DNA from: Opitutia bacterium
Lineage (GTDB): Bacteria > Verrucomicrobiota > Verrucomicrobiia > Opitutales > Opitutaceae
DNA: 39,560 bases
Direction: 5' to 3'
NCBI GenBank assembly: GCA_947453695.1
Contig: CANGHW010000038.1
Coordinates: 1 to 39,560 of the forward strand
The notes beneath the pieces are model-generated. The model ran no database searches and was not told the DNA's origin. It saw nothing but the letters and a program-made list of their open reading frames with translations. Below, in pieces: positions 1-39,560 of the stretch. Every line of letters begins with the position of its first letter. Position 1 is the first letter of the stretch. The translations under genes and the position numbers were made by a program.

Positions 1-515
1 GCACCGCGTGCCGCGGCGAAGGTCGCGTGGCGAAGAGCACCAAGCTCAACGTGCGCATCCCGGCAGGTGTCGATACGGGCTCGCGCCTGCGCTCCTCGGG
101 CAACGGCGAGGCGGGCATGGCCGGCGGCAACGCGGGCGATCTCTACATCGTGCTCGCAGTGAAGGAGCACGAGCTGTTCGAACGACAAGGTGAAGACCTG
201 TTCTGCGAGATTCCGATCAAGTTCACGTTGGCCTCGCTCGGTGGGACGATCAAGGTGCCGACCCTCTTCGGTCAGGCAGACATGAAGATCCCGGCGGCGA
301 CGCAGAGCAGCACGACCTTCCGCCTTCGCGGTAAAGGCATGCCGAGCCTGCGCGGCGGTGCCCAGGGCGACCAACTGGTGCGCGTGCAAGTCGAGGTGCC
401 GCAGTCACTGACCGCGGACCAACGGCGGATACTGGAAGAGTTTGCCCGCGTGAGCGGCGATGCTTCCGAACCGACGTCGAAGAGCTTCTTCGAAAAAGCG
501 AAGAAGTTCTTTTGA
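1..515 (+). CDS. dnaJ: Chaperone DnaJ, C-terminal part (5' truncated by window)
   Basis: Open from base 3 to the TGA at 513-515. The first visible residues (CRGEGR) are the end of the last CxxCxGxG zinc-binding repeat. The C-terminal substrate-binding beta-domains follow, with the family phrases [36 protein letters not shown] and FRLRGKGMP. DnaJ is the cytoplasmic Hsp40 co-chaperone that delivers unfolded clients to DnaK and stimulates its ATPase. The J-domain, Gly/Phe linker and most of the zinc finger lie upstream of the window. A hairpin terminator follows 6 bp after the stop, and the next gene converges from the other strand. An internal ATG-like start at 27 is not the gene start, because the zinc-finger residues precede it in frame. 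The identification is secure. Confidence 0.95.
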
Positions 516-520
516 GGAAC

Positions 521-551
521 AAGGCGGACCGCGCGGTCCGCCTTATTTTTT
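521..551 (+). terminator. Rho-independent terminator of dnaJ
   Basis: A perfect 24-bp palindrome (AAGGCGGACCGC and its complement, 521-544) is followed by A and six T (546-551). The T-run is on the plus strand, so it serves dnaJ. Its last bases overlap the stop codon of the convergent xylH at 543-545. Confidence 0.85.
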
Positions 552-1667
552 GCCCAGGCGGACATCCATCCACACGGCGAGCGTGAGCACGGCGCCGCGG
601 GCGATAAATTTGATTTCGGGGGCGACGGCGAGGAGCGTCATGCCGTTCAGCAGGGCCGTCATGATGAGCGCGCCGAAGATCACGCCCCAGACGGTGCCGC
701 GACCGCCGCGGAGCGCGGTGCCGCCGATTACGCAGGCGGCGATGGCGTCGAGTTCCATGAGATCGCCGACGGTTGTCGTCGAGGAGCCGGAGTAGGCGGT
801 GGTCATGAAGCCGGTGAGCGCGACCGCGACGCCCATGAGCACATAGGCGCCGATGAGCACGCGGTTGACCGCGATGCCGGAGAGCACGGCGGCCTCCTCG
901 TTGCCGCCGATAGCGTAGAGGTAGCGGCCGAAGGGCGTGTGTTGCGTGAGGAAATAGACCGTGACGGCGGTGGCGGAGAGAATGAGGAGCGGGAGCGGGA
1001 CGCCGCGGAACTGGTTGAAAAGATACGCCGCACCGAGGAGAGCCGCGGCGGTGGCGAACCATTGGGCAAGAGCACGGTTGGTGGCGGCGACCGGAAGTTT
1101 ATGTGCGGTGCGAGCCGAGCGCGCGAGGTAGGTGAGGAGGGCGAGCCCAGCGGCGACCGCGGCGGCGAGGGCGAGGCCGGCGGCGGGCGGGAGGTAGTAA
1201 GTGGTGAGCAGAGAGTAGAGGTTGTCCTGATCGCCGCGCGCGACAGGGATTGTAGAGTTTTGGATGACGAGCCAAAACAGGCCTTTGAAAATGAGCAGGC
1301 CGCCGAGGGTAATAATAAACGACGGAATGCGCTGGCCGACGATCAGGGCGCCCATCAGCAACCACAGCACGAGGGCGGCGGCGAAGGCGGTGCCGAGGGC
1401 GAGTGGGGCGGGCCAGCCCTGCTGAAACACGAGCACGGCAGCGAGTCCGCCGATGAGACCGACGCCGCTGCCGACGGAGAGATCGATCTGCCCCGTGAGG
1501 AGGATAAGAAACATCCCGAGCGCGAGGGTGCCAGTGAGGGAAAACTCCACGATGAGCTGGGTGAGATTGCGCGGGCCGAGAAAGGCGGGCTCGCGCAGCG
1601 CGAAAAACACGCAGACCGCGAGGAGCGCGAAAGGTAGCGCGAGGTTTTTGAGGAGGCGGGCGTTCAT
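543..1667 (-). CDS. xylH: Xylose ABC transporter permease XylH
   Basis: The 374-residue polytopic inner-membrane protein is hydrophobic almost throughout, with about ten predicted membrane segments. It has the MmsB/XylH/RbsC permease signatures LTGQIDLSVGSGVGL (near residues 58-72), IPSFIITLGGLLIFKGL and GIAVNRVLIGAYVLMG, plus a C-terminal IGGTALRGGRGTVWG loop that contacts the ATPase. Its length and the XylF-like binding protein upstream favour D-xylose over ribose. It is the last gene of the minus-strand xylF-xylG-xylH operon, starting 15 bp after the xylG stop. Two permease copies would form the transmembrane channel. The stop overlaps the dnaJ terminator palindrome. Confidence 0.9.
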   Translation of the reverse strand: MNARLLKNLALPFALLAVCVFFALREPAFLGPRNLTQLIVEFSLTGTLALGMFLILLTGQIDLSVGSGVGLIGGLAAVLVFQQGWPAPLALGTAFAAALVLWLLMGALIVGQRIPSFIITLGGLLIFKGLFWLVIQNSTIPVARGDQDNLYSLLTTYYLPPAAGLALAAAVAAGLALLTYLARSARTAHKLPVAATNRALAQWFATAAALLGAAYLFNQFRGVPLPLLILSATAVTVYFLTQHTPFGRYLYAIGGNEEAAVLSGIAVNRVLIGAYVLMGVAVALTGFMTTAYSGSSTTTVGDLMELDAIAACVIGGTALRGGRGTVWGVIFGALIMTALLNGMTLLAVAPEIKFIARGAVLTLAVWMDVRLGKK

Positions 1668-1682
1668 CGGGCAGAGAAGAAA

Positions 1683-3275
1683 CTAGGCGGTGACCGGCGC
1701 GCGTCCCATCGCGGCGGCGAGGAGTTTTTCCTGGGCGAATTGGTCGCGAGTGAATTCCCCGCCGATACAACCGGCGGCGAGCATGAGGATGCGGTCGCTC
1801 ATGCCCATGAGTTCGGGGAGTTCGCTGGAGACGAGGAGGACGGCTTTGCCCTCGGCGGTGAGACGGTTGATGAGTTCGTAGACCTCGAGCTTGGCGCCGA
1901 CGTCGATGCCGCGGGTGGGTTCGTCTAGCATGACCACGGTGGGGCCGGTCATGAGGGCTTTGCCGAGGACGACTTTTTGTTGGTTGCCGCCAGAGAGGCC
2001 GCCGACGCGGGCCTGCTGGTTGGGGGCTTTGACGCGGAGGGCGTCGAAGAAATGTTGGTTGCGCACGTGCTCGGCGGGGAGATCGAGGCGAGCGGGGGCG
2101 CGGCGAAATTGGAGGAGGCTGGAGAGCGAGAGGTTGAAGCCGATGGATTGAGGCAGGACGAGGCCGTAGCGCTTGCGATCCTCGGTCACGAGCACGAGGC
2201 CGCGGGCGATGGAGTCGCGGGGCGTGGGCGTGACGTGAGGTGCGCCGCGAAGCGTGACATCGCCGGAGACGCGGTGGCCCCAAGCGCCGAAGAGGTGCAT
2301 GAGGAGCTCGGTGCGACCGGCGCCCATGAGGCCACCGAGGCCAAGGACTTCGCCGGGGTGGAGATCGAAGCTGACGTCGCGGAGAAAGGGCGGGGCGTTT
2401 TTGGACGGGGCGACGGTGAGGTCGCGGACGGATAGGATGGGCTCGGTGGTGGGGCGGGGTTTATCCCCGCCATCCGGGGTCGAACTAGCGGGCGTAAAGC
2501 CCGCCCCACCGTGGGCGGAAGTGGCGCGGCGGGGGAAGAGGTCGGTGATTTCGCGGCCGACCATGTGCTTGATGACAACAGGGATGGTAGTGTCGCGCGT
2601 GGTGAGCGTCGTGATGCTCGCGCCGTCGCGGAGGACGGTGATGCGATCGGCGAGAGCGAAGACCTCGTCCAGTTTGTGCGAAATGTAGATGCAGGCGGTG
2701 CCCTGCGCGCGGAGGCGGCGGAGGTGGCCGACGAGGACGGCGACCTCCTGCTCGGTGAGGGCGGCGGTGGGTTCGTCGAGGACGAGGACGCGCGATTTCT
2801 TGTCCATCGCCCGGACGATCTCGACGAGTTGCTTTTGGCCGATGCCGAGTTCGCGGACGGGAGTTTCCGAGGTGAGCGCGAGACCGAAGTCGGCGAGGAG
2901 GGCGGTGGCGCGGCGGTGGAGCGTGAGCCAATCGACCCGGAGTCCGCGGCGCGGGGCGCGGCCGAGGAAGATGTTTTCGCCGACGCTGAGTTCGTCGATC
3001 AGGGCGAACTCCTGCGTGATGACGGCGATCCCGGCGGCTTCGGCATCGCGAATGGAGTGGAAGGCGACGGGGTGGTCGTCGACACGGAGTTCGCCCTCGT
3101 AGGAGCCGTGCGGGTGGATGCCGGCGAGGAGCTTGATGAGCGTGGATTTGCCGGCGCCGTTTTCACCGCACAGCGCGTGGATCTCGCCGGCGCGGAGAGC
3201 GAAGGCGACATCGCGGAGAGCGGTGACGCCGGGGAATTTCTTGGTCAGGCCCCGGGACTCGAGGAGAGTGGGCAT
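1683..3275 (-). CDS. xylG: Xylose ABC transporter ATP-binding protein XylG
   Basis: The 530-residue protein has two tandem ABC domains, as in XylG/RbsA/MglA. Domain 1 shows Walker A GENGAGKST (near residue 37), signature GIGQKQLVEIVRA and Walker B VLVLDEPTAALTEQE. Domain 2 has a degenerate P-loop (GGLMGAGRTEL), signature GGLSGGNQQKVVLGKAL and Walker B VVMLDEPTRGIDVG. It powers sugar import by ATP hydrolysis on the cytoplasmic face. The protein is about 20 residues longer than usual because of a 63-bp palindromic insert in the interdomain linker (residues about 256-276, rich in Gly, Pro, Thr and Ser). It lies between xylF and xylH, and a hairpin terminator precedes it. A sister sugar substrate cannot be fully excluded. 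Confidence 0.9.
   Translation of the reverse strand: MPTLLESRGLTKKFPGVTALRDVAFALRAGEIHALCGENGAGKSTLIKLLAGIHPHGSYEGELRVDDHPVAFHSIRDAEAAGIAVITQEFALIDELSVGENIFLGRAPRRGLRVDWLTLHRRATALLADFGLALTSETPVRELGIGQKQLVEIVRAMDKKSRVLVLDEPTAALTEQEVAVLVGHLRRLRAQGTACIYISHKLDEVFALADRITVLRDGASITTLTTRDTTIPVVIKHMVGREITDLFPRRATSAHGGAGFTPASSTPDGGDKPRPTTEPILSVRDLTVAPSKNAPPFLRDVSFDLHPGEVLGLGGLMGAGRTELLMHLFGAWGHRVSGDVTLRGAPHVTPTPRDSIARGLVLVTEDRKRYGLVLPQSIGFNLSLSSLLQFRRAPARLDLPAEHVRNQHFFDALRVKAPNQQARVGGLSGGNQQKVVLGKALMTGPTVVMLDEPTRGIDVGAKLEVYELINRLTAEGKAVLLVSSELPELMGMSDRILMLAAGCIGGEFTRDQFAQEKLLAAAMGRAPVTA
2448..2510. repeat. 63-bp palindromic element inserted in frame in xylG
   Basis: Two 21-bp arms (2448-2468 and 2490-2510) are inverted copies that match at about 18 of 21 positions; each has a GGTGGGGCGGG outer end and an inner TTTA. 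They flank a 21-bp centre. Total length is 63 bp, exactly 21 codons, so the reading frame is kept. The element sits in the linker between the two ABC domains. It is REP- or MITE-like. Confidence 0.75.
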
Positions 3276-3303
3276 AGAGCGACGTGGGGCGAGGCTGCGC
3301 TCG

Positions 3304-3326
3304 AAAAAGGCGGACTGAAGTCCGCC
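3304..3326 (-). terminator. Hairpin terminator between xylF and xylG
   Basis: On the minus strand, directly after the xylF stop, GGCGGAC-TTCA-GTCCGCC is followed by five T. This is a full intrinsic-terminator shape inside the operon. Partial read-through would give more binding protein than ATPase and permease. Confidence 0.75.
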
Positions 3327-4331
3327 CTACTTCAGGTCGGCAGCCTTGTGGAAGGCGTCAGCGACGACGGTCGACTGGAGGTTCTCTTTGTCGACGCTGA
3401 TGACCTGTTCGAAGATCGAGGGGACTTTCTTGGCGCCGTTGTCGAGGGTGCCGGTGGCGGCGGGCTTCTGGCCTTTGGCGACGTCGACGGCGACGCGGGC
3501 GGCGAGAGTGGCGAGATTTTTCAGGGGCTTGTAGATCGTCATGGCCTGGGTGCCGCGTAGGATGCGCTGGCAGGCGGCGAGATCCGCGTCCTGGCCGGTG
3601 ACGAGGACTTTGCCGGCGAGGCCGTCTTCGGTGAGGGCCTGGATGGCGCCGCCGGCGGTGCCGTCGTTGGAAGCGATGACAGCGTCGAGGCTGCGGCCGT
3701 GCTTCGTGAGCGCGGCGTTCATGATTTTTTTGCCGTTCTCGGGCTTCCAGTCCTGCGCCCAGTCTTCATGGAGGACCTCGACTTTACCGGCGGCGATGAG
3801 GGGGAGGAGGATGTTGTCCTGACCTTGCTTGAACATCTTGGCGTTGTTGTCTGTGGGGGCGCCGTAGATTCGGACGATGCGGGCCTTGCGGTCCTGGGGG
3901 AAACGGGCGACGGCGTAGGCGGCTTGGGCTTCACCGACCTTCACGTTGTCGAAGGAGAGGTAGTAATCGATGGGGGCGTTCTTGATCAGGCGGTCGTAGG
4001 CGATGACGGGGATCTTGGCTTCGGTGGCGGATTTGACGGCGCGGCCCATGGCTTCGCCATTGTGCGGGACGATCACGAGGACATCGACGCCACGGCTGAT
4101 GAGGGATTCGACGTCGCGGACCTGGCGGGTGTCGTCGCTGTTGGCGGACTGGACAATGACGGTGGCGCCGAGCTTCTCGGCGGCGGCGGTGAACGTGTCG
4201 CGGTCGCGCTGCCAGCGCTCTTCCTTGAGCGTGTCGAGGGAGAGGCCGATGACGGGCTTTTCCTTGGAGGCGAAGGCTGTCGCGACGAGGGCGAAGGAGA
4301 GAGCGAGAGCGGTGAGGGGGCGGAGTTTCAT
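3327..4331 (-). CDS. xylF: D-xylose-binding periplasmic protein XylF
   Basis: The 334-residue protein starts at MKLRPLTALALSFALVATAF, a signal peptide with probable cleavage after AFA. The mature part opens with KPVIGLSLDTLKEERWQRDR, very close to the XylF family (the ERWQ-RDR motif, then FVQSAN-type VIVQSANSDD). RGVDVLVIVPHNGEAM and IAYDRLIKNAPIDYYLSFDN follow. It is a two-lobed type I sugar-binding protein that hands D-xylose to XylGH. I rejected the longer reading frame to 4526 because its extra 65 residues are Ser/Arg/Pro-rich, precede the signal peptide and overlap the divergent rfaE2. It is first in the operon, with a 76-bp divergent promoter space to rfaE2. Confidence 0.92.
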   Translation of the reverse strand: MKLRPLTALALSFALVATAFASKEKPVIGLSLDTLKEERWQRDRDTFTAAAEKLGATVIVQSANSDDTRQVRDVESLISRGVDVLVIVPHNGEAMGRAVKSATEAKIPVIAYDRLIKNAPIDYYLSFDNVKVGEAQAAYAVARFPQDRKARIVRIYGAPTDNNAKMFKQGQDNILLPLIAAGKVEVLHEDWAQDWKPENGKKIMNAALTKHGRSLDAVIASNDGTAGGAIQALTEDGLAGKVLVTGQDADLAACQRILRGTQAMTIYKPLKNLATLAARVAVDVAKGQKPAATGTLDNGAKKVPSIFEQVISVDKENLQSTVVADAFHKAADLK

Positions 4332-4407
4332 AAGCGCAAAGGCAGAAGAGGGCGGGGAAGGGAAAGGCGGTTTACAACCGAAGGGGAATCGTGAGGCTTG
4401 CGCAGAC

Positions 4408-4905
4408 GTGAATCTCGACAACCCAAAACTCTTTTCGGTCGACGGTGCGGTGGCGCAGCGCGAGGCGCTGCGGACGGCGGGAAAACGCGTGGTGCTGACC
4501 AACGGCGTCTTCGACCTACTGCACACGGGTCACCTCTATTACCTGCAGCAAGCCCGGGCGCTGGGCGATGCGCTCTTCATTGCACTCAATGCGGATGCGA
4601 GCGTGCGGGCGTTGAAAGGGCCGAGCCGGCCGGTGCAGAGCGAAGAGCAGAGGGCCTATGCGCTGGGGGCACTCGCGTGCGTGGATGCGGTGTTTATCTT
4701 TCGGACTCCGCGGCTCGACGCGGAGATCCGGGCGCTGCGGCCGGATGTCTACACGAAGGCGGGCGACTACACGCTGGAGAAGCTCGACGCAGGCGAGCGC
4801 TCGGCGCTGCAGGACGTGGGCGCGGAGATAAAATTCATGCCGTTTCTCGCGGGGTTCAGCACGACGGCCTTGATCGCACGGATCAAGGCGGCAGGGGAAG
4901 TGTGA
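4408..4905 (+). CDS. rfaE2: D-glycero-beta-D-manno-heptose 1-phosphate adenylyltransferase
   Basis: The 165-residue nucleotidyltransferase of the cytidylyltransferase fold carries the HxGH signature (LTNGVFDLLHTGHLYYLQQA, near residues 30-49), ALNADASVRALKGPSRPV and a late FSTTALIARIK. These match the stand-alone adenylyltransferase (RfaE domain II / HldE C-terminus) that makes ADP-heptose for the LPS inner core. The GTG at 4408 is chosen because homologous sequence begins a few residues later and the frame upstream is shadow of xylF. No kinase domain is attached, so HldE domain I must be elsewhere. It implies a heptose-containing envelope. Confidence 0.88.
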   Translation: MNLDNPKLFSVDGAVAQREALRTAGKRVVLTNGVFDLLHTGHLYYLQQARALGDALFIALNADASVRALKGPSRPVQSEEQRAYALGALACVDAVFIFRTPRLDAEIRALRPDVYTKAGDYTLEKLDAGERSALQDVGAEIKFMPFLAGFSTTALIARIKAAGEV

Positions 4906-4941
4906 GCTTGCGGGTCGGAGGAATTCGGCCAGCTTTTCACC

Positions 4942-5160
4942 ATGAGCGTGCAGGAAATTCACCAACAACTGGAGAAGTTGACGCCCGAGGAATTGGCGGA
5001 AGTTGAAAAGCACGTGCGAGTTCTGCGGGTCATCACGGCTCCCGGCTATGCTGAACGGATTGCCGAAGCACATCGTCGGATGGATGCCGGCCACAAGGTC
5101 ACAGAGGAGCAAGTAGATGCTGTTTTGGCCGAGCGCCGAGCCGATGGCAAAACGAGCTGA
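4942..5160 (+). CDS. Putative antitoxin of a RelE-type toxin-antitoxin pair
   Basis: The 72-residue, highly charged, helical protein begins MSVQEIHQQLEKLTPEELAEV, a pattern common in small antitoxins that precede RelE/ParE toxins. Its stop overlaps the toxin start (TGATG, shared base 5160), a typical translational coupling. The N-terminal half resembles a dimerising helical unit. The C-terminal part (VTEEQVDAVLAERRADG) would be the toxin-binding tail. No clear ribbon-helix-helix or HTH motif is visible, so autoregulation is uncertain. The call rests on partner and size. Confidence 0.65.
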   Translation: MSVQEIHQQLEKLTPEELAEVEKHVRVLRVITAPGYAERIAEAHRRMDAGHKVTEEQVDAVLAERRADGKTS

Positions 5161-5414
5161 TGGCGACTTGCTACCGCCTTGTGTTTGATGAATCTGCTGA
5201 AGAGGCGTTGACGGGGCTTCCGCCGGAGGAGGCGCGCGCAGTGAAGAATTTTCTGCGCGGGCTGGCAGATCATCCGTTTCGCACTCCGGCACAGCAAGTG
5301 CGCGACGCTGCGGGACGGCTCAACGGAGTTGAGCTTTTTGATCGTGTGGTGGTGACCTACTGGGCCGATCATGCGGTGTGTGAACTACGGGTCGCAGCCG
5401 TGGAATTTTTCTAA
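5160..5414 (+). CDS. RelE/ParE-family toxin
   Basis: The 84-residue protein has the RelE/ParE fold order. A beta-strand with YRLVFDESAEEALTGLPPEEA starts it, a helix FLRGLADHPF follows, then GVELFDRVVVTYWADHAVCELRVAAVEF, equivalent to the family's R-V-x-Y-x-V-D-x-x...I-x-V strands. Such toxins usually cleave ribosome-bound mRNA (RelE) or inhibit gyrase (ParE); which applies here cannot be told. It is coupled to the upstream antitoxin by TGATG and to purN by TAATG at 5412-5416, so toxin translation may feed directly into a purine-biosynthesis gene. Confidence 0.75.
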   Translation: MATCYRLVFDESAEEALTGLPPEEARAVKNFLRGLADHPFRTPAQQVRDAAGRLNGVELFDRVVVTYWADHAVCELRVAAVEFF

Positions 5415-5992
5415 TGCGTGTCGTCATTCTCGGTTCTGGCCGCGGCTCCAATGCCGAGGCGATTCTCTCCGCTCAGCAGGCGGGTAAACTCGGGCGCGCG
5501 CGCGTCGTGCAGATTCTGGCGGACAAGCCGGACGCAGGGATTCTCGCTCTCGGGGCGCGCTTCGGCGTGCCGGCGGCGTATGTCGATCCGGCGCCCTTCA
5601 AGACCAAGCTCGAGGGCGAAGGGGAGGTGCGTTTCATCGCGGCCGTGAACGCGGCGGCCCCGGACCTCGTGGTGCTCGCGGGCTTCATGCGGGTGTTGAA
5701 GCCGGGCTTCCTGAATGCTTTTGCGGGGAAGATTATCAATCTGCACCCGAGTCTGCTGCCGAGTTTCCCCGGGCTGGACGGAATCGGTCAGGCCTTTCGG
5801 CGCGGCGTGAAAATCACGGGCTGCACCGTGCACGGGGTGACGGCCGAAGTGGATGGCGGGCCGATTCTCGATCAGGCGGCGGTGCGCATCGAGGCGGGCG
5901 ACACGCTGGAAACGCTGGCGACCAAGGTGCACGCCGCGGAGCATGCGCTGCTGCCGGCGGTGATCGCGCGGTTGAGCGAAGCGGCGCGTTGA
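5414..5992 (+). CDS. purN: Phosphoribosylglycinamide formyltransferase PurN
   Basis: The 192-residue protein has the N-terminal nucleotide loop MRVVILGSGRGSNAEAIL, the active-site segment VVLAGFMRVL, the catalytic Asn/His stretch IINLHPSLLPSFPG and the Asp-containing TVHGVTAEVDGGPILDQ. It transfers a formyl group from 10-formyl-THF to GAR, the third step of de novo IMP synthesis, in the cytoplasm. The usual length is about 190-210. Its ATG overlaps the stop of the RelE-type toxin, so the promoter probably lies upstream of the toxin-antitoxin pair or inside it. Confidence 0.95.
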   Translation: MRVVILGSGRGSNAEAILSAQQAGKLGRARVVQILADKPDAGILALGARFGVPAAYVDPAPFKTKLEGEGEVRFIAAVNAAAPDLVVLAGFMRVLKPGFLNAFAGKIINLHPSLLPSFPGLDGIGQAFRRGVKITGCTVHGVTAEVDGGPILDQAAVRIEAGDTLETLATKVHAAEHALLPAVIARLSEAAR

Positions 5993-6003
5993 GCGCGGCG
6001 GCG

Positions 6004-6741
6004 ATGAATGCGGCTCAGCCCATCCTCATCGTCGAAGACGAGCCCGCGATTGCGGATACGCTGGTCTATGCCCTCAAGACGGAGGGCTTTGCGCCGGAGT
6101 GGTGCACGACGGGGCGGGCGGGGTTGGTCGCGCTGGAAGCGGCGGCGAAGAAGGAGCGGCCGTTTGTGCTCGTGGTGCTCGATGTGGGGCTGCCGGATGG
6201 GACGGGGTTTGAGGTGTGCAAGGCGATCCGCAAGACTTCGGCGGTGCCGGTGATTTTTCTGACGGCGCGAAATGCCGAGATTGATCGTGTGCTCGGGCTC
6301 GAGCTGGGCGGGGATGACTATCTGGTGAAGCCATTCAGTCCGCGGGAGCTCACGGCACGGGTGAAGGCGATCTTGCGGCGGGTGGCGCCGGCCGTCGGCG
6401 CGGCGAAAGAACATGCGGTGGCGGCCGGCGAGGTGGTGGTCGATGAGGCGCGGTGCGCGATCGCGTTTCGTGGCGTGCCGCTGGACCTGACGCGCTACGA
6501 GTTTCGTCTGCTGAAAGTGCTGGCCGGGCAGCCGGGGCGCGTGTTTTCGCGGGACCAGTTGATGACGGCGGGCTGGGAAGATCCGGGCGCGAGTCTCGAC
6601 CGGACGGTGGATGCGCACATCAAGACGCTGCGGGCGAAGTTGCGGGCGGCGGCCGGTGGGGCGGAGGAAGCGGATCCGATTCGCACGCATCGCGGGCTGG
6701 GGTATTCCCTGCGCGAGCCGGGTGCGGCGGGCGGGAAGTGA
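6004..6741 (+). CDS. creB: Two-component response regulator CreB
   Basis: The 245-residue OmpR/PhoB-family regulator has a receiver domain (residues 1-120) with acidic pair E11/D12, phospho-acceptor D60 in VVLDVGLPDG, T87 in FLTARN and K109 in YLVKPF. A C-terminal winged helix follows (LDLTRYEFRLLKVL, then SLDRTVDAHIKTLRAKL). The CreB assignment comes from the adjacent CreC and CreD homologues and from cre-tags upstream of creD. The ATG at 6004 is preferred over a TTG at 5989 that overlaps the purN stop, because family sequence begins PILIVEDE just after it. It is 12 bp upstream of creC. In enterobacteria CreBC responds to growth and envelope conditions. Confidence 0.85.
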   Translation: MNAAQPILIVEDEPAIADTLVYALKTEGFAPEWCTTGRAGLVALEAAAKKERPFVLVVLDVGLPDGTGFEVCKAIRKTSAVPVIFLTARNAEIDRVLGLELGGDDYLVKPFSPRELTARVKAILRRVAPAVGAAKEHAVAAGEVVVDEARCAIAFRGVPLDLTRYEFRLLKVLAGQPGRVFSRDQLMTAGWEDPGASLDRTVDAHIKTLRAKLRAAAGGAEEADPIRTHRGLGYSLREPGAAGGK

Positions 6742-6753
6742 CGACGTGAAGCG

Positions 6754-8127
6754 GTGAAAATTCGCACGGCCATCTTTGTCGTTTACGTGGCGGTGTCGGC
6801 GGCGGGGTTTGCCCTGCTCATGGGCCTCGTGCTGCGCGATGTGCGACTGCGCTACGTCGAGTCGATGCGACGGACGATGGGCGATACGGCCGTGTTTCTC
6901 GCGGTGCTGGCCGCCGAGGGGCCGCGCGCCGACGGGGCATGGACGCAGAAACTCGCGACGCTGCCGCCGAATGCGGAGTTGCTGCGGGTGTTTGCGAGCG
7001 ACGCGAGCGGGCGCGTGTTGTTTGACTCGGCGCGTGGTCGTGATGTCGGGCAAGTGTATGCGTGGCCGATGTTCGGCGGCGGGAGTCTGGCGTCGGAGAA
7101 CTACTCGCTGCCGAATGTGGCCGAGGTGAACGGCGAACTGCGCGTGCGCGCGCCGGTGCGAATGGGCGGCGAGCTCGTCGGCTGGGTGGGTGTGGGGCGG
7201 CGGCTCGCGACGATCACGGCAGGCGTCACCGAGGCGCGGTGGCGACTGGTGACGTATTCGGGGGTGATTGCGGCGGTGATGATCGTGGCAGGCTGGTGGA
7301 TCGCGTCGCGGCTGACGCACTCGCTGGAACGATTGACCGCCTATGCGCAGGCGGTGCGCGACGGCCGCAAGGCAGAGCCGCCGGCCTCGAAGGCCACGGA
7401 GATCGCGGCGCTGGGCCGGGCCTTTGAAGAGATGCGTGTGACGCTCGAGGGGAAGGCGCACGTGGAGCGCTACACGCAGGCGCTGGCGCATGAATTTAAG
7501 GCGCCGCTCTCAGCGATCCGGGGTGCGGCGGAGCTGCTGGCGGAGGACATGCCGGCGGCGGAGCGGGCGCGCTTTGTAGGCAACTTGCGCGCCGAGTCGG
7601 ATCGCCTGCAGATGATCGTTGACCGGCTGCTGGAGCTGTCCGCGTTGGAGGCGCGGCGCGCGGGCGCCGGAGTCGCGGCCGAAGTCGAGCTGCGGGCGAT
7701 CGTCGCGGGCGTGTGCGATGCCGCACAGTGGGCGGCGCGGGCGAAACGGGTGTCGCTCGAATGGGCTGCGGGTGAGGAGCTCCGGATGAAGGGCGAGGCG
7801 TTTCTGCTGGGGCAAGCGGTGGGAAATCTCGTGCAGAACGCGCTCGAGTTTACGCCCGCCGGAGGCGTGGTGCGCGTCGCGGTCGGCGGGCAGGCCGGAC
7901 GGGTGAGTGTGACGGTGGAGGACTCGGGGCCGGGCGTGCCGGACTACGCGGTCGAAAAAGTGTTTGAGCGCTTCTATTCGCTCCCGCGGCCGGACACGGG
8001 GCGGAAGAGCAGCGGGTTGGGCCTGAGCATTGTGCGGGAGATCGCGCGGTTGCACGGCGGTGAAGTGACGCTGGTGAACCGACCGGAAGGCGGAGCGCGG
8101 GCGGAGCTGGTCTTGCCGGTGACGTAG
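6754..8127 (+). CDS. creC: Sensor histidine kinase CreC
   Basis: The 457-residue membrane kinase starts at GTG. An N-terminal membrane helix (IFVVYVAVSAAGFALLMGLV) is followed by a periplasmic sensor domain typical of CreC (FDSARGRDVGQVY), a second helix near residue 175 and a HAMP segment. The H-box LAHEFKAPLSAIRGAAELL has H246, and the N-box VGNLVQNALEF, G1 DSGPGVPD, F-box FERFYSLPRP and G2 SSGLGLSIV all follow. It would phosphorylate CreB. It is co-transcribed with creB. The 160-bp gap to creD contains GTGAAACGG twice and the cre-tags. Confidence 0.88.
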   Translation: MKIRTAIFVVYVAVSAAGFALLMGLVLRDVRLRYVESMRRTMGDTAVFLAVLAAEGPRADGAWTQKLATLPPNAELLRVFASDASGRVLFDSARGRDVGQVYAWPMFGGGSLASENYSLPNVAEVNGELRVRAPVRMGGELVGWVGVGRRLATITAGVTEARWRLVTYSGVIAAVMIVAGWWIASRLTHSLERLTAYAQAVRDGRKAEPPASKATEIAALGRAFEEMRVTLEGKAHVERYTQALAHEFKAPLSAIRGAAELLAEDMPAAERARFVGNLRAESDRLQMIVDRLLELSALEARRAGAGVAAEVELRAIVAGVCDAAQWAARAKRVSLEWAAGEELRMKGEAFLLGQAVGNLVQNALEFTPAGGVVRVAVGGQAGRVSVTVEDSGPGVPDYAVEKVFERFYSLPRPDTGRKSSGLGLSIVREIARLHGGEVTLVNRPEGGARAELVLPVT

Positions 8128-8236
8128 GGAGCGATGGGACGGAGAAGCGGTGAAACGGTGGGACGGTGGGGTCGTAGGACGAAGAGACGTGAAACGGGAG
8201 GATGAGGGCGGGCCGTCTGGTAAGTTTCGCGGCGAA

Positions 8237-8263
8237 TTCATACTCACTTCATCTTCACTTCAC
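8237..8263 (+). promoter_or_regulatory. Triple cre-tag (CreB-binding half-sites) upstream of creD
   Basis: Three half-sites TTCAT, TTCAT and TTCAC begin at 8237, 8248 and 8259, each separated by exactly 6 bp. The known CreB box is TTCAC-N6-TTCAC, so this forms two overlapping boxes with an 11-bp period. They end 24 bp before the creD ATG. A purine-rich GGAGGGAGGG lies between and may be the ribosome binding site. Confidence 0.7.
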
Positions 8264-8287
8264 GGAGGGAGGGCAGAGTGACCGGGC

Positions 8288-9037
8288 ATGAATCCAACAC
8301 CTCCCCCGGCCACGCCCCTTCCACCTCCTGCGCTTCCGCTGACCAAGACGGACCGGCGCAATCGCGCGACGCTCAAGCTGCTGTTTATCGCCGCGCTCGT
8401 GCTGCTGCTGCAGATCCCCCTGCAATTCGTCAACGCGCTCCAGCAAGAGCGGCGCGGGACGCGGGCGTCGGGCGAGCTCGCCCCGGTCGCCTCGGCGGTG
8501 GATCAACGGCGGGTAACCGCCGCGCCCGGAAACGGGCGGGGTGCGGCGGCCGAGGCGGTGCCGACGGACGGGGTGTTTGAGGCGTATCGGATGGTGGAGC
8601 GGGCGCTGAAGCACAGCATCCTCGTCCTGGCGCTGGTGTTCGCGGCGTTCTTTCTGTTCGAGACGCTGGCCGGGCTGCGTCTGCACGCGGTGCACTACGG
8701 CCTCGTGGGCGCGGCGATGAGTTTGTTCTACCTCGCGCTGTTGGCGCTGGGTGAAGTGGTGCCGCCGGGTGCGGCGTATGTGGGGGCGGCAGTGGCGTCG
8801 TCGGCGTTGATCGTGGCTTACAGCGCGGCGATTTTGCGCAGCCGCGGGCGGGCCGGCGTGATCGCGGCGCTGCTGGCGAGCGTGCACGGCGTGCTCTATG
8901 TGGTGCTGCGGATGGAAAGCTACGCGCTGCTGGCGGGCACGGCCGCGCTCTTCACGGCCCTGGCGGCGGTGATGTATTTCACGCGGAATATTGACTGGCA
9001 CGCGCAGGACGCGGGCGGGGCGGAGGTGCACGCATGA
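8288..9037 (+). CDS. creD: CreD-family inner-membrane protein lacking the large periplasmic domain
   Basis: This is 249 residues, against about 430-460 for CreD. The N-terminal membrane helix (LKLLFIAALVLLLQIPL, residues about 29-45) and the next QQER...GELAP segment match the family start. The C-terminal membrane block matches the family end: YRMVERALKHSILVLAL, FFLFETLAGLRLHAVHYGLVG, ALLASVHGVLYVVLR and AVMYFTRNIDW. The roughly 200-residue periplasmic domain between them is missing and replaced by a Gly/Ala-rich joint (residues about 72-95) encoded by two GNRA-looped hairpins. CreD is the main CreBC-induced membrane protein, linked to envelope or beta-lactam tolerance elsewhere. It is probably regulated by the cre-tags just upstream. 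It overlaps the next ORF by ATGA. Confidence 0.8.
   Translation: MNPTPPPATPLPPPALPLTKTDRRNRATLKLLFIAALVLLLQIPLQFVNALQQERRGTRASGELAPVASAVDQRRVTAAPGNGRGAAAEAVPTDGVFEAYRMVERALKHSILVLALVFAAFFLFETLAGLRLHAVHYGLVGAAMSLFYLALLALGEVVPPGAAYVGAAVASSALIVAYSAAILRSRGRAGVIAALLASVHGVLYVVLRMESYALLAGTAALFTALAAVMYFTRNIDWHAQDAGGAEVHA
8507..8538. repeat. Tandem GNRA-capped hairpins at the creD deletion joint
   Basis: CGGCGG-GTAA-CCGCCG (8507-8522) is followed directly by CGCCCG-GAAA-CGGGCG (8523-8538). Both are perfect 6-bp stems with GNRA tetraloops. They encode residues about 74-84 of the mini-CreD, exactly where the periplasmic domain is absent. They may be an inserted repeat or a deletion scar. Confidence 0.7.
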
Positions 9038-9216
9038 AGCCACGGGTAAAACGGCTCCCGCGCCTATGGTGCGCGCTGCAAGGGCTGCTGCCGCTGGAGT
9101 CGTGTCTGGCGGCGCAGCGGGCGGAGTTGGCCTGGCCGCCGGAGGAGAAAGCGCCAAGGACCGTAGTGCCCGCTGCAAAGAACGAGAAGGCCTTGGGGCG
9201 GAGGGCCACGCCATGA
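9034..9216 (+). CDS. Small coupled ORF between creD and a membrane protein (60 aa, uncertain)
   Basis: The start overlaps the creD stop (ATGA at 9034-9037) and the stop overlaps the next start (ATGA at 9213-9216). This double coupling is the main reason to list it. The 60-residue product is basic, Pro/Arg/Leu-rich, with no membrane segment beyond a short LWCALQGLLPLESCLAA stretch and no domain I recognise. It could be a genuine small protein, a translation-coupling leader for the downstream membrane protein, or an ORF created by an inserted repeat. Confidence is low because the region has no independent coding signature. Confidence 0.35.
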   Translation: MKPRVKRLPRLWCALQGLLPLESCLAAQRAELAWPPEEKAPRTVVPAAKNEKALGRRATP

Positions 9217-9737
9217 AGCTGTGGTCGGAGCGGGAAGTGTTTCTGGCAAGCCTGCGCGGGTGGGCGTGGCGCGGGGCATTGTGTGCACTGCCGAGTTTTA
9301 TCTGGGCGATAATGTTGCAGTTCAGTCGCCCTGTTCAGCTCGTGGAGATGGTTGCGGGCGTGGTGACCTATGTTGGGGTGTTTGCTTGGATCACGGCGCT
9401 GCCGGATTACGTGGAGCGGGTGCGCGATGGGCATTTCGGTTGGGCGTTGCGCATTGCGGCCAACACGCGGGCGGCGCTGGCGCCTCTGCTGTTTTTCGGA
9501 CCGGATATGTTTCTGGGGGCGGTGTCCATCGCGGCGATCAAGGCGATCGGTGGTCCGGCGAGCCTGGAAGGAGCCGGAGCAGGCGTGGCGGTTGGCTGGA
9601 CCTACGTAACTACGCTCGTGCAGGGCGCGTTTGTCTCGGCGACGATGTTGCTCCTCGCGCTCCTCATCTGGGGCGGGCGGGAGCTTTTGGGAAACGGCGG
9701 GCGGAAGCCGCGCCCGGCGGTTCACGGCACTTCGTAA
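9213..9737 (+). CDS. Unrecognised polytopic membrane protein
   Basis: The 174-residue protein starting MKLWSEREVFLASLRGWAWR has about four membrane helices (ALCALPSFIWAIML, MVAGVVTYVGVFAWI, LAPLLFFGPDMFLGAVSIAAI, FVSATMLLLALLIWGG). No catalytic motif is visible. The ATG at 9213 is chosen over upstream starts because earlier sequence in this frame runs antisense-like through the preceding small ORF. It lies at the end of the creBCD run and may belong to the CreB regulon. The stop overlaps the 3' end of the convergent NHL-repeat gene by 16 bp. Confidence 0.7.
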   Translation: MKLWSEREVFLASLRGWAWRGALCALPSFIWAIMLQFSRPVQLVEMVAGVVTYVGVFAWITALPDYVERVRDGHFGWALRIAANTRAALAPLLFFGPDMFLGAVSIAAIKAIGGPASLEGAGAGVAVGWTYVTTLVQGAFVSATMLLLALLIWGGRELLGNGGRKPRPAVHGTS

Positions 9738-12700
9738 ACTTCCACCAGGGCGACGCCGGTGGTGGCGCCGACACCGCTGATCTGCGCGGTGTAGCTGCCC
9801 GGAGCGAGCGTTACGAGGAGCACGGCGTCTTTTGAGGCGGCGGTGAGCGGGAAGGCGCCGACGTTGAAGAACGTAGTCGAGAGCTGCGGGACGCCACCCC
9901 AGTTGTCGTTCTCCGTGATTTTGCCGTTGGCGCCGAAGAGCTCGAGCTTCGGATCGGCGAGGGTGCCGGCGACGCCGAAGCTGCCGAGCGTGGGGCCGAT
10001 GGCGCGGATGAGGACGGTCTTGTTGGTCTGACCGGCGATGACGAAGCCGGCGATGAGGACATCACCGTCGATACCCACCTGAGTGCGGGCGGAGACGTTG
10101 GTGAGGCGGGGCGTGGTGGCGCTACGGGCCGTGGCTGGCGAGGCATCGTAGACCTCGGCGAGGGCGACGCCGGTGGCGCTGCCGCCCGCGCCCGTGCCGC
10201 CGGTGATCTGCACGCTGTAGCTGCCGGGGGCGAGTGAGGGCAGGTAGAGAGCGGCGTCGCGCGAAGCCGGGTTGCTCAAGGCGAAGGCGCCGACCTGTCC
10301 GCCAATGGCGGCGACCTGGGCATTGCCGGACCAGTTGTCATTTTCGTTGATCTTGTTGGCGCCGAGGTAGAGCTCGAGTTTCGGGTCGGTGAGGACACCG
10401 GCGACGCCAAACGCGCCGAGCGTGGGGCCGATGCCGCGGATGAGGATGGGTTGATTGCCAACGGTGCCCACGCCGCCGACGCCTACGCCGACGATGAGGG
10501 TTTGCGGACCGGTGCCAGCCTGTGAGCGAATGGCGAGGTTGACGATGCGGCTGACCTCGACGTTGGCCTGGATGGCGAGGTTGGCCACGGTGCTGGTGGT
10601 GAGGCCGGCGGAGTTGCTGACGTCGACCGTGTAGCGGCCAGATTGGGCGGCTTGGGCGTTGGTGAGCGTGTAGGAGCTGGCGGTGGCGCCGGCGAGCGGG
10701 GTGCCCTCGAATTTCCATTGGTAGGACAGGCCGCCGCCGGTGGCGGAGACGGAGAGCACGGTGGAGCTGCCGATGGCGAGCACGGAGGACTGCGGTTGGG
10801 TGGTGATGACGGGCGTGGTGTCGAGCACGCCGCGCATCACGATGTTGTTGCCGGCGGAGGAGACGTAGATCGCGCCCGTGGAATCGAGGACGATACCTGT
10901 GGGCTCGAAAAACCGCGCAGTGAGTCCGGTGCCCTCGGCGAAGCCGCTAAAGCCGGGCAGGCCACCGATGGTGATGACCAAGCCGTCGGGCGAGAGGCGG
11001 CGGATGGCGTGGTTAAAGCGATCAGCGATGTAGAGGTTGCCCGCGGCGTCGGTGGCGAGTCCTTCCGGGCTGCTGAAGCGCGCGGCACTGCTCGCACCGC
11101 CGGCGGTGCCGCTGGTGAAGGCGAGGCCGGCGACGGTGGTGACCGTGGCGTTGGCGCCACTGATGCGGCGGATCACATGCGAGCCGCTGTCGGCGACAAA
11201 GACATTGCCCGCGCGATCCGTGGCGAGCCCGCGGGGCGAACTGAAGCGGGCGGCGGTGCCGATACCATTGGTCGAGCCGGAGATACCGCCCTGGCCGGCG
11301 ATGGTGAAGACCGAGAGCGGGCTGGTGGGTGTGGTTAGGCCGATGAGGCGGATGGTGTGGTTGCCGGTGTCGGCGACGAAGAGGCGTCCGAGCGCATCGA
11401 AAAGAACGCCCTGCGGTTGGTTAAACTGGGCGGTGGCCACGGGGCCGTCAGTTGAGCCGGCTTGGCCGGTGGTGCCGAAATCAACGATGTTTGAGTTGGT
11501 GAGCGAGTAGAGCCGCAGGATATGGCGGGTGCGATCCGAGGCCGCCAGCACGCCGCTGGCGACGGTGAGGGCGTAGGGCGTCGTGAACGAGGCCTGCGTG
11601 GTCACCACGCCGGCCGGGGTCATGCGGCGGATCAGGGCATTGCGCCAGTCGGCGACGTAGAGGGTGTTGTCCGTGTCGATGGCGAGGCCCTGCGGAAAGG
11701 CGAAACGCGCGGCCGTGCCAGTGCCATCCGTCGTGCCGAAGCCACCACCGGGGCCCGAGTGATTAGTCACGACTTGGGCGGCGGTGAGTTTGCGGATGGT
11801 GTGATTCAGCGTGTCGGCCACGAAGAGGTCGCCGGAGGGCGAGATCGTGATCCCGAAGGGACTATAAAACCGGGCGACCGTGCCGGTGCCATTGGCGCTG
11901 CCGCGCACATCGGCGCTGCCGGCAAAGACCGAGACGACGCCGCCGGGGGTAACGCGGCGGATGCAATCGTTGGAGGAATCGGCGACGAAGAGATTGCCGG
12001 CAGCGTCAAAGGTCAGATTCCAGGGGAAGTTGAAGCGGGCCAGTGCAGACGGGCCGCTGGTCGTGCCGCTCACTCCGGCGGCGCCGGCCAGCGTGGTGAC
12101 GACGCCGTCGCGAGTGAGGCGGCGCAGGAGGTGATTGGCGGAGTCGGAGACGATGAAGTCCCCGTTGGGATCCACGGCGAGACCGACCGGACGGAAAAAT
12201 CGGGCGGCGGAGCCGGTGCCGTCCGTCGAGCCGAAGGTGCCGGCGAGACCGGCGATGGTCACTACGGTGCCGTTGGTGCCGAGGCGGCGGATGGTGTGGT
12301 TGCCGTAGTCACTGATCCAGAGATCGCCGGTGCGATCGAAGACAAGGCCGGTGGGGAGATTGAAACGTGCGCCGCTGGCCGGACCATCGGCGTCACCCGT
12401 CGTCCCGGCGAGGCCGGCGACCGTGGTGACGGCTCCCGTCGGGGTGATGCGGCGGATGGTGTGGCTGGAGCGATCGGCGACGAAGAGATTGCCCGCGGCA
12501 TCGAGGGCGAGGCCGTTGGGGGAGTTGAAGCGGGCGACGGAGCCAGTGCCGTCCGCGGAGCCGGAAGTGCCGGCGAGGCCGGCGAGCGTCGTGGCCGAGC
12601 CATCTGGCGCGACCTTGCGGATGGTGTGATTAAACGTGTCGGTGACGTAGAGATTGCCCGCGGCATCGGCGACGAGGGAGTTGGGATTGTAGAAGCGGGT

Positions 12701-12835
12701 GCTGGTGGCGTCGCCATCGGCGCTGCCGAATTGCGGCGGCTGTCCGGCTGCCACCGACCAGGTATACTGCTGCGCCGGGGCGAGGGCGGCGGACAGGAGG
12801 GAGGCGACCAGGAGCAAGGAGACGCGAAGATTCAT
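9722..12835 (-). CDS. Exported NHL-repeat protein with Ig-like and two C-terminal sorting-type domains
   Basis: The 1037-residue protein starts with a signal peptide ([20 protein letters not shown], cleavage near AQQ). Twelve NHL repeats follow (residues about 30-670), each like PxGLAxDxxGNLFVADxxNHxIRR, and most are joined by a TxAGxxGxxGxxDGxGxxARF linker. They would fold as one or two beta-propellers. An Ig-like domain ([11 protein letters not shown]...[20 protein letters not shown]) is next, then two copies of a roughly 128-residue domain (about 763-905 and 910-1037) with LIRxIGPTLGxFGVAG, NENDNW/TENDNW and LAPGSY. That domain also ends the DUF4331 protein and forms the body of the last protein here. 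It is probably surface or secreted; the ligand is unknown. The reading frame extends to 13795 but the signal peptide fixes the start. Confidence 0.88.
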
Positions 12836-12994
12836 CGAGACGCGGGGCTGCGGGGTGGGGGGAGGGGCGAAGCGAGACGACAAGGCGCCGCGGGCGAGCG
12901 AATGACAATGCCGGACTATGGCATAGAGGCGGGCGTGGGGAACGGCGCGGGAATGGCATTGCGCACGGCGGGGGCGGTTGGGACCGTGAGGGGA

Positions 12995-13891
12995 ATGGCT
13001 CTCTTCGAAATCAAAGTTGAAATTCAAGCCGCCGCAGCGGAAGCGGCCGACACCACCTTGCTCGAGCACGGGCTCGAGAACTGGAGCGTGTTGGAAGATG
13101 TGATCGTGAAGCGCGCGTGGCTCGTGGGAATCTTTGCCGACGAGCATGAGGCGGCCAAGGCGTGGGAGGTCGTCACTCCGCTCCTCGCGGAGGCGGGCGT
13201 GGGGCTCGTCGGCGAGGCGGTGCGCCGGGCGATGGGCGATGCGGACTGGCGCGACAGCTACAAGGCGCACTTTCACGCGTGGCAGTTTGGGCGGCTGCAC
13301 TGGGTGCCGGTGTGGGAGCGTGAGGCGTTTAAGTTGCCGGCGGGCGAGGCGGTGCTGTGGCTCGATCCGGGCCTCGCGTTTGGCACGGGCAATCATGAGA
13401 CGACGCGGTTGTGCGTGGAGCGGTTGGTCACGCTTGCGGCCGCGACGGTGGCGCAGGGGGGCGACCTCACGCGGAAGCGCGTGATCGATGCGGGCTGCGG
13501 CTCGGGCATCCTCGCGCTGTCGGCAGTGTTGTTGGGTTACCGGGACGTCGCGGGTTTTGATAACGACCCGGAGGCCGTGCGCGTGAGCGAAGAGAATGCG
13601 GCGCTCAACGGCATCGCGGGCCAGGTGCAATTTTTCACGGGTGATCTCGTGTCGGGGTTTTCGGGCGGCACGGGTGATGTCGTGCTGGCGAATATCCTCG
13701 GTCACGTGCTGATCCAGTTTGCCCGGGAGCTGACGCAGGCGGTGGCGCCGGGCGGGAGCCTGATCTTGAGCGGTATCTTGGCGACGGAGGTGCATCTCGT
13801 GCAGGCGGCGTTTGCCGAGATCGCGCCTACGTGGCGCCAGGAATCGCGCACGATGGGCGAGTGGAGTGATGTGCTGCTGGTGCGGCCATGA
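12995..13891 (+). CDS. prmA: Ribosomal protein L11 methyltransferase PrmA
   Basis: The 298-residue protein has an N-terminal substrate-recruiting domain ([10 protein letters not shown], then [16 protein letters not shown]) and a linker with [16 protein letters not shown]. The class I SAM methyltransferase domain carries [18 protein letters not shown], motif [32 protein letters not shown] and the [11 protein letters not shown] motif characteristic of PrmA. It trimethylates lysines and the N-terminus of L11. The start at 12995 is chosen for the usual N-terminus and a GAGGGGA just before it. The frame is open far upstream only as antisense shadow of the NHL gene. It overlaps the DUF4198 gene by ATGA. 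Confidence 0.9.
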
Positions 13892-14688
13892 AACGGATCG
13901 TCACCACGCTGATTGCGCTCGGGGCCGTCGCGGTCGCGGCGTGGGCTCACGATACCTGGCTCCAGCCGGAGAGTTTTGCGGCCACACCCGGGGCCTCGCT
14001 GGCGTTTGACCTGACGAGTGCGGATGGGTTTGTCGGCCCTCAGTCGCCGATCCAGCCGGATCGCCTGGCGCGGACCGTGGCGCGGCTCGGGGGCGCGGAG
14101 CTTTCATTGGGCGCGGCGTTGGTGACGGCGCATACCCTGCGCGTCGCGGCGGTGCTGCCGCGGCCGGGCGTGGCGGTCGTCGGCGTCGAGCTGAAGCCGC
14201 GGGACCTCGAGCTGGAGCCGGACAAGATTGAAACGTATTTCCGCGAGATCCACGCGGGGGATGACCTGCGCGAGCAGTGGGCGGCGGTGCGGGAGCCGAA
14301 GAAGTGGCGGGAGCGCTACGTGAAAAACGCGAAGAGCTTCGTGCGCGTGGGCGAGCCCGGGGCCGGGGACCGCGGGTGGGCGGAGCCCCTCGCCCTGGCC
14401 TTGGAAATCATCCCGGAGCGCGATCCTACCACTCTGAAAGAAGGGGACGCGCTGCCGGTGCGGGTGTTGCGCGCCGGGAAACCGCTCGCGGGCTTCGTGC
14501 TCGCGTATGTGTCGGCCGGCGAGACGCGGGAGCACGTGGCGGTGACGGATGCCGCCGGGCGTGCGACGGCGACGCTCGATGTGCGCGGGGTGTGGCTCGT
14601 GCACGGGACCGATTTGCGCCGCGTGGCGGACGACCCGAACCGCGAGTGGGAGAGCGACTTTACGACGATGGTCGTCGAGGTGAAGTAG
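13888..14688 (+). CDS. DUF4198-family periplasmic protein
   Basis: The 266-residue protein has a signal peptide ([20 protein letters not shown]) followed directly by [10 protein letters not shown], the usual mature start of DUF4198 proteins. [49 protein letters not shown] and a [13 protein letters not shown] end fit the family. Members are periplasmic, some linked to nickel or cobalt uptake (NikM/CbiK-like), others to TonB systems; the His next to the cleavage site is a plausible metal ligand. It is coupled to prmA by ATGA, but its function probably goes with the HupE cluster that follows 150 bp later. Confidence 0.75.
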
Positions 14689-14841
14689 GGCGGACGCGGC
14701 CCACGGGGAGCCGGGGCGGATAGTGCACGCAACGAAATGTTCGGCACGGAGCGGCGCGCGGATGCATATTTTTCCCCGCGCCCAGGGGTAATGCCTTGCG
14801 TGACTCCGAAGCGCTGGGCTTGTGTGGCCTCCTCCCGGCCC

Positions 14842-15438
14842 ATGACTCCTACGCCTCACGAACCCGACGATGTCGCCCTGTTGCTGGCGGTCGCCCGGCG
14901 CGATGAGGTGGCCTTTGCGGCGTTGTATGACCGCATGGAGCGGCCGATTTTCTCCCTGATCGTGCGCATCCTCCGGGTGCGAGCGGAGGCGGAGGAAGTC
15001 TTGCAGGAGGCGTTCTGGCAGATCTGGCAGCATGCGGACTCCTATCGGCCCGAATTGGGCACGCCCTTCTGCTGGATGGTGACGGTGGCGCGCCGTAAAG
15101 CTATCGACCGCCTGCGCTCGAACACGCGGCATCTGCAGCGCATCGAGGAGGCCCAGATCGGTCGGGCGGACGATGATTTCGGCCTGCCGGAGGCCCACGA
15201 GCGCCTCGCCGCGGACGAAAACAGCGCGCTCGTGCAGGCGGCGCTGGTGCGGCTGGGCGTGGAAGAGCGGCGGGCGATCATGCTGGCATTTTTCGACGGA
15301 CTCACGCACGAGGAAATCGCCGTCGCGCTGCGCACGCCCGTGGGGACAATCAAGGCACGCATCCGCCGCGGGATGCTAAAGTTGCGGCCCGCGCTTGCGG
15401 TGCTGCGCGGACTGGACGACCGGGAGGGACCATCATGA
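14842..15438 (+). CDS. ECF sigma-70 factor
   Basis: The 198-residue protein has sigma region 2 (EEVLQEAFWQIWQHADSYRP, then GTPFCWMVTVARRKAIDRLR) and region 4 (LGVEERRAIMLAFFDGLTHE, HEEIAVALRTPVGTIKARIR) with an HTH. No region 1 or 3 is present, so it is an ECF sigma. The start MTPTPHEPDDVALLLAVA is chosen; in-frame upstream sequence to 14737 is Arg/Ser-rich and unlike the family. It overlaps by ATGA the next gene, a ChrR-like cupin that should be its anti-sigma. This resembles the SigK/RpoE-ChrR arrangement that reacts to singlet oxygen or metal stress. Targets probably include the neighbouring HupE, TPR and DUF4331 genes. Confidence 0.88.
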   Translation: MTPTPHEPDDVALLLAVARRDEVAFAALYDRMERPIFSLIVRILRVRAEAEEVLQEAFWQIWQHADSYRPELGTPFCWMVTVARRKAIDRLRSNTRHLQRIEEAQIGRADDDFGLPEAHERLAADENSALVQAALVRLGVEERRAIMLAFFDGLTHEEIAVALRTPVGTIKARIRRGMLKLRPALAVLRGLDDREGPS

Positions 15439-15992
15439 AGGGCAAAAAAACAGTGCGGCTTAAAGATCCGACGCCGGCTCCGGCGGAGTGGGGCGGCGAC
15501 GCGGGCGCACTCAGCGAGACGGCCGCGGCGCTCGCTTGGGCGGCTCCGGCGGAAGCGGCGCCTTCCCCGCAGGTCCGAGCGCGCCTGCTCGCCCGCGTGC
15601 GGGCGGACAAGGCCAGTGCGTCGCCGGCCCCGGTGCGGCCGGGTTGGCGCTTTGCATCGGCGCAGGCGGCGGAAGGCTGGCGGGAGACGTTTCCCGGCGT
15701 GCGCTTCAAAACCCTCTCCGTGGACGACGAGCGCGATGTGGTGATGCTCCTGGTAGAGATGAAGCCCGGAGCGCGTTTCCCTGATCATCCGCATGACGAC
15801 GCGGGCGACGAAGGTTTGGTGGTTTCCGGCGATTTGGTGATGGATGGCCACATGATGCGCGCGGGCGATTACTATCATGCGGACCGCGGGACGGACCACG
15901 TGAACATCGTCAGCCCGAGCGGCTGCACGGCGATGCTGTCGCTGCGGGCGTCGGTCTGGCGGAAGTGGCGGCAGACGATGGTGGCGCGATGA
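15435..15992 (+). CDS. ChrR-like cupin anti-sigma factor
   Basis: The 185-residue protein has an N-terminal helical part (LSETAAALAWAAPAEAAPSP, then RARLLARVRA) that resembles the anti-sigma contact region. The C-terminal cupin (about residues 75-175) has metal-ligand positions in FPDHPHDDAGDEGLVVSGD and GDYYHADRGTDHVNIVSPSG. Order and ligands match the ChrR cupin, which binds zinc and releases the sigma factor under stress. The classical N-terminal zinc-binding HxxxCxxC is not visible, so control may rest on the cupin alone. It is joined by ATGA overlaps to the sigma gene before it and the HupE gene after it. Confidence 0.8.
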   Translation: MKGKKTVRLKDPTPAPAEWGGDAGALSETAAALAWAAPAEAAPSPQVRARLLARVRADKASASPAPVRPGWRFASAQAAEGWRETFPGVRFKTLSVDDERDVVMLLVEMKPGARFPDHPHDDAGDEGLVVSGDLVMDGHMMRAGDYYHADRGTDHVNIVSPSGCTAMLSLRASVWRKWRQTMVAR

Positions 15993-17137
15993 AAGGGTGG
16001 CGTTTTTTACTGCTGTGGGTCGGCGTGCTCGGTGGGGCGCTCGGATTGTGGGCGCATGATCCGGGGCTGAGCACCGCGCAAGGCGTGCTCAAGGCGGCGA
16101 CGCTGGAAATCGTGCTCGGCTTTGCCCCGACGGATGCCGAGCAATTGCTCCCGCCGGAGTCGCGCGTCTCCGGCAAGTGGACACAGGCGGAATTTGTCGC
16201 CACGCAGCCCTTGCTCGCCGGGCTCGCCCCCGAGATGGTGGAGCTGAAGGCCGGTGGGACGACGGTGACGCCGCGCGAGGCGAGCGTGCAACTCGCGTCG
16301 GGCGATGCGTTGAACTTCTTCCTCGTGTTTCCCCGTCCCGCGGCGGGACCGGTGACGCTGCGGGTGCCGAAACTCGGTGCACTGCCGCCGGGGCATCGAG
16401 AGTTTCTCATCATCACCGACGAGGCCGGGATGTCGGTGGCGAAAAAATTACTCAGCGCGAAAGAAGACGGCGTGGAGTTTATCGTCGGCGCCGCGCCGGC
16501 GCCCGGTGAAGCGGCGAAGCTCCCGGGAGGCACGAAGGGAAACCAGACCGCGCAGCGCGAGGAAGCGGAGGACGCGCCGACGTTCTGGGGCTTTCTGCGG
16601 CTCGGCGTGGAGCACATCTGGACGGGCTACGATCACCTGCTGTTTCTCTTCGCGCTGCTCGTGGTGTGCCGGACCTTTAAGAGCATCGTCGCGATCATCT
16701 CGTGTTTCACGCTGGCGCATTCGCTCACGCTGGCGCTGGCGACGCTCGATGTGGTCAACTTGCCGAGTCGGTTCGTGGAGCCGGCGATCGCGGCGTCGAT
16801 CGTGTTCGTGGGCTTGGAGAATATCTGGCGGCGCGGCGAGGAGCCGAAAGGCCGCTGGGCGTTGACCTTTGGCTTTGGACTCATTCACGGTTTCGGCTTT
16901 GCGAGTGTGTTGAAAGATCTCGGCGTGGGGCAGGGCGGGCAGGGACTCGCGATGCCACTGTTTACCTTCAACGCCGGCGTGGAGCTCGGGCAGATCGCCA
17001 TCGCGGCGATCGTGCTGCCGATCGTGTGGCGACTGCGAAAGAACGAGAAGTTCCTGCAGCGCGGCGTGCCCGCGCTGTCGGCGGTGGTGGCGCTGGCGGG
17101 GCTGTATTGGTTGCTGGAGCGGACGGTCTTCGCTTAA
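15989..17137 (+). CDS. HupE/UreJ-family membrane protein
   Basis: The 382-residue protein has a signal peptide (FLLLWVGVLGGALGLWA, then HDPGLSTAQG), an extracytoplasmic domain of about 170 residues and a C-terminal membrane domain of about six helices. The latter holds the HupE/UreJ signatures GVEHIWTGYDHLLFLFALLV, FTLAHSLTLALA, FGFGLIHGFGFASVL and FNAGVELGQIAI. The conserved His/Asp residues in membrane helices suit metal (Ni/Co) movement. The extra soluble domain suggests the HupE_2-type subgroup rather than short HupE. The ATG at 15989 overlaps the anti-sigma stop. It sits with TPR and DUF4331 genes in a probable ECF-controlled unit. Confidence 0.85.
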   Translation: MKGWRFLLLWVGVLGGALGLWAHDPGLSTAQGVLKAATLEIVLGFAPTDAEQLLPPESRVSGKWTQAEFVATQPLLAGLAPEMVELKAGGTTVTPREASVQLASGDALNFFLVFPRPAAGPVTLRVPKLGALPPGHREFLIITDEAGMSVAKKLLSAKEDGVEFIVGAAPAPGEAAKLPGGTKGNQTAQREEAEDAPTFWGFLRLGVEHIWTGYDHLLFLFALLVVCRTFKSIVAIISCFTLAHSLTLALATLDVVNLPSRFVEPAIAASIVFVGLENIWRRGEEPKGRWALTFGFGLIHGFGFASVLKDLGVGQGGQGLAMPLFTFNAGVELGQIAIAAIVLPIVWRLRKNEKFLQRGVPALSAVVALAGLYWLLERTVFA

Positions 17138-17138
17138 C

Positions 17139-17172
17139 GCCGAGCGCGAGCACGCGCCGAGCGCGAGCACGC
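17139..17172. repeat. 17-bp tandem repeat (two perfect copies)
   Basis: GCCGAGCGCGAGCACGC occurs at 17139-17155 and 17156-17172, and a decayed third copy begins at 17173. It starts 2 bp after the HupE stop. Downstream (about 17222-17250) is a GC-rich inverted stretch around GGGTC/GACCC. No T-run is present, so this is not an obvious terminator. Confidence 0.7.
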
Positions 17173-17330
17173 GCTGAGCGTGACCGCGGTATCGAGAATA
17201 CGCGGCCGATGGTGACGATCCGCCGGGTCGCGCGGACCCGCGCTACGCCAAAATCCCGGAGGCGGATGCAGAAAGTTTCTATTACTTGAGAGGAGGCGTC
17301 CGGCGGTGGGCGGGAGGCGAATCATGGGCG

Positions 17331-18620
17331 ATGAAAATTTTGTCACCCTTGATCCTCTTGGTGCTCGCCGCGGCCGGGGCGAATGCAGCGACGGCGAGTA
17401 AGGCGAGCGAGTGGGCTGAGGCGATGGTGCTCACGCCGATGGGTGGCACCGCTCCGGAAGATCAAGAGATCGCGCGGTGGCAGCAGCGCGCGGGTGCGGC
17501 GGGGGCGAAGCCGGAGGCCTTCGAGCAGCTCGGCTGGGCGCTGGTCGCGAAGGCGCGCCGCACGCTAGATCCGGGGTTTCACAAACTCGCCGAGCAAACG
17601 GCCGAGGCGATGGACGCGCGCTTCGGCGTGAGCCCGGAGTCGAGGCTCCTCCGCGGTCACGCGCTGCACAATCTGCATCGCTTTCGTGAGACCGAGGTGG
17701 TGGCGCGGGCGCTGGTCGCCGAGCGCGGGCTGGCGGTTGATCTCGCGTTGCTGAGCGATGCCCTCGTGGAGCAGGTGAAAGTCGACGAGGCGGTCGAGCT
17801 CTTGCAGCGACTCGTCAACCTGAAGCCCGGAGCGGAGGCCTTCAGCCGGATTGCGCAGGTGCGCTGGTTGAAGGGCGATCTCCCGGGCGCAATCGTAGCG
17901 ATGGAAACAGCGCAGAGCGCGGCCGGGGCGCGTGGAGCCGAGACCGCGGCGTGGATGCAGGTGCGGCTAGCTGGATTCTATCTGCAGGCGGGGCGGACGG
18001 CGGGGTCCCTCGCCGCGGCGATGGCGGCGAGCGAGCGCCTGCCGAACTACGCCCCGGCGCTGCTCGCGCAGGGGCGCGCCCTCGTGGCACTCGGACGCGG
18101 TGCGGAGGCGATCGAGCCACTGCGGCGCGCGGCGGAGTTGAATCCGCTCCCCGAGTATCGGTGGTGGCTGGCCGACGTAGTGCGGGCGAATGGACAGCCG
18201 GAGGCCGCGCAGAAAGTCGAAGCGGCGCTGCGGCAGTGCGGCGAGACGGGTGACCCGCGGACCTATGCGCTTTTCCTCGCGACGCGGGGTGAACAGGCGG
18301 CGCGGGCCGTGCGGCTGGCGCGTGAGGAGCTGGCGGAGCGGGCCGATGCGCATACGCAGGACGCACTGGCGTGGGCGCTCGCGGCCAGCGGCGAGCTGGA
18401 GGCGGCCGAGACGGCGATGCGCGCGGCTCTCGCCGGGGGCACGCGGGATGCGCGGCTCTTTTTCCACGCCGGCGAGATCGCTCTGGCGCGCGGGCAGACC
18501 GCGGCGGCGCGGGAGTATTTCGAGCGAGCGAGCCACGCGGCGGCGATGCTCACGCCGAGCGAGCACGCGCGGCTCACGAGCCGGCGGCAGAGCGCAGCGA
18601 CGACGGCGCGCGCCGACTGA
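17331..18620 (+). CDS. Exported tetratricopeptide-repeat protein
   Basis: The 429-residue protein has a signal peptide (MKILSPLILLVLAAAGANAA) and an all-helical body of TPR-like pairs. Examples are VDEAVELLQRLVNLKPGAEA, APALLAQGRALVALGRGAEA followed by IEPLRRAAELNPLPEY, and LEAAETAMRAALAGGTRDAR. It probably acts as a periplasmic scaffold. It lies between the HupE gene and the DUF4331 gene, a neighbour order I associate with DUF4331 loci in other Gram-negatives. The start at 17331 is set by the signal peptide; upstream in-frame codons to 17286 add nothing recognisable. Confidence 0.82.
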   Translation: MKILSPLILLVLAAAGANAATASKASEWAEAMVLTPMGGTAPEDQEIARWQQRAGAAGAKPEAFEQLGWALVAKARRTLDPGFHKLAEQTAEAMDARFGVSPESRLLRGHALHNLHRFRETEVVARALVAERGLAVDLALLSDALVEQVKVDEAVELLQRLVNLKPGAEAFSRIAQVRWLKGDLPGAIVAMETAQSAAGARGAETAAWMQVRLAGFYLQAGRTAGSLAAAMAASERLPNYAPALLAQGRALVALGRGAEAIEPLRRAAELNPLPEYRWWLADVVRANGQPEAAQKVEAALRQCGETGDPRTYALFLATRGEQAARAVRLAREELAERADAHTQDALAWALAASGELEAAETAMRAALAGGTRDARLFFHAGEIALARGQTAAAREYFERASHAAAMLTPSEHARLTSRRQSAATTARAD

Positions 18621-18651
18621 GCACGCAAATTTTCTCAGGTCAGAAAACCAA

Positions 18652-20577
18652 ATGATACCCATGAAATCCAACTGCAGTCTGAAATCTGCGACCATGCTCA
18701 GCATGCTCGCCCTCACCATGGCCCTCGGCCCGGTGCCACTCCGCGCGTCCAGTCACATGGATGCTCCGCTCATCACCCTCGATCACGCGGCCAATACCAC
18801 GGACGTGTATGCGTTTGTCGCGCAGCGCAACGGCGTGAAATACCTCGATGTGGCGCTCGCGGTTTACCCCCATGAAGAGCCCGGCGTGGGCCCGAACAAG
18901 TATGGCTTCGATGCCAATGTGCTCTACCAGCTCTTCCTCGCGAATCCCACCACGGGAGCCGATCTCGTGGCCTACCAGTTTCAGTTTACCGACAGCTACA
19001 AGACGCAGAACACGATCTTGCAGGCCTACACGGGCGTCGTCGCGACGAATGGCGATGCCGCGCAGAACTTCACGCAGACCTACACCGTGACGAAGGTCGC
19101 GGGCGGCACCAGCACGGTGCTTGGCAACGGCATCGTGCCGCCGAACAACCAGGGCGTGGCCACGCCGAAATACAACAAGGGCGACAATGGCCTCAATGTG
19201 GCGAAGGATGGCGTCGCCGATGCCGCGGCCCTCGATGACTACACGCGCAATGCGGTCGTGACGCTCGGCACGAGCGGCTACCGGGCCTTTGCCGGCCAGC
19301 GCGACGACGCGTTCTACGGCGACATCAATTCCATCTTCGACCTGCTGGCGCTGCGCTCGGGGCCCAACAACCGCTACGACAGTCAGGGCGGCTTCAACGT
19401 CCACTTCATGATCCTCGAGATTCCCCTCGCGGACATTGCCGGCGGTGACCAGCAGACCCTCGGCGTCTATGCGACGACGAGTCGCCGGGCTACCACGGTG
19501 CTGACCGACGGCGCCGGCTCGGCTGGCACGACACCCACGGGCCCGTGGGTGCAGGTGGGCCGCCAAGGCAATCCGCTCTTCTGCGAGGCCTTCGTCGCGA
19601 TCAAGGACAAGGATCTCTACAACCGCACCAAGCCGACGAGCGACGCGACCCTCTTCAAGAGCTACGCCGAGACGCCCGAACTCGCGGCCCTCGTGAATGC
19701 GCTCGTCCTGAAATCCAACGTCGCGCCCACGACCGCCCGCGCCGACCTCGCCGCGATCTTCATCCCGGACGTGATCAAGGTGGACCTCTCGACGGCGCGC
19801 GCGCGTCTGCCCGGTGGCGGCGCGAGCAACGCCGTGCTGGCCGACGATGCCGGCTATTCGCGCCTCAGCATCTTCGGTGGTGATGTGTTGGAGAGCCCGA
19901 CGGCGGGACATCCCTTCCGCCTGCCCGGCAGTGCGATCGGCGCGGACGCCACGAAGTCCTACGTCCCCGGTGGCTGGCCCAACGGGCGCCGCATCGGCGA
20001 AGACGTGATCGACATCGGCGTCACCGCGGTGATCAGCGATCTGCGCACGCTCCCGCTCGTGATCCGCTCGGCGGCCGGCATCGATAACGTGGACAGCAAC
20101 GACATGATCTTCAGCAAAGTCTTCCCGTATTCGGCGACACCGCACAACGGGCACAACTTCGATCACAACCCTCGGCAGGTAGCGTCGCCGCTCTTGAACA
20201 TCTCGGCGCGCGGCATGGTCGGCGTGGGCAATAATGCGCTAATCGGCGGCTTCGTTATTCGCGGCACCCAGCCCGTTTCGATCGTCGTGCGCGCTCAAGG
20301 GGCGTCGTTGACGGCCCTTGGGGTGACCGGCGCGCTGTCCGATACCGTGCTCGAGGTCTGGCAGGGCGGGAACATGATCCAGTCGAGCGACGACTGGAAG
20401 ACCCCCGCGGCCGGTGGAGCCACGGCGGCGGCCATCACGGCCACGGGCTATGCGCCCGGGTCCGACAGTGACTCGGCGCTGCTCCTCACGCTCCAGCCCG
20501 GAGCCTACACCACGATCGTCCGCGGCAAGAACAACGCCACCGGCATCGCGATCGTCGAAGCGTTCTTGACCCAGTAA
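18652..20577 (+). CDS. Exported DUF4331-family protein with C-terminal [13 protein letters not shown] domain
   Basis: About 641 residues; the start could be 18652 or 18661 (MKSNCSLKS). A signal peptide (MLSMLALTMALGPVPLRA) is followed by ASSHMDAPLITLDHAANTTD, the hallmark DUF4331 N-terminus. Further family features are DVYAFV, GQRDDAFYGDINSIFDLLAL and NVHFMILEIPLADI. Near residue 450-490 is GWPNGRRIGEDVIDIG, typical of the family end. The last 128 residues are a separate domain (LLNISARGMVGVGNNALIGG ... LQPGAYTTIVRG ... GIAIVEAF) related to the C-terminal repeats of the NHL protein. Function is unknown. A strong terminator follows, closing the ECF-ChrR-HupE-TPR-DUF4331 cluster. Confidence 0.88.
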   Translation: MIPMKSNCSLKSATMLSMLALTMALGPVPLRASSHMDAPLITLDHAANTTDVYAFVAQRNGVKYLDVALAVYPHEEPGVGPNKYGFDANVLYQLFLANPTTGADLVAYQFQFTDSYKTQNTILQAYTGVVATNGDAAQNFTQTYTVTKVAGGTSTVLGNGIVPPNNQGVATPKYNKGDNGLNVAKDGVADAAALDDYTRNAVVTLGTSGYRAFAGQRDDAFYGDINSIFDLLALRSGPNNRYDSQGGFNVHFMILEIPLADIAGGDQQTLGVYATTSRRATTVLTDGAGSAGTTPTGPWVQVGRQGNPLFCEAFVAIKDKDLYNRTKPTSDATLFKSYAETPELAALVNALVLKSNVAPTTARADLAAIFIPDVIKVDLSTARARLPGGGASNAVLADDAGYSRLSIFGGDVLESPTAGHPFRLPGSAIGADATKSYVPGGWPNGRRIGEDVIDIGVTAVISDLRTLPLVIRSAAGIDNVDSNDMIFSKVFPYSATPHNGHNFDHNPRQVASPLLNISARGMVGVGNNALIGGFVIRGTQPVSIVVRAQGASLTALGVTGALSDTVLEVWQGGNMIQSSDDWKTPAAGGATAAAITATGYAPGSDSDSALLLTLQPGAYTTIVRGKNNATGIAIVEAFLTQ

Positions 20578-20606
20578 GCGCGGTCGAAAGCGAGAGACAG
20601 GACACG

Positions 20607-20633
20607 AAGGCCCGCGGCAACGCGGGCCTTTTT
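20607..20633 (+). terminator. Terminator after the DUF4331 gene
   Basis: The stem AAGGCCCGCG pairs with CGCGGGCCTT across a GCAA (GNRA) tetraloop and runs into five T. It ends the plus-strand cluster. Confidence 0.88.
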
Positions 20634-20649
20634 CGCGGGGTGAGGGTGG

Positions 20650-20741
20650 GGCCGGGGAAAAGAAAAAGGCCCGCGGGTGAGGCGGGCCGTTTGGGCGTGG
20701 GAGGGGAGCACGGTGGGGCCGAGCGGGAGCTCGGCGTTCCC
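20650..20741 (-). repeat. 92-bp interspersed repeat, copy A, with minus-strand terminator
   Basis: It matches copy B at 22649-22740 at 90 of 92 positions. It contains two hairpins. One is GCCGAGC-GGGA-GCTCGGC at the distal end. The other, read on the minus strand, is GGCCCGC-N7-GCGGGCC followed by TTTTTCTTTT (20658-20688), a terminator for the pentapeptide gene. Confidence 0.85.
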
Positions 20742-20792
20742 TGGGCAGAGCACGCAGGGGCCGAGCTGGAGCGTAGTAGGAACTGGCCCGCG

Positions 20793-21656
20793 CTAGAAGG
20801 GAAACCGCCGAGCGAGCTCAATCAGCCCATCGCTGATTTTTCGAAGTTCTGCGTCGGGCACCCGGTCGGTGTAGAGGCAGGCCGAGAAATCGTCGCTCGT
20901 CGTTTGGCCGCTCCGGTAGGCCTCCACGTAGGCTTCGAACTCGCGGTAGGCGGCGCTGCCCGATCCGCATTTGGAGCGGATGAGCTCGAGCGCCTGATGG
21001 AGGAAAACGGAGAACGGATCTGAGGATTGGGGACTCCACCACTGGACGTCTGAGGTGACGTCGACAAAATCGCAGGCCTCCGCGCTGGTCCGTTCAAAAG
21101 CGCAGCGCTGGAAGACCACACCGGCGAAGTAACATCGCTGAAATGATACCCCGGCGAACTGGCAGTCGCGAAACAGGAGCTGCCCCCCGCCGCTGCCGAA
21201 ATCGCGATTCACGATCTGGCTATTTGAAATCAGTTTTGCCCTCAGGCCCACGACCGTGCTCTGGGAAAAGGAGCAGCGGTCGAACAGCGTCTGGTGCGGT
21301 TTGAAAGTCTTCAGGTCGACGTGATCAAAGCGGCAGTCCGTGAACGTGTTCACCGGCGCAATCATATCGCGCAAGTCACAGCGTTCGAAACTACAGTCGC
21401 TCCACCGGTCCCTGGCGCCCCATCCGTGTCCCTCACTCGTGAGGTCGCAAAAGCGGCAGCGCGCAAACTCACACTCCACAAAATTGAGGCCCAGTTTGGC
21501 TGTGGCGAAGGTGAAGGCCGAGAATTGGATTCCACGCACGACTTCCGGCCGGGCGAGTTCCTGTGCGTCGGCCAAAACGGCCGGGCCTTCTGTAGGAAGC
21601 CGCAGGATTTGCCGGGCCGAACCTTTGGCGCGGAGGAGATGATCGAGGAGGCGCAC
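20793..21656 (-). CDS. Pentapeptide-repeat protein
   Basis: The 287-residue protein has its middle half (about residues 50-205) built of degenerate pentapeptide repeats with central Phe or Leu and many Cys: FVECEFARCRF, WSDCSFERCDLRDM, FTDCRFDHVDL, LFDRCSFSQ, FRDCQFAGVSFQRCYFAGV and FQRCAFERTSAEACDF. Such repeats fold as a right-handed quadrilateral beta-helix. A helical C-terminus (FSVFLHQALELIRSKCGSGS and following) is added. No signal peptide is visible, so it is probably cytoplasmic. Some family members protect gyrase, but nothing points to that here. It diverges from a phosphoesterase across 128 bp and is followed by repeat copy A. Confidence 0.82.
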   Translation of the reverse strand: MRLLDHLLRAKGSARQILRLPTEGPAVLADAQELARPEVVRGIQFSAFTFATAKLGLNFVECEFARCRFCDLTSEGHGWGARDRWSDCSFERCDLRDMIAPVNTFTDCRFDHVDLKTFKPHQTLFDRCSFSQSTVVGLRAKLISNSQIVNRDFGSGGGQLLFRDCQFAGVSFQRCYFAGVVFQRCAFERTSAEACDFVDVTSDVQWWSPQSSDPFSVFLHQALELIRSKCGSGSAAYREFEAYVEAYRSGQTTSDDFSACLYTDRVPDAELRKISDGLIELARRFPF

Positions 21657-21784
21657 GAGACGACTGAAGCGATCGGAATCGACGGCGCGAGACGGGAAAC
21701 GAGCGGCGCGTGACTGTAGGCCAGGAGTGAATTGCCAAACGAATTGCGGGCTCGATTCAACTATGGCAGGTCGTCGGTGGGAGA

Positions 21785-22546
21785 ATGCGCATCCGAATCC
21801 TCAGCGATCTGCACCGGGAGTTTGGCACGGTAATCGTGCCGGAAGTTGCCGCGGATGTCGTGGTGTTGGCGGGCGACATCGACCGCGGCGCGAGGGGCGT
21901 GGCTTGGGCGAGGCTGCGATTTCCGGAAACTCCGGTGCTTTACATCGCTGGAAATCACGAATTCTACGGCGAACGTATTGGACGGCTGCACGAAAAACTG
22001 CGCGACGCCGCAGCGGGGTCGAATGTAGTCATCCTGGAAAACGAAAGTTTCTCCATGGATGGCTACCGATTCTTTGGTGCGACGCTTTGGACCGATTTCG
22101 CGCTCTGCGCTGATCGTCAGGTCGCGATGATCACCGCCGGGGACAATCTCACCGGTATGAACGACTACCGGAAGATCCGCCGGGAGGATGCAGGCCGGCT
22201 GCAGCCGAAGCATACCGCACTGCTCCACGCCGACACGCGGCTCGCTCTCACCGAGTTTCTGGCGCAGGGCGAGCGGTTTAGGTCGATCGTGATCACTCAT
22301 CACGCGCCCTCGCAGCGCTCTCTACCTGACGACCGCCGCGGGCAACCGATCAGCGCCGCCTATGCCTCCGACCTGGAGCCGCTCATCAAGGAGTGCGGCC
22401 CGGTGCTGTGGATTCACGGGCACATTCACACGGCGCGCGACTACCCGGTAGGGCAGACGCGAGTGATCAACAACGCCCATGGCTACCCCGAGTCGCACGG
22501 GCCGGAGTCGACGGGGTTTCGCGGGGATTTGGTGGTTGAGGTATGA
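21785..22546 (+). CDS. Calcineurin-like metallophosphoesterase
   Basis: The 253-residue protein has all five metal-binding blocks in order: SDLH (D8, H10), VVLAGDID, YIAGNHEFYG, IVITHHAPS and WIHGHIHTARDY. It would use a di-metal centre to hydrolyse a phosphoester or phosphodiester; the substrate is unknown. No signal peptide or membrane anchor is present. It is near the length of stand-alone members of the family. It is divergent from the pentapeptide gene; no partner gene follows on the same strand. Confidence 0.88.
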   Translation: MRIRILSDLHREFGTVIVPEVAADVVVLAGDIDRGARGVAWARLRFPETPVLYIAGNHEFYGERIGRLHEKLRDAAAGSNVVILENESFSMDGYRFFGATLWTDFALCADRQVAMITAGDNLTGMNDYRKIRREDAGRLQPKHTALLHADTRLALTEFLAQGERFRSIVITHHAPSQRSLPDDRRGQPISAAYASDLEPLIKECGPVLWIHGHIHTARDYPVGQTRVINNAHGYPESHGPESTGFRGDLVVEV

Positions 22547-22648
22547 GTGGGGGCTGTGTGCTCGCGTAAGCTCCCGTGGCAAAAAGCCGTAGACCGGAGA
22601 TGCGCCGAGCAGGTAGCGGCCGCGGGGTGAAAAGCGTGGTTTCGGCTC

Positions 22649-22740
22649 GGCCGGGGAAAAGAAAAAGGCCCGCGGTTAAGGCGGGCCGTTTGGGCGTGGG
22701 AGGGGAGCACGGTGGGGCCGAGCGGGAGCTCGGCGTTCCC
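22649..22740 (-). repeat. 92-bp interspersed repeat, copy B, with minus-strand terminator
   Basis: Near-identical to copy A, two differences, both in the loop of the terminator hairpin (22674-22680). Stem bases are 22667-22673 and 22681-22687, followed on the minus strand by TTTTTCTTTT. It lies 12 bp downstream of the stop of the minus-strand gene ending at 22753, so it terminates that gene. Confidence 0.85.
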
Positions 22741-22752
22741 GGGGGAAATAGG

Positions 22753-23379
22753 CTACGCGGCGAGGGCGTGGCAGGCGCTGCTGAGGCGGGCGTCGGTGAG
22801 GACGGGCTCGCGGGACAGGCGCCAAATCGCCTCGGGTTCCCAGAGGGTGCTGCGCAGGGGCTCGAGGAGTTTGCGCGGGAGATCGGGGGCGGCCACGTGG
22901 CGCAGGATCGAGAGCGTCTGCCGCGAGCCCGGCAGGCCCAGCCACTGGAGGACGCCGTAGATGCCCTGGCGCTCGTGCACCGCGGTGAGGGCGGCCCAGT
23001 GCGGGGTGCCGTCGGCGACGAGATTGGCATGTGCGGCGACGAAGGGCGTGAGCGCGGGCGTCTCGGCAAGATCGGCGAGGAGGGTGGGACAACGCGCCAC
23101 GACAAAGAGCGCCGGCATGCGGGCGAGGTTGAACTGCGCGAGGAAGGCCCGCACCTCGGCCGGCGTGAAGTCGAGGTAGGCGGCCCAGTCGCGGGCGCTC
23201 AAGGTTTGGGCCGCGGAGGCGAGGGCGGACTCAGACGGCTCGGCGGGGATCCACTCGTCGCCGAAGAGGCGCTCGAAGCGGGTTTCCGGCCAGGCTGTGA
23301 CCCGCCAGGGCACACCAGCGTGGGACCAGGCGAGGGCGAGAGGAACGAGGCATTTTTGGGATGGATTTTTGTGTTTCAC
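22753..23379 (-). CDS. Unrecognised protein, divergent to the WYL regulator
   Basis: The 208-residue protein starts at GTG (23379), 14 nt downstream of the 30-bp shared box. No signal peptide, membrane helix or known motif is visible. It is Leu/Ala/Pro-rich and mostly helical in appearance (LARMPALFVVARCPTLLADL, WLGLPGSRQTLSILRHVAAP, LLEPLRSTLWEPEAIWRL). The repeated W and LxxL pattern suggests helical solenoid packing, but I cannot assign a family. It shares its promoter region with the WYL regulator and its operator with the distant operon at 26255, so it probably belongs to the same functional module. Terminated by repeat copy B. Confidence 0.75.
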   Translation of the reverse strand: MKHKNPSQKCLVPLALAWSHAGVPWRVTAWPETRFERLFGDEWIPAEPSESALASAAQTLSARDWAAYLDFTPAEVRAFLAQFNLARMPALFVVARCPTLLADLAETPALTPFVAAHANLVADGTPHWAALTAVHERQGIYGVLQWLGLPGSRQTLSILRHVAAPDLPRKLLEPLRSTLWEPEAIWRLSREPVLTDARLSSACHALAA

Positions 23380-23393
23380 GGGCCCAATCCTAA

Positions 23394-23423
23394 CAGAGAG
23401 GGTGGGTCAAAAACGGTCCCACC
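23394..23423. promoter_or_regulatory. 30-bp WYL-locus box, copy 1 (putative operator)
   Basis: Bases 23401-23423 form an imperfect palindrome (GGTGGG-n-C ... G-n-CCCACC). On the minus strand the box continues with CTCTCTG (23400-23394). All 30 bp are identical to 26211-26240 in opposite orientation. On the minus strand the box ends 14 nt before the GTG of the 208-residue gene. It also lies 25 bp before the WYL gene start, so it could autoregulate. Confidence 0.75.
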
Positions 23424-23438
23424 CCAAAAATAGTTGAA

Positions 23439-23468
23439 ATTATTTTTTATGGATAAACGACGTGCCAA
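23439..23468 (-). promoter_or_regulatory. Candidate sigma-70 promoter of the divergent unknown gene
   Basis: On the minus strand TTGGCA (23468-23463), 18 bp, AATAAT (23444-23439). Each hexamer matches consensus at five of six positions. The predicted transcript start lies just before the palindrome, which would place a bound repressor across early transcription. The -35 overlaps the first codons of the WYL gene. Confidence 0.5.
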
Positions 23469-24432
23469 TCGGGCCCCTTTGGAGCGGATGTTGCACATCC
23501 ACGAAGAGCTAAAACGCGGTGCGCCGATCAACTGCACTAGCCTCAGCCAAACGCTGGAAGTGGCGCGCAAGACCCTCGTGCGCGACCTGAACTATATGCG
23601 GGATCGCCTGGGGCTGCCGGTGGAATTTGACCCAGTCCGCAACACCTACCACTACACGGAGCCGGTGGATGCTTTCCCCACGGTAAAAGTGAGTGAAGGT
23701 GAAGTATTTGCCCTTCTCGTGGCGCGCAAGGCGCTCGAGCAGTATCGGGGCACGCCCTTCCACGGGCAGCTGGCGGCTTCATTTGAGAAGCTCACGGCAG
23801 GCCTGAAGCAGAGTGTGACCTTCGCCCCGACGGATGAGCTCAAGTCCGTGTCGTTTAAGAGCATCGGGGTGGGCAAGTCCGATGCGGAGGTGTTTTCCTC
23901 GCTCAATCGCGGGGTGATGCGGGAGCTGGAGGTGTCGTTTGACTATCGCAAGCCGGGTGAGGCGAAGGCGATGCGGCGTTCCGTGCAGCCCTACCATCTC
24001 TCGTATCGGCAAAACATGTGGTATCTCGTGGCGTTTGATTTAGCGCGCAATGATCTGCGCACCTTTGCCGTGCCGCGCATCGCGGACGTCATTGTGACGG
24101 ACCGGGGATTTAAGCGTCCGCCAGATTTTTCGCCGGAGAAGTTCTTTGCCAAGGCGCTCGGGGTGTTCGGCGGCGGCGGAAATTTTAATATCGTGGTGCG
24201 GTTTCGCCCCGGTGCCGCGGCCGATCGCGTCTTTGAGCGGGAGTGGCATGAGACTCAGGACCTGCGTCGCCTGCCGGACGGATCGGCCCAACTTACCATG
24301 CGCCTGGGCGCGCTGGAGGAGATCGAGCGCTGGGTGATGGAGTGGGGCCCCGATGCCGAGGTCGTGGAACCACCGGAGCTGCGGGCCCGCCTCAAAAAGA
24401 CGGCGGAAGCTCTCTTGAAGCTCTATTCCTGA
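23449..24432 (+). CDS. WYL-domain transcriptional regulator
   Basis: The 327-residue protein has an N-terminal winged HTH (RMLHIHEELKRGAPINCTSL, then LEVARKTLVRDLNYMRDRLG), a middle WYL domain (about 140-235) with RRSVQPYHLSYRQNMWYLVA and LRTFAVPRIADV, and a C-terminal WCX-like extension ending LKKTAEALLKLYS. The layout and length fit BrxR/CapW-type and related WYL regulators, which often repress phage-defence operons and may sense a nucleic acid ligand. ATG 23449 is chosen over TTG 23434. No clear ribosome site exists in the AT-rich leader (TTGAAATTATTTTTT). The palindrome copies at 23401 and 26211 are its likely targets. Confidence 0.88.
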   Translation: MDKRRANRAPLERMLHIHEELKRGAPINCTSLSQTLEVARKTLVRDLNYMRDRLGLPVEFDPVRNTYHYTEPVDAFPTVKVSEGEVFALLVARKALEQYRGTPFHGQLAASFEKLTAGLKQSVTFAPTDELKSVSFKSIGVGKSDAEVFSSLNRGVMRELEVSFDYRKPGEAKAMRRSVQPYHLSYRQNMWYLVAFDLARNDLRTFAVPRIADVIVTDRGFKRPPDFSPEKFFAKALGVFGGGGNFNIVVRFRPGAAADRVFEREWHETQDLRRLPDGSAQLTMRLGALEEIERWVMEWGPDAEVVEPPELRARLKKTAEALLKLYS

Positions 24433-24526
24433 GGCCGAAACCCGCTTCCCGCCGGCGGATAACGGTCCGCAGCGTGGGCGGGACGGTGAGGCTGCCTGCC
24501 TGAAGTAGGGTTAATGCAAGTCGGAT

Positions 24527-24883
24527 GCGAATTGGCGCAGCCTGAATGGGAATTGGCGGATGCTGGACGGGAATTGGTGCACGCTGAATGAGAAATGGCG
24601 GCGGCTGGACGGAAAATGGCGGCGGCTGAATGAGAATTGGCGCACGCTGGACGGAAAATGGCAGAGGCTGGACGGGAAATGGCGGGCGCTGAACGGGAAT
24701 TGGCGCAGGCTGGACGAGAAATGGCGGACGCTGGACGGGAATTGTCACGGGCTGGACGGGAAGTGGCGGCGGCTGAACGGGAATTGTCGCGCGCTGGACA
24801 GGAAATGGCGGCGGCTGAATGGAAATTGGCGGAGGCTGGACGGGAAGTGGCGGACGCTGGAAGGATTCTGGCGGAGGCCGGTC
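24527..24883. repeat. Tandem repeat, 17 units of 21 bp
   Basis: Seventeen consecutive 21-bp units without spacers, consensus near GGGAAATGGCGGAGGCTGGAC. Variation concentrates at units' positions 5-6, 11-14 and 18-21. Since 21 is a multiple of three, several frames stay open. One reads heptads such as REMAAAERELAQAG (coiled-coil like) but is cut by TGA between units 3 and 4 and between 5 and 6. Another reads LDGKWRR-type heptads. No ribosome binding site is evident, so I list it as a minisatellite rather than a gene. Confidence 0.9.
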
Positions 24884-25030
24884 CGGTCCCCGCGAGGCCG
24901 GGTGGAGTGCGGTGCAACGCCGGAGCCGCCACGAAGGGCCCGGAAGCGACGATGACAACCGGTGGAATCAGCGTGGACTTGCCTTGAGGCGGGGCATGGG
25001 TGGCCTTGCGGCGAGTTTCCCCATCTCCCC

Positions 25031-25861
25031 ATGGTCATCGGCATCCATTTTACCCCGATCGGTCGAACCTATGAAGCGATCCTGCTCGATAACGGCGAGG
25101 TGGACGATTGGAAGCTCACGGAAGACCCGCAGGTAATGGCAAATTGGTGCCGAGACTCGGGCGCGACCGTCGTGGCGGTCGATGGTCCGGCGCAGTGGCG
25201 CGAGGAGGGCGGGCCGTTGCGACGGGCGGACCAGGAACTGCTTGATGCCGGGTTGACGCACCTCTCTACGCCAACGGAGGAGGAGGTGAATCTGTTGCCC
25301 TTTTCGAATCGGATGCGCGCCATGCCGCCGCTCTACGCTGCGTTGAAGCGCACGTTTGCCGCCTACACGGGGAAGATGGTGCGGAGGCGGTTTATGGTGG
25401 AGACGCGGTCGCATCCGGCGATCGGCATCCTCAATGGATTTCCGCTCGAAACGACGGGCGATTACCGCATCCGGCACGAGATCCTCGCCCGGGCGAAAAT
25501 CCCCGTGCGAGCAGTGGGGCCGTGCATGGACGCGATCTGGGCTGCGCTGTCGGCGGAAGCGCTGGTGCAACGGCGGGCCACGGTGGTGGGCGATCGCGCG
25601 GGTGGTTTCGTAGTGCTACCGGCCCTACCGCTGCCGGGCAAGCCGTTGCGCGACAGCGATCCGCGGCCGAAACGGGGGTGGCCGTGCTCGTGTTGCTACG
25701 GCAACCTTTGGGTCTGCGAGGACCATCCGGACATGCCGTTTCGCATTAGCTGTCCGCGCTGCGGTGCGGGAGTCGGGATGCAATGTCACTGCAATCCCTT
25801 CGGACAATTGCAGCCGGACATGGTCATCGTTCCGATCGGGAACCGCCATTCGCGAAATTGA
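25031..25861 (+). CDS. DUF429-like protein with C-terminal zinc ribbon
   Basis: The 276-residue protein has an RNase H-like fold pattern of DUF429: VIGIHFTPIGRTYEAILLDN, VVAVDGPAQWREEGGPLRRA, FSNRMRAMPPLYAALKRTFA and VETRSHPAIGILNGFPLETT. The first strand usually ends in Asp (GIDFT); here it is His (GIHFT), so one expected metal ligand is changed. Residues about 215-260 add a Cys-rich module (PCSCCYGNLWVCEDHPDMPF, then CPRCGAGVGMQCHCNP) that looks like one or two zinc ribbons. Start set at the first RNase H strand. It lies between the two operator copies, downstream of the WYL gene and tandem repeat. Nuclease activity is only a possibility. Confidence 0.72.
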   Translation: MVIGIHFTPIGRTYEAILLDNGEVDDWKLTEDPQVMANWCRDSGATVVAVDGPAQWREEGGPLRRADQELLDAGLTHLSTPTEEEVNLLPFSNRMRAMPPLYAALKRTFAAYTGKMVRRRFMVETRSHPAIGILNGFPLETTGDYRIRHEILARAKIPVRAVGPCMDAIWAALSAEALVQRRATVVGDRAGGFVVLPALPLPGKPLRDSDPRPKRGWPCSCCYGNLWVCEDHPDMPFRISCPRCGAGVGMQCHCNPFGQLQPDMVIVPIGNRHSRN

Positions 25862-26140
25862 GCGTGGGGTGGGGGACGACGGCGCGCGGACGAGCCGCAG
25901 TGTGGCGCGGACGGAGGGCCACGCCGGGGCGGAGCTGAAATGACTTCCCTTGGAGAGGCGCGGAAACTCGTTGGGGGGAAGCCGGGCGACGCCCCGGGCG
26001 GCCTGGGCCAAGGGAAAACGCGGCAAAAGGGCTGAAAAGGAGAGTTTGGGCGGCCCGGGAGCCGACTTGGGGCGAAAATGGGGACGATTTTTTGCGAAAA
26101 AAGAGTGGGACATCGTGGTTTTTCCCGAATTTTCCGGTGC
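25862..26140. other. Gene-free stretch upstream of the WYL-box operon
   Basis: No supported ORF. The first two thirds are GC-rich and unremarkable. From about 26100 the sequence becomes AT-rich and leads into the promoter and operator of the operon at 26255. Confidence 0.6.
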
Positions 26141-26169
26141 TTGATAGGTGTTAAGTAGCTCAAAATAAT
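26141..26169 (+). promoter_or_regulatory. Candidate sigma-70 promoter of the five-gene unknown operon
   Basis: TTGATA (26141-26146), 17-bp spacer, AATAAT (26164-26169). Both hexamers match consensus at five of six. It lies in one of the few AT-rich tracts of the window, and the palindromic box starts 41 bp after the -10, suiting repression by road-block or a 5' leader element. Confidence 0.6.
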
Positions 26170-26210
26170 GATTTTAGGATGCTGATGAGATTTTTGATGC
26201 GTAGTATTAC

Positions 26211-26240
26211 GGTGGGACCGTTTTTGACCCACCCTCTCTG
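26211..26240. promoter_or_regulatory. 30-bp WYL-locus box, copy 2 (putative operator)
   Basis: Exact inverted copy of 23394-23423. The palindromic part is 26211-26233, followed by CTCTCTG. It ends 14 nt before the ATG at 26255, the same distance as copy 1 to its gene. It links the five-gene operon to the WYL regulator. Confidence 0.78.
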
Positions 26241-26254
26241 ATATTCTCTGGGGC

Positions 26255-26455
26255 ATGAACTCTTCATCCTCTCGCAAAACCTACGGCACGCTCCCTCTCA
26301 CTCCCGCGATCATCGGCGGCATCCAACTCGAGTTTGCCATGATCGAAGCGCCTGCGCCCCGCGTGCGTTTCCTTAATTTTCCCTGCGTCGATGTGGCGCC
26401 CACCGCGGCTGAACTCCGCCGGACCCGCCGCCAGAAACGCGATATCGCCGCCTGA
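26255..26455 (+). CDS. Small unrecognised protein, first gene of the WYL-box operon
   Basis: The 66-residue protein begins MNSSSSRKTYGTLPLTPAII and ends with a basic helix (AAELRRTRRQKRDIAA). No known motif. Support comes from position: it starts 14 nt after the shared 30-bp box and behind a good promoter. CTGGGG precedes the ATG. The basic tail could contact nucleic acid. About 225 bp without a clear ORF or hairpin separate it from the next gene. Confidence 0.6.
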   Translation: MNSSSSRKTYGTLPLTPAIIGGIQLEFAMIEAPAPRVRFLNFPCVDVAPTAAELRRTRRQKRDIAA

Positions 26456-26680
26456 GGGCGCCGGAGGCGCCCAGGGGCGGGAAGATGGAAGATGGGAGAT
26501 AGGAGATGGAGGAAGGCCTCTAACCCGAAGCCCGAGATCCCAACGCCCAGCGCCCAGACCCAAGACCCTAGATCCACGACCTGAGCTCTCCCCTCGCCCC
26601 CTCACCCCGAATCCTTTTCCGAACCCTTTGGCCTATGTCGGGCCATTATTAACAAACACAAAAAACGAAAGATAGATGCC

Positions 26681-27448
26681 ATGAACACCCGTCAGAAGAA
26701 CAAAGTGCAAAGTCACAAAACGCGGATTCATTTTTTGAAGACCGCGCCGGAAATTGCCCAGATCAAGGGGCTGCCGGCCAAGTTGGAGGCCTATGGTCGG
26801 AAGATCAGTCGGCTGGATACGCTCACCGTGATCCAAAACGAGCGGACCCGCACGGCGGCGGCGCGCGATGCAAGCCACGATGAAATGCGAGAGACGTCGC
26901 TGATGATCTCGGGCGTGGCGTTGAGCTATGCGGACGAGAAAGAGGTGCCGGGTCTCGCCGAGCAGGTGAAGTTGAGCCCCAATGACTTCGCCCAAGCACG
27001 GCTGGATGATCGCGTGCAGTTGGCGCAACAACTCCATGCGGCGGTGCTGCCGCTGGTGCCGGAGCTGGTGGAGTATGGGATCACCGACGAATCGATGGAT
27101 GATTTCCGCGCGACGATTGATCGGGCGGCTGCGGCGTTGCCCCTCACGCGCGCCGCCGAGGCCGATCGCCGGGTGGCGACGCGCGAGATCAACGTCGCGA
27201 TTCGCGGACTCGATGAGTTGGAGAAGAACCAGATCCTGCCCTTGCTGCTGCCGCTGAAGAAGAGCCATCCGGAAGTCTACCAACGCTACCTGGTCTGCCG
27301 CGAAGTGCTTGATCGTCCGGGCGCGCGGGCCGGGGGCGACAAGAAGGACGAGGCTCCGGTCGGCGAGGCGACGGAGGGTGCATCCACTGCGCCCGCCGTG
27401 GTCGCGAAGACCACGCCCGGAGCAGAGAGCCCGGCGAAGGCCGCTTAG
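26681..27448 (+). CDS. Unrecognised helical protein
   Basis: The 255-residue protein is nearly all predicted helix in residues 1-205 (LKTAPEIAQIKGLPAKLEAY, LAEQVKLSPNDFAQARLDDR, LDELEKNQILPLLLPLKKSH), with many charged residues and no signal peptide or membrane segment. The last 45 residues are low-complexity Ala/Pro/Lys/Glu and probably disordered. I recognise no family. The helix content and lack of catalytic motifs suggest a structural or adaptor protein. It is second in the WYL-box operon. Confidence 0.75.
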   Translation: MNTRQKNKVQSHKTRIHFLKTAPEIAQIKGLPAKLEAYGRKISRLDTLTVIQNERTRTAAARDASHDEMRETSLMISGVALSYADEKEVPGLAEQVKLSPNDFAQARLDDRVQLAQQLHAAVLPLVPELVEYGITDESMDDFRATIDRAAAALPLTRAAEADRRVATREINVAIRGLDELEKNQILPLLLPLKKSHPEVYQRYLVCREVLDRPGARAGGDKKDEAPVGEATEGASTAPAVVAKTTPGAESPAKAA

Positions 27449-27535
27449 TGAAAAAACCGCGGGGCCGGTCGAGTGAACGGCGCCGCTAAGGTCAGGTGGC
27501 CCTGACTGGTAAGGTCAGGGCGATAGCTGGATCGG

Positions 27536-27565
27536 GCGCCCCCGCCGCACGGGCGGCGGGGGCGC
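27536..27565. repeat. 13-bp perfect inverted repeat between operon genes
   Basis: GCGCCCCCGCCGC and its complement are separated by ACGG, giving a very stable hairpin. No T-run follows, so it is not a standard terminator. A smaller inverted pair CCCTGAC/GTCAGGG (27500-27520) precedes it. The hairpin may set relative expression of the flanking genes or protect mRNA ends. The whole gap 27449-27699 holds no supported gene. Confidence 0.7.
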
Positions 27566-27699
27566 TGCGATCAGAAGAGAACGAACGCAGGTGGGTCGTG
27601 GACCCCGCGCGACATGACGCGCCCAAGCAAGATAGACGGCGAGGCCGGAGCGATGAACGCCCGGGCGTCCGTGAACCGAGACCAGGAATTTTTGCCCCT

Positions 27700-28773
27700 A
27701 TGAACACTGATTTGATCCTCGAGAGTGAAGCCCCGCGCGTGATGCGGAAGGCTCGGCGCAGGCTGGCCCGGACGCGGCGGTCGGACGGGCGCGCGGGCAC
27801 CATGGCGTCGCGGACGAAGAAGTTTGTCTACAAGCGCGCGACCTTTGCCGTGGAGCCGGAGCCGCGCTCGCTCGAGGACTTGCTCAACGAAGCCTGGCGG
27901 GCGACGGCGGAAGAGAGCGGTCGCCGCCGGCAGATCACGGAAGTGGAGTCGGGGGCCTGTGTGATCACGCGGTGCCGCACGCAGGCGCGGGGCATGACGT
28001 TTTTCGAGCTGCTCACCTTTACGCCGGGCATGAAGGCGCTGGCGGCGAAGGTGGATTTCACGCGGCCGACCTTCGACGTGGAGGAACATGATTTGAAGAA
28101 TGCGGCGGGGCTGCGGCTGGAGCTGATCCAGACCATCGCGTTTGTGGCGGTGGCGGGAAATCACGTGGTGTTGCTGCCCTCGGCGGAGCTGCGGAGTGCG
28201 GAGATCGAGGCGCATTTGAACTGGCTCCTCGGTCCGGCGACGCAGACGCTCGCGGCGCCGCAGGCGGTGCGGCTCTCGAACCGGATCTCGCCGGCCAAGG
28301 AGGAGGAAGTGAAAAGCGCCACGCAGATCCAGTTTGCCACCGACCTCACGCTCGCGGCGACCGAGGGGCCGGGCGGGGAGAGCCGGATCCGACCGCAGGG
28401 ACTGAATTGGACGGGACTGCGGGCACTGTTGAACGGGCTCGGGCCGCGGATGGCGGACGTGACGACGGAACTCGAACTCGCCGGGCTGACCGAGCCCACG
28501 CCGGTGGGAATCAATATCGCGCTCAGCTGGCCGCAACCCCGGCGGGGGCAGCGCCATGAAGTGCTGGACCGCATCGCGACCGGGCTGCGCCACCTGGACA
28601 CGGAAATCGATTTCAAGATCAAGACTCTGCACGGCTGGATCACGAAACAGGATCTGCTGCTTGAGCGGATGAAGACGGTGCGCTGCCGGGACGAGCGACC
28701 GGTGCGCGAGCATCTCTGGGAGGCGATCAGCGCATGGCTCGTGAGCCTGCAGGAAGCCGGGGAGATCGCGTGA
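27700..28773 (+). CDS. Unrecognised protein, central gene of the WYL-box operon
   Basis: The 357-residue protein starts MNTDLILESEAPRVMRKARR, a basic N-terminal tail (RKARRRLARTRRSDGR), followed by a globular region. Segments such as ITEVESGACVITRCRTQARG, FVAVAGNHVVLLPSAELRSA and EIEAHLNWLL suggest mixed alpha/beta. The C-terminus ends in HLWEAISAWLVSLQEAG. No membrane helix, no Walker or nuclease motif. The ATG at 27700 is preferred because in-frame sequence back to 27496 covers the hairpin region and looks non-coding. It is the largest protein of the operon and the best candidate effector, but I cannot assign a function. Confidence 0.75.
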   Translation: MNTDLILESEAPRVMRKARRRLARTRRSDGRAGTMASRTKKFVYKRATFAVEPEPRSLEDLLNEAWRATAEESGRRRQITEVESGACVITRCRTQARGMTFFELLTFTPGMKALAAKVDFTRPTFDVEEHDLKNAAGLRLELIQTIAFVAVAGNHVVLLPSAELRSAEIEAHLNWLLGPATQTLAAPQAVRLSNRISPAKEEEVKSATQIQFATDLTLAATEGPGGESRIRPQGLNWTGLRALLNGLGPRMADVTTELELAGLTEPTPVGINIALSWPQPRRGQRHEVLDRIATGLRHLDTEIDFKIKTLHGWITKQDLLLERMKTVRCRDERPVREHLWEAISAWLVSLQEAGEIA

Positions 28774-28829
28774 GCGCCAGCGGACGGCGCACGAAGTTTT
28801 AACCACCAAAACCAAATAACCTAAAATCC

Positions 28830-29351
28830 ATGATAACGAATATCCAGGACGAGGCCGGAGCCGAAGTGAAGTCGATCAACCCCACCGCGCCCGCACCGGG
28901 CGACAGTGAGGGACCGGCGGCAAATCGGGCGGGCGACGAGCTGAGCGAGCGAAGGGCCGGCGGAGCCGAACGGCAGTATCCATCGCGGTGCTACACCCCG
29001 GAGCGCGAGCCGGAAAGGAACGGTGTCAGCAGTAAATTCGGGGCCTTTCTGCGGTGGCGCCAGCGTCAGCGCACGGGGCACGGCGGCACGCTGCGGGCCC
29101 GGGCCTATAGTGCGATTCAGGGCGAGCCGCTGAAGAAGGTCCGCCCGGAGCGGTGGATGAGTGACGAAGAGAGGGCTCGCGATGCGGCGCTCAAGCAGAG
29201 TGCGGCGGCGCTGTTTCGCCAGACGCTCTACGGCAGCCAGAGCGGGAAGTGCGACTTGGAGTCGGTGGCGCGGAGCGTGCCGGGGGAGAGCGGAACGTTT
29301 TGCGCGTTTTGCTCCTCGTCGCGGCCCTGCCGATTTCGGGGACTGCCATGA
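28830..29351 (+). CDS. Unrecognised protein, coupled to a membrane protein
   Basis: The 173-residue protein has a charged, Pro/Gly/Glu-rich first half that looks disordered, then SSKFGAFLRWRQRQRTGHGG, ERWMSDEERARDAALKQSAA and a Cys-containing end (GTFCAFCSSSRPCRF) with CxxC. Zinc binding is possible but unproven. Its stop overlaps the next start (ATGA, 29348-29351), so the two products are probably made in step. Fourth gene of the WYL-box operon. Confidence 0.62.
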   Translation: MITNIQDEAGAEVKSINPTAPAPGDSEGPAANRAGDELSERRAGGAERQYPSRCYTPEREPERNGVSSKFGAFLRWRQRQRTGHGGTLRARAYSAIQGEPLKKVRPERWMSDEERARDAALKQSAAALFRQTLYGSQSGKCDLESVARSVPGESGTFCAFCSSSRPCRFRGLP

Positions 29352-29872
29352 TCCGCGTGCTTCCCTTTGGCGTGGCGGCGGCGGCCGGGATGTGGGCGGG
29401 CGTTCTGGCGTCCGAATGGGTGAGCCTACCCCAAGTGGCGGCGCTGGCCGCCGCGATGGGCGCGCTGAACGCGGGCTACAGCGCATGGGCGGAGAAAATT
29501 GATACAAAGCTCGGGGAACTCGACCGCCTGGCCGTGGCGGAGCGGCGCGTGCAGCAGCGGTTGACGGAGCGAATCCGGGCGAGGCGGGCGCGGCTCGTGG
29601 CCAAGCGCGTGGCGGTATTTATCGCCGGCGTGCTGGCGATGGCGGCGGCGGGGATTTTTCCGCTGGCGCCCAATGAAACCCTGCAGGCCGTGAGCATCAT
29701 CGTGAGCATGAGCGGCGCGGCGGTGGGAGCGGTGGGCTGCGTGCTGTTGTTTATTGAGTCGACCGAGCTCGATGAGCGGGTGGCGGAACTGCAGCGCTAT
29801 GTGGACCGGCTGAATGCGAGCACGGCCGAGGCGGCGCGGATCAAAGCAGCGGGCCAGCGGGAACGAAGCTGA
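29348..29872 (+). CDS. Small membrane protein with coiled-coil segments
   Basis: The 174-residue protein has two N-terminal membrane stretches (VLPFGVAAAAGMWAGVLASE and VAALAAAMGALNAGYSAWA), a charged helix (LDRLAVAERRVQQRLTERIR), two further membrane helices (VAVFIAGVLAMAAAGIFPL and VSIIVSMSGAAVGAVGCVLL) and a C-terminal coiled coil (LDERVAELQRYVDRLNAST). No enzymatic motif. The ATG at 29348 is chosen for its overlap with the upstream stop. As the only membrane protein of the operon it may anchor a complex. It ends 16 bp before the convergent GNAT gene. Confidence 0.75.
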   Translation: MIRVLPFGVAAAAGMWAGVLASEWVSLPQVAALAAAMGALNAGYSAWAEKIDTKLGELDRLAVAERRVQQRLTERIRARRARLVAKRVAVFIAGVLAMAAAGIFPLAPNETLQAVSIIVSMSGAAVGAVGCVLLFIESTELDERVAELQRYVDRLNASTAEAARIKAAGQRERS

Positions 29873-29888
29873 CGGGCGCAGCGAGCGG

Positions 29889-30554
29889 CTAGAGCAGGGC
29901 TTCAAAGTAGAGCAACGGGACACCGCGATAGTTGGCTTGGCCGACGGAGCGGAAGCCGCATTTGCGGTAAAACTCACCTGCGCCGGCGCTCGCGGCGTAG
30001 GCATCGAGGCAGAGACTGTGCGCCGGCCAGGCGCGGGCGACGGAGAACGCGTGCGCGAGACACTGGCGCCCGATGCCCTGACGTTGCCGGGCCGGGGCGA
30101 CGGCCATGGTGGTGAGGTAGAGCGGGCGCGGGACGGGGGTGAAAAAGGCGCGATCGATGGCCCAGGGCTTCTTGGTCGCGAGGCGGAAAGTGGCAATGAG
30201 CTCACCGGCCGCGCGGGCGAGGAAGATCGAGCAGGTCGCAGCCGGTGGAGCGGGTCGGCGAGCAGCGACGGGGCGGCCCCGGTTGGCGTGGGGCAGTCGT
30301 TGGCCCGGCCCAGCGGACAGGAGAAGAGCATCCTCCGACGGCTGTCTGCTCGCCTCGGCACCGCGCTCTTCTGCATCCACCTGCCGGAGGCCGACGGATG
30401 ACGGACGGAGATCGGCCAGCACGCCCAGCTCCGTGCAGCGGGCTTGCCACGGGCCGGGGCCGAAGCGGGCGACGAGGTCGGCCGAGGCGGCATTGCGCAA
30501 AAAAGCCACGTCCGGGGCATCGGACGTGGCTGCGAGATTGAACGTGAGGCGCAT
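29889..30554 (-). CDS. GNAT-family N-acetyltransferase with an internal insert
   Basis: The 221-residue protein has the acetyl-CoA binding motif A MAVAPARQRQGIGRQCLAHA (about 155-174) and a typical end GAGEFYRKCGFRSVGQANYR. The N-terminus (LAATSDAPDVAFLRNAASAD) is also family-like. Residues about 51-109 are an Arg/Pro/Ser-rich stretch that separates DLR from IFLARAAGEL, which normally lie close together. The excess of about 59 codons suggests an in-frame inserted repeat (30228-30404). The substrate is unknown. It lies 37 bp downstream of accC on the same strand, so it may be co-transcribed. Confidence 0.78.
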   Translation of the reverse strand: MRLTFNLAATSDAPDVAFLRNAASADLVARFGPGPWQARCTELGVLADLRPSSVGLRQVDAEERGAEASRQPSEDALLLSAGPGQRLPHANRGRPVAARRPAPPAATCSIFLARAAGELIATFRLATKKPWAIDRAFFTPVPRPLYLTTMAVAPARQRQGIGRQCLAHAFSVARAWPAHSLCLDAYAASAGAGEFYRKCGFRSVGQANYRGVPLLYFEALL

Positions 30555-30591
30555 GGGCGCGGTGTGCGCCGGCCGGAGGACGGGAGGTCGG

Positions 30592-31956
30592 TTAAGAGAA
30601 CAAGTCCGGCGTGGTGCGGCTCATGAAGTCTTCCATGTAGGCGGTGGTCGCCTTTCCCTCGATGAAGACGGGATCGGCCATGATCGCGCGGTGGAGCGGA
30701 ATCGTGGTCTTGATGCCGCGCACGAGATATTCGCTGAGGGCACGATACATGCGCTCGAGCGCGACCTTGCGGGTCGAGCCGTAGCTGATGAGCTTGCCGA
30801 TCATGGAATCGTAATAGGGCGGGATGGTGTAGCCGGAGTAGACGTGGGAGTCGACGCGGACGCCGTGACCGCCGGGGGCGTAGTAGAGACCGATCGTGCC
30901 CGGGGACGGGGCGAAATTGCGGGCCGGGTCCTCGGCATTGATGCGGCACTCGATGGCGTGCTTCTCGAACTTGATGTCGCCCTGGTCGAAATCGAGCTTC
31001 TCGCCATTGGCGACGCGGATCTGCTGCTTGATCAGGTCGATGCCGGTCACTTCTTCCGTGACGGGATGCTCCACCTGGATGCGGGTGTTCATCTCGATGA
31101 AGTAATAGTTACCCTTGGCATCGACGAGGAACTCAATGGTGCCGGCGTTTTCGTAGGCGGCGGCCTCGGCGGCTTTGATGGCGTGCTTGCCCATCTTTTT
31201 GCGCAGATCGGAGGTGAGGAACGGCGAAGGAGACTCCTCAATGAGCTTTTGGTGGCGGCGCTGGACGGAGCAGTCGCGCTCGCCGAGGTGGACGATCTTG
31301 CCGTGGCTGTCGCCCAGGATCTGAAACTCGATGTGGCGGGGCTTCTCGATGTAGCGCTCAATGTAGACGGCGCCGTTGCCGAAGGCCTTTTCGGCTTCGC
31401 CGCGGGCCACGTGGTATTCCTTGGCGAAGGAAATGTCGTTGTGCGCAATGCGCATGCCGCGACCACCGCCGCCGGCGACGGCCTTGATGATGACCGGGTA
31501 GCCGATCTTGCGGGCGACCTTGACGGCTTCGGACTCGTTTTCGACCGGGCCATCGGAGCCGGGAACGATCGGCACACCGGCCTTGCGCACGGTGTCCTTG
31601 GCGACGGCTTTGTCGCCCATCATCTTGATCGATTGGGACTTGGGCCCGATGAACTTGATGTTACAGGACTCGCATTGTTCGGCGAATTTGGCGTTTTCCG
31701 ACAGGAAGCCGTAGCCCGGGTGGATCGCGTCGACGTCGGCGATCTCGGCCGCGCTGATGATGCGATCGGCCCGGAGGTAGCTATCGGCGCTCTTGGGGCC
31801 GCCGATGCAAATGGCCTCATCGGCGAGCTGCACGTGGAGCGATTGGACGTCGGCTTCGGAGTAGACCGCGAGGGTCTTGATGCCGAGTTCGCGACAGGCG
31901 CGGACGATCCGGAGGGCGATTTCGCCACGGTTGGCGATGAGAATTTTTTGAATCAT
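30592..31956 (-). CDS. accC: Acetyl-CoA carboxylase, biotin carboxylase subunit AccC
   Basis: The 454-residue protein has the canonical start [20 protein letters not shown], the ATP-grasp glycine loop [11 protein letters not shown], the [12 protein letters not shown] and [16 protein letters not shown] segments, the catalytic [20 protein letters not shown], and a normal C-terminal domain. It carboxylates biotin on AccB with ATP and bicarbonate, starting malonyl-CoA synthesis for fatty acids. The ATG at 31956 is chosen over one seven codons upstream because family proteins begin here. It is 100 bp downstream of accB. Confidence 0.96.
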
Positions 31957-32056
31957 GTCGGTTAAACAAGAAACCACCCGACCGGGTCGATCTGGCCGCG
32001 CGCGAGGCGAGGTGGCGATCGACGGAGGGGTGGCTTAACTGCGGTCGTGGAGTGAG

Positions 32057-32545
32057 TTAGCCCTGCTTTACTTTGAACAGGCGCTGGCCGTATTCGACGG
32101 GTTGGCCGTTTTCGACCAGGACCTCGAGGACGGTGCCTTTGACCTCAGATTGGATCTCGTTCATGATCTTCATCGCTTCGATGATGCACACGACCGAGGT
32201 CTCGGTGACTTTGGTGCCCGTATCGGCGAAGGCTTTGCTCTCCGGGGAGGCAGCGCGGTAGAAAGTGCCCACCATGGGCGACTTCACGTAGACCACATTG
32301 GCTTCTTCGGCCGGAGCGGCCGCCGCGGGAGCCGCTGCGATCGGGGCAGCCGCCGGAAGCGGAATGGGGGGATTAGTGTCTAATCCCGGAAAGGGAGAGT
32401 TGGACCCCCGGTTCGAAGAGATGATCGGGACACCGTTGGTGCCGCGACGAATCTTGAGCTTAAAGCCCTCTTCTTCGACCGCAAACTCAGTGAGCTCCGA
32501 GCGCTTCATGAGGTCGATGATTTGTTTAATTTGTTTTAGGTCCAA
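32057..32545 (-). CDS. accB: Biotin carboxyl carrier protein AccB
   Basis: The 162-residue protein starts at TTG. The N-terminal helix ([20 protein letters not shown]) and GFKLKIRRG are typical. The Ala/Pro linker (about 60-82) follows, then the biotinyl domain ([28 protein letters not shown]) with the biotinylated Lys near 126. It carries carboxybiotin from AccC to the carboxyltransferase. In the linker, residues about 53-59 are encoded by a perfect 8-bp inverted repeat. First gene of the minus-strand accB-accC unit. The upstream gap is long and gene-free. Confidence 0.94.
32369..32387. repeat. Short perfect palindrome in the accB linker
   Basis: GGGATTAG-TGT-CTAATCCC (8-bp stem, 3-nt loop) lies inside accB, in the flexible linker before the biotinyl domain. 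It resembles the palindromes embedded in xylG and creD in placement, though not in sequence. Confidence 0.6.
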
Positions 32546-33368
32546 AAGAAGCCTTGGTTGAATTGGAATCTGGCTGTCGATGGTTAGTTCTCTAACTCGA
32601 AGGATCGTTCAAAACTAAACGCCGGAGCCACGCAATATCTGTTTTTGGCGGTGGGCGGCCGGAGTAGGTTGAGGATGGGTCAATTTGGCTGAAAAGCGCC
32701 TAAAATGGCCTAAAATGACCTAAAAACCGGGTGAAAGCGGGTGTTTTGTGGCCTGAATGCCGAGCACATACCGGCCATTTGCGGCAAAAGAGGGGGGAGG
32801 AAATACCCGAAAATGGGGGTGTTTCGTGGGTTTCGACTGAAGGCGAAATCTGGCCGAAGTCCAAATCCGGGGTCGGGCGGAAAAGGGGAGAAGGGAGGTG
32901 AGGGAGGCCGAAATGGGCCGCAAACTACGCCGAAAGAGGAGGGCGTAAATTGAGGGAATGGGGTCTGATTTGGGCCAAAACGGAGGTGCTTGGGCTATCT
33001 AAGATTGAGGCGCGCTTGACCCCCAATCGGAGGCCGGGCGGCTCATTTTTGGGCGGCCGGGGGCCGGGAAGGGGCGAAAAAACGTGCAGATCCGGCCTCA
33101 GACCGGGGTTCACCGAAGCCCTAATCTGGTCTCGGATTGAGGCCGGAAACGGGCGGAATACCCGCGTCCGACCGCGTTTGGACGCAAACGGACAGGCTTT
33201 CGACCACCGATTGCGCGGGTAAACCCGGATAAGACCTACCCCATCCGTGCCCCACGGTAAAATCCGTGGTTGTGGTCTGAAGGGTGGGGGAAGTGGGGAG
33301 ACGAGCGGAGCCGGAGCAGGGGCAGGGGGGCGGCTGGCGATGGCCCACGCATGGCCGGAAAGGGGCAC
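32546..33368. other. Gene-free region upstream of accB
   Basis: About 820 bp with no ORF that looks coding. The plus strand is purine-rich, with many GGGG/GAAA runs. Near 32697-32727 CCTAAAA occurs three times at about 10-13 bp spacing. The accB promoter should be in its left part. Short ORFs here (for example 32741-32953) are Gly/Lys/Arg-rich and unsupported. I see no RNA gene. Confidence 0.6.
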
Positions 33369-33398
33369 AAAAAAACCGGAGTCGGTGAGGACTCCGGT
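33369..33398 (-). terminator. Terminator of rpsR
   Basis: On the minus strand ACCGGAGTC-CTCACC-GACTCCGGT is followed by seven T (counting the stem end). It lies 26 bp after the rpsR stop. Confidence 0.85.
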
Positions 33399-33423
33399 GA
33401 GGAAAAAAGATTCGAGCCGAGCC

Positions 33424-33618
33424 TTATTGGGCCAACAGCATGTTGCGGGAATGCTTGATCGTCTTGGTGATCGCCCGCTGGTGCTTGGCAGTAAGGTGGG
33501 TGTATTTCCGGGGAAGTATCTTACCGGTGTCGGTAACGAAGTGGGTCATCACCTGGGGCGTGGTGAACGGGATTTCCGCCGGGGTGGGTGTCTGCTGCTT
33601 GGTTTCGGTGGTGCTCAT
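33424..33618 (-). CDS. rpsR: Ribosomal protein bS18
   Basis: The 64-residue protein is short for bS18 (about 75-80), but the core is clear: KILPRKYTHLTAKHQRAITK followed by TIKHSRNMLLAQ. It binds the platform of the 30S subunit next to bS6. The N-terminal stretch is Thr/Pro-rich and lacks the cysteine motif of some S18. Elsewhere rpsR usually sits with rpsF and ssb; here it stands alone between a terminator and a tRNA gene on the other strand. Confidence 0.9.
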   Translation of the reverse strand: MSTTETKQQTPTPAEIPFTTPQVMTHFVTDTGKILPRKYTHLTAKHQRAITKTIKHSRNMLLAQ

Positions 33619-33721
33619 GGCTATAGATGAAAGAGAGACGATGAAGTTGCGCGTGAACGAGTCAAACTGAATTTTGGAGTGGAAATCAGGTTCGTTTCCC
33701 CGGACTTTGCGGGCGCTGGAC

Positions 33722-33797
33722 GTCCCCGTAGCTCAACTGGATAGAGCAGCGGTTTCCTAAACCGCGTGTCCCGGTTCAAGTCCGGGCGGGGGCACCA
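33722..33797 (+). tRNA. tRNA-Arg (anticodon CCU), CCA encoded
   Basis: The 76-nt cloverleaf has acceptor GTCCCCG pairing with CGGGGGC (one G-U), D-arm GCTC...GAGC, anticodon arm GCGGT-TTCCTAA-ACCGC with anticodon CCT, and T-arm CCCGG-TTCAAGT-CCGGG. Discriminator A and CCA end at 33797. It reads AGG codons. The sequence after it carries mobile-looking elements, consistent with use of tRNA-Arg genes as insertion sites. Confidence 0.95.
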
Positions 33798-33813
33798 GGG
33801 CGGTCGATTACCA

Positions 33814-33985
33814 CTAAGCTGGACTCATGTGGTTGATTGGGTCGGATCGAGGCGATCTGGCGGCACCTTTCCGCCTGCGTCAGTCGCTCCACAGGCCCTC
33901 CGGGCATGCGTCGGGCTTCCTCGACCGAAATCTGCTCGCCATCTTTCCTCGCTCCTCCGCCTCCAAGTTCATGAGTCCAGCTAAG
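33814..33985. mobile_element. 172-bp MITE-like element with terminal inverted repeats
   Basis: The ends CTAAGCTGGACTCATG (33814-33829) and its complement (33970-33985) match at 15 of 16 positions; the inner 13 are perfect. No transposase fits inside. It lies 17 bp after the tRNA-Arg. The minus strand between the ends is open in one frame (DGEQISVEEARRMPGGPVER-like), possibly a decayed protein piece. No clear target duplication was seen. Confidence 0.55.
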
Positions 33986-34040
33986 CCTTCGATATTTCGA
34001 ACTCCCCTTCGACGCGCCGGCGCCAGTTCATGCCTTCCGG

Positions 34041-34732
34041 TTAACTGACCGCTGCGATGAGTTGAAACTTCCGCCGGAGGCTTGGCAGTCTCTGCTGGCT
34101 GGCGCGATCGGGCGGCAGATGCCCTGGCAACGCTTCCGTGAACGCGGGGTTTGCCATCAATCCGCGAACGAACTCGACGACGTAGTGCCGAAGGGGCGAC
34201 GGTGCCTCATTCACTGCCGCCACGATCTGGTCGCACCCGTCGACGACGGTGACGAGGTCCTCCAAGTCGTGGCTGGCGTAGTAATCACCACCGCCCGATC
34301 GACGAAGGCGACGTGCTTCGTGGCCAAAAATGCAACCGGTGAGATCAACTTCAGCTTCGTGGGTCCGAACGCGCGCTCGGTCGCCGACGCCAGAGCTGCC
34401 TTGAACCACGCCGTGTTGAGCCCGAGGAACTCGCCCTCGGATGGCATGATGTCCACGGTGACTTGGCCGAGCACCCAGCGGCAGCGTGGGGCGCCTTCAC
34501 GCATGTCATGGTCAAAACCAAGACGGCGAAGCTTGGCTTCCACATCCGAGTAGTGCGGCGAGGTCACCGCTTCGAGGATGACGTCGACATCGTCGGTCGG
34601 CCGCGCCGGCGACAATCCTGGATCGTCGAGCAACAGGTTGACGATGGAGCCCCCGACGAAGGCGTAGTCCATACCGAGGCGGTCGAGCCGTTCGGCAACG
34701 GCTTTCATCGCGGACAGGTTAGGCTGCGGCAT
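34041..34732 (-). pseudogene. AbiEii-like nucleotidyltransferase, frameshifted
   Basis: The first frame (34732 down to about 34300) reads MPQPNLSAMKAVAERLDRLG, then YAFVGGSIVNLLLDDPGLSP and RPTDDVDVILEAV. This is the GGS plus DxD nucleotidyltransferase signature of AbiEii/DUF1814-like and related toxins. Near 34290-34300 the family-like continuation (GGGDYYASHDLEDLVTVVDG, then EFVRGLMANPAFTEALPGHL) moves to another frame that runs to 34041; one missing base after KHVAFVDR explains it. The first frame alone stops at 34211 with 173 residues. It could be a true pseudogene or a sequencing error. It overlaps the upstream wHTH gene by 14 bp, as expected for a type IV toxin-antitoxin pair. Confidence 0.72.
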
Positions 34733-35237
34733 GTCGGGTCAGGCGCTGCGAGATTTCCTTCTCGGCCAGGTTGCGTTCCCGCGCTCGGCCGATGCGGAGG
34801 GCATCGACGAGGGCCAGCAGGTCATAGAGGCCTGGGTCACGTCGTGCGGCGCCGGGCACGCTGCGATAGAGTGGTTCTACGGCCGCACCTTGGACGGTCC
34901 CTTGGGGGTCAGGCCACACCGGGGGGATCTGTTCCGATGGACTGAACTTGCCGCTCATGGCCGGTGCTGCCCACGCGGTTGGCATTCCGCGGGTGACTTC
35001 TTTCGGCCGAGCGGGGAACGAATATGGCACACCGTGAACGAGAAAGTTAAGGAGGGCGTCGCGACTGATCTCCCGGGTCGCAGGATCAACAAGGCGTGCA
35101 TCCCCCAAGCGTCGAACCGCAGCATGAACCTCCGACGCGCTCATGCCCAGTTCTTCCGCGAGTTCGGCATAGCTTCGAGATGTCTCTTCCAAGCAAAGCT
35201 TTAAGGCCACAACGACATCTTGAGGCTTGGTAAACAT
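34719..35237 (-). CDS. Winged-helix protein, probable antitoxin/regulator partner of the nucleotidyltransferase
   Basis: The 172-residue protein has an N-terminal HTH (VVVALKLCLEETSRSYAELA, then ELGMSASEVHAAVRRLGDA) of MarR/IclR-like shape. A helical C-terminal part follows (DPGLYDLLALVDALRIGRAR, then ERNLAEKEISQRL). In type IV AbiE systems, the first gene is a wHTH antitoxin that represses the operon, followed by an overlapping nucleotidyltransferase toxin, as here. It is shorter than AbiEi, so it may be a related two-gene family. It lies in the accessory stretch next to tRNA-Arg. GC and codon use appear somewhat more mixed than in neighbours. Confidence 0.72.
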   Translation of the reverse strand: MFTKPQDVVVALKLCLEETSRSYAELAEELGMSASEVHAAVRRLGDARLVDPATREISRDALLNFLVHGVPYSFPARPKEVTRGMPTAWAAPAMSGKFSPSEQIPPVWPDPQGTVQGAAVEPLYRSVPGAARRDPGLYDLLALVDALRIGRARERNLAEKEISQRLTRHAAA

Positions 35238-35346
35238 AGCAATACGTTGTTCGCGAATAGCGAATGGTCAAGTTGATTTCGTGAGCCTGCTGCACCGGAG
35301 CGCGGTTCACCTGTCATCTGAGATGGCCGAAATTCAGGGGGTGAAT

Positions 35347-37464
35347 TTAGCTACCGATCACCAACACGCCCTTGAGCACGAGCAGCACGACGCCGACGAG
35401 GGCGCAGCAGGCAATGAAGCCGAGGGTGTCGTGCTTGTCCCACTTGGTGAATTCCCAACTGGAGCCCGGGAAGAGCTTTTGGTGATCGAAGCGGGTGGGG
35501 CTGGCGTAGCTGACCTCGACCTCGCGGGCGTCGGCCTCGAGCGTGGCGGCGACGGGAGTCTTGAGGCGGACGTAGAAGCGGGCCACGCGGGCCGGGTCGG
35601 TGGGTTGCGTCAGCAGGCTCACCCCGATGATCAGCACGATCGGGATCATCAAATCTACCAAGTAACGGGTGGTGAGCAGGGCGGCGGCGGAGAACTGGGT
35701 GACATCGCAACCGACGAGCGAGAGCAGGTAGACCTCGGTGCGGAAGAGGCCCTTGCCGGTTTTCGGCGAATTCGGGTCCTTGGGATCGGCGCGCACGATG
35801 CCTTCTTCGAAGTAGACCGAGACGGGTTCGATGCGGCGGGTTTTCTCGATCATGACGCCCACGGCCGTGGCTTGGCCCGCGGCGACGTCGGCCGCAGTGG
35901 CGGCGACTTGGGTCGTGATGATACGCTCGCGCGTCATGACGGTGAGGGCAGGGGACTGCGCGAGCGAGGGGATGGACGAGACGACCCACGGCACGATCGC
36001 GATCAGGAACAGGGTGGCGAACACCTGCACGCGCACGGCGATTTCAGTGACGCGGCGCCAGACGAACAGGAGGGTGATCGGCACGCCCCACACGAGCAGG
36101 AGCACGATGGCGAACTTGAGGATCGCGACGACGCTATTTAGGAAGAGACCGATCAACACGCCGATGGCCAGCAGCACGGGCACGGCGAGACGGGCGACGA
36201 GCATGTAGTGTTTCTCGGTGCGGCCGGGCAGGAGCGGTTCGTAGAGATTCTTCACGACGAGCCCGGAGAGCACGACGCACTGGGCGCCGAGCAGGGCGAT
36301 CTTTCCGCCGAGGATACCGGTAATCATAATACCGATGAGACCGACCGGGAGGAGTTCGCGCGTCATTAGGCCCCAGGCTTGATCGGGGTCGGAGAGATTC
36401 GGGCCAAAGAGGGCGATGGCGATGAGGCCGCAGAAGGCCCAGGCGATGGTGATGAAACGCTTGCTGAAACCGCCGGTGACGACGCCGAGCCGGGCGGCCA
36501 TCTCATCCTTGGCCGAGCCGGAGATGGCCATGTGGTGCTGGGCGCCGCCGATGCCGATCAACTGCACGAGGAGCAGGGCGCCGATCGAATACCACGTGTA
36601 TTCGGAGGCGGCGTCGCCGCCGAAGACGTTGAACATCACGGCGGGCACTTTTTCATGCAGGGCGGTGACTCCGCCTATTTTCCAGAGCCCAAATGGAATC
36701 AGGACGAGCGAGATGAGCACGACGAGGATGGCCTGAATCGCATCGACCACGGCGGAAGCCTTGAGACCGCCGAGCATAATAAAGACCGCGACCAGCGACG
36801 TAGACACGAGGTAGAACGCCACGGGCTTCAAGTAGGTGACGTAAGGCTGCAACTCGCCGCGGTTGTAGGTATCGCGCAAGGTGTCGTAGCGGGCCTCGGC
36901 CTGGGGGGAGAGCGCGGCGGTTTGCCGCTGTTTCCGGAGATCGGAAAATTCGTGGTAGTTGGCGACCATGGCCTGCTCGGTGACGGTGTAGGCGGCGGGC
37001 TCCTTCACCATCAGCGGCTGGAGGGTCTTGAGGGCCATGACATTGCCGCCCGCGATCACGCTGATGATGGCGATCAACAGCATGGTCACGGCATAGAGGG
37101 TCGCGAGGAACTTGCTTCCGAAGCGGTCGGCGAAGAGGTCGGCCATCGTGGTGAGCCGCACCCGGCGGAACCACACATACATGAACCAATAGTAAGGCGT
37201 GAGGAACAGGGTGATGAGGGCGAGCCACGCGCCACCGGCGCCCTGCCGGTAAACGGAACTCGCGGTGGTGGTGGCCTGGCCTGGATCGGTCATGTTGCCG
37301 AAGCTGAGGAAGAACTGCAGCCAGCGGCCCAACGAGCGACCGCCGAGGAAGAAGTCGCCCTCGCCCTTTACGGCGTGGGAAAACTTCCGCCCGATGGCGA
37401 GGACGGCGACGATGTAGGCGACGAGGATGAGACTATCGATCCAGTGCAGGCCGAAAAACTTCAT
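35347..37464 (-). CDS. Sodium:solute symporter (SSS family)
   Basis: The 705-residue protein has about 13-14 membrane helices. The N-terminus (MKFFGLHWIDSLILVAYIVA) and GEGDFFLGGRSLGRW with FFLSFGNMTDPGQATTTASS are the SSS core start, including a sodium-site Ser/Thr region. A hydrophilic insert of about 60 residues (near 155-215) and another around 500-590 enlarge it beyond the usual 500-550. Such Na+/solute carriers often import sugars or organic acids in this phylum; the substrate cannot be told. The gene is single, with a 237-bp divergent gap to the phosphofructokinase. Confidence 0.88.
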   Translation of the reverse strand: MKFFGLHWIDSLILVAYIVAVLAIGRKFSHAVKGEGDFFLGGRSLGRWLQFFLSFGNMTDPGQATTTASSVYRQGAGGAWLALITLFLTPYYWFMYVWFRRVRLTTMADLFADRFGSKFLATLYAVTMLLIAIISVIAGGNVMALKTLQPLMVKEPAAYTVTEQAMVANYHEFSDLRKQRQTAALSPQAEARYDTLRDTYNRGELQPYVTYLKPVAFYLVSTSLVAVFIMLGGLKASAVVDAIQAILVVLISLVLIPFGLWKIGGVTALHEKVPAVMFNVFGGDAASEYTWYSIGALLLVQLIGIGGAQHHMAISGSAKDEMAARLGVVTGGFSKRFITIAWAFCGLIAIALFGPNLSDPDQAWGLMTRELLPVGLIGIMITGILGGKIALLGAQCVVLSGLVVKNLYEPLLPGRTEKHYMLVARLAVPVLLAIGVLIGLFLNSVVAILKFAIVLLLVWGVPITLLFVWRRVTEIAVRVQVFATLFLIAIVPWVVSSIPSLAQSPALTVMTRERIITTQVAATAADVAAGQATAVGVMIEKTRRIEPVSVYFEEGIVRADPKDPNSPKTGKGLFRTEVYLLSLVGCDVTQFSAAALLTTRYLVDLMIPIVLIIGVSLLTQPTDPARVARFYVRLKTPVAATLEADAREVEVSYASPTRFDHQKLFPGSSWEFTKWDKHDTLGFIACCALVGVVLLVLKGVLVIGS

Positions 37465-37701
37465 AGCAGGGGTGACGGGTGGGGTGTGGAAAAATCAGGG
37501 TGCGGGGCGGACGAATTGCTTCGGACCAACCCCGCACTGCGGCGCACGATGGGGGTTTCGATTCATCCGGCAATGCCGCTTCGCACGGGAGCGAAATTTT
37601 CATTTGTTTCATGGATTTGACCCGGGCGCGGGTGGCGCGGGCCGGCGCAGACTTGCCGCGGACGCACGGGACCTGCTCAATCGTGACTCCCTTCTACTTC
37701 T

Positions 37702-38931
37702 ATGCGTCCAAAGAAAGTCGCCATTCTCACCGCGGGCGGTCTCGCCCCTTGCCTCAACGCCGCGATTGGCGGCCTCATCGAGCGCTACACGGAGGTGGCG
37801 TCAGATATTGAACTGATCTGCTACCGCGGGGGCTACAAAGGCCTGCTCCTGGGCGACAGTCTGCCGGTGACGCCGGCGCAGCGGGCGACGGCAGGCGTGC
37901 TCCTGCGCCACGGTGGCAGCGCGATCGGCAATAGCCGCGTCAAACTCACCAACGTCAAAGACTGCGTGAAGCGCGGGCTCGTGAAGGAGGGCCAGAATCC
38001 CCTCCAAGTCGCCGCTGAGCAGCTCGTGCGCGACGGCGTCGATGTGCTCCACACTATTGGAGGCGACGATACCAATACCACGGCGGCCGATCTCGCGGCG
38101 TATCTCGCCAAGAACAACTACCAGCTCACGGTCATCGGTCTGCCCAAGACGATCGACAACGACGTGGTGCCGATCCGCCAGAGTCTCGGGGCGTGGACCG
38201 CGGCCGAGGAAGGCGCCAAGTTCTTCGAACGCGTGGTGGGAGAGCACGGGGCGAATCCCCGCATGTTGATTGTGCACGAAGTCATGGGCCGCAATTGCGG
38301 CTGGCTGACGGCGGCGACGGCGCGCGACTATCAAAAGCGCCTCGATGCGCTCGAGTTTGTCCCCGGCCTCGGTCTCGGACGCGAGCGCCTCGCGGTCCAT
38401 GGCGTCTACGTGCCGGAACTCGCGCTCGATATCGCCGCGGAAGCGGCCCGGCTCCGCGGGCTCATGGACCGCCATGGCAATGTGAACGTCTTCATCTCCG
38501 AGGGCGCGGGTGTGGACAGCATCGTGGCCGAGATGACGGCCCGGGGGCAGGAAGTCCCGCGCGACGCCTTTGGCCACGTCAAACTGGATGCCGTGAATCC
38601 CGGCAAGTGGTTCGGCGATCAATTCGCGAAGATGCTCGGGGCGGAGAAGGTATTGGTGCAGAAGAGCGGTTATTTCGCCCGCGCCGCACCCGCCAACGCG
38701 GCGGACCTCGCCCTCATCGCCGAATGCGTGCGCCACTCGGTCGCCTGCTCGCTGCGCCGCGAAAGCGGTGTCGTGGGTCAGGATGAGGAGCGCAACGACG
38801 CGCTCCGGGCCATCGAGTTTACCCGGATCAAGGGTGGCAAGGCCTTCGATGTGACGCTGCCGTGGTTCCGCGAGCTGCTCGCCGCCATCGGCCAGCCGCT
38901 CACGGCGACCGTGGCTCCCGGCGGGCATTGA
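37702..38931 (+). CDS. pfp: 6-phosphofructokinase, probably diphosphate-dependent
   Basis: The 409-residue protein has the PFK fold: KVAILTAGGLAPCLNAAIGG, HTIGGDDTNTTAADLAAYLA, GLPKTIDNDVVPIRQSLGAW, HEVMGRNCGWLTAATARDY and FISEGAGVDSIV. GGDD instead of GGDG, together with PKTIDND (Lys at the position that is Gly in ATP enzymes), points to diphosphate as phosphoryl donor. It interconverts fructose 6-phosphate and fructose 1,6-bisphosphate in glycolysis, reversibly if PPi-linked. The upstream gap has an 8-bp inverted pair GTGCGGGG/CCCCGCAC (37500-37537) of unknown role. Confidence 0.9.
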   Translation: MRPKKVAILTAGGLAPCLNAAIGGLIERYTEVASDIELICYRGGYKGLLLGDSLPVTPAQRATAGVLLRHGGSAIGNSRVKLTNVKDCVKRGLVKEGQNPLQVAAEQLVRDGVDVLHTIGGDDTNTTAADLAAYLAKNNYQLTVIGLPKTIDNDVVPIRQSLGAWTAAEEGAKFFERVVGEHGANPRMLIVHEVMGRNCGWLTAATARDYQKRLDALEFVPGLGLGRERLAVHGVYVPELALDIAAEAARLRGLMDRHGNVNVFISEGAGVDSIVAEMTARGQEVPRDAFGHVKLDAVNPGKWFGDQFAKMLGAEKVLVQKSGYFARAAPANAADLALIAECVRHSVACSLRRESGVVGQDEERNDALRAIEFTRIKGGKAFDVTLPWFRELLAAIGQPLTATVAPGGH

Positions 38932-39126
38932 GCCCGGCGGGGAAGGGAGGACGGCCGGGGCTGGCGGGGTAACTGCGCCCGTAGCCCTGACGTCTTCGCC
39001 TCCGTATTTACGCTCCTTTCGCAGCGTGAATCTCGACTTTTTTCCCACAATCGTCGATATACACCTTATCCCAACGTTACCCCCAGGCCCCAACTACCCC
39101 GGTTGCGCGGCCACACCCACCTCCCG

Positions 39127-39560
39127 ATGAAACGCTTCCTCCGCTCGGTCCTGTTCGCTGTCCTCGGTGCCACGCTGCTCGCTTCGCCGGCTTTCGCCCA
39201 GCGAATGGCCAATCTCTCCACCCGCACTCCGGTCGGCTCCGGGGCGAATGTCGCCGTCGTCGGCTTCGTCGTCGGGCCAGGCTCCGCGAAGAACATCCTC
39301 GTGCGCGCGATCGGTCCCACGATCGCCGCCGCGCCCTTCAACGTCCCCGGCACCATCAGCGATCCCAAGATCGATATTGCGGACGCCACCGGGCGTATCG
39401 TGTTTAGCAACGATAACTGGTCCACGACGACCGTCGGTGGCACGACGACCTTTGCCTCGGTCGGTGCCTTCAATCTCACGACTAACAGTCGTGACGCGGC
39501 GATCCTTGCGACCAACCTCGCGCCGGGCGCCTACACGGCGACGGTCAGCGGAGTCGGCAC
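39127..39560 (+). CDS. Exported protein composed of the [13 protein letters not shown] domain (3' truncated by window)
   Basis: The signal peptide MKRFLRSVLFAVLGATLLAS is followed after AFAQ by RMANLSTRTPVGSGANVAVV, NILVRAIGPTIAAAPFNVPG, ISDPKIDIAD, FSNDNW, RDAAILATNLAPGAYTATVS. This is the same domain that ends the NHL-repeat and DUF4331 proteins, here directly after the signal peptide. The frame is open to the window end, so total length and further domains are unknown. The 195 bp upstream hold no recognised feature beyond an AT-richer stretch near 39040-39070. Confidence 0.85.
   Translation, partial: MKRFLRSVLFAVLGATLLASPAFAQRMANLSTRTPVGSGANVAVVGFVVGPGSAKNILVRAIGPTIAAAPFNVPGTISDPKIDIADATGRIVFSNDNWSTTTVGGTTTFASVGAFNLTTNSRDAAILATNLAPGAYTATVSGVG

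Follow-up and report, generated by a model that had tools for sequence, protein, structure and literature searches.

The genes at the locus and their two boxes

The window, i.e., the whole stretch of DNA that was analyzed, comprises 39,560 nucleotides from an Opitutia bacterium of the family Opitutaceae. It contains a gene for a WYL regulator, a divergently oriented gene for a protein of 208 amino acids and a short open reading frame (ORF) beyond the regulator gene. The relevant features are:

22753 to 23379, minus strand: divergent 208-aa gene, start GTG 23379, predicted to be leaderless
23387 to 23392, minus strand: predicted -10 box TAGGAT (sequence; spacing histogram across loci)
23401 to 23423, minus strand: palindrome 1, 23 bp, predicted operator; as read towards the 208-aa gene: GGTGGGACCGTTTTTGACCCACC (sequence; position kept in 33 of the 34 loci that have the divergent gene)
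23426 to 23430, minus strand: A/T tract, UP-like, adjoining palindrome 1 on its 5' side as read towards the 208-aa gene
23449 to 24432, plus strand: WYL regulator (HTH-WYL-WCX), ATG start; Pfam WYL, WCX, HTH_11 below cut-off
26211 to 26233, plus strand: palindrome 2, 23 bp, predicted operator with the same sequence as palindrome 1 (window and genome sequence search)
26242 to 26247, plus strand: predicted -10 box TATTCT (sequence; family module search)
26255 to 26455, plus strand: 66-aa ORF (with stop), belonging to a family of proteins of about 60 aa found behind the module in other genomes
26456 to 26472, plus strand: GC hairpin GGGCGCC-GGA-GGCGCCC, possible terminator (z -3.2)

A box of 30 bp occurs twice in the window, at positions 23394-23423 and 26211-26240, in identical, inverted copies. 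The sequence-only reading of this DNA had described the two copies and their equal distance to a start codon, and both observations were confirmed by the coordinates (14 nt to GTG 23379 on the minus strand, 14 nt to ATG 26255 on the plus strand) and by a shuffle control, in which 100 shuffles of the window yielded no match to the box with up to 3 mismatches. The first box is additionally located 25 nt from the ATG of the WYL gene at 23449. In the 23-bp palindrome within the box, GGTGGG-N11-CCCACC, 7 of the 11 positions are paired. It is followed after 8 nt by TAGGAT and TATTCT, respectively, each of which is situated 7 nt ahead of the start codon and has a TG two positions upstream, thus representing an extended -10 box.

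The whole-genome search proposed by the earlier reading (6,380,157 bases, 356 contigs) revealed exactly three exact copies of the 23-mer, all just ahead of start codons, and no copies with 1-3 mismatches. The third copy, on contig C249 (5459-5481), lies 13 nt ahead of an ATG in the frame of the 30-bp box, and it has one change within the CTCTCTG part. This part is weakly conserved in relatives, where mainly its length (7-8 nt to the TANNNT motif) and a G at -14 are kept. The reading frame behind the C249 copy has 67 codons and is of doubtful reality.

The 208-aa protein belongs to an orphan family with 441 homologues; it has no Pfam domain above the cut-off, and its predicted structure (mean pLDDT 90) yielded no significant fold match. 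On the other side, the ORF at 26255 had been proposed to open an operon reaching to 29872. This was not borne out: the ORF is a member of the small-protein family, its stop codon is directly followed by the strong hairpin, which lacks a T-run, and a gap of 225 nt lies beyond. The 208-aa and the 60-aa families represent two conserved orphan families that would be likely effectors of the response proposed below.

A promoter module recurring in relatives

Conservation was analyzed in 47 loci, including that of the window, which were picked by similarity of the WYL protein alone; the spacing was not part of the search, and palindromes with at least 14/18 were counted as good. Of the 34 loci that have the divergent 208-aa gene (window included), 33 carry a palindrome in the stretch separating it from the WYL gene. 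Good palindromes are followed by TANNNT in 34 of 35 loci, at an offset of 8 (27 loci) or 7 (7 loci), and at no other offset within 0-27; the remaining locus has CAGAAT instead. The distance from TANNNT to the start codon is usually 6-7 nt. Across 150 genomes of the family, the combination palindrome-8 nt-TANNNT was found in 53, versus 2 for a reversed control, and is thereby specific enough to predict targets. With 11 nt in place of 8, the search retrieved 21 genomes, yet no place with fewer than 2 mismatches, versus 11 places with 0-1 mismatches for the 8-nt version. A strict palindrome without the -10 box was found in 17 of 150 genomes and its reversed control in 14 of 150; therefore, the palindrome alone is not specific. 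The palindrome in the box of the window is thus one half of a promoter arrangement seen repeatedly beside WYL genes in Opitutaceae.

These data also bear on the idea that the box has no function, being a dispersed repeat or the product of recent local copying. In this genome the 23 bp are the same in all three copies, while the palindrome centres differ in most sampled genomes with several sites, and one further genome (G069) likewise has three identical copies. A REP-like repeat would need many degenerate copies, mostly outside promoters; instead, just the three copies described above exist, none of them degenerate, all at start codons, and the position is conserved across genera while the centres differ. 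We regard a repeat as extremely improbable.

A -35 element with a match of at least 3/6 is present in 21 of 94 modules, compared to about 40 expected. TG precedes the -10 box in 23 modules, including both window sites; the other 71 lack it and most of these also lack a -35 element, and thus an unaided promoter is not evident for them. In the 94 modules, T reaches 60-65% in four adjacent positions 5' of the palindrome, with an A+T content in that stretch of only 0.66 versus 0.60 further upstream. An operator at a fixed distance upstream of a -10 box without a good -35 element, as found here, is characteristic of ssDNA-activated WYL regulators. The equal geometry noted at two genes is real; it describes a promoter (palindrome, 8 nt, -10 box, start codon) that faces the 208-aa gene and the ORF at 26255, and it speaks for activation more than for simple blocking by an operator. 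The WYL gene itself had also been proposed as a target. On its side of the window TANNNT is absent at 7 or 8 nt, the best candidate being TAGTTG with one mismatch at 7 nt, and this proposal finds no support in the window. In one relative (locus L165) the module faces its own WYL gene.

The regulator and the genes behind the module

The WYL protein has the N-terminal HTH domain, the WYL domain and the WCX domain of the HTH-WYL-WCX family. A profile of it retrieved the following PDB entries: the PafBC fusion with 2e-30, in two stretches of about 50 bits each, DriD with 2e-23 (86 bits), a PafB-type chain of Mycobacterium smegmatis with 1e-16, CapW (7tb5) with 6e-10, and BrxR with 1e-6. The profile thus places the protein closer to the ssDNA-activated activators DriD and PafBC than to the repressors CapW and BrxR. 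In PafB, ssDNA binding is abolished by mutations, singly or in groups, at six positions, of which five are conserved here (R177, Y192, R200, R204, R210); R211 of PafBC, one of two arginines mutated together, is an alanine (A207; A in at least 90% of alignment A2).

A WYL protein of the BrxR/CapW type would have the opposite effect, namely, the palindrome would block the promoter, and DNA damage or phage infection would lift the repression. Control of defence systems by WYL repressors with inverted-repeat operators is well documented (PMC9122601), and the targets in relatives include several defence genes. The extended -10 boxes of the window sites and of the other TG-containing modules could work without a -35 element and without an activator, and would suit a repressor too. 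In a second, structural comparison BrxR and CapW scored close to PafBC and DriD, for a WYL model of modest quality (pTM 0.42). However, the majority of modules lack both TG and -35, and the operator keeps its 7-8 nt to the -10 box, while the BrxR repeats are located downstream of the -10 box (PMC9122601). Together with the sequence profile, this makes repression rather unlikely.

The module and the regulator co-occur. A close WYL relative is encoded in 48 of 53 genomes with the module versus 21 of 97 without it (48/5/21/76, Fisher p 5.5e-17, not phylogeny-corrected), and 52 of the 53 encode some WYL relative. Palindromes also adjoin distant WYL genes of 30-35% identity (G109, G123, G021, G062 and one deltaproteobacterial contig). 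The proposal that the box is a selected operator of the WYL family has held up on the conservation in 33 of 34 loci and on this co-occurrence, and as a predicted operator it is well supported. In this genome two additional WYL paralogues (54-56% identity) exist, and no palindrome of 13/18 or more was found upstream of either; therefore, adjacency is what would assign the three sites to one of the paralogues.

In relatives the module precedes cas3, recC, addB, rmuC, lhr, priA, hmaA, restriction-methylase genes and genes for the 60-aa proteins. Behind sites away from the 208-aa gene, a repair, defence or DNA-associated gene was found in 17 of 36 examined cases; for 15 of the 36, neither a repair or defence gene nor a small-protein gene follows, and chance may account for some sites with 3 mismatches. 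The DNA-damage genes (recC, addB, rmuC, lhr, priA) lie behind modules in relatives and are not found at the three sites of this genome. The small regulon envisaged earlier fits this genome with its three sites, but in the relatives the targets include many genes of DNA repair and defence. A similarity of recC, addB, lhr and rmuC to an SOS regulon could mean that the palindrome is read by another factor, be it a repressor of the LexA type, an alternative sigma factor or some unrelated dimeric regulator, and that the WYL gene is a mere neighbor. A LexA motif was reportedly published for Verrucomicrobia by Erill in 2016, and one genome (G005) has three modules and no WYL match at E 0.001. The palindromes beside both close and distant WYL genes and the near-universal presence of a WYL relative argue against another factor, which we judge quite improbable.

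The geometry and its conservation, the absent -35 element and the link to WYL genes were computed directly, as was the finding that many targets in relatives are repair, defence or DNA-associated genes. On this sequence basis, the palindrome is the predicted operator of this WYL protein, which probably activates the downstream genes, most likely upon sensing ssDNA; by analogy with characterized regulators, ssDNA-triggered activation is the likely mechanism. The WYL dimer would take the position of a -35 box and recruit RNA polymerase to the -10 box, as published for DriD and SiwR, and ssDNA bound by the WYL domain would be the signal. The 208-aa gene and the 66-aa ORF would have leaderless transcripts that begin at or next to their start codons. 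Responders in this genome would be these two genes and the doubtful frame on C249, while in related species the regulator would turn on DNA-repair and anti-virus genes upon DNA damage.

With belief and doubt evenly balanced, we propose that Verrucomicrobiota possess a second, LexA-independent response to DNA damage and infection. In this response, an ssDNA-sensing WYL activator would use -35-less, often leaderless promoters with one palindrome at a fixed 8 nt and switch on recombination repair (RecBC, AddAB, RmuC, PriA, Lhr), CRISPR Cas3, restriction-modification and Hma defence, and the two effector families. If true, a large bacterial group would gain an SOS-independent damage regulon that is readable from sequence. 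Repair nucleases would share one ssDNA-sensing switch with CRISPR-Cas3 or restriction systems, and thus the coupling of immunity and DNA damage would become a directly testable question.

Comparison with known WYL regulators

Known WYL regulators resemble the system to different degrees. BrxR and CapW share the HTH-WYL-WCX dimer, the inverted repeats and the link to phage defence; however, both are repressors, the BrxR operator is downstream of the -10 box, and their sequence match to the window protein is weaker than that of DriD and PafBC (PMC9122601, PMC9122588). PafBC of mycobacteria is a WYL activator of DNA-damage genes that acts through sigma adaptation, in place of the usual contact at -35 (PMC11804915). 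It is a clear sequence relative of the window protein, but it is a heterodimer and reads a -26 motif instead of a long palindrome (PMC11804915). SiwR of M. smegmatis is a homodimeric WYL activator that responds to genotoxic stress and binds ssDNA with its WYL domain, and its imperfect palindrome of 19 bp is situated just upstream of the -10 box of the adjacent operon (PMC10693628). The palindrome length and the phylum differ, and the described SiwR targets are adjacent DinB/YfiT-like genes, whereas many of the repair and defence targets in the relatives analyzed here are unlinked (PMC10693628).

DriD of Caulobacter crescentus is also ssDNA-activated, and its targets include recJ and bapE (PMC12340889). 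Differences are the targets, which here include cas3, addB, recC, restriction-methylases and the orphan 208-aa gene, and the starts, which look leaderless here. The likeness is one of geometry: the 20-bp pseudo-palindrome of DriD covers the place of the -35 box at the same distance to the -10 box in the aligned promoters, these promoters have a poor -35 element and a conserved G at -14, and DriD activates an operon divergent from its own gene (PMC12340889).

The palindrome in the window and in related genomes

The sequence-only reading had described two identical, inverted 30-bp boxes, each 14 nt from a start codon (GTG 23379 on the minus strand, ATG 26255 on the plus strand), the first box also standing 25 nt away from the ATG of the WYL gene (23449), and all of this was recovered. 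The features concerned are the following.

20793-21656, pentapeptide-repeat protein (weak match to the anti-phage effector HalA, far below cut-off)
22753-23379, minus strand, gene for a 208-aa protein, divergent neighbor of the WYL gene
23394-23423, first box, containing a 23-bp palindrome
23449-24432, plus strand, WYL regulator gene
24529-24861, directly 3' of the WYL gene, about 15 degenerate 21-bp units with 42- and 63-bp periods
24962-25861, past the WYL gene and ahead of the second box, DUF429-like protein (below cut-off at E 3e-4; PADLOC gives a weak match to the candidate-defence family PDC-S44)
26211-26240, second box
26255, plus strand, start of a 66-aa ORF
26681-27448, gene for a 255-aa protein of no family

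A search of the whole genome (6,380,157 bases, 356 contigs) revealed three copies of the palindrome and no others at up to three mismatches. The third (contig C249, 5459-5481) likewise lies just ahead of a start codon, here an ATG, and the box is not a dispersed repeat. All three copies are identical, including the non-conserved centre, which is unusual; centres differ in most sampled genomes with several sites, and three identical 23-mers were otherwise seen only in one genome (G069) of the 150-genome family sample. Copying inside the genome is a possible origin.

Many genomes from this bacterial family carry WYL genes at about 58-65% identity. Most of these genes adjoin an oppositely oriented gene related to the 208-aa one, usually at 48-61% identity and at 40% in the most distant case. 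The intergenic palindrome has ends like those in the window and a variable centre, the common form being GTGGGACA-N5-TGTCCCAC and the window form GTGGGACCGTTTTTGACCCAC. A test set of 47 loci, including the window's own, was chosen by WYL protein similarity from the best-scoring loci only, excluding a fragment (L059). The divergent gene was present in 34 loci, 33 of which had a palindrome matching at least 14 of 18 positions (the exception is L253), compared to 2 of the 13 loci without it. The contig of one WYL paralogue in the window's genome (C264) also carries a 21/63-bp array, and another paralogue locus (C3) several short 21-bp arrays.

Promoter geometry

The -10 motif TANNNT played no part in selecting 35 palindromes with at least 14 of 18 matches. 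When offsets of 0-27 nt were scanned, it was found at 8 nt in 27 of them, at 7 nt in seven, and at no other offset; L243 has CAGAAT in its place. In most cases 6-7 nt separate TANNNT from the start codon of the divergent gene, a spacing that predicts leaderless transcripts. The equal 14-nt spacing described in the sequence-only reading is this geometry of palindrome, -10 box and start codon.

This module, with an 8-nt spacing and up to three mismatches, was found in 53 of 150 genomes, versus two for a reversed-pattern control. An 11-nt variant matched 31 places in 21 genomes (control 2), none with fewer than two mismatches, versus 11 places with zero or one at 8 nt, and many of its matches are these same palindromes, read with no -10 box or from the WYL side. 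A strict palindrome pattern that omits the -10 box is less telling (17 genomes, reversed control 14).

Further elements were sought in 94 distinct modules, which had been selected for TANNNT at 8 nt; among them are multiple sites from single genomes as well as sites from close relatives. A -35 element is absent (at least three of six matches in 21 modules, versus about 40 expected from shuffled bases). G occupies -14 in 65%, and T four adjacent positions immediately 5' of the palindrome in 60-65%, with a slight overall A+T excess upstream (0.66 versus 0.60 further upstream). TG precedes the -10 box in 23 modules.

Genes behind the modules

Of the sites listed by the family-wide search, 36 away from the 208-aa gene were examined, a count that excludes genes already represented by a sister genome or by another copy (L084, L150-L153, L157, L161, L163), a WYL-facing module (L165) and a WYL-side site (L170). 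At 17 sites a repair, defence or DNA-associated gene comes first, or lies nearest, behind the module; six of these (L079, L088, L136, L160, L164, L167) have a gap of 104-520 nt between module and called start.

Repair, defence or DNA-associated genes behind modules (Pfam, PADLOC or NCBIfam)
Cas3: L080, L129, L162, L167, L168
AddB-like nucleases: L142 (start of a UvrD-type helicase behind), L147
RecC: L164 (start of a UvrD-type helicase behind)
RmuC: L166
Lhr: L169
HmaA: L088
SNF2/PLD helicase: L079
Type IIG-like methylases: L090, L160
HsdM: L136
NA37 nucleoid protein: L083
DUF5131: L179 (PADLOC candidate)

Four sites (the window, L126, L154, L180) precede a 61-66-aa protein of one family, recognized by eye via a common YG motif, with more members at L117, L157 and L209; a database search with the window's 66-aa ORF found one relative besides itself. 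Neither gene class was found at 15 other sites (L028, L078, L085, L133, L134, L135, L139, L141, L143, L145, L148, L149, L172, L173, L174), L135 preceding an FGE-sulfatase-like gene, and some of these are probably chance matches. At L149-L152, in four genomes of one genus, a conserved 157-aa protein, in which Pfam found no domain at L149, follows the module, and a WYL gene lies no more than about 1 kb away.

An exact module scan of genome_contigs (84,980 species, each with one genome), which may omit records of the window's own genome, returned 52 stretches, mostly from Opitutaceae and other Verrucomicrobiota. Forty-nine are titled Verrucomicrobia, Verrucomicrobiota, Opitutus, Opitutae, Opitutia, Opitutaceae or Cephaloticoccus; the remaining three belong to a deltaproteobacterium, a planctomycete and a Spirulina. 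The 208-aa gene is present in 32. Five of the other 20 precede one and the same AddB-like gene, assigned by Pfam at L202, where an AddA-like helicase follows, and by identical N-terminal letters at L188, L203, L206 and L215. PriA lies 435 nt past the module at L204, and Cas3 945 nt past it at L211. One Amazon Verrucomicrobia MAG has modules with A5 or T5 centres on four contigs, of which L204 alone precedes priA; no clear gene lies behind those at L195, L225 and L236.

An operon at 26255-29872 had been proposed behind the second box, but no evidence for transcription of 26681-29872 from the box was found. The 66-aa ORF is followed immediately 3' of its stop by a GC hairpin (7 bp, 3-base loop, no T-run, z -3.2), and the following gene begins at 26681. 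Relatives of that 255-aa gene (30-31% identity) lie near WYL paralogues on C3 of the same genome (L081) and in G036 (L057), and thus it may be linked to WYL genes by a route other than the box.

The WYL protein as candidate reader

The WYL protein is the predicted reader of the palindrome. In 124 of 150 genomes, module and close WYL relative (E below 1e-80) are either present together (48) or absent together (76; Fisher p 5.5e-17, uncorrected for shared ancestry); 21 genomes have only the relative and five (G005, G020, G021, G102, G104) only the module. A WYL match of any strength is present in 52 of the 53 module genomes; G005 has modules and no WYL match. Modules also adjoin more distant WYL genes (30-35% identity) at two loci of G109 and in G123, G021 and G062, and one at 33% on the deltaproteobacterial contig (L208).

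The protein has WYL and WCX domains above cut-off and a weak HTH_11 match. A profile built from 23 relatives matched the ssDNA-activated activators DriD (9cu3, 2e-23, 86 bits; other entries to 9e-22) and PafBC (Arthrobacter fusion, 2e-30, in two separate segments that each score about 50 bits; mycobacterial PafB/PafC chains, 1e-16 and 6e-15), and more poorly the repressors CapW (6e-10, 3e-8) and BrxR (1e-6). With the structural model, Foldseek ranked DriD first (5e-18), ahead of PafBC (2e-15), CapW (1e-11) and BrxR (4e-11), all at low TM-scores because the model is of modest quality. A second aligner (PafBC 14.9, DriD C-domain 14.7, BrxR 13.2, CapW 13.1, rmsd high) does not separate activators from repressors.

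According to PMC11804915, PafB loses ssDNA binding when R181, Y196, R204, R208 and R214 are mutated, either alone or in combination. Counted from the WYL tyrosine in the Arthrobacter alignment, these are R177, Y192, R200, R204 and R210 of the window protein, where we infer the transfer of the M. smegmatis numbering to Arthrobacter letters from matching residues and spacing. Across 23 sequences the four arginines never vary and the tyrosine hardly does; where PafB has R211, the window protein has A207.

The main rival reading is that the WYL protein represses, as in BrxR. By inspection, TG precedes the -10 box at both window sites, not at the C249 site, and this extended -10 keeps repression alive as an explanation. 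Activation is the reading suggested by known systems. SiwR (PMC10693628) binds a 19-bp palindrome 5' of the -10 box of adjoining genes and acts as an activator during genotoxic stress. Because the published WYL activators, including SiwR, are close to the window's system, the WYL dimer would activate its target genes, with ssDNA as the likely signal.
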